NCBI GenBank assembly: GCA_018065305.1
Contig: JAGHTO010000027.1
Coordinates: 1 to 42,770 of the forward strand
Source of the DNA: Candidatus Cacconaster scatequi
GTDB taxonomy: Bacteria; Bacteroidota; Bacteroidia; Bacteroidales; UBA932
DNA length: 42,770 nucleotides
Reading direction: 5' to 3'
Shown: positions 1 to 42,770 of the stretch, one piece after another
How positions within the stretch are numbered: position 1 is the first letter of the stretch
How the letters are laid out: the number at the start of each line of letters is the position of its first letter
Translations under genes and position numbers: made by a program
Notes under the pieces: generated by a model
Database searches by the model: none
Told to the model about the DNA's origin: nothing
The model's input: only the letters and a program-made list of their open reading frames with translations

Positions 1-1328
1 GCGGCATCTATGGCAAATTCGTCAAACAGGAATTCCTTCCAGTTGAAGTCCGGCTTTCCGTCTGCTCCGGGATAAGCCCAGAACTCGGTCATAGGCACGT
101 CGCAATACCTGTTTCCTGCCAGACAGAATGCAGGAGGATATTCCAGCGAGTTGCCATAAATCGGCTCCGCATGCAAATCCAGGCCAGCCGCATGTGTAAG
201 TTTCTCGAATTTCTGATAATAATTCCTGTCTATCAGAGTGGCTATCGTCTTCTGATAATCGTGGAGGAAGGCGGCGGTTCGCTCCGGACTCTCCACGACA
301 CAGCCGCACATTGCAGGAATCCATATATCCAGCGAATACCCGTTAAGTGCTTCGAATTCATTCTGGAAGCCTTCAGTCCAGTTGGTGTACTTGCACTCCC
401 AACTGTCTATCAGCAGGAACTCGAAAGCCTTTCCAACGTGAGGTCCGGCAGCCTGCACAAGCCAGGTGGGGAAATTCCTGAAATGAAGTTCCACTGCGGA
501 GGCGTCCATCTTGTCGCATTCCAGTCCGGTTCCTTCCGGGGTCGCCGGCTTGTTGACTTCGGCTGTAGTCGTATAGCCCATCCGGACAATCCGCCAGTTC
601 CCTTCAGGAGCATTCCAGACCAGATGACCGTCCGGCTGCATACAGTCAGTAATATCCACAACAGAGTTACACTTGACTGGCACCGCACTTTCAGCAAAGC
701 GGGGCTCGATATCCCTGATTCCAGTATTTGATTTAAGTGAGAAAAGTTCCCTGAAATTCAGAAAGTCAGGCCCGTCGGAGCCGGTATCGGGAAATGCAAC
801 CACCTTGTAGTCACGGTAGTAGTCCAGCTTCGACTCGGGTTGGGGAAGAATCATATCTATACGGTGGCCTCCCTTAGCGGATGTTTCGCTCCAGGTATAG
901 GTCTTCATTGATTTCTCCACCGGAATCCACGGGCCTCCGCTCTCGCTCCAGCCGTCGCAGTTGTGAACACCGATTGTCATTCCCAGACTGTCGGCGACAT
1001 CGAGGGCATAGCGGAACATCCCGAGCCATTCATCTGAAGCAAAATTCACACGGGGAACATATTGCCCTGAACCTCCTGCATTCAGAATGGTGGCTCGTTT
1101 GATATCGTTCGAGTGCATGCTGCACAGGTCCTTTCTGATGGCCTCGCGACTTATGTTGCCGTTCGGCCAGTGCCACCAGATATCCAGACCGTATCGTGTA
1201 TCGGGATTATTGAACTCCGCCCTGTCCAGACGGTCCTGTGCGGGCACAGAACTGGGAAACTGCCGGGCAAATGTCGCAGTCGCCAGAAACGCGGAAAACA
1301 GTAAATTAAATATCTTGAGTGCTTTCAT
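1..1328 (-). CDS. GH106-like glycoside hydrolase (alpha-L-rhamnosidase type), cut by the window edge
   Basis: About 442 codons are visible from the ATG at 1328; the gene runs off the left edge, so the C-terminal part is missing. The N-terminus is a Sec signal peptide (MKALKIFNLLFSAFLATATF). It is followed by a segment reading RYGLDIWWHWPNGNISREAI, then a conserved KDL..M stretch and IPLVEGPWIPVEKSM-like blocks; the WWHWPNG..I...I..DL pattern is characteristic of the GH106/large rhamnosidase-like family, which cleaves alpha-L-rhamnose from pectin and other glycans. A periplasmic or surface location is inferred from the signal peptide. The promoter and signal peptide are nearly the same as those of the GH35-like gene at 1522-3222. 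Family assignment is from motif memory, and substrate is unknown. Confidence 0.7.
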   Translation of the reverse strand, partial: MKALKIFNLLFSAFLATATFARQFPSSVPAQDRLDRAEFNNPDTRYGLDIWWHWPNGNISREAIRKDLCSMHSNDIKRATILNAGGSGQYVPRVNFASDEWLGMFRYALDVADSLGMTIGVHNCDGWSESGGPWIPVEKSMKTYTWSETSAKGGHRIDMILPQPESKLDYYRDYKVVAFPDTGSDGPDFLNFRELFSLKSNTGIRDIEPRFAESAVPVKCNSVVDITDCMQPDGHLVWNAPEGNWRIVRMGYTTTAEVNKPATPEGTGLECDKMDASAVELHFRNFPTWLVQAAGPHVGKAFEFLLIDSWECKYTNWTEGFQNEFEALNGYSLDIWIPAMCGCVVESPERTAAFLHDYQKTIATLIDRNYYQKFEKLTHAAGLDLHAEPIYGNSLEYPPAFCLAGNRYCDVPMTEFWAYPGADGKPDFNWKEFLFDEFAIDA

Positions 1329-1331
1329 ATC

Positions 1332-1340
1332 ACAAATATA
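1332..1340 (-). promoter_or_regulatory. -7 box (TATATTTGT) of the GH106-like gene, predicted leaderless
   Basis: The minus strand reads TATATTTGT and matches the Bacteroidota -7 consensus TAnnTTTG. Centring it at -7 puts the transcript start at about 1329, one base before the ATG at 1328. No TTTG -33 box is present at the usual distance. Confidence 0.5.
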
Positions 1341-1366
1341 AGAATCTGGTTTTCGTGTGGTTACGG

Positions 1367-1403
1367 CAGAGCATGATCCTGCGGTCCCCTGATTATGCAT
1401 CAG
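1367..1403 (-). other. Degenerate copy of the 3' half of tRNA-CAU (possible att scar)
   Basis: These 37 bases match 8740-8776 inside the tRNA-CAU gene at 32 of 37 positions and in the same orientation. The match covers the T arm, variable loop and the anticodon loop. There is no 5' half, so this cannot be a working tRNA. Partial tRNA 3' ends are the usual remains of integration into a tRNA gene, and an intact copy lies 7.4 kb away on the correct side for that. No integrase remains between the copies. The rest of the gap 1341-1521 shows only a short decayed-looking stretch with no supportable gene. Confidence 0.55.
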
Positions 1404-1521
1404 CAGCGGATTGCGGTTACATCGGCGCCGGCATCCTTTGCAAGCTGCACGATGGCTTCTGCTGGAAATCAGAGACTTCAGCAATGTGCTGTTTGCCTCT
1501 TTTGTCATTGGAAACGCTGTC

Positions 1522-3222
1522 TTATTTCAATGGGTAGGTGTAAAGCCTTATGCGGTATATGCCGGAGACTTTGAAACGGTCCTGCCATACACTCCAATGC
1601 ATCCTTTGGTAGGACGGTCTGTAGAGCGGGCCGTTGACTTGGAAGACACGGTCGTCCAAATCTTCGTTCGGCATCCTGCCGCGCAGATAAAGCATATTGT
1701 TGTGTGCCGTCTCGTCACCGTTCAGAACGAAAATGGTGTTGCAGCTTCCGTCCTCTTCGTATTGCACTTCCTCGGCATAAGCTATCTTGCACACCAGATT
1801 CGGATTGTCGGATGAGAAGGTGATGTAGGCGCCGACACCGGCCACCAGAAATTCGTCCGGTCCTGTCTGAACTGCCAGCCCGTGTGCTGCTCTTTCTCCC
1901 TTGATATAGTGAACGTGAAAATTGTAATGCCCGAAGGAGAATGACGTGGAGTCATCGGGCTGGTTGACTTCCTTCATCCTCATAAATCCGTGCATGCTGC
2001 CATCACCCTGATGCTCCGAGATGACAGGAAGAAGTTCATTCAGCACTTCATATTCCCCAAGCATATATCTGTCGTTGTAACATTCTTCATATCCGAACGG
2101 TGCATAGCACATGGCATCGTATTCTCCCAGGGCCAGATATGCCGGGCCTGCTTCACGGCTGACTTCCGGGATGAAAAGAGGATTGTCGGCACGCTTGTAA
2201 AGGCCGAAGTATCGGGCACAGTCATTGAGATAGACATCCGGAGACAGCCAGTCCAGGTCCGGTGCCGCCGCCTTATAGACATCCAGCACGCAGGGGCGCG
2301 GCCCGCCGTTGGGGTAGGAGCCGAATCTTGCGTCATCATCGGCAAGCCATACATTGGCGTACATAGGCAGGTCAAATCCTTCCTTGCCTGCTTTTGCAAC
2401 CTCGTTGACATAGGATGCGAAATGCCAGGCCATAAAGATCTGCTTTGCGGCATCTGTATCACCGAATACCTGGCTCCAACTGTCCGAGGTTCTGTTCCCG
2501 TTCTCCTTCCATGCCTTTTCAATCATAGGAGAGAGGGATCCCTTGTGGGTTGAAAGATATTTCATGAGAGAGTCAGGGACCTTGGCTCCGAACGCTCTGA
2601 CTGCCTCCTCGGAATGGTCGATATCCACGAAGGCTCCCACTTCGTTCTCAACCTGAATCAGACATATCATATGGTTGGTGTCGTGAGTGCCTATATAGGA
2701 CATAAGCGTCTTGAAAGCCTTTGCATCGGCTTCAAGGGTTTCCTTGCAGAGAGGGGAAAGTGTCGTGGTATTCTCACCGGCAGAGTTCCGTACCCTGAAG
2801 AAACGTCTGGTATCGGACTTGACCCATAAGGGGGCATAGGATGATTCTCCGTTCTTCCAGCTGCCGAACCACGCGACGGCGGTCCTCAGTCCGTATTGAT
2901 TGGCGAGTGCGATGATATGGTCGATTTCGGAAAAATCGAAACGGCCTTCCTCAGGCTCAAGCTGTTCCCAGCTGACCACCGTTATGACGGAGTTCATACC
3001 CATCTGCTTTGCAGTGCGGTATGAAGATTCAGCCGCAAGAGAGGTCGAGGATGAGGAGTTGTGCATTTCACCGCCAAGCATTATGAACGGTTTTCCGTCC
3101 TGTACGAGCCTTGGGGTGCCGTTGATTGTCTCCACGGCGGCGGCACTGCGGTACGGCTGTGCAAATGTCGCAGTCGCCAGAAATGCGGAAAACAGGAATG
3201 CTAATGTCTTGAGTGCTTTCAT
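1522..3222 (-). CDS. GH35-type beta-galactosidase-like enzyme (DUF5597-type C-terminus)
   Basis: The 566-residue protein has a Sec signal peptide ending near Ala21. A TIM-barrel glycosidase domain covers about residues 28-370. Two catalytic motifs are visible: QVENEVG at 190-196, with Glu194 as the likely acid/base, and IPEVS at 351-355, with Glu353 as the likely nucleophile. This is the clan GH-A layout of GH35/GH42. The C-terminal 180 residues resemble the DUF5597 beta-sandwich that follows many Bacteroidota GH35-like enzymes. The expected role is retaining release of galactose or a related sugar from plant or host glycans in the periplasm. It lies downstream of no recognisable SusC/SusD pair in the window. 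The -7 box sits only three bases from the ATG, as in the GH106-like gene. Confidence 0.8.
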   Translation of the reverse strand: MKALKTLAFLFSAFLATATFAQPYRSAAAVETINGTPRLVQDGKPFIMLGGEMHNSSSSTSLAAESSYRTAKQMGMNSVITVVSWEQLEPEEGRFDFSEIDHIIALANQYGLRTAVAWFGSWKNGESSYAPLWVKSDTRRFFRVRNSAGENTTTLSPLCKETLEADAKAFKTLMSYIGTHDTNHMICLIQVENEVGAFVDIDHSEEAVRAFGAKVPDSLMKYLSTHKGSLSPMIEKAWKENGNRTSDSWSQVFGDTDAAKQIFMAWHFASYVNEVAKAGKEGFDLPMYANVWLADDDARFGSYPNGGPRPCVLDVYKAAAPDLDWLSPDVYLNDCARYFGLYKRADNPLFIPEVSREAGPAYLALGEYDAMCYAPFGYEECYNDRYMLGEYEVLNELLPVISEHQGDGSMHGFMRMKEVNQPDDSTSFSFGHYNFHVHYIKGERAAHGLAVQTGPDEFLVAGVGAYITFSSDNPNLVCKIAYAEEVQYEEDGSCNTIFVLNGDETAHNNMLYLRGRMPNEDLDDRVFQVNGPLYRPSYQRMHWSVWQDRFKVSGIYRIRLYTYPLK

Positions 3223-3225
3223 ATC

Positions 3226-3265
3226 ACAAACTTACATAAAATAGCGGGATTTTATGTAAGTTTGC
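3226..3265. promoter_or_regulatory. Perfect 16-bp inverted repeat carrying two divergent -7 boxes
   Basis: CAAACTTACATAAAAT at 3227-3242 is repeated exactly inverted at 3249-3264, with the spacer AGCGGG. Each arm contains TAAGTTTG, which matches TAnnTTTG: one reads left into the GH35-like gene (start 3222) and one right into the lipoprotein gene (start 3299). A single dimeric regulator bound here would cover both promoters. The arms could also simply form a hairpin. Confidence 0.6.
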
Positions 3266-3298
3266 AGTATTGAAAAGAAACCAAATAAAAACGATAGG

Positions 3299-3661
3299 AT
3301 GAAAACAAAGAAACTTCTGAGCGTCCTGATGCTTCTGGTAATGGTTGGAATGACCGTTAACTTATCTTCCTGCAGTAAGAACGACGAATACAATATCGTC
3401 GGTACCTGGAAAGCCACTCAGGATTCACTTCCCGATGAATATGCCGTTTTCCAATTCTCTTCGAATGGAGAAGGAAAGGCGACCTTATACAGTCAGGGTA
3501 AAGCCGAGGAGGAGGAATCATTCAAATATACTTTCTCAAAGAATACCTTGACATTGAATCATAAAGGAGAAATTGAAGTTTTGAATATAAACTGGTTGAG
3601 CCCCACCAAGTTCATCGGAATTTCCGGCGACGGAGGGTCCATGACGTTTACAAAACAATAG
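3299..3661 (+). CDS. Small lipocalin-like lipoprotein
   Basis: The 120-residue product starts with a lipoprotein signal (MKTKKLLSVLMLL...) with a lipobox ending at Cys25 (LSSC). The mature part begins NIVGTWKATQDS, the entry motif of the small lipocalin-like or DUF5004-type domains common in Bacteroidota lipoproteins: short beta strands with a Gly-Thr-Trp near the start. The remainder is beta-rich (FQFSSNG, KYTFSKNTLTL, MTFTKQ), consistent with a half-barrel. Function is unknown. It is divergent from the GH35-like gene across a perfect palindrome, so co-regulation with it is possible. The start gives a leader of about 30 bases after the TAAGTTTGC box. Confidence 0.7.
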   Translation: MKTKKLLSVLMLLVMVGMTVNLSSCSKNDEYNIVGTWKATQDSLPDEYAVFQFSSNGEGKATLYSQGKAEEEESFKYTFSKNTLTLNHKGEIEVLNINWLSPTKFIGISGDGGSMTFTKQ

Positions 3662-3670
3662 TCGCAACCC

Positions 3671-3753
3671 GGCGGGATGGTGAAGGGCAGTTTTCAATCC
3701 CGTGGGGCAGAATTTTGCCGCGAATGGCTGGCAAAGGGCCGATTTTAATCCCG
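3671..3753 (+). repeat. REP pair (units a and b) abutting the RAYT stop codon
   Basis: Unit a (3671-3702) runs GGCGGGATGG...TTTTCAATCCCG, and unit b (3719-3753) runs CGCGAATGGCTGGC...TTTTAATCCCGG. They lie in direct orientation and are joined by a GGGGCAGAATTTTGC linker. The GGGAT/ATCCC ends pair as a palindrome. Unit b ends one base before the RAYT stop codon. The a-linker-b composite recurs inverted at 8521-8606 with about five mismatches over 81 bases. Confidence 0.75.
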
Positions 3754-3754
3754 G

Positions 3755-4675
3755 TCAGTGTGGGAATACGGAAGAGAGAGTCTCGATGGGGATTTTCAGC
3801 AGGCGGGAGATTTGCTTGTTACCTGCATTGTATTCATAGTGGAGGGCCTTCGCGATGGACATCTTCTCCTCCGGTTTCAATTCCGAAGAATTCCGACCTC
3901 CATACTCCTTTCTGCATATCAATGCAATGATGTCAAACAAGTCATAATCCGTGTAGAAGATATTTTCTCCGATAAGTTTGGCTATTTCTTTCTGCGACTC
4001 GATATTCTTGGAAATCAGATAGAAGTATTGGCGGTTATTGATGAAAATGGATTCTGCCTCCTGGACCCTGCAATAGCAAAGAGGCGAAATATATCCATCC
4101 ATAACGATGATATCTCTCACATTGTCCAGACGATGGCTTCTGGTCAAAGTCCTTTTCTCCTCCTGTGTTGCAGCATGTCCGCATTGAGTGTACCGGAGTT
4201 TCGCCTCGTTGTTGAAAAAATATCTGTTGGCACCCCACCTGTACGAAAAGGGATTTTCATTCGGGTTGACAATAGTTCCGTTCCTGTTGGTGTAGGCAAT
4301 TACGTTCCTAAAATTGTTTAGGCTATCGATAGGATGTAGTTTAGGAATCATCTTCAAAATGACGTCCCTGAACCTTTTCAACTCCGGATGAAAGGCCAAC
4401 TTTTTGACAAGTGCCATTGCAAAAGCCCTCGCCTCGGATTCCTGCCCGGCAACGACAAGATGGAAGTGGTTAACCATAATCTCAAACGTGAATATCTTGA
4501 TTTCCGGAAACACAAAGGCAACGAATGCGACCATATTCATTGCAATCTTCATCTCCTGTTCTCCGTGGAATATCACAGGCAGATTTTCCTGTGTGCAAAC
4601 GTGGAAGCAACTTCCTGCTTCCCGGAATCTGAACTGGCACATATTCTCCAGCATCGCAAAATCTCTCTTCTCCAT
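3755..4675 (-). CDS. REP-associated tyrosine transposase (RAYT, Y1/HUH IS200-like)
   Basis: The open frame extends to 4738, but the ATG at 4675 (MEKRDFAMLENMC) is the more natural start, giving 306 residues. The HUH motif is visible as MVNHFHLVVAG, corresponding to His91 and His93 of the longer frame. A tyrosine in VIAYTNRNG (Tyr149 of the longer frame) is the likely nucleophile. These define the Y1 family that nicks single-stranded DNA at hairpins. The C-terminus carries an HTH-like tail (EEKMSIAKALHYEYNAGNKQ...), as expected for hairpin recognition. Single-copy RAYTs are thought to be domesticated enzymes that spread REP sequences. REP units lie immediately on both sides (3671-3753 and 4788-4827), which strongly supports the call. 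The downstream REP starts one base after the stop codon. Confidence 0.8.
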   Translation of the reverse strand: MEKRDFAMLENMCQFRFREAGSCFHVCTQENLPVIFHGEQEMKIAMNMVAFVAFVFPEIKIFTFEIMVNHFHLVVAGQESEARAFAMALVKKLAFHPELKRFRDVILKMIPKLHPIDSLNNFRNVIAYTNRNGTIVNPNENPFSYRWGANRYFFNNEAKLRYTQCGHAATQEEKRTLTRSHRLDNVRDIIVMDGYISPLCYCRVQEAESIFINNRQYFYLISKNIESQKEIAKLIGENIFYTDYDLFDIIALICRKEYGGRNSSELKPEEKMSIAKALHYEYNAGNKQISRLLKIPIETLSSVFPH

Positions 4676-4787
4676 AATGTACCGTTTTGAGTGTGAATAT
4701 AGAGAGAATCCCCTGAAACGATATGTCTGAAACGTCAAAATTTTCGAGGAAAAGATGGCTATGGGATTTTTTATCGGGAATCATTGT

Positions 4788-4827
4788 CGTGGCGGGATGA
4801 GGAAAGCCTCTTTTCAATCCCGCCACG
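4788..4827 (+). repeat. REP unit upstream of RAYT (11-bp perfect hairpin)
   Basis: CGTGGCGGGAT at 4788-4798 pairs perfectly with ATCCCGCCACG at 4817-4827; the interior carries GGAAAGCCTCTTTTCA as in the other units. Together with 3671-3753 it brackets the RAYT gene. The rest of the gap 4739-4919 shows nothing further. Confidence 0.75.
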
Positions 4828-4919
4828 GTTGCGTAATCGTCACCTTTTGCCGGATTGTCTTGTTATATATGTGAACCGGTTCGGAAAGAATCAAAAACAT
4901 AATATAACTTTACATCACT

Positions 4920-5363
4920 ATGGAAGATATTCTTGTACCCCTCATGGAAGATATTCTTGTACCCCTCGGCATCTGTGCGGTTATGCCGGTGCTTATTGTC
5001 TGGCTGGTAATGCGCTCTTACACCCGAAGAAACGAAAATCAGAAGGAGGTCATCATCGCCACTCTTGAAAAGAACCCGAATATCGATGCTGAGCAACTTG
5101 CCAGAAGCTTTCAGCCAAGGGAAAAACCGCTGAAAGAGAAACTACTTACAAGGCTCCTTTGGGGATGTATCTGCACTTTCTGCGGCCTCCTCGGCATCAT
5201 ATTCAAGTTAATTGGCGGAGTGAGCCTACTGTCCGATGAATTACTCATATTCATCGCTGTACTTGCATTGGGCGTCGCATTCCTTATCAACTATTTTTTA
5301 GGCAAAAAGATGTTGGCGGGGGAAATCGAGGCTGAAGAAAGAAAACGGCAGCAGGAAATCTGA
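4920..5363 (+). CDS. Small membrane protein of the DUF6249 kind, first gene of an ECF sigma operon
   Basis: The 147-residue product opens with two exact copies of MEDILVPL, encoded by an exact 24-base tandem duplication (4920-4943 and 4944-4967). The ancestral start is probably the second ATG at 4944. Three hydrophobic segments are visible (about residues 16-33, 80-100 and 106-127) around a charged, coil-prone middle containing LEKNPNIDAEQLARSFQP. Bacteroidota proteins of this layout commonly precede an ECF sigma gene. The stop overlaps the sigma start by one base, indicating translational coupling. A weak TAACTTTA box sits at 4905-4912. A role in sensing or modulating the sigma factor is inference. 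The family name is from memory and not certain. Confidence 0.65.
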   Translation: MEDILVPLMEDILVPLGICAVMPVLIVWLVMRSYTRRNENQKEVIIATLEKNPNIDAEQLARSFQPREKPLKEKLLTRLLWGCICTFCGLLGIIFKLIGGVSLLSDELLIFIAVLALGVAFLINYFLGKKMLAGEIEAEERKRQQEI

Positions 5364-5839
5364 TGACAAAAAATCAGTTCATAGAACTGGTAAAGAGCGA
5401 GCAGAACTCCCTTCGCGGGTTTCTGCTTGCCCTTTGTTGCGGCAACAGGGATGAGGCGGACGAGATAGCCCAGGAGACTCTGATAAAGGCTTATCTGTCA
5501 GTCTCTTCATATTCTGACCGGGGCCGGTTCCGTTCCTGGGTCTTCAAGATTGCCTACAACACATTCCTCAACCATAGGTCGGCCGCTAGAACATACGAAT
5601 CTCTGGAGGAGGGGAAGCTGTTGGCAGGACCATACTCCGCCGATGCCTCTTACGTTCACGAAGAGCTCTATCTGGCTCTCGGAACCCTCCCTCCGAAGGA
5701 GCGGTCGGCGATAACTCTCCATTACCTGACCGGCTATTCCATCAAGGAGATAGCCGCGATTTCCGACAGCACGGAAGATGCTGTCAAGAAACAACTTTCC
5801 CGAGGCCGGGACAAACTTAAAAACATCTTGCAGAAATGA
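5363..5839 (+). CDS. ECF-type RNA polymerase sigma factor
   Basis: The 158-residue length is typical of ECF sigma factors. Sigma region 2 is seen at about residues 5-70 (LRGFLLALCCGNRDEADEIA, then FRSWVFKIAYNTFLNHRS). Region 4 covers about residues 100-157, with LPPKERSAITLHYLTGYSIK followed by the recognition helix EIAAISDSTEDAVKKQLSRG. It starts inside the stop of the preceding membrane gene and its own stop overlaps the next start (ATGA), so the three genes are one translationally coupled operon. Target promoters are unknown. Autoregulation is common in this class and would fit the absence of a clear housekeeping promoter upstream. Confidence 0.9.
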   Translation: MTKNQFIELVKSEQNSLRGFLLALCCGNRDEADEIAQETLIKAYLSVSSYSDRGRFRSWVFKIAYNTFLNHRSAARTYESLEEGKLLAGPYSADASYVHEELYLALGTLPPKERSAITLHYLTGYSIKEIAAISDSTEDAVKKQLSRGRDKLKNILQK

Positions 5840-6222
5840 CTCCGGACAAAGACATACATACGCTTTTCGACTCTGCCAAATCGGAATTCGAGGACAATGA
5901 GGTTTTTCTTCAGACTCTGATCAGGAGCCTTGACAAGGTTGAGTATATCAAACAGATGCAGGACAGACAAATCAGGCGGTACAGGCATACTGTCATATAT
6001 GCGCTTGTCGCGGGAGTCTGTGCCGGGACATTTGCTATGGTAACAATTGGCAATATCCCGTCTGATTTTCTGCAATCTCTGTCTGAAAATGCTAATCTGC
6101 TGCAGGTTCCCTTCCTGGAACCACGGACGGTCCTGAATATGGCCGTCTCCCTCTTCATCGGTGCATCCGTCTTCTGGATTGCACGCAACGTTCAGGAGAT
6201 ACGCCAGACCCTTGGGAGATAA
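5836..6222 (+). CDS. Two-TM protein, candidate anti-sigma factor of the ECF operon
   Basis: The 128-residue product has a charged soluble N-terminus (about residues 1-45) that could contact the sigma factor. A transmembrane segment follows at about 52-72 (VIYALVAGVCAGTFAMVTIG) and a second at about 98-117 (VLNMAVSLFIGASVFWIA). This layout, together with the four-base overlap with the sigma gene, suits an anti-sigma factor. No zinc-binding anti-sigma motif (HxxxCxxC) is visible and the sequence is not recognised as a named family. The function is therefore inferred from context only. It is convergent with the next gene across a five-base gap. Confidence 0.5.
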   Translation: MTPDKDIHTLFDSAKSEFEDNEVFLQTLIRSLDKVEYIKQMQDRQIRRYRHTVIYALVAGVCAGTFAMVTIGNIPSDFLQSLSENANLLQVPFLEPRTVLNMAVSLFIGASVFWIARNVQEIRQTLGR

Positions 6223-6227
6223 ATACC

Positions 6228-6761
6228 TCAGCGCCCCATTTTCCGGTTGAGAGCGGCGGCCTTTTCGGCATCCCAGTAGGCGCAGTCCAACTCAAAGAAT
6301 ACCGTCGTGTAAGGGGTTGTCATCGGTGTCTTGATGATGACAACCTGATAAAGTCCGCCGGCTTCGTCAAGGCGTTTGATAAGGTCTTCGTGGTCAATGG
6401 CCTGAGCCTCGGGACCCAGTATTCTTTCGATTCCCGCCTTCGTGGCGTCGATGCCGGGCATAAGAGATTCGTCGATGAAGCCGAGCTCACGGTCGCGCCA
6501 GATGTGCGGATAGACGTGCGCGGCGGCATCAATCGAGCCCTTGACCTTTGCCAGTACGTCAAGATAATCCTCGTCGGCAAAGATGGTTGTGATTCCGTCG
6601 CCGGACTGGAGAGGATATGCCATATCGGCAACAACAATCCAGTTGCGGTGTCCCAGCAGAGGAAGCATCGATTCGAACTGATCGCTCCAGGTCGTTTCTT
6701 TCGGAGCGCAGGAAAGCAGTGAAAGGCCTGCAATCATAAGCAATAATAATTTTTTATTCAT
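6228..6761 (-). CDS. Lipoprotein with an RbsD/FucU-like domain
   Basis: The frame is open upstream to 6836, but the ATG at 6761 gives a clean lipoprotein signal (MNKKLLLLMIAGLSLLSC, Cys18) and leaves room for a leader after the -7 box at 6833-6841. The mature part has LLGHRNWIVVADMAYP, which parallels the GHGDxIVIADANFP motif holding the catalytic His and Asp of RbsD/FucU sugar mutarotases. It ends in an FFELDCAYWDAEKAAALNRK segment. RbsD and FucU interconvert anomers of ribose or fucose and are normally cytoplasmic; a lipid-anchored version would act on free sugars in the periplasm. It is divergent from a GH43-like gene, which supports a carbohydrate role. The homology is remote and the function is inferred. 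Confidence 0.5.
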   Translation of the reverse strand: MNKKLLLLMIAGLSLLSCAPKETTWSDQFESMLPLLGHRNWIVVADMAYPLQSGDGITTIFADEDYLDVLAKVKGSIDAAAHVYPHIWRDRELGFIDESLMPGIDATKAGIERILGPEAQAIDHEDLIKRLDEAGGLYQVVIIKTPMTTPYTTVFFELDCAYWDAEKAAALNRKMGR

Positions 6762-6832
6762 TTTGTAAAACAATGTCCCATCCTGCAAAAGGCCAAATCT
6801 GTTCATTTCTTTCGGTTCGGCCTCTTTACAAC

Positions 6833-6841
6833 ACAAATATA
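6833..6841 (-). promoter_or_regulatory. -7 box of the RbsD/FucU-like lipoprotein gene
   Basis: TATATTTGT on the minus strand puts the transcript start at about 6830. This leaves a leader of about 70 bases before the ATG at 6761 and argues against the longer frame that starts at 6836. Confidence 0.5.
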
Positions 6842-6861
6842 AGAATCGTTTTTTATAACTT

Positions 6862-6870
6862 TATGTTTGA
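6862..6870 (+). promoter_or_regulatory. -7 box (TATGTTTGA) of the GH43-like gene
   Basis: TATGTTTG fits TAnnTTTG; the transcript start is expected at about 6873, with a leader of about 13 bases before the ATG at 6886. No clear -33 TTTG is seen. Confidence 0.4.
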
Positions 6871-6885
6871 AGAACAACCGACATT

Positions 6886-8493
6886 ATGAAACTCAAAACC
6901 ATCTTCACGGCACTGACCTTGCTCGCTGCAGTTATGACGGGGCTGGCGCAGAACCCCTATATGCCTATGTGGGAACACATTCCCGATGGGGAACCCTATG
7001 TCTTCGAAGACCCGGACAAGCCCGGAGAGTACAGGGTATATGTTTATGGCTCCCACGATTCCCTCATAAAATATTATTGCGGGCGGGAGCAGGTGGTATG
7101 GTCAGCCCCGGTGAATGATTTGAGCAACTGGAGATATGATGGAGTGATTTTCGAGAACAGATGCGACCGTGACGGCAACCTTCTGAATGCAGATGGAGTT
7201 GGAGATGTCCTCTATGCTCCGGACGTGACCGTCCGTACTGAAAAAGGCGTCAAGGTCTATTATCTCTACCCGAATGTGCAGTCCGACGAACGTTCCACTC
7301 TGGTTGCCCGCAGTCTGCGCCCCGACGGACCCTTCGAGGTATGCAACTGGGACCCGGAGAATCCCCGCAGAACTGTCGGAACACTCGGGTTCGACCCTGC
7401 GGTCTTTGTGGACGATGACGGGAGGGTATATGGTTACTGGGGATTCGGAGAATCCTATGGCGCAGAGTTGGATCCCAATACGATGGCTACCGTCAAGCCA
7501 GGATGCGAAGCAGTTCACAATCTGATTTCCGGGCTGGACAAGGAAGGCATCTTCCAGTTCTTCGAAGCCTCCTCCATACGCAAAATCAAAGACAAGTATA
7601 TCCTGATTTACAGCAGAATGAGTCCTCAGGCCGAATCCGGAATCGACAAGAGCAACTATAATCTTTCATACGCATATTCCGACAACCCTCTCGGGCCTTT
7701 CACATACGGAGGAATCGTGATAGATGCCCGTGGCAGGGACGTGGATGAAAGCGGAAAACCGGTCGCAACAGCCTGCCCCTTCGGCAACACCCACGGCGGC
7801 ATAGTGGAAATCGGCGGGCAATGGTGGGTGTTCTACCACCGCCAGACCGGCACTGACCAGTATTCCCGTCAGGCAATGGTCGCCCCTATCACCGTTGAAA
7901 TCGAAGAAGGCCCCGGAGGAAAGGTTCACATTACCGAAGGCGAGGTCACTTCCGAGGGCTTCCGCACGGAAGGTCTTGACCCTCTGGCAAAATCCGCTGC
8001 AGGCTGGGCCTGCTATTTCGTAAACCCTGACGGAGCCACGGAATCCTTCCCGAATTTCTTCTTCAGCGGCTCCTACGTCAAAGCCTCCAGAACTTCTGAC
8101 CAAAGCCCGTGGTTCGGCCCATACAACTTGAAACAGCCTCTCTGCCCCGTGGTCAACAATACCTCAGGTTCGGTTGTAGGCTTCAAATACTACAATTTTG
8201 ACAGGATAGCAAATCTCAAAAACATAAAACTGAAAGCTCATTTCAAGCCGGAAGGCGTAGAAGGGACAGTCCGTGTCCTTGTTGGAGGCCCGAGTGAGAG
8301 ACGCGGAGGCATCCTCATCGGAGAATTCCGTATCAGCGCCTCCGATCCTAAGCAACTGTCGGAATACATCACCCCCGTCTCCAGCCTTGATGGAATCAAA
8401 GGAAAGAAGCCCCTCTTTTTCGTCTTTGAATCCAAATCCAAAGGCGTCTCCATCTGCGAATTCCTCGACTTTCAGTTTGTGGCCTATTCCTAA
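6886..8493 (+). CDS. GH43-like glycosidase with C-terminal beta-sandwich
   Basis: The 535-residue protein has a Sec signal peptide ending near Ala21. A five-bladed propeller of the GH43 kind covers about residues 30-370. GFDPAVFVDDDGRVYGYWG at 168-186 carries the pKa-modulating Asp170, and FFEASSIRKIKDKYILIYS carries the likely acid Glu227. THGGIVEIGGQWWVFYHR at about 305-322 is the late conserved blade. The C-terminal 150 residues look like a CBM6/CBM36-type jelly roll (VVGFKYYNFD, FVFESKSKGVSICEFLDFQF). GH43 members invert the anomeric centre and release arabinose, xylose or galactose. The general base Asp is not assigned with certainty. It is divergent from the RbsD/FucU-like lipoprotein. 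Confidence 0.75.
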   Translation: MKLKTIFTALTLLAAVMTGLAQNPYMPMWEHIPDGEPYVFEDPDKPGEYRVYVYGSHDSLIKYYCGREQVVWSAPVNDLSNWRYDGVIFENRCDRDGNLLNADGVGDVLYAPDVTVRTEKGVKVYYLYPNVQSDERSTLVARSLRPDGPFEVCNWDPENPRRTVGTLGFDPAVFVDDDGRVYGYWGFGESYGAELDPNTMATVKPGCEAVHNLISGLDKEGIFQFFEASSIRKIKDKYILIYSRMSPQAESGIDKSNYNLSYAYSDNPLGPFTYGGIVIDARGRDVDESGKPVATACPFGNTHGGIVEIGGQWWVFYHRQTGTDQYSRQAMVAPITVEIEEGPGGKVHITEGEVTSEGFRTEGLDPLAKSAAGWACYFVNPDGATESFPNFFFSGSYVKASRTSDQSPWFGPYNLKQPLCPVVNNTSGSVVGFKYYNFDRIANLKNIKLKAHFKPEGVEGTVRVLVGGPSERRGGILIGEFRISASDPKQLSEYITPVSSLDGIKGKKPLFFVFESKSKGVSICEFLDFQFVAYS

Positions 8494-8520
8494 ACAGCTT
8501 CTAAACCGTGTCATCACATC

Positions 8521-8660
8521 GTCGGGATCGAAATCGGCCTTTTGCCAGCCATTCGCGGCAAAATTCTGCCCCGCGGGATTGAAAACCGCCCTTCACCATC
8601 CCGCCACGACGAAAAACCCCGCCACGGGATTGAAAACAGCCTTTCGCCAGCCCGCCACGA
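8521..8660 (-). repeat. Array of three REP units downstream of the GH43-like gene
   Basis: On the minus strand three units lie in tandem: 8659-8622, 8608-8572 and 8556-8521. Each ends in ...(T)TTTC(A/G)ATCCCG. The last two, with their linker, repeat the 3671-3753 composite with about five mismatches in 81 bases, in opposite orientation. The array begins 27 bases after the stop of the GH43-like gene and fills most of the gap 8494-8690. Confidence 0.75.
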
Positions 8661-8690
8661 CAAAAATCCCCTCACGGCACAAGGTGACGG

Positions 8691-8724
8691 AGAACAAGAA
8701 AACCCGGCGCACAAGCGTCGGGTT
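8691..8724 (-). terminator. Rho-independent-type terminator after tRNA-CAU
   Basis: On the minus strand AACCCGACGC, loop TTGT and GCGCCGGGTT form a ten-pair stem with one G-U pair; TTCTTGTTCT follows. It lies seven bases beyond the tRNA 3' end. Confidence 0.65.
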
Positions 8725-8730
8725 CTCGCG

Positions 8731-8804
8731 TGGTCCCAGCAGGGCATGATCCTGCGACCCCCTGATTATGAGTCAGATGCTCTAACCAACTGAGCTATGG
8801 GACC
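8731..8804 (-). tRNA. tRNA with anticodon CAU (elongator Met or Ile2)
   Basis: The 74-nt gene folds as a full cloverleaf. Acceptor GGTCCCA pairs with TGGGACC, with discriminator A and no encoded CCA. The D arm is GCTC/GAGC, the anticodon arm TCTGA-CTCATAA-TCAGG carries CAT, and the T stem is GCAGG/CCTGC. The G1-C72 pair excludes initiator tRNA. The T loop reads ATCATGC instead of the near-universal TTCRANY. Elongator Met is more likely than lysidine-modified Ile2, but the sequence alone does not decide. Confidence 0.85.
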
Positions 8805-8815
8805 AATTGCAGACC

Positions 8816-8846
8816 CAAAGTTAATACTTTTGGGTCTAAGAACAAA
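8816..8846 (-). promoter_or_regulatory. Promoter of tRNA-CAU
   Basis: The minus strand has TTTG at 8846-8843, exactly 19 bases, then TAACTTTG at 8823-8816: a full -33/-7 pair. The start is predicted at about 8812, eight bases before the tRNA. A nine-pair inverted repeat (8811-8819 with 8829-8837) overlaps the promoter and could also end rpsJ transcription. Confidence 0.7.
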
Positions 8847-8851
8847 ATCTC

Positions 8852-9160
8852 TTACAGAACTTTGATTTCAACTTCGACACCGCTGGGGAGTTCGAGCTTC
8901 ATAAGAGCGTCAACGGTCTTTGAAGTCGAGCTGAATATATCCAGCAGACGACGGAATGAGTTGAGTTCAAACTGCTCGCGGGCTTTCTTGTTCACGAAAG
9001 TGGAGCGGTTAACGGTAAAGATCTTCTGGTCAGTGGGAAGAGGAATGGGTCCGCTCACCACAGCGCCGGTAGCCTTTACAGTCTTGACGATCTTGTCAGC
9101 GGACTTGTCCACCAAAGCATGATCGAAAGATTTGAGTTTGATTCTGATTTTCTGGCTCAT
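8852..9160 (-). CDS. rpsJ: 30S ribosomal protein S10
   Basis: The protein has 102 residues from [20 protein letters not shown] to the end. S10 hallmarks are all present: [44 protein letters not shown] and the C-terminal [11 protein letters not shown]. The frame is open further upstream to 9238, but that part overlaps the fusA stop and is not conserved. S10 sits in the head of the 30S subunit and also takes part in antitermination with NusB. It is the last gene of the rpsL-rpsG-fusA-rpsJ operon, 16 bases after fusA. The usual next genes (rplC, rplD and so on) are absent; a tRNA gene with its own promoter follows. Confidence 0.97.
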
Positions 9161-9176
9161 TATAGTAATCTTAAAA

Positions 9177-11300
9177 TTATACGAATTCTTCGTCAAAGAA
9201 CATTGTGCGGTTCCCACCCTGCTTGTCGATGATTTCACGAGCTATGTTCGAAGGAACCTCCGCATAATGGGAGAACGTCATCGAACTTGTGGCACGCCCT
9301 GAAGTCAGCGTACGCAGGATTGTCACATAACCGAACTGCTCGGCAAGGGGAACCTTGGCCTTGACAATTCTTGCATTTCCCTTGGTATCCATATCGGTAA
9401 TCTGCCCGCGACGGCGGTTGATGTCACCGACGACATCTCCCATATATTCTTCGGGAGTCACAACGTCCAGGGCCATTATCGGTTCCATAAGGACGGGACC
9501 GCATTTGCCGAGCGCCTTGCGGAAAGCCTGACGGGCGCATATCTCGAAAGAGAGAGCGTCCGAGTCTACAGGATGGAAACTGCCGTCGAGAAGGCGGACC
9601 TTCAGGGAGGTGAGTTCATATCCTGCAAGCACTCCGTTTGACATTGCGGACTTGAAACCCTTTTCGACAGCGGGGATAAATTCCTTGGGAACATTTCCAC
9701 CCTTGACTTCGTCGATAAACTGAAGTCCGGTGACCCCTTCGTCGGCAGGGCCGATTTCGATTTGGATATCAGCGAATTTACCACGTCCACCCGTCTGCTT
9801 CTTGAATACCTCGCGATGTTCGGTGCTCCTGGTAACCGCTTCGCGGTAGTTGACCTGAGGCGCTCCCTGGTTGATCTCCACTCCGAATTCACGGCGGAGA
9901 CGGTCCACGATGATATCAAGATGAAGTTCTCCCATACCGCTGATGATGGTCTGACCTGTTTCGTTGTTGGTCTGGACTGTGAAGGTAGGGTCTTCTTCCG
10001 ACAGTTTTCCAAGGGCGATGCCCAGTTTGTCGAGGTCCTTCTGTGTCTTGGGTTCAACCGCCAGCCCGATCACGGGATCAGGGAAAGTGATTGATTCAAG
10101 AACCACGGGATGGGATTCCTCGCAGACAGTGTCTCCGGTACGCAGTTCCTTGAATCCCACCGCGGCGCAGATATCACCTGCTTCCACGGCTTCTATCGGA
10201 TTCTGCTTGTTGGAATGCATCTGGTAGAGACGGGCAACCCTTTCCTTCTTGCCGGAACGGGTGTTCAATACATAGGAACCTGACTTGAGGGTTCCTGAAT
10301 AAGCTCTGATAAAGGCAAGACGACCCACGTAAGGATCAGTGGCAATCTTGAAGACAAGACCGCAGAAAGGCTGGTCATTCTTGGGAAGGCGCTCAACCTC
10401 GTTGTTGGTGCGGAGATCGGTCCCCGTCACGCCACCCTTGTCCAGAGGAGAAGGAAGATAGCGCATCACCGCGTCAAGCAGGAACTGCACTCCCTTGTTC
10501 TTGAAAGACGAACCGCAGCAGGTGGGAACCACCGCCATATCAATTGTCGCCTTCCTGAGGGCATCGATGATTTCCTGCTCCTCGATTGAGTCGGGGTCAT
10601 TGAAGAACTTCTCGAGAATGGTGTCGTTGTACTCCGCCACCGCTTCGATAAGTTTTCCTCTCCACTCCTCAACCTCGGCAACCATATCCTCGGGAACAGC
10701 CTGAATCTCGTAATTCACGAGATCCTTGCTGTCATTATAGACGTATGCCTTTCTTGATATCAGATCCACGACACCGGCGAAACTGTCCTCCGCCCCGATA
10801 GGGAGGCAGATGGGCACGGACTTGGCGCCGAGCTTGGAGTCTATCTCCTCGACCACGGCGATGAAATCCGCTCCGACACGGTCCATCTTGTTGACGTAGG
10901 CAATCTTGGGCACGCGATATTTGTCGGCCTGACGCCATACCGTCTCAGACTGCGGCTGCACGCGTCCCACAGCGCAGAAAGTGGCGATTGTTCCGTCAAG
11001 AATACGGAGACTGCGCTCAACTTCCACGGTGAAGTCGACGTGACCCGGAGTGTCGATGAGGTTTATCTGGTACTGCTCACCGTTGTAATGCCAGAAGGCC
11101 GTCGTTGCGGCCGAGGTTATGGTAATACCACGTTCCTGCTCCTGGACCATCCAGTCCATAGTGGCGGCACCTTCGTGAACCTCCCCTATCTTGTGGGTCT
11201 TGCCCGTATAATAGAGGATTCTCTCGGAGGTTGTGGTCTTACCGGCATCAATGTGAGCCATAATACCGATATTCCTCGTGTATCTGAGATCTCTTGCCAT
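9177..11300 (-). CDS. fusA: Elongation factor G
   Basis: The 707-residue protein has the full translational GTPase set: P-loop AHIDAGKTT, switch [12 protein letters not shown], switch [10 protein letters not shown] with the catalytic His, and NKMD. Domains II to V follow, ending with the [20 protein letters not shown] and [18 protein letters not shown] blocks. It drives ribosomal translocation and, with RRF, recycling. It starts nine bases after the rpsG stop and is followed 16 bases on by rpsJ. This is the normal, GTPase-competent copy. A second EF-G-like gene at 27746-29863 lacks the switch II histidine. Confidence 0.98.
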
Positions 11301-11309
11301 CTTTTCAGA

Positions 11310-11786
11310 TTAGAAACGGAAGTGTGCGAAGGCCTTGTTGGCCTCAGCCATTCTGTGCATATCCTCCTTTCTCTTGAAGGCTGCACCTTCGCAGTTGTAT
11401 GCGGCCATTATTTCGGCTGCAAGTTTTTCTGCCATTGAGTGGCCTGAACGCTTGCGGGCGAAAAGCACCATATTCTTCATTGAGAGAGATACTTTTCTTT
11501 CAGGACGCACCTCTGTAGGCACTTGGAAGTTGGCACCACCAACCCTGCGGCTCTTTACCTCAACCTGCGGGGTTACGTTTTCAAGTGCTTTCTTCCAAAT
11601 ATCGAGAGGAGCCTGTTCAGAATCTTTCATCTTCTCGCCGATGATGTCGATTGCATCGTAAAAAATAGAATACGCGATACTCTTCTTCCCCTGCAACATA
11701 AGATTGTTCACGAAACGGGTTACCTGTACGTCGTGAAACTTAGGATCAGGAAGTAGAATCCTCTTTTTAGGCTTCGTTTTTCTCAT
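11310..11786 (-). CDS. rpsG: 30S ribosomal protein S7
   Basis: The 158-residue product begins [20 protein letters not shown] and carries the S7 core [20 protein letters not shown], followed by [21 protein letters not shown] and ending [19 protein letters not shown]7 nucleates assembly of the 30S head on 16S rRNA. It lies 36 bases after rpsL and nine before fusA, the conserved str operon order. Confidence 0.97.
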
Positions 11787-11822
11787 TTTTCGAAAGATTT
11801 AAATGATTTGGATGTTGGGTGG

Positions 11823-12206
11823 TTACTTCTTAGCGGCTTTGGGACGCTTGGTGCCATAGAGGGAGCGACTCTGAGTACGACCCTCTACGCCAGCAGTATC
11901 CAACGCACCTCTAAGGATGTGATAACGTACACCGGGGAGGTCTTTCACACGGCCGCCGCGAACAAGCACGATGCTGTGTTCCTGCAGGTTGTGACCTTCG
12001 CCGGGGATGTATGCATTGACCTCTTTCTGATTTGTCAGCCTTACACGGGCCACCTTACGCATGGCGGAGTTAGGCTTCTTGGGGGTTGTAGTGTAAACAC
12101 GTACACAAACACCACGTCTCTGAGGACAAGCATCAAGTGCGCGAGATTTGCTTTTCTCTTCGATAACCTCGCGACCTTTGCGAACTAATTGTTGAATCGT
12201 TGGCAT
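11823..12206 (-). CDS. rpsL: 30S ribosomal protein S12
   Basis: The 127-residue protein begins [20 protein letters not shown] and contains the conserved [20 protein letters not shown] loop and [14 protein letters not shown]. Residues known to give streptomycin resistance when changed are wild type here: Lys43/44 of the KKPNS motif and Lys88. S12 contributes to decoding accuracy at the A site. It is the first gene of the str operon, preceded by a promoter and a leader hairpin at 12240-12267. Confidence 0.97.
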
Positions 12207-12239
12207 AAATAGTTGTAAATCTTTTATTTATGTTATTTC

Positions 12240-12267
12240 CCCCACATTTTGTGGGGTTGCAAAGATA
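12240..12267 (-). promoter_or_regulatory. str operon promoter and leader hairpin
   Basis: TATCTTTGC on the minus strand (12267-12259) is a -7 box predicting a start at about 12256. The first transcribed bases form the perfect hairpin CCCCAC-AAAAT-GTGGGG (12256-12240), followed by a 33-base A/T-rich stretch to the rpsL ATG. The hairpin could be a stabilising 5' cap or a target for autogenous control. Confidence 0.6.
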
Positions 12268-12307
12268 GGATAAAAATCCCTAAATGCCAACAAGTTTTCA
12301 ACAAAAG

Positions 12308-13537
12308 TTACTTGAAACTGTAAATTTTGTCGCTTCTGCGCAGATTTTCCTTGACGGGGATGGAACAGACATCGCCCTTCGAGGCTGTCTGCACGTTCTT
12401 GAGGTCAACCCTTATTTCAGGTACCGTGTATTCTATCACACCGGTCGTGGGACCGCAGATGAGCATCGTGTCCCCGACGCTGAAAGAGCCGGTTTCAACC
12501 GTGACCTCTGCCACTCCTATTTTAGCGAAGTAATTGGTTATCTTGCCGATATAGGTCTTGGTCCGGGTCGCGTGATTGCCGTATGCATCGCTCCACTCTC
12601 CGAGTCTGGCACCCTGATAATAGCCGTCCCAGAAGCCCCGGTTGAACACTGTCGCAAGTTTTTCCTTGAGGCCGGCGGCCAGTTCAGGGGTATATCTCCC
12701 CTCCTCGACGGCATCGGCGGCATCCCGGTATGCCCGTGTCACAGTCCTGACATACTCGCTGCTCCGGGCACGCCCCTCAATTTTGAAGACAGTCACTCCA
12801 GCCTCGATGATTTTGTCAAGGAACTCTATGGTACACAGGTCCTTGGGAGACATTATATATTTGTTGTCAACCACCAGTTGTGACCCTGTCTCAAGGTCTG
12901 TCACCTCATATCCGCGGCGGCATATCTGATAGCAGGAACCCCTGTTTGCGGAGGCTCCGTATTCGTGCAGGGAGAGATAGCATTTGCCCGATACGGCCAT
13001 ACACAACGCGCCGTGGCAGAACATCTCTATCTGCAAAGGCCTCCCTGAAGGGCCGCAGATTCCCTCCCTGTCTATGGTGGCCTTTATCTCCCTGACCTGC
13101 CCCAGATTGAGTTCCCGGGCAAGGACTATGACATCGGCGAAGCGGCTGTAGAAGCGCAGGCTCTCGCGGTTGGAGATGCTGAGTTGGGTCGAGATATGGA
13201 CCTCCAACCCTATCTGACGGGCATATTCGATTGCCGCCATATCGCTGGCGATAACCGCGCTGATTCCCGCATCGCGGGCGGCGTCGAGAGCCTCCCTCAT
13301 CGGGGCGAGGTCTTCGTCATACAGGATTATGTTGAGGGTGAGATACGATTTCACTCCGTTTTCACGGCAGATACGGCACACCTCCCCCAGATCTTCCGGG
13401 GCGAAATTGTTCGCGGAATGGGAGCGCATATTCAACCGTCCCACACCGAAATATACGGAATCCGCACCACCCTGTATGGCGGCTCTCAGGCATTCGAAAT
13501 TGCCCGCAGGTGCCATTATTTCCAATTTATTTCTCAC
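12308..13537 (-). CDS. trhP: U32 family protein, TrhP/YegQ-like
   Basis: The frame is open to 13567 through a TTG, but homologs begin with RNKLEIMAPAGNFECLRAAI, so the GTG at 13537 or the ATG at 13516 is preferred. The N-terminal barrel has GGADSVYFGVGRLNMRSHS. The U32 signature EMFCHGALCMAVSGKCYLS and the following NRGSCYQICRRGY supply the cysteines of an expected iron-sulfur site. A C-terminal beta-barrel (about residues 325-410) completes the TrhP-like length. TrhP hydroxylates U34 of certain tRNAs using prephenate; older annotations call the family collagenase-like peptidase. It overlaps the prenyl synthase gene in the rsgA operon. The precise member of the U32 family is inferred from length. 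Confidence 0.75.
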   Translation of the reverse strand: MRNKLEIMAPAGNFECLRAAIQGGADSVYFGVGRLNMRSHSANNFAPEDLGEVCRICRENGVKSYLTLNIILYDEDLAPMREALDAARDAGISAVIASDMAAIEYARQIGLEVHISTQLSISNRESLRFYSRFADVIVLARELNLGQVREIKATIDREGICGPSGRPLQIEMFCHGALCMAVSGKCYLSLHEYGASANRGSCYQICRRGYEVTDLETGSQLVVDNKYIMSPKDLCTIEFLDKIIEAGVTVFKIEGRARSSEYVRTVTRAYRDAADAVEEGRYTPELAAGLKEKLATVFNRGFWDGYYQGARLGEWSDAYGNHATRTKTYIGKITNYFAKIGVAEVTVETGSFSVGDTMLICGPTTGVIEYTVPEIRVDLKNVQTASKGDVCSIPVKENLRRSDKIYSFK

Positions 13538-14507
13538 GCCCCAGAAGCATTTTTGCAAATTCGTCAAGCCGGGATTTCTGTTCGGACGTCAGCGAAGATT
13601 CCTCCAGGGCCTGCACCGCCAGACTGTGATATCGGGCGATGGTGTTTTCCGCATCCTCCTTTATCCCGAGCCGGAGGTACATATCCCTCATCGCGGAAAA
13701 TTTCTCCTGCCTGCAGGAGGAGGAATCCATATTCATAATCCTCTCCAATTCAGCCTTCTGCACACTGTCAGCCTTTCTGAAGGCACTCACAAGCAGCCAG
13801 GTTTTCTTGTTGCAGGCGATGTCACCTCCTATCTGCTTCCCGAAAGATTTCTCGTCACCGAAAGTGTCGAGGTAATCGTCAGCTATCTGAAAGGCCAGAC
13901 CGAGCTGGTATCCGTAGTCGTATATGATTTGGCTCAACTTTTCGTCACAGCCTCCGAGCAACGCGCCCATTCTCGCCGAAGCGGCAAGGAGGCAGGCTGT
14001 CTTGAGTCCTATCATCCTCAGGTAGGAATCCATCGTGATGAACGGTATCTGTTCGAAATCCATATCCAGCTGCTGCCCTTCGCAGATGCTTATCGCAGTG
14101 GTCGTGAACAGGTCCAGCACCTGCGGCAACTTCTCCCTTTCCGCCTTTGCCAGATATTTGTATGACAGGAAAGCCATTGCGTCCCCGGAGAGAATCGCCA
14201 CATTCTCGCTCCACTTCTTGTAGACGGTGGGCCTGCCCCTTCTCGTGGGAGCCTTGTCCATTATATCGTCGTGAAGCAGAGTGAATTCGTGAAACATCTC
14301 CAGCGCGAAGGCAGGACTGAGGACGGAACTGTCAACCCGGTCGCTGAAGAGGTTATATACCGTCAGGCAGAGCTTGGGCCGGACCCTTTTCCCTCCGATT
14401 GACATCGTATATTCAACCGGCTCGTACAGATTGTACGGCTCCCGTCTGTAGCCCATCTCCCTGCCGGCTCTGGCGACCAGTTCGTCTATTTCATTAAGAG
14501 AATACAT
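13527..14507 (-). CDS. Polyprenyl diphosphate synthase (short chain, FPP/GGPP type)
   Basis: The 326-residue protein has GGKRVRPKL at about residue 38, the first Asp-rich motif LLHDDIMDKAPTRRGRPTVY and the second AFQIADDYLDTFG, followed by GKQIGGDIACNKKTWLL. This is the all-alpha trans-prenyltransferase family. The first motif is DDxxD with no two-residue insertion and has Phe at position -5, a pattern that favours a C15-C20 product. Products feed quinone, undecaprenyl or heme side chains. It starts 21 bases after the S41 protease gene stop and overlaps the U32 gene by about ten bases, inside the rsgA operon. Confidence 0.85.
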   Translation of the reverse strand: MYSLNEIDELVARAGREMGYRREPYNLYEPVEYTMSIGGKRVRPKLCLTVYNLFSDRVDSSVLSPAFALEMFHEFTLLHDDIMDKAPTRRGRPTVYKKWSENVAILSGDAMAFLSYKYLAKAEREKLPQVLDLFTTTAISICEGQQLDMDFEQIPFITMDSYLRMIGLKTACLLAASARMGALLGGCDEKLSQIIYDYGYQLGLAFQIADDYLDTFGDEKSFGKQIGGDIACNKKTWLLVSAFRKADSVQKAELERIMNMDSSSCRQEKFSAMRDMYLRLGIKEDAENTIARYHSLAVQALEESSLTSEQKSRLDEFAKMLLGREK

Positions 14508-14528
14508 CTTGCTGATTTTTAATAAAGT

Positions 14529-16127
14529 TTACCATTTGTCGAGGGCGGCGTCGAGCTGGGGGTCGTTCCTCAATGAGACGACTGTACTGGCTCTGTTGAA
14601 GTAGAATTTCTCCACAATCTCCCTTTCCACGAGAGGCAGTATCTCCGCCTTGCGGGCGCGGAGGGAACTTTCCTTGTCAAGGTTCAGTTTGGCCTTCAGA
14701 GCCTCGATTTCGGCCTTGTAGGAATCATACAACTTGTCGCTCTCTGCAACTTTGATGAGAGCGTCGAGCGCCGTCTGGGCGCTGCTTCGCACGTCGAAAT
14801 CCTGTGTGGACGCAAATTTCACGAAATCTTCGTAATCGGCGTCGCTCATCCTGAATTCCCCGGCAGGGGCGATGGAGGTGTGTTTCTTGTAGTATTCGAT
14901 AGCAAAGTCACCGGTTATGTCAGCCATTGCCAGAGCGATGGCCGTGCGGCTGTACTGGGGGCTTTCCACTTCGATGTCGGGAGTGATGCCTCCTCCGTCA
15001 TAGACGCTGCGGCCGCTACGGGTCTTGAACTCCTTCTTCAGGGAATCGGGCACGAATCCCACGCTGCCGTCCTCATTGCGGTGGCTGTAGTCGATAGCCT
15101 GGACGCACCTGCCGCTGGGGGTATAATACTTTCCGGTGGTGACTTTCACTTTGCCGTTGTAAGGGGTGGGGCGGATGGACTGGATGAGACCTTTCCCGTA
15201 TGACCGCTTGCCGGCAATAGTGGCCCTGTCAAGGTCCTGCATCGCACCGGCGAAAATCTCGGAAGCCGATGCGGACTGGCTGTTGATCATCACCATCATC
15301 GGGATTACCGTGTCGACGGGCGCGAGGGTGGTCCTGTATTCAGCATCATTGAGGTGGGCGCGGCCCTTGGAACTTACTGCAAGGGTTCCCTGGGGAACAA
15401 AGAGCGAAATAAGGTCGATGGCCTCTTCCATCACGCCGCCTCCGTTGTCCCTCAGGTCGATTACAAGGCGTTTCGCCCCCTGTTTCTTGAGTTGAAGAAA
15501 CTCTTCTTTCACCTCCTCGTGCATCTTGGTGGTGAATCCGTCAAGGAAAATATATCCTATCGTGTCCCTGATGATTCCCGCATATACCACATTGGAGATA
15601 TGTATCCTCTCCCTGGTGACGGTGACGTCGACGGTGTCCCCTCCTCGGCCCTTGACAACGGTGAAACGGACGTCGGTGTCCGGCTGTCCCTTCATCTTTT
15701 CCGACGCCTGCTCGCTTGTCAGGTCGAGAATGCTCTGCCCGTCGATTGCGACTATTTCATCTCCGGGCTCCAGCCCCGCCTTGACGGCCGGTGAACCCTC
15801 GTATGGCTCGACAAGTTTGACAGGCTGGCCCGGAAGTTTCCGGATAAGGGACCCCACACCTCCGTAGATGCCCGTAGTCATCATCTGGACGGTCTCTTCA
15901 TCCTCTTCGGGGAAATATACGGTATAGGGGTCGAGAGTGCCCAGCATCGAATTGATGCCATTGTCAATCATTCTCCTGAAGTCGACCGTGTCGACATAAT
16001 TGTCCGCAACTTCCTGAAGGACAGCGCTCTGTATCTCAAGTGCCTGTCCCAATTTGAAATTTCTGCTTTGTGCGCCCGCCTGCACGAACGTTGCAAACAG
16101 GGCTGTTGCTATCAATAACTTTTTCAT
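14529..16127 (-). CDS. S41 family C-terminal processing protease
   Basis: The 532-residue protein has a signal peptide ending near Ala19. A CTP N-terminal helical region is followed by a PDZ domain at about 85-165 (SPAVKAGLEPGDEIVAIDGQ). The S41 catalytic core follows: GYIFLDGF, LVIDLRDNGGG at 221-231, SQSASASEIFAGAMQD with Ser287, and SYGKGLIQS with Lys312 forming the Ser-Lys dyad. A C-terminal helical extension of about 150 residues is typical of Bacteroidota members. It would degrade or trim proteins in the periplasm. It starts 12 bases after rsgA in the same operon. Confidence 0.92.
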   Translation of the reverse strand: MKKLLIATALFATFVQAGAQSRNFKLGQALEIQSAVLQEVADNYVDTVDFRRMIDNGINSMLGTLDPYTVYFPEEDEETVQMMTTGIYGGVGSLIRKLPGQPVKLVEPYEGSPAVKAGLEPGDEIVAIDGQSILDLTSEQASEKMKGQPDTDVRFTVVKGRGGDTVDVTVTRERIHISNVVYAGIIRDTIGYIFLDGFTTKMHEEVKEEFLQLKKQGAKRLVIDLRDNGGGVMEEAIDLISLFVPQGTLAVSSKGRAHLNDAEYRTTLAPVDTVIPMMVMINSQSASASEIFAGAMQDLDRATIAGKRSYGKGLIQSIRPTPYNGKVKVTTGKYYTPSGRCVQAIDYSHRNEDGSVGFVPDSLKKEFKTRSGRSVYDGGGITPDIEVESPQYSRTAIALAMADITGDFAIEYYKKHTSIAPAGEFRMSDADYEDFVKFASTQDFDVRSSAQTALDALIKVAESDKLYDSYKAEIEALKAKLNLDKESSLRARKAEILPLVEREIVEKFYFNRASTVVSLRNDPQLDAALDKW

Positions 16128-16139
16128 ACTGTCAAATTT

Positions 16140-17060
16140 TTATCTGTATTTTGTCTCCTCCTCCAGCATTCCGAGGTAGGAGCCGTATCTTTCTGCGGAA
16201 ATTTCCCCTCTTTCCATAGCCTCCTTTACGGCGCATCCCGGCTCGTGGGTATGGGTGCAGGGCATATACCTGCAGCTGTCCATAACTTTCAGCATCTCCG
16301 GAAAGTATTTGCTCAACTCCCCGCTCTCGAAATCGACGAGTCCGAATCCCCTGATGCCCGGGGTGTCTATCACGAAACCGCCTCCGGAGAGGGGGTGCAT
16401 CTCATAGAAGGTGGTGGTATGCTTTCCTTGGAGGTGGGAGAGGGATATTTCTCCGATTTTCGGGTCAAGGGTCGGGTCCAGTGCCTTGAGCAGGGAGGAC
16501 TTGCCCACTCCGGACTGTCCGCTGAAGAGGCAGACGCCGTTTCTGCAAAGTTCTCTCACTCTGTCGATTCCCTGCATCGTGCGGGTGGAGGTTCCGATAA
16601 CCTCATATCCCGCATTCCGGTAGATGTCCGCCATCCACTCCATCTGCTCCTGCAGTTCTTTTTCCGTGTAGAGGTCGGTCTTGTTCATCACGATTACGGG
16701 ATGGATGCCGTATGCCTCGCAGGTGACGAGGAACCGGTCGACAAATGCAAGTTTAGTCTCAGGCAGAATCACCGTCATCACAAGGAATACCATATCCAGG
16801 TTTGCAGCGATTATGTGGTTCTCGCGGGAAAGGTTGGTGGAGCGGCGGATGACGTAGTTCTTTCTGGGCAGAACTCCGGTTATCACCCCGTTCTCGAAGG
16901 TGACGCGGTCCCCCACTGCCACCGGATTGGTGGATTTGGAACCCGTCAGGCGCAGTTTCCCCCGTATAACCGCCTCAAAGGGCTGCCACTGTGGCAGTTC
17001 ACAGAGCAGATAATGGCTCCCCGTGTGTTTGACAACCGTTGCTGTCCCCTTGCTTTCCAT
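16140..17060 (-). CDS. rsgA: Ribosome biogenesis GTPase RsgA
   Basis: RsgA is recognised by its circularly permuted GTPase order: NKTDL first, then the P-loop SGQSGVGKSSLL and DTPGIRGFG. An N-terminal OB fold and a C-terminal zinc site (CRYMPCTHTHEPGC, Cys-x4-Cys-x-His-x5-Cys) complete it. It checks late 30S maturation. The frame is open from 17078, but the -7 box TAAATTTGC at 17073-17065 lies inside those extra codons, and the predicted transcript start falls at about 17062. The ATG at 17060 (MESKGTATVVKH) is therefore the start, giving about 306 residues and an essentially leaderless mRNA. It leads the operon rsgA-S41 protease-prenyl synthase-U32. Confidence 0.93.
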   Translation of the reverse strand: MESKGTATVVKHTGSHYLLCELPQWQPFEAVIRGKLRLTGSKSTNPVAVGDRVTFENGVITGVLPRKNYVIRRSTNLSRENHIIAANLDMVFLVMTVILPETKLAFVDRFLVTCEAYGIHPVIVMNKTDLYTEKELQEQMEWMADIYRNAGYEVIGTSTRTMQGIDRVRELCRNGVCLFSGQSGVGKSSLLKALDPTLDPKIGEISLSHLQGKHTTTFYEMHPLSGGGFVIDTPGIRGFGLVDFESGELSKYFPEMLKVMDSCRYMPCTHTHEPGCAVKEAMERGEISAERYGSYLGMLEEETKYR

Positions 17061-17064
17061 ACCC

Positions 17065-17073
17065 GCAAATTTA
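17065..17073 (-). promoter_or_regulatory. -7 box of the rsgA operon, predicted leaderless
   Basis: TAAATTTGC matches TAnnTTTG; centring at -7 puts the start two bases before the ATG at 17060. No TTTG is found at the -33 distance. Confidence 0.55.
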
Positions 17074-17161
17074 GTCATTCCTTGGCAATATCATTCGATA
17101 TGCGCCTGAAATCAGAAAAAATCGGGCCAAACCCCGCGCGACCTTCGGCCTTGAACCTGCT

Positions 17162-17244
17162 GACGGGATCGAAAATGGCGGTTTATCAGCCGCGAACGAT
17201 GAAATTTTGCACGGATGGATGGCAAAAGGCCTGTTTCAATCCCG
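17162..17244. repeat. Inverted pair of REP units (REPIN)
   Basis: Two REP units face each other: 17162-17196, reading GACGGGATCGAAAATGGCGG inward, and 17211-17244, ending GGCCTGTTTCAATCCCG. They are joined by a spacer with AAATTTTGC, as in the other composites. The pair lies in the gap between rsgA and dnaE. It is the only inverted pair seen; the other units in the window are single or direct. Confidence 0.65.
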
Positions 17245-17268
17245 AAAGGCGTATTTGCGGACAGACCG

Positions 17269-17285
17269 GCGCAGATTGTCTGCGC
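17269..17285. repeat. Perfect 7-bp hairpin GCGCAGA-TTG-TCTGCGC
   Basis: The stem is perfect with a three-base loop and lies between the REPIN and the larger inverted-repeat element. It has no T tail on either strand, so it is not a typical terminator. Confidence 0.4.
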
Positions 17286-17324
17286 ACGTAGTACACGCCG
17301 ACCTGGACAAATGGTAGCCTACAA

Positions 17325-17520
17325 GGCTGGGCTGACATTGCGACCGGACAGCGTCCATTCTTTGTTTTGGGGCTCCGCCCCCTGCCCCGCGGCTCCTTGC
17401 TCCAGTATGTTGCTTGCGCAACATACCCGCACCGCCGGGCCGCTGATGCGGCCTTAATAAGTCTGCGTCAAACTTGCTGGCTGCGGCTGAGTCTGTCCTT
17501 ATCGCAATGTCCGCCCAGCC
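17325..17520. repeat. Hairpin-string element closed by long inverted repeats
   Basis: Left arm 17325-17351 (GGCTGGGCTGACATTGCGAC...GGACAG) pairs with right arm 17493-17520, with only a few mismatches. Inside are three perfect hairpins: GGGGC/GCCCC at 17369-17381, TATGTTGC/GCAACATA at 17406-17425 and GGCCGC/GCGGCC at 17438-17453. No open frame of note is present. It ends five bases from the dnaE stop. It could be a MITE-like element, a structured RNA or a decayed insertion. Its plan resembles the 25.55 kb element although the sequence differs. Confidence 0.6.
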
Positions 17521-17525
17521 TGCAA

Positions 17526-20500
17526 TTATTTGATCTCTTTCTTGAGATAGTGCTTCAGGCCGAAAGATTCAAGGGAATCGTAGAGTTCGAAGCAGGGATT
17601 CACCTTCGTCTCCTTTGAAAAGAGAACCACGCTGTCCTGCTGGCCATCGTGGGAGAAGAGGACATCCACATAAAGACGGACTGTTCCCTTATACCGTTTG
17701 AATTCCTTTGCAAGAGACTTCCTCAAATCCGGCGTTATTCTGTCAAGAGGCATAACCACATGGAACTCACGGACATACCTCTCCTTCGTATCCGACAGGA
17801 AACCTATTCCGGCAATCTTCAGGTCAAAGGACTCCTTCTCCCCCTCCTTGGCGAACCTCTTCCTTGGGACGCATTTTATCAGCAGGCACTGATGCACCTT
17901 CGCATAGCGGATGTAATTTTCATAATCCTTGCTGGACACGGCGAAGACGTGACTTCCCGAATAATCCTCCACGGTCATCCTGAACCAGGGCTTGTTCTCG
18001 CTCTTCGTGAACCTCTCCTCAACGTCGGTCACAAGTCCGGCAAAATAGAATTCCCTGTTCTGCAATGACTTGTCCGATGTCAGATTCGCCTCTATCTCCT
18101 CTATCTTTGAAAGGGGCGCATTCGAGAACTCATTGATTTCCAACTTGAACTTGTCAAGAGGGTGGGATGACAGGTACATTCCCACAAGTTCCTTCTCCCT
18201 CTTGAGGAATTCAATCTCATTATATTCGGCCACGGAAGGAACGACAGGTCTCAAAGGCTTGAGTTCCATCGAGTCCCCGAAGAGGCTCATCCCCGCATCA
18301 AATGAATCGTTCTGATATTTCGTACCATATCTCACCACGGCGTCAAGGAATGTCTCATCCTTTCCCATAGGGCAGGCGAACTGGGCGCGGCTGACATTAC
18401 CGAAACTGTCGAACGCACCGGAGAAAACCAGACTCTCCAACGCCTTTCTGTTGATTGAGCCTGCCGGCATTCTCTCCACGAAGTCGAAGACATCCTTGAA
18501 AGGGCCTCCCTTTCCCCTTTCCGCCACGACAGCCTCGATTATGCTCATACCCACTCCCTTGATTCCGGCCATACCGAAACGGACGTTGCCGTCCTTGTTC
18601 ACCGTGAACTCGGCCTGACTCTCGTTGATGTCCGGGCTGAGGAGCTTGATCTTCCACTTGCGGCAATCATCCAGTACTTTGGTGATTTCCTCCATATTGT
18701 CGAGATTGCAGCAGAGGTTGGCGGCGAAGAATTCGGCCGGGTAGTGGCATTTCAGCCAGGCAGTCTGATAACTCACCCAGGCATAACAGGTGGCGTGGGA
18801 CTTGTTGAAGGCATATTCCGCAAACGCGCGCCAGTCCTTCCAGATTTTCTCAAGCACCTCGGAGGGATGCCCGTTCTTCCTGCCTCCTTCCATAAACTTG
18901 CTGTTGAGACTCTCCAGCACGGCTATCTGCTTTTTTCCCATTGCCTTGCGGAGTTTGTCAGCTTCACCCTTGGTGAACCCTGCAAGCTTCTGAGAAAGCC
19001 TCATCACCTGCTCCTGGTAGACGGTAACTCCGTATGTCTCCTTGAGAAACTCCTCCATCTCGGGGAGGTCGTATGTAATCTGCTGGACTCCGAGCTTCCG
19101 GTCAACGAAATCGGGGATATAGTCCATAGGACCGGGGCGGTAGAGGGCATTCATTGCAATCAGGTCCTCGAACCTCTCCGGATGCAGTTTCTGAAGCCAC
19201 TCCCTCATTCCGGGCGACTCGAACTGGAAGATGGAGGTGGTGTCTCCGCGACCATAAAGCTCGAAAACCTCCTTGTCCTCCTTGTCAATGGCTTCGATAT
19301 CTATGTCCACCCCGTGTGACTCCTTTATCAGGTCCAGAGCCTTGTGGATGATGGAAAGGGTGTTGAGTCCGAGAAAGTCCATCTTCAGCAGACCGCACTC
19401 CTCGATATAATGTCCGTCATACTGCGATGTCCAGACATCCTTGCCCGTATCCTTGTCCTTGGAGAGGCAGATGGGGATGTAATCGCTCAGATTGCCCGGG
19501 CCGATGATGGTGGCGCAGGCGTGCATACCGACCTGACGCACACTCCCTTCCAGCTGTCGTGCATAATCCAGGACCTCCCTGTTGAGGTCGTTGCCCTCCC
19601 TTGACAGTTCCTCCTGCAGTTCGGGAACGAGGCGGAAGCAGTTTTCGAGAGTGATTTTCACGTTCTTCTCCTCCACCGTGCCGTCGTCATTCTTTTTCTT
19701 CTCCGAAAGGCGGGCGGGAATCAGCTTCGAGAGACGGTTGGACTCGTCTATGGAGACGCGGCTGATTCTGGCCACATCCTTGATGGCTCCCTTTGCCAGC
19801 ATAGTTCCGAAAGTGATGACGCGGGAGACGTGGTCCAGACCATATTTCTGCTCCACATACCTGTGGGCAAACGGCAGATTCTCGAAATCCACGTCAATAT
19901 CGGGCATCGAAATTCTGTCGGGATTGAGGAACCTCTCGAACAGCAGGTCGTAACGGATGGGGTCCAGATTCGTGATTCCCAGGCAATAGGCCACCACCGA
20001 ACCGGCCGCCGAACCTCTTCCGGGACCGACCATATAGCCGGCGTCGCGGGAAGCTCTGATATAGTCCTGGACTATGAGGAAATAATCGGGGAATCCCATC
20101 TTGCAGATGGTCTTCAATTCGAAATCTATCCTGCCGCTCTGCTCTTCGTTCAGAGTCTCCCCATATCTTTTACGGGCTCCTTCGTAGGTCAGGTGACAGA
20201 GATATGCCACGGACTTGCAGAAATCATCTCCCCGGTAGTTCCCCTTCGCGTCGCTCTTCCCCACATTTATGACCTCCGCATATTTTGCCAGATGAGAGTC
20301 AATTTCCTTCAGGAAGTCCGGCTCTATGGCGAACTTCGGAAGAATGTAGTCGTGGTCTATCTTGTAGGCCTCTATCTTGTCCGCAACCTCGCAGGTATTG
20401 TCCAGAACTTCGGGATGGTCGGGGAACAGTTCCTCCATCTCCTCCCTGCTCTTGAGATACTCTGACTGAGTGTAGCGCAGCCTCTCCGGATCATCTATGT

Positions 20501-21233
20501 CCGAATTCGTGGTAAGACATATCAGTCTGTCGTGGGCCGAAGCATCCTCCTTCCGTACGAAATGGACGTCATTGGAGGCGACCACCTTCACCCCGCATTC
20601 CTGTGCAAGAGCGAAGATCTGAGGATTGACTTTCTGCTGACCCTCAGGAACATCCTTCGCCTTAGGCACATCCGTGGGATGGAGCATCACCTCCAGATAG
20701 TAGTCCTCCCCGAACACCTTCTTGTGCCAGAGCACGGCTTCGCGGGCGGCATCAACGTCATCTGCGAGAAGATTGTTGGAAATTTCTCCTGCAAGGCAGG
20801 CGGAACAGCAAATCAGGTTTTCGTGATATTTCTCGATGACCCCGTGGGATACACGCGGCTTGTAGTACATACCGTTGATGTGCCCTTCCGTGCAGATTTT
20901 CATCAGGTTACGGTAACCGTCGATATTCTTGGCAAGCAGAATCAGGTGGTAATATTTCCTGTGGTCCCTATCCTTGAGAGTGTGGTCGTAATGTCTTGTC
21001 ACATAGACCTCACATCCGACAAGAGGCTTGACAATCAGGTTTCCCTGCTCATCCTTGTTCTTGTCGCTGAAGGCGTGCTTGAGGAACTCCTTCACTCCGT
21101 ACATATTGCCGTGATCAGTGATTGCCAGGGCTTTCAGACCAATTTCACGCGACCTCGCGAACAGTTTCCCGATATCGGAAAGACCGTCCAGGATGGAGTA
21201 CTGAGTATGGACGTGAAGGTGTGCGAACGACAT
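17526..21233 (-). CDS. dnaE: DNA polymerase III subunit alpha
   Basis: The 1235-residue protein opens with the PHP domain (FAHLHVHTQYSILDGLSDIG). It has the C-family polymerase motif PDIDVDFE at about residue 445 and the following YGLDHVSRVITFGTM. Palm and fingers blocks include MDFLGLNTLSII and RPGPMDYIPDFVDRK. A C-terminal OB fold (FYFAGLVTDVEERFTKSENK) is present. It is the replicative polymerase of the DnaE type, without an internal exonuclease. It starts six bases after the gpmI stop, so the two are cotranscribed, an unusual pairing of glycolysis and replication genes. Confidence 0.96.
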   Translation of the reverse strand: MSFAHLHVHTQYSILDGLSDIGKLFARSREIGLKALAITDHGNMYGVKEFLKHAFSDKNKDEQGNLIVKPLVGCEVYVTRHYDHTLKDRDHRKYYHLILLAKNIDGYRNLMKICTEGHINGMYYKPRVSHGVIEKYHENLICCSACLAGEISNNLLADDVDAAREAVLWHKKVFGEDYYLEVMLHPTDVPKAKDVPEGQQKVNPQIFALAQECGVKVVASNDVHFVRKEDASAHDRLICLTTNSDIDDPERLRYTQSEYLKSREEMEELFPDHPEVLDNTCEVADKIEAYKIDHDYILPKFAIEPDFLKEIDSHLAKYAEVINVGKSDAKGNYRGDDFCKSVAYLCHLTYEGARKRYGETLNEEQSGRIDFELKTICKMGFPDYFLIVQDYIRASRDAGYMVGPGRGSAAGSVVAYCLGITNLDPIRYDLLFERFLNPDRISMPDIDVDFENLPFAHRYVEQKYGLDHVSRVITFGTMLAKGAIKDVARISRVSIDESNRLSKLIPARLSEKKKNDDGTVEEKNVKITLENCFRLVPELQEELSREGNDLNREVLDYARQLEGSVRQVGMHACATIIGPGNLSDYIPICLSKDKDTGKDVWTSQYDGHYIEECGLLKMDFLGLNTLSIIHKALDLIKESHGVDIDIEAIDKEDKEVFELYGRGDTTSIFQFESPGMREWLQKLHPERFEDLIAMNALYRPGPMDYIPDFVDRKLGVQQITYDLPEMEEFLKETYGVTVYQEQVMRLSQKLAGFTKGEADKLRKAMGKKQIAVLESLNSKFMEGGRKNGHPSEVLEKIWKDWRAFAEYAFNKSHATCYAWVSYQTAWLKCHYPAEFFAANLCCNLDNMEEITKVLDDCRKWKIKLLSPDINESQAEFTVNKDGNVRFGMAGIKGVGMSIIEAVVAERGKGGPFKDVFDFVERMPAGSINRKALESLVFSGAFDSFGNVSRAQFACPMGKDETFLDAVVRYGTKYQNDSFDAGMSLFGDSMELKPLRPVVPSVAEYNEIEFLKREKELVGMYLSSHPLDKFKLEINEFSNAPLSKIEEIEANLTSDKSLQNREFYFAGLVTDVEERFTKSENKPWFRMTVEDYSGSHVFAVSSKDYENYIRYAKVHQCLLIKCVPRKRFAKEGEKESFDLKIAGIGFLSDTKERYVREFHVVMPLDRITPDLRKSLAKEFKRYKGTVRLYVDVLFSHDGQQDSVVLFSKETKVNPCFELYDSLESFGLKHYLKKEIK

Positions 21234-21239
21234 AATTCC

Positions 21240-22757
21240 TTATACGAGAGGGGTTCCTGTCATTTCCGCCGGCTGGGCGATTCCCATAAGTTTCAGAATG
21301 GTAGGCGCTATGTCGGCCAAGCGTCCATCCTTCACCGCCTTCACGTCGTCATCGACGACGATGAACTGTACTGTGTTCAGAGAGTGGGCGGTATTGGGTG
21401 TTCCGTCCGGATTCACTGCATTGTCGGCGTTGCCGTGGTCGGCGGTAATCAGCACCGTGTAGCCGTTGGCCCTTGCTGTGCGGACAACCTCCCCCACTGC
21501 GCTGTCAATGTAGCGGACAGCCGTGCAGATTGCCTCATAAACCCCCGTATGTCCAACCATATCGCCGTTGGCGAAATTCAAAATCACCATATCGTGCTTC
21601 TGAGTCTGAAGGTCGGCTATCAGAGCCTCCTTCACCTCGGGTGCGCTCATCTCGGGCTTGAGGTCATAGGTAGCAACCTTCGGCGAGTTGATGAGAATAC
21701 GGTCCTCATTTTCGAATTCCTTCTCACGTCCGCCGTTGAAGAAGAAGGTCACGTGGGCATACTTTTCAGTCTCGGCAATGCGGAGCTGCCTTTTCCCTGC
21801 GGCGGCAACCACCTCTCCGAGAGTCTTCTGCACGTTTTCCTTGTCAAATAGGATATGCAGTCCGGTGAATTTGTCATCGTACGGAGTGAGGCAGCAGTAA
21901 TAGAGAGGAATCGTCTTCATTCCCAGCTCAGGCATATCTGTCTGTGTTAGGACGTTGGTTATCTCACGGGCGCGGTCGTTACGGAAATTGAAGAATATCA
22001 CGGCATCCCCCTCCTTGATTGTTGCAACCGGCTTGCCGTCTTCACCCACAATGCAGACAGGCTTGATGAATTCGTCCGTAACACCCTCATCGTACGACTC
22101 CTGTATCGCCTGAACGGCTGAAGTCGCTTTCTTGCCTTTCCCGTTCACTATCAGGTCATAGCCTTCCTTTACCCTCTCCCATCTCTTGTCACGATCCATC
22201 GTGTAGAAACGTCCGCAGACGGAAGCCACCTTTCCTGTAGTGGCAGCCATCCTGCTTTCCAATTCCTCGACGAATCCCTTTCCGCTCTTGGGGTCGGTGT
22301 CACGGCCGTCCATCAGGCAGTGTACGAATACCTTGGACAATCCGGCCTTTGCGGCCTCCGCTAGAAATTCGTAAAGATGGTTCAAGGAGCTGTGAACACC
22401 TCCGTGGGAGCAGAGACCCATGAAGTGGAGGGAGCAGCCCGTTGTCTTCACATAATCGTAAACCTTCTTTATCTCACTGTTTTCCAGCAGAGTATGAGCC
22501 TGGCAAGCCATATTTATCTTCACCAGGTCCTGATATACGATACGGCCGCCGCCAATATTGAGGTGCCCTACTTCGGAGTTGCCCATCTGCCCGTCGGGAA
22601 GACCGACGTCCTGACCGCAGGCGGCGAGGTGTGAGAAGGGATATTTTGCGCGCAGCGCGTCAATTTCGGGAGTACCGGTAGCATAAATGGCGTTGGAGCG
22701 GTCCTTTTTGCCTTCACCCCATCCGTCCAGAATCATCAGCAATACTTTCTTATCCAT
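21240..22757 (-). CDS. gpmI: 2,3-bisphosphoglycerate-independent phosphoglycerate mutase
   Basis: From the ATG at 22757 ([18 protein letters not shown]) the protein is 505 residues, the normal length. The frame stays open to 23531, but that part is the antisense of rnr. The catalytic Ser61 is in [20 protein letters not shown]. Metal-binding motifs [36 protein letters not shown] and ITADHGNAD are all present. The enzyme interconverts 3- and 2-phosphoglycerate using two Mn ions. Its promoter (22789-22797) lies beyond that of the divergent rnr gene, so the two transcripts overlap at their 5' ends. Confidence 0.96.
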
Positions 22758-22765
22758 ATTTTTGT

Positions 22766-22774
22766 TAATTTTGT
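22766..22774 (+). promoter_or_regulatory. -7 box (TAATTTTGT) of rnr
   Basis: The predicted start at about 22777 excludes the GTG at 22773 as a translation start and supports the ATG at 22806. The box lies within the gpmI leader on the other strand. Confidence 0.5.
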
Positions 22775-22788
22775 GTCTGTAGAATCGC

Positions 22789-22797
22789 GCAAATTTA
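22789..22797 (-). promoter_or_regulatory. -7 box (TAAATTTGC) of gpmI-dnaE
   Basis: Predicted start at about 22786, with a leader of about 29 bases before the ATG at 22757. Confidence 0.5.
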
Positions 22798-22805
22798 AAC
22801 AATAT

Positions 22806-24773
22806 ATGCCAACTAAAAAAGTTAAAAAATTCAAAAAGCCTGCAAGGAAAAGAAGGTCTCTGGAAGAGGTGACCGGACAGTTTTCGATGACGGCGAGCGG
22901 TTTCGGCTTCGTAAAGGTGGAAGGTTGGGAGGATGACATATACATCCCCGTCAGACAAGTGAAAAAAGCTCTCCACGGAGACACCGTGAGAGTCGGCATA
23001 ACCGCACGGAAAAACAAAGGCCTGGACAAGAGAGTCGAAGGAACAGTCCTGAATGTCGTCGCCAGAAGCAAGAAACCCCATATCGGAACTCTGGCTGTCA
23101 GAGGAGGCAGGGCCTGGGCCATCGTGGAAAGCAAATTCATGCCTTACGACATACGGATAGAAGGCCCTGTGCCGCCGGCGGACGGGCAGAAAGTCTCCGT
23201 CCTTGTCACCGGCTGGCCGGACCGCAGCTATGAACCTTGCGGACGCATACTTGACGTTCTGGGAAAACCCGGGGAGAACGAGACCGAAATGCACGCCATC
23301 CTTGCGGCATACGGTCTGCCCTACAAGTTTGAAGATGCCGTGGAGAAGGCGGCAGACGGACTCTCCGCCGACATTACCGAAAAAGAGATTGCCGGAAGAA
23401 GGGATTTCCGGGAAATCACCACCTTCACGATAGACCCTGCCGATGCGAAGGACTTCGATGACGCGCTCTCTTTCCGCACCGTCGAGGACGGTCTTCTCGA
23501 GATAGGTGTCCATATAGCGGACGTGACGCATTACGTCACCCCCGGTTCGCTCATCGACAAGGAAGCCTTCGAGCGCGGAACCTCCGTTTATCTGGTGGAC
23601 CGCACCGTTCCGATGCTTCCGGAAGCCCTATCCAATAAATTGTGCTCTCTTCGCCCTCAGGAGGAGAAACTCTGCTACAGCGTCGTATTCCGGATGGACG
23701 GAAACGCGAAAATAAAGGATACCTGGTTCGGTCACACCGTCATCCGGTCAGACCACAGATTCAACTATGAGGAGGTGCAGAAAATCATCGAAGGAGGGGA
23801 AGGACCCCTTTCCACCGAAATTCTCAAACTGCACTCCATTGCCTCTCTGCTGCGGAAACGCCGCTTCGAGGCCGGTGCAATCTCCTTTGAAAGGCCTGAA
23901 ATGAAGGTCATTGTGGATGACGCGGGCAAGCCCGTCGACATCGTAAGGAAAATCTCCGTCGAGAGCAATTTTCTGGTCGAGGAGTTCATGCTGCTCGCCA
24001 ACCGCACCGTGGCGGAATTCGTGGCGCGGAAATGCAAGGCGAAGAATCCGACTTTCGTCTATCGTATCCACGAGGATCCCAACCCGGAAAAACTCGAATC
24101 GCTCCGCTCTTTCGCCAGGAACTTCGGTCATAAACTCGGAGACACCTCAACCGCAAAGGTGGCCTCGAAAAGTCTCAACGCACTTATCTCCTCAACACGC
24201 GGCAAGCCCGAGGAAAGCGTGCTCCAGATGCTGGCCCTGCGCAGTATGGCAAGAGCCCGCTACAGCACCGACAATGTGGGACACTACGGCCTGGCTTTCA
24301 AATACTACACCCACTTCACCTCCCCCATCAGGCGCTACCCCGATATGATGGTACACCGTCTTCTCGACATCTACACCTCGGGAGGAAAGAGCCAGGACAA
24401 GCTGACATACGAAGACAAGTGCCAGTACGCCTCGATGCGGGAGCAGCTGGCGACTGACGCCGAACGGGAAAGCGTGAAATACAAGCTGGTGGAATATATG
24501 CAGGACTATGTCGGGCAGGAATTCGACGGTACAGTCAGCGGTCTGACGGAATGGGGAATCTATGTGGAGGTGGAACCTACAAAAATTGAGGGAATGGTAT
24601 CTCTCCGCAGCGTGACCGAGGATTATCTTGTATTTGACGAGGAGAACTTCGTCACGAGGGCAAAGGCTTCCGGACGGGTTTTCCACCTTGGGGACAAGGT
24701 CCGAATCAGAGTTACGAGGGCCTCTCTGGAGCAGAAAGTCCTGGACTATGAACTTCTCTGGGACAAAGAATAG
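22806..24773 (+). CDS. rnr: Ribonuclease R
   Basis: The 655-residue protein from the ATG at 22806 starts with a Lys/Arg-rich tail ([18 protein letters not shown]). Next is an OB/cold-shock domain with [17 protein letters not shown]. The RNB catalytic domain has [16 protein letters not shown] and the later [22 protein letters not shown]-terminal S1 domain ([20 protein letters not shown]) completes it. It degrades structured RNA processively 3' to 5'. The frame is also open to a GTG at 22773, but the -7 box at 22766-22774 rules that start out. Its 3' end overlaps the convergent ispE gene by 28 bases. Confidence 0.96.
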
Positions 24774-25510
24774 AGCGCTGAGCCGGACCCTGTCATAGAG
24801 GCATACAGAGCTCCTTTCCTGTAAAGTTCTTCCTTGACTTTTCCCAGATTAGGGAATTTTCCAAAGACAGTCTTCTCAAAATCGTTGAAAATCATCTCTT
24901 TCCACTGTGACACCGGCTTTGAGACAGCCTCTTTCAGCGATATTTCCGGCCTGCCGGGAGTGATTCCGGCGTATGCCTGCGCCGTCGATACGAACTCCTT
25001 CTGGGGGTAAACCTTTATTTCGAGAGAGTCCAATTGAGGGATGTCGATATCTTCCATCACCTCCCCCCTTCCCGTTGCAAACACAGGCCTGTTGTAGATG
25101 AAGAAAGGGCAGTCGCTTCCGAGTGCCGCGGCCTCTGCGGCAAGCTCCTTTTCCGAAAGCTTCAGGTCGAACAGGGTGTCGAGAGCCTTGAGAGTGAATG
25201 CCGCATCGGACGAGCCTCCTCCAAGTCCCGCTCCCGTGGGGATTTTCTTGAAAAGATTAATCCAGACCGGAGGCAGTCCGTATTTTTCCTGCATCCTGCG
25301 GCAAGCCTTCACACAGAGATTGTCATCGGCAGAACAGTCCAGAGAGGCACCGTACAGGCTGAATCCGTTCCTTTCACTGAAAACGACCTCCAGAACATCA
25401 TACAGGTCCGGAACAGGGACGAATATGGTCTCTATATCGTGGTAACCGTCCTCTCTTTTCGCCACGACATTCAGTCCGAGATTTATCTTTGCATTTGGAA
25501 AAAACAACAT
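24746..25510 (-). CDS. ispE: 4-diphosphocytidyl-2-C-methyl-D-erythritol kinase
   Basis: The 254-residue GHMP kinase begins MLFFPNAKINLGLNVVAKRE, the IspE N-terminal motif, with GYHDIETIF following. The ATP loop PTGAGLGGGSSDAAFTL is present, as are ALGSDCPFFI and the C-terminal [13 protein letters not shown]. It phosphorylates CDP-ME in the MEP isoprenoid pathway, supplying precursors for the prenyl synthase at 13527-14507. It is slightly short for the family. It lies downstream of the ThiL-like gene on the same strand, with a structured repeat between them, and no clear promoter of its own is seen. Confidence 0.95.
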   Translation of the reverse strand: MLFFPNAKINLGLNVVAKREDGYHDIETIFVPVPDLYDVLEVVFSERNGFSLYGASLDCSADDNLCVKACRRMQEKYGLPPVWINLFKKIPTGAGLGGGSSDAAFTLKALDTLFDLKLSEKELAAEAAALGSDCPFFIYNRPVFATGRGEVMEDIDIPQLDSLEIKVYPQKEFVSTAQAYAGITPGRPEISLKEAVSKPVSQWKEMIFNDFEKTVFGKFPNLGKVKEELYRKGALYASMTGSGSALYSLSQRSS

Positions 25511-25552
25511 TTTATCCTTTACATTTTGATGTATGGTTATTGTGCCTCCTTC

Positions 25553-25739
25553 GTCGGATTGTCTGTCGCTTGAAAGGACCTAAGCGTCCGGCGGGCTAAA
25601 GCCCTGCTGCTCGGGCCGCAAGCATCAAAATGCTTGCTGTAAACACCCTCGCGACCCGCGCTTGATAGCGGGAGGGGCCCAGCGTCAGCTGGGAGGGATG
25701 AGCGAAGCGAAGTCCTTACCAAGCGACAGACAATCCGAC
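25553..25739. repeat. Hairpin-string repeat, copy 1, with 20-bp terminal inverted repeats
   Basis: GTCGGATTGTCTGTCGCTTG at 25553-25572 is repeated exactly inverted at 25720-25739, and the pairing continues with AAGGAC/GTCCTT. Inside are four hairpins: GGGC/GCCC (25593-25604), GCAAGCAT/ATGCTTGC (25618-25637), CCCGC/GCGGG (25655-25672) and CCCAGC/GCTGGG (25678-25693). Bases 25573-25679 match 42616-42722 at 106 of 107 positions. The element fills the gap between the ThiL-like gene and ispE; no coding sequence is supported in it. Confidence 0.75.
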
Positions 25740-25744
25740 AAGCA

Positions 25745-26734
25745 TTAATAGCCTTGCGCCTTGATTTCCAGCTCGGCACCCTCCGGAGTTACCATCACCG
25801 CCCCGACCTCGGGCTTTGCCGTATGCCCTATTATGTCATAATCCTGAAAATCGTGACGAATCACCTCGTGCTTCTCAATCGGCACCGTGAAAATGAACTT
25901 GTAGTCGTCACCCCCGTTCATCGCAGCGGTGATGGCATCCATATTCAACTCCTCGGCAACTGCAAATGTCTGGGAGGAGATGGGAATCTTGTCGAGATAG
26001 AGTTTCGCTCCGAGACCTGTCTCCTTCACCAGCTGGAGGACGGCGGCTCCGAGCCCCTTTGAAACGAAAAATCCCTTCGAGGGAATGCACCCCGCCTCGA
26101 GGAAACGGCTGACAATGTTTTTCTTTATCTCGGGGCTGAGATAACTTCCGAGGACAGCCTTGTATTTTTCAAGTTCAGGCTGCACGTTCGTGGAGGTGAA
26201 GGCAACCTTCTCTCTCTCAAGTATATGGAGTCCCATATAGGCGGCACCCACGTGTCCTGTCAGACAGATGAGGTCCATATTGGCCGGAGCGGGGACTTTG
26301 TCAATGATGCTCTTCTTCTGAGTCCCCAAAGCAGATAAACTGATGCACAGGCCATTGACGGAAGGGTTCAGATCAAGGGAGATTCTCTTTACGCCGTGCT
26401 CACCGCAGGCTGCGACCATCCCCTGCCATAAGTCCTCCACGTCTTCATAGCAGAACCTCTTCGAGAGGCCAAGATTCACTGAAAGTGCCTCCGGAGCGCG
26501 GAGCGAAGCATACAGGTCCCCCAATGCATAGAGCACTGCCTTGTAGCCAAGATGCCGGAGGGGTGTATAGACAAGGTCGAAGTCAACCCCCTCCAGAAGA
26601 ATCACGTGGGAGCAGGAGCACTGGCTCCCCTTCCCTTCAATCACAGTTGATGAAGCTTCCATACCACTGAGGGCCAGAAGCTTCTCTATCATATTCCGCT
26701 TTCCGATTTCAGCTATTTCAGTCCGTTTGTCCAT
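25745..26734 (-). CDS. ThiL-like (AIR synthase fold) protein lacking most catalytic motifs
   Basis: The 329-residue protein aligns along its whole length with Bacteroidota thiamine-monophosphate kinases: LLEGVDFDLVYTPLRHLGYK, LICLTGHVGAAYMGLHILER, MNGGDDYKFIFTVP and TAKPEVGAVMVTPEGAELE are the same blocks. The Mg/ATP motifs are altered: the GDDAA site reads GKGSQCS, SDIYAM reads GDLYAS, GGDTT reads LDLNPS and DISDGL reads VSKGLG. The frame is intact, so this looks like a maintained pseudoenzyme or a kinase with changed chemistry, not simple decay. It is preceded by a -7 box at 26754-26762 and is divergent from mrp. No bona fide thiL is in the window. Confidence 0.7.
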   Translation of the reverse strand: MDKRTEIAEIGKRNMIEKLLALSGMEASSTVIEGKGSQCSCSHVILLEGVDFDLVYTPLRHLGYKAVLYALGDLYASLRAPEALSVNLGLSKRFCYEDVEDLWQGMVAACGEHGVKRISLDLNPSVNGLCISLSALGTQKKSIIDKVPAPANMDLICLTGHVGAAYMGLHILEREKVAFTSTNVQPELEKYKAVLGSYLSPEIKKNIVSRFLEAGCIPSKGFFVSKGLGAAVLQLVKETGLGAKLYLDKIPISSQTFAVAEELNMDAITAAMNGGDDYKFIFTVPIEKHEVIRHDFQDYDIIGHTAKPEVGAVMVTPEGAELEIKAQGY

Positions 26735-26753
26735 CTTGCATTTTTCTTACCGT

Positions 26754-26762
26754 GCAAATTTA
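26754..26762 (-). promoter_or_regulatory. -7 box (TAAATTTGC) of the ThiL-like gene
   Basis: The predicted start is at about 26751, with a leader of about 17 bases to the ATG at 26734. It is divergent from the mrp promoter. Confidence 0.5.
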
Positions 26763-26774
26763 GCCATAGTTTAA

Positions 26775-26783
26775 TATCTTTGC
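26775..26783 (+). promoter_or_regulatory. -7 box (TATCTTTGC) of mrp, predicted leaderless
   Basis: Centring at -7 puts the start at 26786, one base before the ATG at 26787. Confidence 0.55.
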
Positions 26784-26786
26784 AAT

Positions 26787-27683
26787 ATGAATCCGAACGA
26801 AATAAAAGCACCTTACAACCCCAACCAGTCCAAGCCGCAGCCGAAGAAACGGCCTCTCGAGCTTGGAATGGAGCAACTTGAAAAAGTAGGAAAAATCATC
26901 GCCGTCGCCTCCGGAAAGGGAGGTGTAGGCAAATCTACCGTAGCGGTGAACCTCGCCGTGACCCTTGCCCGTATGGGTTACAAGGTCGGCCTTGCCGATG
27001 CGGATGTCTACGGCCCGTCCATCCCGAAGATGACAGGGACGGAAGATATGATTCCTCAAGTGGAGGTCTTCGATGAAATGGGAGAACCCCTCCCCCCGAC
27101 CGAACCTTTGACAGACAATTGCAAGGAGATAATTGTCCCGATAGAGAAATTCGGTGTGAAGTGGATGAGCATAGGATATTTCGCAAAAAGGGAACAGGCG
27201 CTCATCTGGCGCGGCCCTATGGCCTGCAACGCCCTCAAGCAGATGATTCTTCAGGTAAAATGGGGAGAACTCGACTATCTCCTGATTGACCTTCCTCCCG
27301 GAACGGGAGACATACACATCTCTCTGGTACACGATATCCCGATGAGCGGGGCGATTATCGTCACCACACCGCAGGCAGTGGCTCTGAGCGACGTGGAAAA
27401 GGGGGTCAATATGTTCCGCAACCCTCAGATAGACAAACCGATATATGGCATCATCGAAAACATGTCGTGGTTCACTCCGGCAGAACTTCCGGAAAACCGT
27501 TATTACATCTTCGGCAGGGACGGAGGCAAGGAGATGGCGGAAAAATACGGCATTCCCCTTTTAGGACAGATACCTCTCGTCCAGAGCGTCCGGGAAGGTG
27601 GCGACGAAGGCAATCCCGCAGCCCTTTCCGACGGACCCGTTTTCGAAGCTATGAAAGATGCTGCCCGCCGTTTGGCGGATTGA
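26787..27683 (+). CDS. mrp: Mrp/NBP35 family ATPase (iron-sulfur carrier type)
   Basis: The 298-residue protein has the deviant Walker A IAVASGKGGVGKSTVAVNLA, then LADADVYGPSIPKM, DYLLIDLPPGTGDIHISLVH and TTPQAVALSDVEKGVNMFR. This is the Mrp/ApbC P-loop family that transfers iron-sulfur clusters. Two things differ from typical Mrp: the N-terminal MIP18 domain is replaced by a short Pro/Lys-rich tail, and the cluster-binding CxxC is absent, with TPAELPENRYYIFG at that site. The -7 box lies four bases before the ATG. It is followed by the EF-G2 gene, which has its own promoter. Confidence 0.85.
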   Translation: MNPNEIKAPYNPNQSKPQPKKRPLELGMEQLEKVGKIIAVASGKGGVGKSTVAVNLAVTLARMGYKVGLADADVYGPSIPKMTGTEDMIPQVEVFDEMGEPLPPTEPLTDNCKEIIVPIEKFGVKWMSIGYFAKREQALIWRGPMACNALKQMILQVKWGELDYLLIDLPPGTGDIHISLVHDIPMSGAIIVTTPQAVALSDVEKGVNMFRNPQIDKPIYGIIENMSWFTPAELPENRYYIFGRDGGKEMAEKYGIPLLGQIPLVQSVREGGDEGNPAALSDGPVFEAMKDAARRLAD

Positions 27684-27703
27684 AAGGATTTTTTTATATT
27701 TGC
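27671..27703 (+). promoter_or_regulatory. Promoter of the EF-G2 gene
   Basis: TTTG at 27671-27674 and TATATTTGC at 27695-27703, spaced 20 bases, form a full Bacteroidota promoter inside the end of mrp. The start is expected at about 27706, with a 40-base leader to the ATG at 27746. Confidence 0.6.
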
Positions 27704-27745
27704 AGACTACACATTAGTACACAATAATACAAACGTTTATACCAA

Positions 27746-29863
27746 ATGAAAAACTACTCCACAGCCAACTTGAGAAACGTCGTTCTTCTCGGAGGCACCC
27801 GTAGCGGCAAGACAACTCTGACCGAAGCCATTCTGTTCGAAGGCAAGATCATCGACCGCCGCGGAACCGTCGAAGCGAAGACCACCGCTTCTGACAGCAC
27901 CGAAGTCGAGCAGCTGTACCAGCGCTCAATCTATTCAACACCCATCTATGCGGAAGTAAAGGACTGCAAACTGAACATAATCGACGCTCCGGGAGCTGAC
28001 GATTTCATCGAAGGTGCCATCACGGGCCTCAATGTCTGCGACTCAGCAGTGATGCTCGTCAATGCCGGACAAGGTGTGGAGGTAGGAACCGAGATACACG
28101 GAAGATATGCCGAGCAGTACAAGAAACCCGTCATCATCGCCGTCAACCAGCTTGACACTGAAAAAGCCAACTGGGACAACACTCTTGACAGCCTGCATCA
28201 GGCTTTCGGAGGCAAACCCGTTGTGATTCAGTTCCCCGTCAATGCCGGCGTGGGATTTGACAGTTTCGTCGATATCCTCAAGATGAAGATGTTCCATTAC
28301 AAGGATGAGAACGGCTCCTTCGAGGAAGTTGCCATTCCTGCAGAATTCCAGAGCAAGGCAGAGGAACTCCGGGCCGAACTGATGGAAAAGGCCGCTGAAG
28401 GTGACGACGCCCTTATGGAAAAATTCTTCGAAGCCGGAGAACTCACTGAAGAGGAGATTCACCAGGGCTTCAAGGTAGGCTTCGAAAAAGGCGAGGTTTA
28501 CCCTGTAGTCTGCCTCTCTTCAAAGAAGGACATCGGAACAAAGAGGCTGATGGAATTCATCACCGAGGTAGCACCCGCTCCTCAGGCTGATGTAAAGGCT
28601 CCCCTCTCTCTCTTCGTTTACAAGACCAACCTTGAGCAGCACCTCGGAGACGTGACCTATTTCAAGGTAATGTCCGGCAAAATCGGCGAAAGCGCCGATG
28701 TCATCAATATGGGCAACGACTCCAAGGAAAGAATCACCGCCATCTACGCCGTGGCCGGCAAGAAGAAGGAAAAAGTCTCCGAACTTGTTGCAGGTGACCT
28801 CGGATGTACCGTCAAGCTCAAGAGCGTCAAGATTAACCAAACCCTCAACGCCGCCGGAAACGACAACGTCGTCGCTCCCATAGCATTCCCTCCTTCAAAA
28901 TACCGTTGCGCCATCAAGGCTGTAGAGGAGAAGGATGAGGAGAAACTCGGCGAAGCCCTCAACCGCGCCGCCGCAGAGGATCCCACAATGGTTGTGGAAT
29001 ACTCCAAGGAGCTCAAGCAGACCATCCTCAACGGACAGGGCGAACAGCACATCAACATCCTCAAATGGAACATCAACAACAACTATAAGATTGAAGTTGA
29101 ACTCTTCGCTCCGAAGATTCCTTACCGCGAGACCATCACCAAGGTTGCAAATGCGACATACCGTCACAAGAAGCAGTCCGGCGGTGCAGGTCAGTTCGGT
29201 GAAGTGACCCTTCTCATCGAGCCTATCGTAGAAGGTGTCGACACTCTCGCCAAGTTCAAGATTGACGGCAAGGAGCAGGTTATGAACATCAAGGGCAAAG
29301 AGGAATTCACTCTCCCTTGGGGCGGTCGCTGGGAGTTCTACAACTGCGTCGTCGGCGGTGCAATCGATGCCAACTTCATGCCTGCAATCAAGAAAGGTCT
29401 TGTACAGAAACTTGAGGAAGGCCCTCTTACAGGTTCATACGCCCGCGACATCCGCGTATTCGTCTATGACGGTAAGATGCACCCCGTGGACAGCAAGGAA
29501 ATCGCCTTCATCATCGCCGGCCGTAACGCATTCAAGGAGGCTTTCAAGAATGCAGGTCCGAAGATTATGGAGCCTATCTATATGGTTGAGATTATGGTTC
29601 CCGGCGACTGCGTGGGCGACGTTATGAGCGACCTCCAGAACCGCCGCGGTATAATGGAAGGTATGAGCAGCGAAAAGGGATTCCAGATTCTCAAGGCCCG
29701 CGTTCCTCTTGCCGAACTTTACAAATATTCAACCACACTGAGTTCACTCACTTCAGGCCGTGCAACCTTCACCCAGACATTCATTGACTACCAGCAGGTT
29801 CCTATGGATGTTCAGGAGAAGCTCCTCAAGGCTTACGAAGCGGAAGCCCAGGACGAAGATTAG
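27746..29863 (+). CDS. fusA2: EF-G paralog (EF-G2) with a GTPase-inactive switch II
   Basis: The 705-residue protein has the complete EF-G domain set but an altered G domain. The P-loop is intact (GGTRSGKTT). Switch I lacks the RGITI block. Switch II reads DAPGADDF, so Ala84 replaces the catalytic His of DTPGHVDF, and NKxD reads NQLD. Domains IV and V are well kept (YRHKKQSGGAGQFGEVTLL, DGKMHPVDSKEIAF, LTSGRATFTQTF). Bacteroides thetaiotaomicron EF-G2 has been shown to support translocation without GTP hydrolysis and to be needed in the gut under starvation control; this gene appears to be its ortholog. The stop overlaps the GTG of the next gene by one base. Confidence 0.9.
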   Translation: MKNYSTANLRNVVLLGGTRSGKTTLTEAILFEGKIIDRRGTVEAKTTASDSTEVEQLYQRSIYSTPIYAEVKDCKLNIIDAPGADDFIEGAITGLNVCDSAVMLVNAGQGVEVGTEIHGRYAEQYKKPVIIAVNQLDTEKANWDNTLDSLHQAFGGKPVVIQFPVNAGVGFDSFVDILKMKMFHYKDENGSFEEVAIPAEFQSKAEELRAELMEKAAEGDDALMEKFFEAGELTEEEIHQGFKVGFEKGEVYPVVCLSSKKDIGTKRLMEFITEVAPAPQADVKAPLSLFVYKTNLEQHLGDVTYFKVMSGKIGESADVINMGNDSKERITAIYAVAGKKKEKVSELVAGDLGCTVKLKSVKINQTLNAAGNDNVVAPIAFPPSKYRCAIKAVEEKDEEKLGEALNRAAAEDPTMVVEYSKELKQTILNGQGEQHINILKWNINNNYKIEVELFAPKIPYRETITKVANATYRHKKQSGGAGQFGEVTLLIEPIVEGVDTLAKFKIDGKEQVMNIKGKEEFTLPWGGRWEFYNCVVGGAIDANFMPAIKKGLVQKLEEGPLTGSYARDIRVFVYDGKMHPVDSKEIAFIIAGRNAFKEAFKNAGPKIMEPIYMVEIMVPGDCVGDVMSDLQNRRGIMEGMSSEKGFQILKARVPLAELYKYSTTLSSLTSGRATFTQTFIDYQQVPMDVQEKLLKAYEAEAQDED

Positions 29864-30513
29864 TGATAAAAGCCGATCATATCAACAAATCCTTCGGGAC
29901 CATCCAGGTCCTGAAGGATATTTGTTTCAGCGCAGAGACCGGAGAAATTGTGGCCATCGTGGGTGCATCGGGAGCCGGAAAGAGCACGCTGTTGCAGATT
30001 ATGGGCTCTCTGATGAAACCAGACAGCGGGTCCGTCACCATAGACTCCACCTCTCTCTTCTCCCTGTCCGACAAGGAAATCTCCTCGTTCAGGAACAAAA
30101 AAATCGGATTCGTCTTTCAGGCCCACCATCTCCTTGCGGAGTTCACCGCATTGGAGAATGTGATGTTGCCGGCTCTGATTGCCGGAAAATCCAGGAAACA
30201 GGCAAAGGAGCAGGCTCTCCCCCTTCTTGAGACAGTCGGCCTCTCCCACAGAATTTCCCACAAGCCTTCTCAGCTCAGCGGAGGAGAACAGCAGAGGGTG
30301 GCAATCGCCCGTGCCCTTGTCAACCGTCCTTCCGTCGTTTTTGCCGACGAGCCGACCGGTAATCTGGACAGCCGCACAAAGGAGGAGATTCACCGCCTGT
30401 TCTTTTCCCTCAGGGACCAATTGGGTGTCACAATCATTCTTGTGACCCACGACCGCGACCTTGCCCACCTGTGCGACCGCACGGTAGAGATGATAGATGG
30501 CCGGTTCGTTTAG
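29863..30513 (+). CDS. lolD: ABC transporter ATP-binding protein, LolD-like
   Basis: The 216-residue ATPase has Walker [11 protein letters not shown]-loop FVFQAHHLL, signature [15 protein letters not shown], Walker B VVFADEPT and H-loop THD. The LolD/MacB-type sequence is supported by [19 protein letters not shown]. In the Lol system the ATPase drives release of lipoproteins to LolA. No LolC/E permease is adjacent, which is normal in Bacteroidota. The start is a GTG overlapping the EF-G2 stop, so it is cotranscribed with EF-G2, and its stop overlaps the next gene by 17 bases. Confidence 0.85.
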
Positions 30514-31207
30514 ATTCAAGCAATTTACGGTTGCCAACGAACGTTCCGCAATGAAAGTCGGAACGGACGGAGTGTTGCTCGGGGCCTGGGTGCAGTTGCG
30601 GGACAACGACCTTGAAATTCTGGATGCCGGAACCGGCACCGGGGTGATTGCCCTTATGCTGGCACAGCGCAGCGTCTCAACCGGCAGCAGAATCTCGGCC
30701 ATCGACATCGACCCCCTCTCCGTGGAAGAGGCGGCTTCCAATTTCAGCAACTCGCCCTGGCGGGAGCGTCTTGAGGCCGGATGTCTGGATTTCAGAGAGA
30801 TGGAGGGAGGACGGTTCGACTTGATTGTCAGCAATCCCCCCTATTTCGTCAATTCCCTCAAGGCTCCGGAGCAGAGGCGTTCGACGGCGCGCCACACGGA
30901 CACCCTTTCCTATGCCGAACTTGTCGGAAGCGCCGTAAGAAATCTCGCCCCGGGAGGCCGTCTTGCCGTGATTCTGCCGGTACAGGAATACTTTGCATTC
31001 ATAGACGAAGCGGTCCGCCGGGGACTTGCCATCACAAGAAAGACCTTGGTCAGGACCACGGAAAACAATCCCCCGAAACGCATTCTTATCGAAGCGTCTT
31101 CAGGGGAGTGTTCCGTTGAGGAAGAGACAGTCCTTACCATTCAGGACTCCGTCGGATTCACGGCTCCCTACAAGAAACTGACCCGGGACTTCTACCTCAA
31201 ATTCTGA
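30497..31207 (+). CDS. trmN6: tRNA1(Val) A37 N6-methyltransferase, TrmN6-like
   Basis: The 236-residue protein begins [20 protein letters not shown], the TrmN6/YfiC entry motif. The class I methyltransferase fold follows with DAGTGTGVIALMLAQR as the SAM loop and IDIDPLSVEEA. The catalytic NPPY lies in LIVSNPPYFVNSLK and marks N6-adenine transfer. The target is likely A37 of tRNA-Val. It overlaps the LolD-like gene and ends at an A/T-rich inverted repeat. Confidence 0.9.
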   Translation: MAGSFRFKQFTVANERSAMKVGTDGVLLGAWVQLRDNDLEILDAGTGTGVIALMLAQRSVSTGSRISAIDIDPLSVEEAASNFSNSPWRERLEAGCLDFREMEGGRFDLIVSNPPYFVNSLKAPEQRRSTARHTDTLSYAELVGSAVRNLAPGGRLAVILPVQEYFAFIDEAVRRGLAITRKTLVRTTENNPPKRILIEASSGECSVEEETVLTIQDSVGFTAPYKKLTRDFYLKF

Positions 31208-31219
31208 GGCAATTTTTTT

Positions 31220-31248
31220 AAAAAAATTCAAACAACTTGAATTTTTTT
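31220..31248 (+). terminator. A/T-rich 12-bp inverted repeat after trmN6
   Basis: AAAAAAATTCAA (31220-31231), spacer ACAAC and TTGAATTTTTTT (31237-31248) are perfectly inverted. The run of T makes it terminator-like, but it also lies two bases before the -7 box of the next gene and could be an operator. Confidence 0.5.
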
Positions 31249-31249
31249 G

Positions 31250-31258
31250 TAATTTTGT
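31250..31258 (+). promoter_or_regulatory. -7 box (TAATTTTGT) of the double-HTH gene
   Basis: Predicted start at about 31261, with a 17-base leader to the ATG at 31278. Confidence 0.45.
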
Positions 31259-31277
31259 GATGTAAAAATTTAAAAAA

Positions 31278-31874
31278 ATGCCCCGAAAAAGTATACAAAG
31301 CAAGGACAGAGTGCCCAAACGCCTCGATTTCCTGACAGAATTCATGACTCTGCGCCATCTGGACACACAGGATATCGCCGACAAACTGAACATCACCCGG
31401 ACTTCTGTCTATTGCTGGTTCCGCGAAAGCACCGATGACGTGAGACTGTCATACGCTATCCGCATCATCGAGGATGAAGGATTCCTCCTTCAGATACAAC
31501 TTTTCCGGGAGGAAAAGGATTTGAACGAACCTTTTTACACAAAAGTGAGTGATTTGTCCACCGAAAACGGGGACTTGCGGCTCCGCAGGCTCAGTTTCCT
31601 CCCTCTGACCCTGAGAAAATATGACATAAAAATCAAGGACGTTACTGCAAAGATGGGGGTAAACATCTCCAACTGGAGGTATTGGATGAAAAATGACGAC
31701 ATCTTTCTCTCCAGAATCTATCAGATTGCCGATGTCTGTGACCTCAACCTCCGTTTCCTGATTACCCAGAAAGAACTGCTTGACAATATTTCGGGAAGCC
31801 GCGGCCGATGCCTTACGGAAATTCATTCAACGTCCGTAAGCGACATATCTTCATTGACCGGGACTGTCAATTGA
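31278..31874 (+). CDS. DNA-binding protein with two tandem HTH-like halves
   Basis: The 198-residue protein has a basic start (MPRKSIQSKDRVPKRLDFL) and two similar halves. The first (about 15-80) contains DIADKLNITRTSVYCWFRE and ends LQIQLFREE. The second (about 105-168) contains DVTAKMGVNISNWRYWMKND and ends LRFLITQKE. Both match the pattern of a lambda-repressor-type HTH followed by a longer helix and a final strand. It has no sensor domain, so it may be a constitutive or autoregulatory DNA-binding protein. A perfect A/T palindrome lies just upstream of its -7 box, a plausible self-operator. The named family is not recognised. Confidence 0.6.
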   Translation: MPRKSIQSKDRVPKRLDFLTEFMTLRHLDTQDIADKLNITRTSVYCWFRESTDDVRLSYAIRIIEDEGFLLQIQLFREEKDLNEPFYTKVSDLSTENGDLRLRRLSFLPLTLRKYDIKIKDVTAKMGVNISNWRYWMKNDDIFLSRIYQIADVCDLNLRFLITQKELLDNISGSRGRCLTEIHSTSVSDISSLTGTVN

Positions 31875-31875
31875 T

Positions 31876-31907
31876 TTTGCCATTTTGGTAATTTTTTTTA
31901 TCTTTGG
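31876..31907 (+). promoter_or_regulatory. Promoter of the Big2/FISUMP lipoprotein gene
   Basis: TTTG at 31876-31879, exactly 19 bases, then TATCTTTGG at 31899-31907. The start is expected at about 31910, 16 bases before the ATG at 31926. Confidence 0.65.
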
Positions 31908-31925
31908 ATAAATGATTTTACCGCT

Positions 31926-32951
31926 ATGCATTTCACAAGCCGTCTAAATCCGGTAATACCGGCTATCTTGTTCATCACAAAAAGACTTTACACAATCATC
32001 TTCGCGACAGTGGCCGCAATGCTCCTGACGGTGGTCGCCTGTGACAAGGAAGACCCCGAGTTCTCAATCCCCGTGACGGGGGTGAGCGTCTCACCTGAAT
32101 CCCTGGAACTCATGGTCGATGAGTTCAGTGAGCTCAAGGTCACGCTGACTCCCCTCAACGCGACCGACAGACGGTATTCCTTCAGCAGCAGCGACGAGTC
32201 GGTCGCCACTGTCACTCCCAACGGAAACGTGGGCGGTGTATCCGCCGGCGAGGCCGTCATCACCGTCACGACGCTGGACGGAAACCACCAGGCCCGCTGC
32301 ACGGTGAAGGTGTCGGACTACCCGCAGCCCGAAGCGGTCGATATGGGGCTCTCTGTGAAGTGGGGCTCGTTCAACATAGGAGCCTCGAAGCCCGAGGAGT
32401 ACGGCAAGCTCTACCAGTGGGGAGCCGTCAATGAGGTGACCAAGGGGAACTACCTCGATTGGCCATACAAAGCCGAGCCGAACGGATACTACTCCCGATT
32501 TAGCAAATACGTCCCTTCCGATATGTCGAAGTACTGGCTGAGTCCGTCCTCCACCGTACCCGACAACAAGACTGTCCTCGACCCGGAGGACGACGTGGCC
32601 CACGTCAAGCTGGGCGGCAAGTGGAGAATGCCGACCGTCGAGGAGTGCAGGGAACTGGTTGACAACTGCACCGGACGGGGAGCGACCATTGACGGAATCG
32701 TCGGATGTGTGCTCACCAGCAGGAAGAACGGCAACACCATCTTCCTGCCACTTGCGGGCCATTTCTACGAAGGAAGCGATACCGGACGTAATTGGGTAGG
32801 AATCAGCGGAGAATATTGGTCTTCGTCGCTGTTAATGCCGTTCTCCACACCATCCGACGCATACTCGCTTGTCGTCTACGAATCTGGCGGGACAGAAGTC
32901 TCATACGAACGACGTTCCCGCGGCTACTCCGTCCGTCCCGTCTGCGAATGA
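31926..32951 (+). CDS. Big2 plus FISUMP-type lipoprotein
   Basis: The 341-residue protein has an unusually long signal N-region and a lipobox ending at Cys39 (LTVVAC). A Big2-type Ig domain follows at about 48-128 (VTGVSVSPESLELMVDEFSE, then VATVTPNGNVGGVSAGEAVI). The C-terminal 200 residues begin AVDMGLSVKWGSFNIGASKP and contain GGKWRMPTVEECRELV, GHFYEG and GEYWSSS, ending RPVCE. This is the FISUMP-type domain common in Bacteroidota surface proteins. Function is unknown; surface display is inferred. It faces the pilus operon across a bidirectional terminator and could be an accessory surface adhesin. Confidence 0.8.
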   Translation: MHFTSRLNPVIPAILFITKRLYTIIFATVAAMLLTVVACDKEDPEFSIPVTGVSVSPESLELMVDEFSELKVTLTPLNATDRRYSFSSSDESVATVTPNGNVGGVSAGEAVITVTTLDGNHQARCTVKVSDYPQPEAVDMGLSVKWGSFNIGASKPEEYGKLYQWGAVNEVTKGNYLDWPYKAEPNGYYSRFSKYVPSDMSKYWLSPSSTVPDNKTVLDPEDDVAHVKLGGKWRMPTVEECRELVDNCTGRGATIDGIVGCVLTSRKNGNTIFLPLAGHFYEGSDTGRNWVGISGEYWSSSLLMPFSTPSDAYSLVVYESGGTEVSYERRSRGYSVRPVCE

Positions 32952-32998
32952 CGGCAGGGTCGCTGAAAGGAGGCGGCAGGCTGCCGGCATTTTCTTAA

Positions 32999-33039
32999 AA
33001 AGAGAGGAGGGCTCCCGTGAGAGGGGTCCTCCTTTCTTT
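32999..33039. terminator. Bidirectional terminator between the FISUMP lipoprotein and the pilus operon
   Basis: AAAGAGAGGAGG (32999-33010) pairs with CCTCCTTTCTTT (33028-33039), with one G-U pair. The A run on the left and T run on the right allow it to work on both strands. It lies 47 bases after the + gene and 29 bases beyond the end of the - operon. Confidence 0.65.
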
Positions 33040-33068
33040 ATTGCCACCGCGGCTGACGCCGCTGCCTG

Positions 33069-35819
33069 TCATTCCGACCAATCAGAGGGGTCGATGCTTA
33101 TTCCGATTGGACGAGGCCTCAGATCTTGTTCTGCCTTGGGGTACTCCGCGAACTTTCCGGCATGCTCTCCGGTCTCATTTACTTCCTTGTATGTGTACTC
33201 ATTCCAGCAGTAGAAAGTCATCGTACCGCCTTCACCACGCACAATATCGCCGCCTAGCCCGTCCACGATGGTTTGCGCTAAGATGGGACTACCTTTACCT
33301 CCAGTGTTCAGGTCGCTGGCGTAATACAATCCCGCGCCACGGTAGAATCCGATGTCACGGTTACCTTCTCCTATGCATACGTGCCTGCCGTCGGCGTCGA
33401 CGTAAGCGGCAAAGTAATTGTCGTCGGGTGCGAACTTCTGAGGGAAGACGAACGAATCCGGCAAAATGGATATCGCGCCCGCCGCCCAGACGTTTATGTC
33501 CTGCTCCAGATAGAGACCCCTGTAACGCGACTTGCTCTTTATGGCAACCGTTCCCTTGCGCTGGGGGATGACCTTATTGTTTGCACCGTGCTTAAGGTAA
33601 TAGTCGTACGGACGGCCGTCCGCATTGGTGAACGTCAGAACTTCCGTGCCGAAGATGCCGCTGTCGCCGTACTCGCCGACCTCCTTCGTGGTGCCGTCAT
33701 TGTAGGTGCCGATTACATTGTCAAGGCTCAAATCATACCCGATAGTTTCATCCAGCACAAGGTCCTTGATGCCGGAGTATGCATCTGTGGTTTGAGTGAT
33801 GTTGCACATGAGATGCTCACGACTCAGTTTCAGTCTCACGAAATACAGCTTCCACCACTGCACGGTGATGTCCGCCGTCCTGCCCGCTTCGGTGTATGAG
33901 AACGTGACGGTTCCGTTACCGCCGGTATCCTCCAGGATGTTGTCGTACTGTCCTGCGGCATCGAGCATGGCCTTGTTGGCCAGGGCGATGGTTCCCTTGT
34001 CGAACGTGAAGCAGTTGCCCTCGCCCGCGGTGCCGGCAGTGTATGTCTGCGTCGCAGTGCAGGATGCCTGCATGTCCGCCGCCTCGGTGCCGTCGTCATA
34101 CACCACGGTGACGGTATAGAGAACTGTTCTGTCTTTCACAACGCTGCCCGATACATAATGCCAGTCTATCTTCCATACGGGTACAGCTTCCGTGCCCGAC
34201 TGGTAGCCGCCACAGCTGACCTTGAGTGCCACGGGGTACCGTGTGTTGAACTGTGCGGTGGCCGTCTTGCCGCCGAACGAGGCCGTTATGGTGGACGTTC
34301 CGCCGTTTACTGCGGTGGCGATATGCCTGTTGGCGTCCGTGCCCATCTCGGCGACATCAGTCTCGCTCGAAGTGTAGGTGGCCTCGGCCGTCACATCCTC
34401 CTGTGTATCCGTACCTCCTACGTCGTATGTGGCGGTCACGGCATACGCCTGCGTCTGGCCGGTGCTCTTGTAGACGGTGGCGGGGGTGATGGCGATGCTC
34501 TTAAGTATCTTCGCCTTCACCGTCACGGGGAGCGACGAACTTACCCTGCCGTCCCACGATGTCGCCACCACGGAGGTGGAGGCGTCGGCGGTCAGCGTCC
34601 CGGAGGACACGAGGCTGTATTCGTTCGGATTGCCCGTGGAGGTGAGCGTCAGCGTCGAGCTTCCGAAGCCATCGCCTCCCTTCACCTCGTATTTCATGTC
34701 CGAAGGCGTGGGCGTCACCTTGAAGGTGGCGCTACCGTTCAGGTTCATCGTGACGGAGGCGGGTGTGAAGCTCAGAGAGCGGCTGTCGGAGAACGAGCCG
34801 CGGGTTATCTTCCAAGACGTGCGGCCGATGCCCTCGTCCGAGGGGCAGAGCGTCACGTCATAGACATAGTTGCGCAGCAGGTCGAAGTTCGTGGTGGCGT
34901 TCTCGCCGAGGTACATCCTGTAGGTGACGGGAGCCGATGCCGTCCCGCCGTCGGTGGAGTACGTACCCGTCACTTCGAGATAGGTGCACTTGGCGGCATT
35001 GCCGGAGATATTCTCCGGAACCTTCTTCCACGGGTCGGTGTTTCCCGCCAGGAGCGTTCCGCACAGGTTCTCGAAGGTGTAGAACGATACCTTGCCCCCT
35101 GCATTCAGGGACGTGACGTCGGCGGCGGTGGCACTGTCGGAGCTGTAGTCCGCCTCGCCCTTGAGGCTCTGTGCGTCACCGAAGACGGAGACCGTCTTAG
35201 TGGCGTTCTTCAGGGCCACGGAGCTGACCGTGAAGGAGCCCTTGTGGTCATCCAGACCGCTGTCGTCGCAGTGGAAGCTTATCTTGCTTACCAGGCGGAC
35301 CGCCTGCATCGATACGTTCTGCGAGGCGGATGTCATGTCCACCGTACCTCTCCACACCATGGGCAGCCCCTTGGAATTCATTCCGGATACATCCCACAAA
35401 TGCGTCAGTGAGGCGATGTCGCTCTCGGAGACGGGGAATGCAATGTCTCCCATATTGAAGGCGGCATACACGCGGTACGTCTCCCCTATATGCAGCAGAG
35501 GAAACTCTATGGCGTTCATATCTGTTTTGTGCACCGACCTGATGAAGGTCCCCGAGGCGTCATACACAGCCACGGAAGCCTCCGAGAGCTTGTCCTCGGC
35601 CGAGGTTATCTGACTCTTGGTGGTCATCTCCGCCACACAGGGAGTGCACACGAGAATCCCGTCCTTCACGGGGGCGTCAACCTCTATCTCCTCTCTCCCG
35701 CACGAAACCGCCAGCAGCGCCGCAGCTGCCGCCATCACCGGGAGAAACAGCGCCATCGACCTGACCGAAAGACGGGAGAATTTCTGTCTGATATCTGTGA
35801 TTTTCATTGTTCTTCTCAT
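33069..35819 (-). CDS. Large DUF4906-like lipoprotein, candidate pilus tip adhesin
   Basis: The 916-residue protein has a lipobox ending at Cys40 (LLAVSC). The N-terminal 340 residues resemble the fimbrillin/DUF4906 module: VAVYDASGTFIRSVHKTD, YRVYAAFNMGD, FYTFENLCGTL and TYRMYLGENATTNFDLLRNY. Several Big-like Ig repeats follow (SLSFTPASVTMNLNGSATFK; SIAITPATVYKSTGQTQAYA). The C-terminal region ends in YCWNEYTYKEVNETGEHAGK. DUF4906 proteins are encoded at the ends of Bacteroidota fimbrial operons. It is the last gene of this operon and overlaps the preceding fimbrillin by four bases (ATGA), which supports the start at 35819. The tip role is inferred by analogy with FimC-E/Mfa3-5. Confidence 0.75.
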   Translation of the reverse strand: MRRTMKITDIRQKFSRLSVRSMALFLPVMAAAAALLAVSCGREEIEVDAPVKDGILVCTPCVAEMTTKSQITSAEDKLSEASVAVYDASGTFIRSVHKTDMNAIEFPLLHIGETYRVYAAFNMGDIAFPVSESDIASLTHLWDVSGMNSKGLPMVWRGTVDMTSASQNVSMQAVRLVSKISFHCDDSGLDDHKGSFTVSSVALKNATKTVSVFGDAQSLKGEADYSSDSATAADVTSLNAGGKVSFYTFENLCGTLLAGNTDPWKKVPENISGNAAKCTYLEVTGTYSTDGGTASAPVTYRMYLGENATTNFDLLRNYVYDVTLCPSDEGIGRTSWKITRGSFSDSRSLSFTPASVTMNLNGSATFKVTPTPSDMKYEVKGGDGFGSSTLTLTSTGNPNEYSLVSSGTLTADASTSVVATSWDGRVSSSLPVTVKAKILKSIAITPATVYKSTGQTQAYAVTATYDVGGTDTQEDVTAEATYTSSETDVAEMGTDANRHIATAVNGGTSTITASFGGKTATAQFNTRYPVALKVSCGGYQSGTEAVPVWKIDWHYVSGSVVKDRTVLYTVTVVYDDGTEAADMQASCTATQTYTAGTAGEGNCFTFDKGTIALANKAMLDAAGQYDNILEDTGGNGTVTFSYTEAGRTADITVQWWKLYFVRLKLSREHLMCNITQTTDAYSGIKDLVLDETIGYDLSLDNVIGTYNDGTTKEVGEYGDSGIFGTEVLTFTNADGRPYDYYLKHGANNKVIPQRKGTVAIKSKSRYRGLYLEQDINVWAAGAISILPDSFVFPQKFAPDDNYFAAYVDADGRHVCIGEGNRDIGFYRGAGLYYASDLNTGGKGSPILAQTIVDGLGGDIVRGEGGTMTFYCWNEYTYKEVNETGEHAGKFAEYPKAEQDLRPRPIGISIDPSDWSE

Positions 35820-36868
35820 ATGTTTTCGTTATACGTTTTCGTTCCGGTCCAGCCCTTCACGCTGATGCCGGCCTTCAGTGTCCCCGGACTGACGGGCCTG
35901 TTGGGGTCGGCGCTGCCCGGACCCTGGATGGTAATCTGCACGTCGTATGACAGGTTAGACTCCATTCCGCCGCTTATGGGCATGGGGTAGTGGTATGTCT
36001 TTCCTCCGATGGAGGCCGTCACCACCACGCAGGTCTGCTGCGGGTTGAACGGCTCGAGGAATCCGTTGGGGGCGGCAGTGGCATCGTTGGGGAAGGCATA
36101 CAGATACTGGCTCGTGCCGTATGAGGCGCCGGGGGCGACGGAGCTGTTCACGCTGCGCCACAGAAGGTCGGAACTGGAGGAGGCATAGTTCACCCCGTCG
36201 ATGACATGCGACGCATTGCGGGGCGTCTCGTCCTTTCTTCCTTCCTTGTTATACCAGGTGATGGAGGATGGCTTGCCACCCATCAGCCTCCATGAGCCGC
36301 ACACGTTGGTGAGCATTATGCTCCTGACGGTCAACGCACCCATCGTTGCGGGGAGAGCGTTGACAATCTTCGACACCACTATGCGGGCCACGGGGTGATT
36401 CAGGTTCATCGTCACGGAGGCCTCTGCGTCGGCGTTGACCGTCACGTTGCCGGAAGCCGTCATCAGAAACCCCGTTGCGGTGGCGTTGTACTCTCCCAGC
36501 AAGGTGGTCATCGCATTCAGCGAGGAAAGGGTCTTCACTCCGCTCAGGTCGGGGCCGTTGGCCACGAGACGGACTGCATAGGTACCCGCATTCATGTCCG
36601 GCAAGGTCACCGACCTTGCGGAAATCTCCCCCGCAGTGAGGGGATGGTACCGGTACAACTCGCCCGCGGAATTGAAGACTACCAGCTGAGCGGTGTTGAT
36701 TTTGTCCTCCTTGCCCTGGTTCGGTGTCGTGGCCTTGGTGACGGAGGCGCCCATCACGACCGACAGCGACCCCGTCGGTGTCAGGACGGGCCCCTCCCGC
36801 TCTAGTCCGACGCAGCCGTACAGGGAGAGGACAAGGATGGATGTCATTATTATGATACTGCTTTTCAT
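35816..36868 (-). CDS. Fimbrillin-family lipoprotein, third paralog
   Basis: From the ATG at 36868 the protein is 350 residues (the frame is open to 36985 but overlaps the preceding gene). The lipobox ends at Cys19 (LSLYGC). FimA-type features are KINTAQLVVFNSAGELYRYH, RLVANGPDLSGV, WYNKEGRKDE, SHVIDGVNYASS and the C-terminal strand GTLKAGISVKGWTGTKTY. In type V pili the C-terminal strand and N-terminal donor strand join subunits after protease cleavage. Sequence similarity to the two upstream paralogs indicates tandem duplication. Which of the three is the main shaft subunit cannot be told. Confidence 0.85.
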   Translation of the reverse strand: MKSSIIIMTSILVLSLYGCVGLEREGPVLTPTGSLSVVMGASVTKATTPNQGKEDKINTAQLVVFNSAGELYRYHPLTAGEISARSVTLPDMNAGTYAVRLVANGPDLSGVKTLSSLNAMTTLLGEYNATATGFLMTASGNVTVNADAEASVTMNLNHPVARIVVSKIVNALPATMGALTVRSIMLTNVCGSWRLMGGKPSSITWYNKEGRKDETPRNASHVIDGVNYASSSSDLLWRSVNSSVAPGASYGTSQYLYAFPNDATAAPNGFLEPFNPQQTCVVVTASIGGKTYHYPMPISGGMESNLSYDVQITIQGPGSADPNRPVSPGTLKAGISVKGWTGTKTYNENI

Positions 36869-36872
36869 ACTG

Positions 36873-37934
36873 TCAGATTGTTTTTTTGTATTCTGTTCCC
36901 ACGGTCCAGTCGGCAACGGTGATGTTGGCCTTGACTGAGCCCTTCTTGACGGGAACGTTGGGGTCGGTGCTTCCCTCGCCGACAATCGTCAGCTGCACGT
37001 CGTAGGTGGTGTGTGCGTCGAAAGAGTCCAGTACGACAGGGTAGTACCACTTATGGCCGTTGAAGGTGGCCGTTACCACGATGCAGCTCCTGTACCCGTT
37101 CGCTGGATAGCCTGCCGCGAAGCCGGCGGGAGTGGCGGTGGAGGCGTTCCTGTAGCCGTAGAAGTACTGCGCCGTCGAATAGCTGCCTCCATTCGCGACG
37201 GACGCGCCTACGGCCTTGAAGGTGAGGTCGGGACACTGGGAGGCGTAGGTGCCGCCGTCGATGACGTGGCCTTCGACCAGTGTTCCCGTGTCGCTGCGCC
37301 CCTCCATATTGTACCAAAGGACACCCGTGGAGGGAGCTTTGCCCTCCATCGTGACGTTGGCATAGACGTTGGTCAGCATTATGCTGTTTATGGTCAGCGA
37401 GCCCAGCGAAGCCGGCAGAGCGTTGGTGACCTTCGATACCACCACGCGGCCCACGTGACGCTTGAGCTCCAGTGCCGCATTGGCGGTGGCGTCGGCCGTG
37501 ACGGTGGCGCTGCCCGTGGCCCACATCACGAAGCCGGAGCCGGTGGTGTTATAGGTCTTGAGGTTAAGCTGCACGGCTTTCAGTCCGTCGAGGGTGGTGA
37601 CGGAGGTGCTGAGGTCGGGACCGTTGGCCACCAGCGCGACGCTGTAAGTACCGATTTTGACGTTGGATACGGTTGCGGTCATCGCCGATATCTCCGAAGA
37701 GGAGAGCGTCTTGTAACGGTACATCTCGCCCGAGGAATTGAAGAGCATCAGCTGGGCGTTGTTGATTTTGTCCTCGTTGCCGATGCCGTTGGCCTTGGTG
37801 CCGGCGAAGATGTCCCCGCCGAACGACACCCGCAAATCCGCCATGTCCCGACGGACGGGAACATCGTCCTTCTGACAGGATGCAAAGAGCGAGAGAACCG
37901 CCGCCAAGACCGTTATGATGCTTGTTCTATTCAT
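36873..37934 (-). CDS. Fimbrillin-family lipoprotein, second paralog
   Basis: The 353-residue protein from the ATG at 37934 has a lipobox ending at Cys20 (LSLFASC). It shares with its neighbours NAQLMLFNSSGEMYRYKTLS, ALVANGPDLST, WYNMEGRSD, GHVIDGGTYASQCPD and GSVKANITVADWTVGTEY. An Arg-Arg pair after the lipidated Cys (VPVRRD) is a possible cleavage site for the processing protease of type V pili. It is four bases from the next gene. The start at 38066 offered by the open frame would overlap the previous gene and lacks a signal peptide. Confidence 0.85.
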   Translation of the reverse strand: MNRTSIITVLAAVLSLFASCQKDDVPVRRDMADLRVSFGGDIFAGTKANGIGNEDKINNAQLMLFNSSGEMYRYKTLSSSEISAMTATVSNVKIGTYSVALVANGPDLSTSVTTLDGLKAVQLNLKTYNTTGSGFVMWATGSATVTADATANAALELKRHVGRVVVSKVTNALPASLGSLTINSIMLTNVYANVTMEGKAPSTGVLWYNMEGRSDTGTLVEGHVIDGGTYASQCPDLTFKAVGASVANGGSYSTAQYFYGYRNASTATPAGFAAGYPANGYRSCIVVTATFNGHKWYYPVVLDSFDAHTTYDVQLTIVGEGSTDPNVPVKKGSVKANITVADWTVGTEYKKTI

Positions 37935-37959
37935 ATCTTGTTCTCCTATGCTTGAGTGA

Positions 37960-39054
37960 TTATATTTCAATGTTCGTGGATGCCCCGTCGGTCCAGTCCT
38001 TGATGGTGATGGAGGCGGAGATGCTGCCCTTCTCCACCCACTTGCCGGGTTCGTCCGCTCCCTCACCGGAGATGATGACTTTCACGTCGTAGTCGTAGTT
38101 GCGCAGGATGCCCGGAGCGGCGGCTGTCCCCTGGAGGGGCACGTTGTAATAGTAGGTGTGCTGAGTGCCGGACACGATGAAGGTGACAGAAAGGTCAAGG
38201 CTGGTCGCCTTGGGAACATAGGGGTCCGAAAACCCGTTGCCACGGGTATTCAGGGAGTTCGGATAGGCGTAGAAGTACTTCGGCGAGGTGATGGAGTTCC
38301 CGTTGCTCACCGTCTGGGAATAGTCGGCATACGTATTCTCCGGACATGAGGCGGCATAAGCGCCCACTCCGATTATGTGGCCGTTGTCGCGGCTGTCCTC
38401 ATCCTTACGTCCGTCCCTGTTGTACCAGACTGTGGTGGCAGCGTTGCCGGCGATGGTCTGGTTCCCCGCCACGTTGCTCAAGAAGGCATAGTTCACCGTC
38501 ATCGAGCCGAACGACTTGGGAAGGTTGTTCTTTATGGACGAGAGGGTGACGCGGCTAACGTAGCGGCTTATCTCCACGGTAACGGGAGTGGAGGTGTCGG
38601 CGGTCACCACGACGCCCTCCCTCATCCCACACATCACGAAGCCGACCGTCGGGTCGTTGTTGCCACCCAGTTCGATGGCGGTGGAGAGAAGTTCGGCCCT
38701 GTTGCCGACCGTAAGCGAGAGGTCAGGGCCGTTGGCCACCACGTACATCGAGTAGGTCCCGACTTTGAAGTTCTTCAACTCGCAGCTTCTGCCTTCCACC
38801 TCGGCGGAAGAGAGGGAGTAATGACGATACAGTTCGTCCGCCGTGTTGAACACCAGCACCTGGACGTTGACAAGAGTGCCGTCGTTGGTATTGGAGGCGG
38901 CTTTCGTAAGCGCAGCCTCGGTCAGGAAAGAAAGACTTACACTCCCGTCCATACTGTCTCCATGTTTGTCGGGGTTGGGAATATCCTGCTTCTGGCAGGA
39001 GAAGAACACTGCAGCACAGAGAGCTGCCGTGAGAAACGAAAATTTTGTTTTCAT
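37960..39054 (-). CDS. Fimbrillin-family lipoprotein, first paralog
   Basis: The 364-residue protein has a lipobox ending at Cys20 (AVFFSC). It carries VNVQVLVFNTADELYRHYSL, YVVANGPDLSLTV, WYNRDGRKDEDSRDNGHIIG and GSISASITIKDWTDGASTN, the same blocks as the two downstream paralogs but with more divergence. It follows the FimB/Mfa2-like anchor by 41 bases. It is a candidate shaft or accessory subunit of a type V pilus. Confidence 0.85.
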   Translation of the reverse strand: MKTKFSFLTAALCAAVFFSCQKQDIPNPDKHGDSMDGSVSLSFLTEAALTKAASNTNDGTLVNVQVLVFNTADELYRHYSLSSAEVEGRSCELKNFKVGTYSMYVVANGPDLSLTVGNRAELLSTAIELGGNNDPTVGFVMCGMREGVVVTADTSTPVTVEISRYVSRVTLSSIKNNLPKSFGSMTVNYAFLSNVAGNQTIAGNAATTVWYNRDGRKDEDSRDNGHIIGVGAYAASCPENTYADYSQTVSNGNSITSPKYFYAYPNSLNTRGNGFSDPYVPKATSLDLSVTFIVSGTQHTYYYNVPLQGTAAAPGILRNYDYDVKVIISGEGADEPGKWVEKGSISASITIKDWTDGASTNIEI

Positions 39055-39095
39055 TGCGTTATGACTTTTATGTTAATGATTTTCGGTTTGTAATA

Positions 39096-39905
39096 TCAAA
39101 TCTCAACTACCAGAGGCTCCCCGTCCATCCAGTCGAGGATGATGATTCTTATCTTGGCGGAGGCCTCGTCTATCTCTATCCTTATATCCTTGAGATTCTC
39201 GTCCTCCCACGAATATCCCGCGAGGGCGAGAAAACGGCCCAGAGGCACGTCGTCGACCACTCCCTTCGTCCTGCTTATCAGGCGCAGGAGGAGAGAGTCG
39301 TCACCCTGATGCAGGACGCGGAACGTCTGCTCGATGCCGGTGCATACGAAGGTGTGACCGTAGTCACCGCTTACCGGATGCATCGTATGAATGTCTATAC
39401 CATTCCACTTGGAAATAACACTCAAGGAGTCGGGAAAACGCTCGTGGCGGGGACTGATGTTGAAGGCGACCGTCACGTTGGCAAACTGCCTGCGGAAATC
39501 GCATTCAAAGCCGGTGAACTCGCCCTCCACTCTCACCTTGTCAACAAGGGCATAGACTGCGTCCATTGCGGAGCCCGAGGAGCAGCGGACATTCCCGTCG
39601 GAAGAGAAATCCGTGTTGGACTGCCCCGCCGCCGCGCATATCGTGTATTCCGTCTTCGGAAGGACAAACAACAGGGTATCCGTTCCGGCCGTGCTGGCCA
39701 GGCGACTGGCGACCGTAGCCCCGTCAGAGGAAAGGACATCGAGACGCATCGTCCCCTCCTCCATCATCTGATGTATCGCCCTGATGTCAACTATAAGCTG
39801 TCCGGGACACGGCGTCCTGTCCTCCAAAACGGTACAGGATACAAAAGCCGGCAGCATAACAATCGCAAGGACACTTGCAATCAATGTTATCTTACTTACA
39901 TTCAT
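39096..39905 (-). CDS. FimB/Mfa2-like pilus anchor lipoprotein
   Basis: The 269-residue protein has a lipobox ending at Cys24 (AFVSC) followed by TVLEDRTPCPGQLIVDIRAI, the CxxxxxxxCP start typical of the FimB/Mfa2 family. A first beta domain holds MRLDVLSSDG and LLFVLPKTEYTICAAAGQ; a second holds FANVTVAFNISPRHERFPDS. It ends in an acidic-hydrophobic strand IRIIILDWMDGEPLVVEI. FimB/Mfa2 stay lipidated in the outer membrane, cap the pilus base and limit its length. It begins one base after the OmpA/TPR gene stop, inside one operon. Confidence 0.85.
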   Translation of the reverse strand: MNVSKITLIASVLAIVMLPAFVSCTVLEDRTPCPGQLIVDIRAIHQMMEEGTMRLDVLSSDGATVASRLASTAGTDTLLFVLPKTEYTICAAAGQSNTDFSSDGNVRCSSGSAMDAVYALVDKVRVEGEFTGFECDFRRQFANVTVAFNISPRHERFPDSLSVISKWNGIDIHTMHPVSGDYGHTFVCTGIEQTFRVLHQGDDSLLLRLISRTKGVVDDVPLGRFLALAGYSWEDENLKDIRIEIDEASAKIRIIILDWMDGEPLVVEI

Positions 39906-39906
39906 A

Positions 39907-41958
39907 TTAGAATAATTTTGAATTCAGTTGCGAAGGTTCTCCATCGCAGATTTCGAAAGAGCCGTCACCCACAAGGGCGGCGGTCACTTCGACTTCATTG
40001 ACATCCTCCTCCTTGTTGAGCCCGTACTGCTTGATGAGAGCGCTGATCTCCGGGTCAAGGTTGCCGCGGAAGACATATGAAGGATCCTGCTGGCAGGACT
40101 GGAGGTAACACTCAACGGCGTCGCGGTCACGGCCCTCGCGGCTGTACAGCACGGCAAGCATATAGTTCACAGGAGCAGTGCGCTCAAGAGTTTCCAGAAC
40201 AGCCTTTGCTGAAGCGTTGTAGTCGAGGCTGCAGTATGCTATGGCCGTATTATAATCATTGTACGGCCTCAGAAGCGTGATTGCCGTCTCGTAGTCGCGG
40301 TCTCGGATTGCCTGGACGCCTCTCATATATGTACTGTCTAGGACGGTCGTATGGACGGTGTCCTTCACCATTCCCTTGCGGTGCAGGTGGAAGTTGAACT
40401 TCACGGTACGGAGCTTCGGATAGAGCACCTCACGGTAATACTTGTACTGGCGGTCGGCCTTCATCGCATTCTCCCTCGCATCGAGGTCTGTGACGGATTC
40501 GTGAGAGAAGTATTCCTCCTTGTCACCGTCATCCATCACGATGTCGTTCCTTACAAGAGCATCGAGCATGGTCCAGTTCTCGGGCTCCTCGTGGGAGATG
40601 AACCTGATGTCCGATGCGGAAAGCATCTTCTCCGTCTGGTATTCGTCATCGAGGTTGATGACGATGCCCTCGGCTTCCTTAAGAGAATCCACATACCGCC
40701 TCGTATAGGCACTGAAGTAACGGCTGACGGAGATGCCACGCCTTGCGGAAAGAGCCCTGTTCGCCTGGTACGACCCCTCGGGAGAGGCTGAAGCCACCAC
40801 CACGATGGAATCCAGGTCGAATTCCCTGTTACGGACAAGGTCGGCGAGATTGCCCTTGATGCGGGCTATCTCGCCCTCATTGTTGGACAACGTGTCAATC
40901 ACTATGTCAGAACCGACCTTGAAGTCTATGTAACAGGCTGTGTTGGCCTCCGCCTTCCTTTCAATGACCTTCGACAGATAACGCTCGGTGCCGTCGACGA
41001 ATGCGGACAGACTGCTGATGTAGAATGTCAGCGGGTCAGCTTCCGGAATGCTGTAGATATGCTTCTCCTGCTCAAAGATGTCTCCGGTAAGGTAGATGTC
41101 CACCTTGCGGAGCTTTGGCCTGGTGTTGATGGTCTGGACATAATTGTAGATGAAGTCACCGTTAAGAGCCGTGATGACGGTGTCAAGACGAAGATGGTCC
41201 TCTATATACGGACTCTTGACATACTTGCGGAACATCACATCGACATTGGCCTTCTTCCAGTTGTTGTACCAGCGCCGCAGCTTGTTGGTGTAATGCTCTA
41301 TGGCATCTCTCTCCGTGACACCGAAACAGCTCTCGAACCGCTCATCCGTGACGTATGACGAATCCTGCTTGAACTTGTAAAGCTCGGGGATGTTGCGCTC
41401 GATGAAAAGTTCAAGCTGACCAAGATGAATGAATTCCGTGGAGTCGGTGACTATACTGTTTATGAACTTACGATATCTCATGTATCCCCTATCCTGTTCC
41501 TTGCGGTAATTCGCCCCGGTGATAAGGATGTCGTCAAGACACAGCGTATCCTCAAGGATAGCCATCCTGGGATGGAACCTCATCTGCCACTCGGGGTCGA
41601 ACATGTCGTGGGGAACACGTATCTGGAACTCTATGTCCACCTTTCCGTGTCGCTCCGCGACATTGCGGAAACGGGCAGTGACCATCGCGGCCTCCAGCGT
41701 TTCAGTAGCAACCATCTCGCCGGTCTCGTCGTCCTTGATGGCGTTCATGATGAGCTGCTGATGTCCGTCCATATCCACAACCATCAGCGTGTCCGCAGGA
41801 CGGTAGTCCGACTTAATGCCACGGAACTGCGACTCCTTCTCTCTGGGAAGCACTATCTGCACCCCCGTTGACTCCTTGCAGATTTTTACAACTTTTTTCT
41901 GGGTCCCGCACGCAATGATAAAGAGACCGAGGCATAGCATTGCCAGTATCTTTCTCAT
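39907..41958 (-). CDS. Lipoprotein with OmpA-like and TPR-like regions (DUF3868-type pilus partner)
   Basis: The open frame reaches 42357 but the true start is the ATG at 41958 (MRKILAMLCLGLFIIAC, Cys17), giving 683 residues. An N-terminal beta-rich region spans about 20-370. An OmpA C-like peptidoglycan-binding segment is visible at about 381-411 (VVVASASPEGSYQANRALSA, RRGISVSRYF). Near 540-620 the pattern AIRDRDYETAITLLRPYNDY followed by VNYMLAVLYSREGRDRDAVE is TPR-like. DUF3868/OmpA proteins of this plan accompany DUF3575 at the head of many Bacteroidota fimbrial operons. A role in anchoring the secretion or assembly site to the cell wall is inferred. Confidence 0.7.
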   Translation of the reverse strand: MRKILAMLCLGLFIIACGTQKKVVKICKESTGVQIVLPREKESQFRGIKSDYRPADTLMVVDMDGHQQLIMNAIKDDETGEMVATETLEAAMVTARFRNVAERHGKVDIEFQIRVPHDMFDPEWQMRFHPRMAILEDTLCLDDILITGANYRKEQDRGYMRYRKFINSIVTDSTEFIHLGQLELFIERNIPELYKFKQDSSYVTDERFESCFGVTERDAIEHYTNKLRRWYNNWKKANVDVMFRKYVKSPYIEDHLRLDTVITALNGDFIYNYVQTINTRPKLRKVDIYLTGDIFEQEKHIYSIPEADPLTFYISSLSAFVDGTERYLSKVIERKAEANTACYIDFKVGSDIVIDTLSNNEGEIARIKGNLADLVRNREFDLDSIVVVASASPEGSYQANRALSARRGISVSRYFSAYTRRYVDSLKEAEGIVINLDDEYQTEKMLSASDIRFISHEEPENWTMLDALVRNDIVMDDGDKEEYFSHESVTDLDARENAMKADRQYKYYREVLYPKLRTVKFNFHLHRKGMVKDTVHTTVLDSTYMRGVQAIRDRDYETAITLLRPYNDYNTAIAYCSLDYNASAKAVLETLERTAPVNYMLAVLYSREGRDRDAVECYLQSCQQDPSYVFRGNLDPEISALIKQYGLNKEEDVNEVEVTAALVGDGSFEICDGEPSQLNSKLF

Positions 41959-41968
41959 ATCAGTGCAA

Positions 41969-42532
41969 TTAGAATATGTATACAATGGAAATCTGCGTAT
42001 CCGCGGAGGGCATCGCGAAGAACTTTCTACCCTTGTCGATGATTGTCCCACAACGCGGACAGGCATATGTGGTGTAGCTCTTGCCACCGCACCACCCTCC
42101 GATACCGAAGTCGAGATTCCAGTGCCGGGAGAGCATATAGGTATAGCCGAGGCTGAGTCCGACGCCCAGGGCGAACCCCTCCTCAGTATCCATCTTTCCG
42201 AAAAGGCCTCCGCGATTGTACTCCTCACACCTCGCGTTGAGGCCGAACCACCACCCGGAAAAGACGTTCCACGTCCAGTAACGCATTCCCAGAGCCCCTC
42301 CGCGAACACGGTCCTGAAAGGGATTCCCCTTCTCCACGGAGCCGAAGCTCCAGCCATTATACTGGCCCGCTGCGTTCAGGCTCACGTGTCTGGACACCGT
42401 AAAAGAAATTTCACCATTGATTGTTGCAAAATCAGCCCAATTCAGAATGTTGGTAGATACAGATACCTTCTGGGCCCCGGCACTCACCCCACATAACAAC
42501 GCCACCAACAACAGCACTTCCCTTCGAATCAT
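41969..42532 (-). CDS. DUF3575 outer membrane beta-barrel protein
   Basis: From the ATG at 42532 (MIRREVLLLVALLCGVSAGA) the protein is 187 residues with a Sec signal peptide. Alternating amphipathic strands (VSVSTNILNWADFATINGEI, LGMRYWTWNVFSGWWFGLNA, GVGLSLGYTYMLSRHWNLDF) and a final Phe (QISIVYIF) indicate an eight-stranded barrel. It has a CPRCG loop, which in a periplasmic or surface loop could form a disulfide or bind metal. DUF3575 proteins open Bacteroidota pilus operons, and this is the first gene here, ten bases before the OmpA/TPR gene. The upstream TTG at 42541 is unlikely to be the start. Confidence 0.8.
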   Translation of the reverse strand: MIRREVLLLVALLCGVSAGAQKVSVSTNILNWADFATINGEISFTVSRHVSLNAAGQYNGWSFGSVEKGNPFQDRVRGGALGMRYWTWNVFSGWWFGLNARCEEYNRGGLFGKMDTEEGFALGVGLSLGYTYMLSRHWNLDFGIGGWCGGKSYTTYACPRCGTIIDKGRKFFAMPSADTQISIVYIF

Positions 42533-42548
42533 CTTAAACAATTTTGAT

Positions 42549-42579
42549 GCAAAGATAATTCTTTTTTATTATATACAAA
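42549..42579 (-). promoter_or_regulatory. Pilus operon promoter
   Basis: On the minus strand TTTG (42579-42576), 18 bases, then TATCTTTGC (42557-42549). The start is at about 42546, a 14-base leader before the ATG at 42532. No inverted repeats flank it, so a phase-variable promoter is not indicated. It appears to serve all seven genes down to 33069. Confidence 0.65.
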
Positions 42580-42615
42580 TATTTTTGTTATTTTTTGTGG
42601 AGTATCTGTCAATAA

Positions 42616-42764
42616 AAAGGACCTAAGCGTCCGGCGGGCTAAAGCCCTGCTGCTCGGGCCGCAAGCATCAAAATGCTTGCTGTAAACACCCTCGCGACCC
42701 GCGCTTAATAGCGGGAGGGGCCTACAAGCGTAGCGCAGTGGGAGGGTGAGCGAAGCGAAGTCCG
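42616..42764. repeat. Hairpin-string repeat, copy 2, beyond the pilus promoter
   Basis: Bases 42616-42722 match 25573-25679 at 106 of 107 positions, including the GGGC/GCCC, GCAAGCAT/ATGCTTGC and CCCGC/GCGGG hairpins. After that the copies differ (CTACAAGCGTAGCGCAG versus CCAGCGTCAGCTG) and then share GGGAGGG-TGAGCGAAGCGAAGTCC. The outer 20-bp inverted repeats of copy 1 are missing, so the mobile or transcribed unit is the inner part. The window ends six bases after the element. Confidence 0.7.
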
Positions 42765-42770
42765 ACTTAA

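Follow-up and report, generated by a model that had tools for sequence, protein, structure and literature searches.

In the window, by which we mean the whole stretch of 42,770 nucleotides analysed, a gene for a RAYT-type HUH/Y1 transposase is bracketed by palindromic REP units (Table 1). The assignment of its product, P0001, to the RAYT-type HUH/Y1 proteins is supported by the predicted fold and by the residues, and its catalysis is a prediction. In the structure comparison, the structures nearest to the modelled Y1 fold were those of a known RAYT. Additionally, H70, H72, and Y128 were invariant in 77 aligned sequences, and the HuH-Y distance was 58 from H70 and 56 from H72. The original prediction of a HUH/Y1 protein of the RAYT type in a Bacteroidales setting was thereby borne out, the relatives of the protein being Bacteroidales as well.

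None of the family models searched matched P0001 convincingly. Pfam Y1_Tnp (PF01797), which fits class 2 TnpA-Y1 only partly according to the available portion of PMC6006769, gave no match to P0001 and matched eight of 17 A1 members (best E 0.019). For the C-terminal part, the Pfam-type domain search returned HTH_SB alone, weakly (E 0.17), and Sigma70_r4_2 was weakly matched in three of 45 relatives (best E 0.0023). A PDB profile search with the same part gave a meaningless best E of 0.45, and DUF4093 in one relative (Pfam E 0.0016), together with other scattered matches, pointed to no clear HTH family. The PADLOC matches (E 0.0038 and 0.023) and a PHROGs match (E 0.77) were put down to chance.

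Table 1. Features of the RAYT locus and its palindromic units in the window.
Feature	Position	Strand	Remarks
RAYT-type HUH/Y1 transposase gene	3755..4675	-	306 aa; HFH residues 70-72 (nt 4460-4468); Tyr128 (nt 4292-4294)
C-terminal helical part, perhaps HTH	3767..3949	-	residues about 243-303; four helices in predicted model
REP unit A	3722..3755	-	adjoins stop codon of RAYT; right arm partly decayed
REP unit B	3671..3704	-	51 nt from unit A; A and B form a direct doublet
REP unit upstream of RAYT start	4791..4824	-	about 115 nt before start at 4675; DNA fold z -3.45
Three REP units, 51 nt apart	8521..8656	+	8521-8554, 8572-8605, 8623-8656; near tRNA-Met gene
Inverted REP doublet (REPIN-like)	17161..17246	-	one of 10 aligned genome copies
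15-nt sequence, edge of RAYT/REP block	4838..4852	+	one copy at joined site in G003
Second, inverted copy of 15-nt sequence, edge of REP array	8675..8689	-	one base differs

Direct reading and the repeat search confirmed that the end of unit A and the RAYT stop are one base apart and that a further unit precedes the start, as had been claimed; the five additional units announced within 14 kb are those of the direct array (three) and of the inverted doublet (two). In both direct arrays of the window, neighbouring units lie 51 nt apart, and positions 8523-8605 are an inverted copy of 3671-3753 (94% over 83 nt). Matches to TTTNAATCCCG with one mismatch numbered 10 in the window, against 3.5 expected, and one of 100 shuffles reached 10. 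DNA folding of six REP pieces gave z values from -1.9 to -3.8 relative to shuffles. The palindromes have large loops and hence weak hairpins. Several other repeats were observed in the window. A tRNA-Met gene (8730-8804) lies near the REP array; part of it is repeated at 1340-1403, and a part, cut short, is also found beside the RAYT of L069 (about 1094-1143). Positions 1251-1336 and 3145-3230 are 85% identical, and a 124-nt direct repeat (25556-25679 and 42599-42722, 94% identity), which is another dispersed repeat, recurs close to a REPIN in G003:C119.

The palindromes were expected to be in excess across the genome, and this was the case. In the 1.90-Mb genome of the window (G000), TTTCAATCCCG matched 12 times and its reversed control never. 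Eight of these matches fall in REP units, two of the eight being readings of one C23 palindrome from either strand; the remaining four showed no second arm. A 34-nt covariance model (R1), built from nine own-genome units and two of L069, found at least 16 distinct places at E <= 0.01, comprising the nine used in building and at least seven new ones; the count is a lower bound from a scan that scored 150 of 1902 candidates and gave 24 rows at E <= 1. Nine of the R1 places are outside the window: seven inverted doublets, a single unit in C26, and a direct doublet in C23. The dispersed unit of these palindromes is thus the inverted doublet, as in REPIN. Ten inverted doublets could be aligned, including that of the window and the weaker ones of C44 and C52, at about 86 nt each and 80% mean column identity. 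When 11 places outside the window were compared with ATG frames of at least 100 aa, which are only predicted, four overlapped none, four were wholly inside a frame, and three overlapped the edge of one.

The proposal that REP number tracks the RAYT was supported in part across 40 genomes of the genus. TTTCAATCCCG is commonest in the genome of the window, with 12 matches against 0-8 in the other 39. The doublet model R2, made from ten doublets and run with 112 candidates scored in each genome, was strong in two of the 40. In G000, it found at least 13 places at E <= 1e-5, ten of which are the training set, and in G003 at least seven at E <= 0.1; three genomes had one marginal row each, and 35 had none among the candidates scored. 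No P0001 orthologue was found in the G003 assembly (88% complete, 160 contigs), which has doublets nonetheless and is therefore an exception to strict tracking. G040, the genome of L069, has a RAYT and just two doublet places, and it was not counted against tracking because two of its short contigs, C34 and C40, may be mis-binned. These are 96-98% identical to the window, compared with 69% in another stretch.

A second palindrome family, CATCCTCA-N-TGAGGATG (arms of 8 nt, middle of 14 nt), occurs in 15 of the 40 genomes, with no matches for the reversed control, and tracks its cognate RAYT better than the palindromes of P0001 do. It was present in all six genomes that yielded a RAYT with this palindrome (6, 14, 8, 2, 40, and 6 copies) and in nine of the 34 others, with 1-8 copies each (one-sided Mann-Whitney p 2.5e-5, 6 vs 34); flanks were fetched for part of the homologues, so that a cognate RAYT may have been missed in some of these 34.

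Homologues of P0001 were present in 30 of the 40 genus genomes, the best outside G000 being 45% identical. Within G000, five matches were obtained, namely P0001 itself and proteins of 53, 50, 39, and 24% identity, the 39% match being partial and at a contig end. The palindromes flanking three of these homologues (L016, L017, and L018) differ from those of P0001. IS200/IS605-like, near-identical copies of the RAYT were looked for in its own genome, and none was found.

The neighbourhood of the RAYT is 86-96% identical in G003, where the sequence by the tRNA terminator (window 8675) runs straight into window 4838, with no RAYT and no REP units in between. The junction is a single copy of the 15-nt sequence, of which G000 has one at each of the two places, inverted relative to each other, and G001 and G002 have different neighbours at this site. 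This joined site would be expected if the RAYT and its palindrome arrays were an IS-like element moving as a whole, with the palindromes as its ends, and so would the order of the flank repeats, which is the same on both sides in 30 of the 36 homologue loci with a clear repeat. We consider such an element rather improbable, since the four other homologues in G000 leave P0001 without a recent copy, and loss of the block in G003 is equally possible, an inversion being needed too. Two further differences involve REP doublets. G003 lacks window 17194-17515, a segment that begins where the first REP of the doublet ends, and a lipocalin-like gene of G003 adjoins a REP doublet where C26 of G000 has a single REP and lacks that gene. 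No transfer of a doublet to a demonstrably empty site was observed among these genomes, which appear to be metagenome assemblies, where repeats can mislead. Pieces of the window at about 17330-17515 are multicopy in G003, G001, and G040.

The 51-nt spacing, a feature absent from the original proposal, was then followed in homologous loci. The sample comprised 54 genus loci and 80 named loci (the best 80 of 225), 134 in total, several of them the same records. Loci with less than 250 nt on either side, with N runs, or with at least 60% identity to a kept one were dropped, which left 50 nonredundant homologues picked by protein alone. Flank repeats at a lag of 50-52 were present in 37 of the 50, whereas the remaining three-lag bins, not counting any around 51, 102, and 153, averaged 4.4 of 50 with a maximum of 15. 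Lag 51 was found in the 400-nt flanks of 30 loci, compared with four at 1000-1400 nt, a distal control that holds less sequence for loci near contig ends, and five in the ORF. An earlier scan with 600-nt flanks was set aside: 21 of its 34 loci showed lag 51, but so did 10 of 34 in a control made up of the ORF and the sequence 700-1500 nt away, a high figure because arrays extend into that range and multiples of three are favoured in ORFs. The register was found in 31 of 38 loci with at least 33% identity to P0001 and in six of the remaining 12; thirteen of the 50 loci do not have it, and 14 have no clear shared flank repeat. Among 29 PF01797-positive Y1 loci of the genus, to which no redundancy filter was applied and a few of which are also distant P0001 matches, three had lag 51; one more had no usable frame. 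Three loci of related Y1 proteins (L042, L046, and L019) have, instead of the 51-nt register, repeats at lags of 84 and 72 or else a long inverted repeat of the flanks.

Beside the RAYT, the units are mostly in direct order, unlike in REPINs. For palindrome neighbours 50-52 nt apart in 25 loci, direct orientation led in 17, inverted in three, and ties numbered eight, a locus with equal counts being entered twice. A GGC/GCC palindrome centre, found within seven positions in 13 of 40, is too weak to claim.

The arms of the palindromes behave differently from the spacing. Arm sharing was counted for 106 of the 134 loci after duplicate removal, restricted to loci with a 7-nt-arm palindrome. A 7-nt arm was common to three of five protein pairs at 80-90% identity, two of five at 90-100%, and 22 of 42 at 70-80%. 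It was common to seven of 118 pairs at 60-70%, 11 of 287 at 50-60%, 34 of 1597 at 40-50%, 21 of 1936 at 30-40%, eight of 1008 at 20-30%, and none of five below 20%. Thus, below 70% protein identity, palindromes are rarely common to a pair, while the spacing persists; the sharing of arms in close relatives is explained by shared descent of the flanks.

These data also bear on whether the arrays grew by ordinary slippage or recombination, with a spacing that came from one ancestor and was not measured by a protein. Long arrays of similar units at L034, L056, and L063 fit such growth. On a quick tree, moreover, the register lies mostly within one clade, that of the window (35 of 42 rows), and one small group with L044, L047, and L171; at least nine changes were needed, some long branches being unsure. 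We nevertheless hold this origin to be improbable, since arms, loops, and spacers have changed while the spacing was kept, and doublets away from any RAYT also keep it.

As a whole, the observations are probably best explained by a HUH/Y1 transposase that is RAYT-like and belongs to a Bacteroidales group outside current family models. Its substrate would be its own palindromes, folded into hairpins in single-stranded DNA, and the enzyme would copy or move palindrome doublets (REPINs) to other sites at a low rate. Diverged RAYTs carry palindrome arms of their own, and neighbouring palindromes stay about 51 nt apart. Cleavage by the RAYT and, by analogy, mobilisation of the doublets are inferred here. 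Evidence against this explanation comes from the seven doublet places of G003, in whose assembly no orthologue was found, from the moderate size of the excess of TTTCAATCCCG in G000, and from the small copy number. The missing GT[AG]G foot, the weak hairpins, the mostly direct order beside the RAYT, the loci that have no register or no clear shared flank repeat, and the failure to catch a doublet in movement also count against it.

In many loci, the closest upstream units are found between about -80 and -150 relative to the start, a position that would also suit double-stranded operator arrays bound by the C-terminal domain for self-control or DNA organisation, with HUH activity secondary. About 51 nt equals five helical turns, which would place all sites on one face, and the spacing is common despite changing palindrome length and sequence; the 8-nt arms and 14-nt middle of the CATCCTCA family suit a dimer site over a tight hairpin, and the C-terminal part is helical in the model. 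Operator arrays are unlikely in our judgement, given that the HUH and Tyr residues are invariant, the dispersed doublets, with their conserved inner sequence, resemble copied elements, and no HTH family match is clear.

For a transposase that moves doublets of its own palindromes, the simplest reason for keeping the spacing would be that a single protein assembly engages two palindromes a set distance apart. We tentatively suggest, as a possibility somewhat short of probable, a molecular ruler, in which an assembly holds two palindromes about 51 nt apart, the spacing being under lasting selection and the arms, or address, being rewritten in each lineage. We infer the physical ruler as a property of the RAYT protein; the ruler could act through the protein on single strands, through helical phasing on double strands, or through inheritance. 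If it is true, address and ruler are separate, and nature would supply a set of enzymes that share one geometry but differ in the palindromes they target. The dozens of diverged proteins that have this one spacing in common are a natural experiment on the residues that set palindrome specificity, and a fixed-distance requirement becomes directly testable. The question bears on REP recognition by RAYTs and on the reason for the pairing of REPs.

Compared with published systems, the locus resembles E. coli TnpA-REP/RAYT (structure 4er8; PMC8266576 and PMC3116915, available portions) in its predicted fold, its HUH and Tyr residues, its bracketing palindromes, and its dispersed inverted doublets. 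The two proteins are, however, 9% identical in the structural alignment and differ in length (165 vs 306 aa), and E. coli REPs have a GT[AG]G foot that the palindromes here lack. This foot was not enriched, being present in 2.9% of the palindromes (eight of 278) and in 5.4% of random places. Of the REP/RAYT signature originally proposed, the palindromes on both sides and the dispersed copies stand, and the palindromes are not canonical REPs.

In the portion of PMC6006769 available, TnpA-Y1 subclass 2.6 is similar in being mostly from Bacteroidetes, with atypical flanks that lack GT[AG]G and have copies elsewhere in the genome, but its median HuH-Y distance is 82 compared with 56-58 here. Subclass 2.1.2/TIRYT (PMC6006769, PMC3733652, in part) has HuH-Y medians usually of 58-67, in or near which the present RAYT falls, and shares a long C-terminal extension, HTH-like here by weak matches; for the DnaA_C or HTH domain expected there in this subclass, weak HTH matches were all that was obtained. 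PMC6006769 found no REP-like sequences for subclass 2.1, whereas here they are plain on both sides of the gene. It is plausible that this RAYT lies outside the published subclasses, as set apart by their text descriptions, and belongs to a new group, as originally suggested; the lack of a convincing family-model match agrees with this. What is new, in our best reading, is a group of RAYTs whose REPs are unusual and whose spacing of about 51 nt is conserved over unrelated palindromes. With this group, the REP/RAYT systems of gut Bacteroidales reach beyond the subclasses compared by text. No report of a spacing of about 51 nt or of direct REP spacing was found in the literature searched (RAYT/REP, REPtron, REPIN, and Bacteroid- terms), in which subscription papers were thinly covered. 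Two groups of P. fluorescens have 71 and 110 bp, according to the portion of PMC3116915 available, compared with about 51 nt here. A search of 208 kb of E. coli yielded 34 REPs, and the 20 neighbour pairs among them all ran in opposite directions at 38-45 or 51-56 nt; the average spacing is similar to that here, but the arrangement is not, the palindromes here being about 51 nt apart and mostly direct beside the gene.
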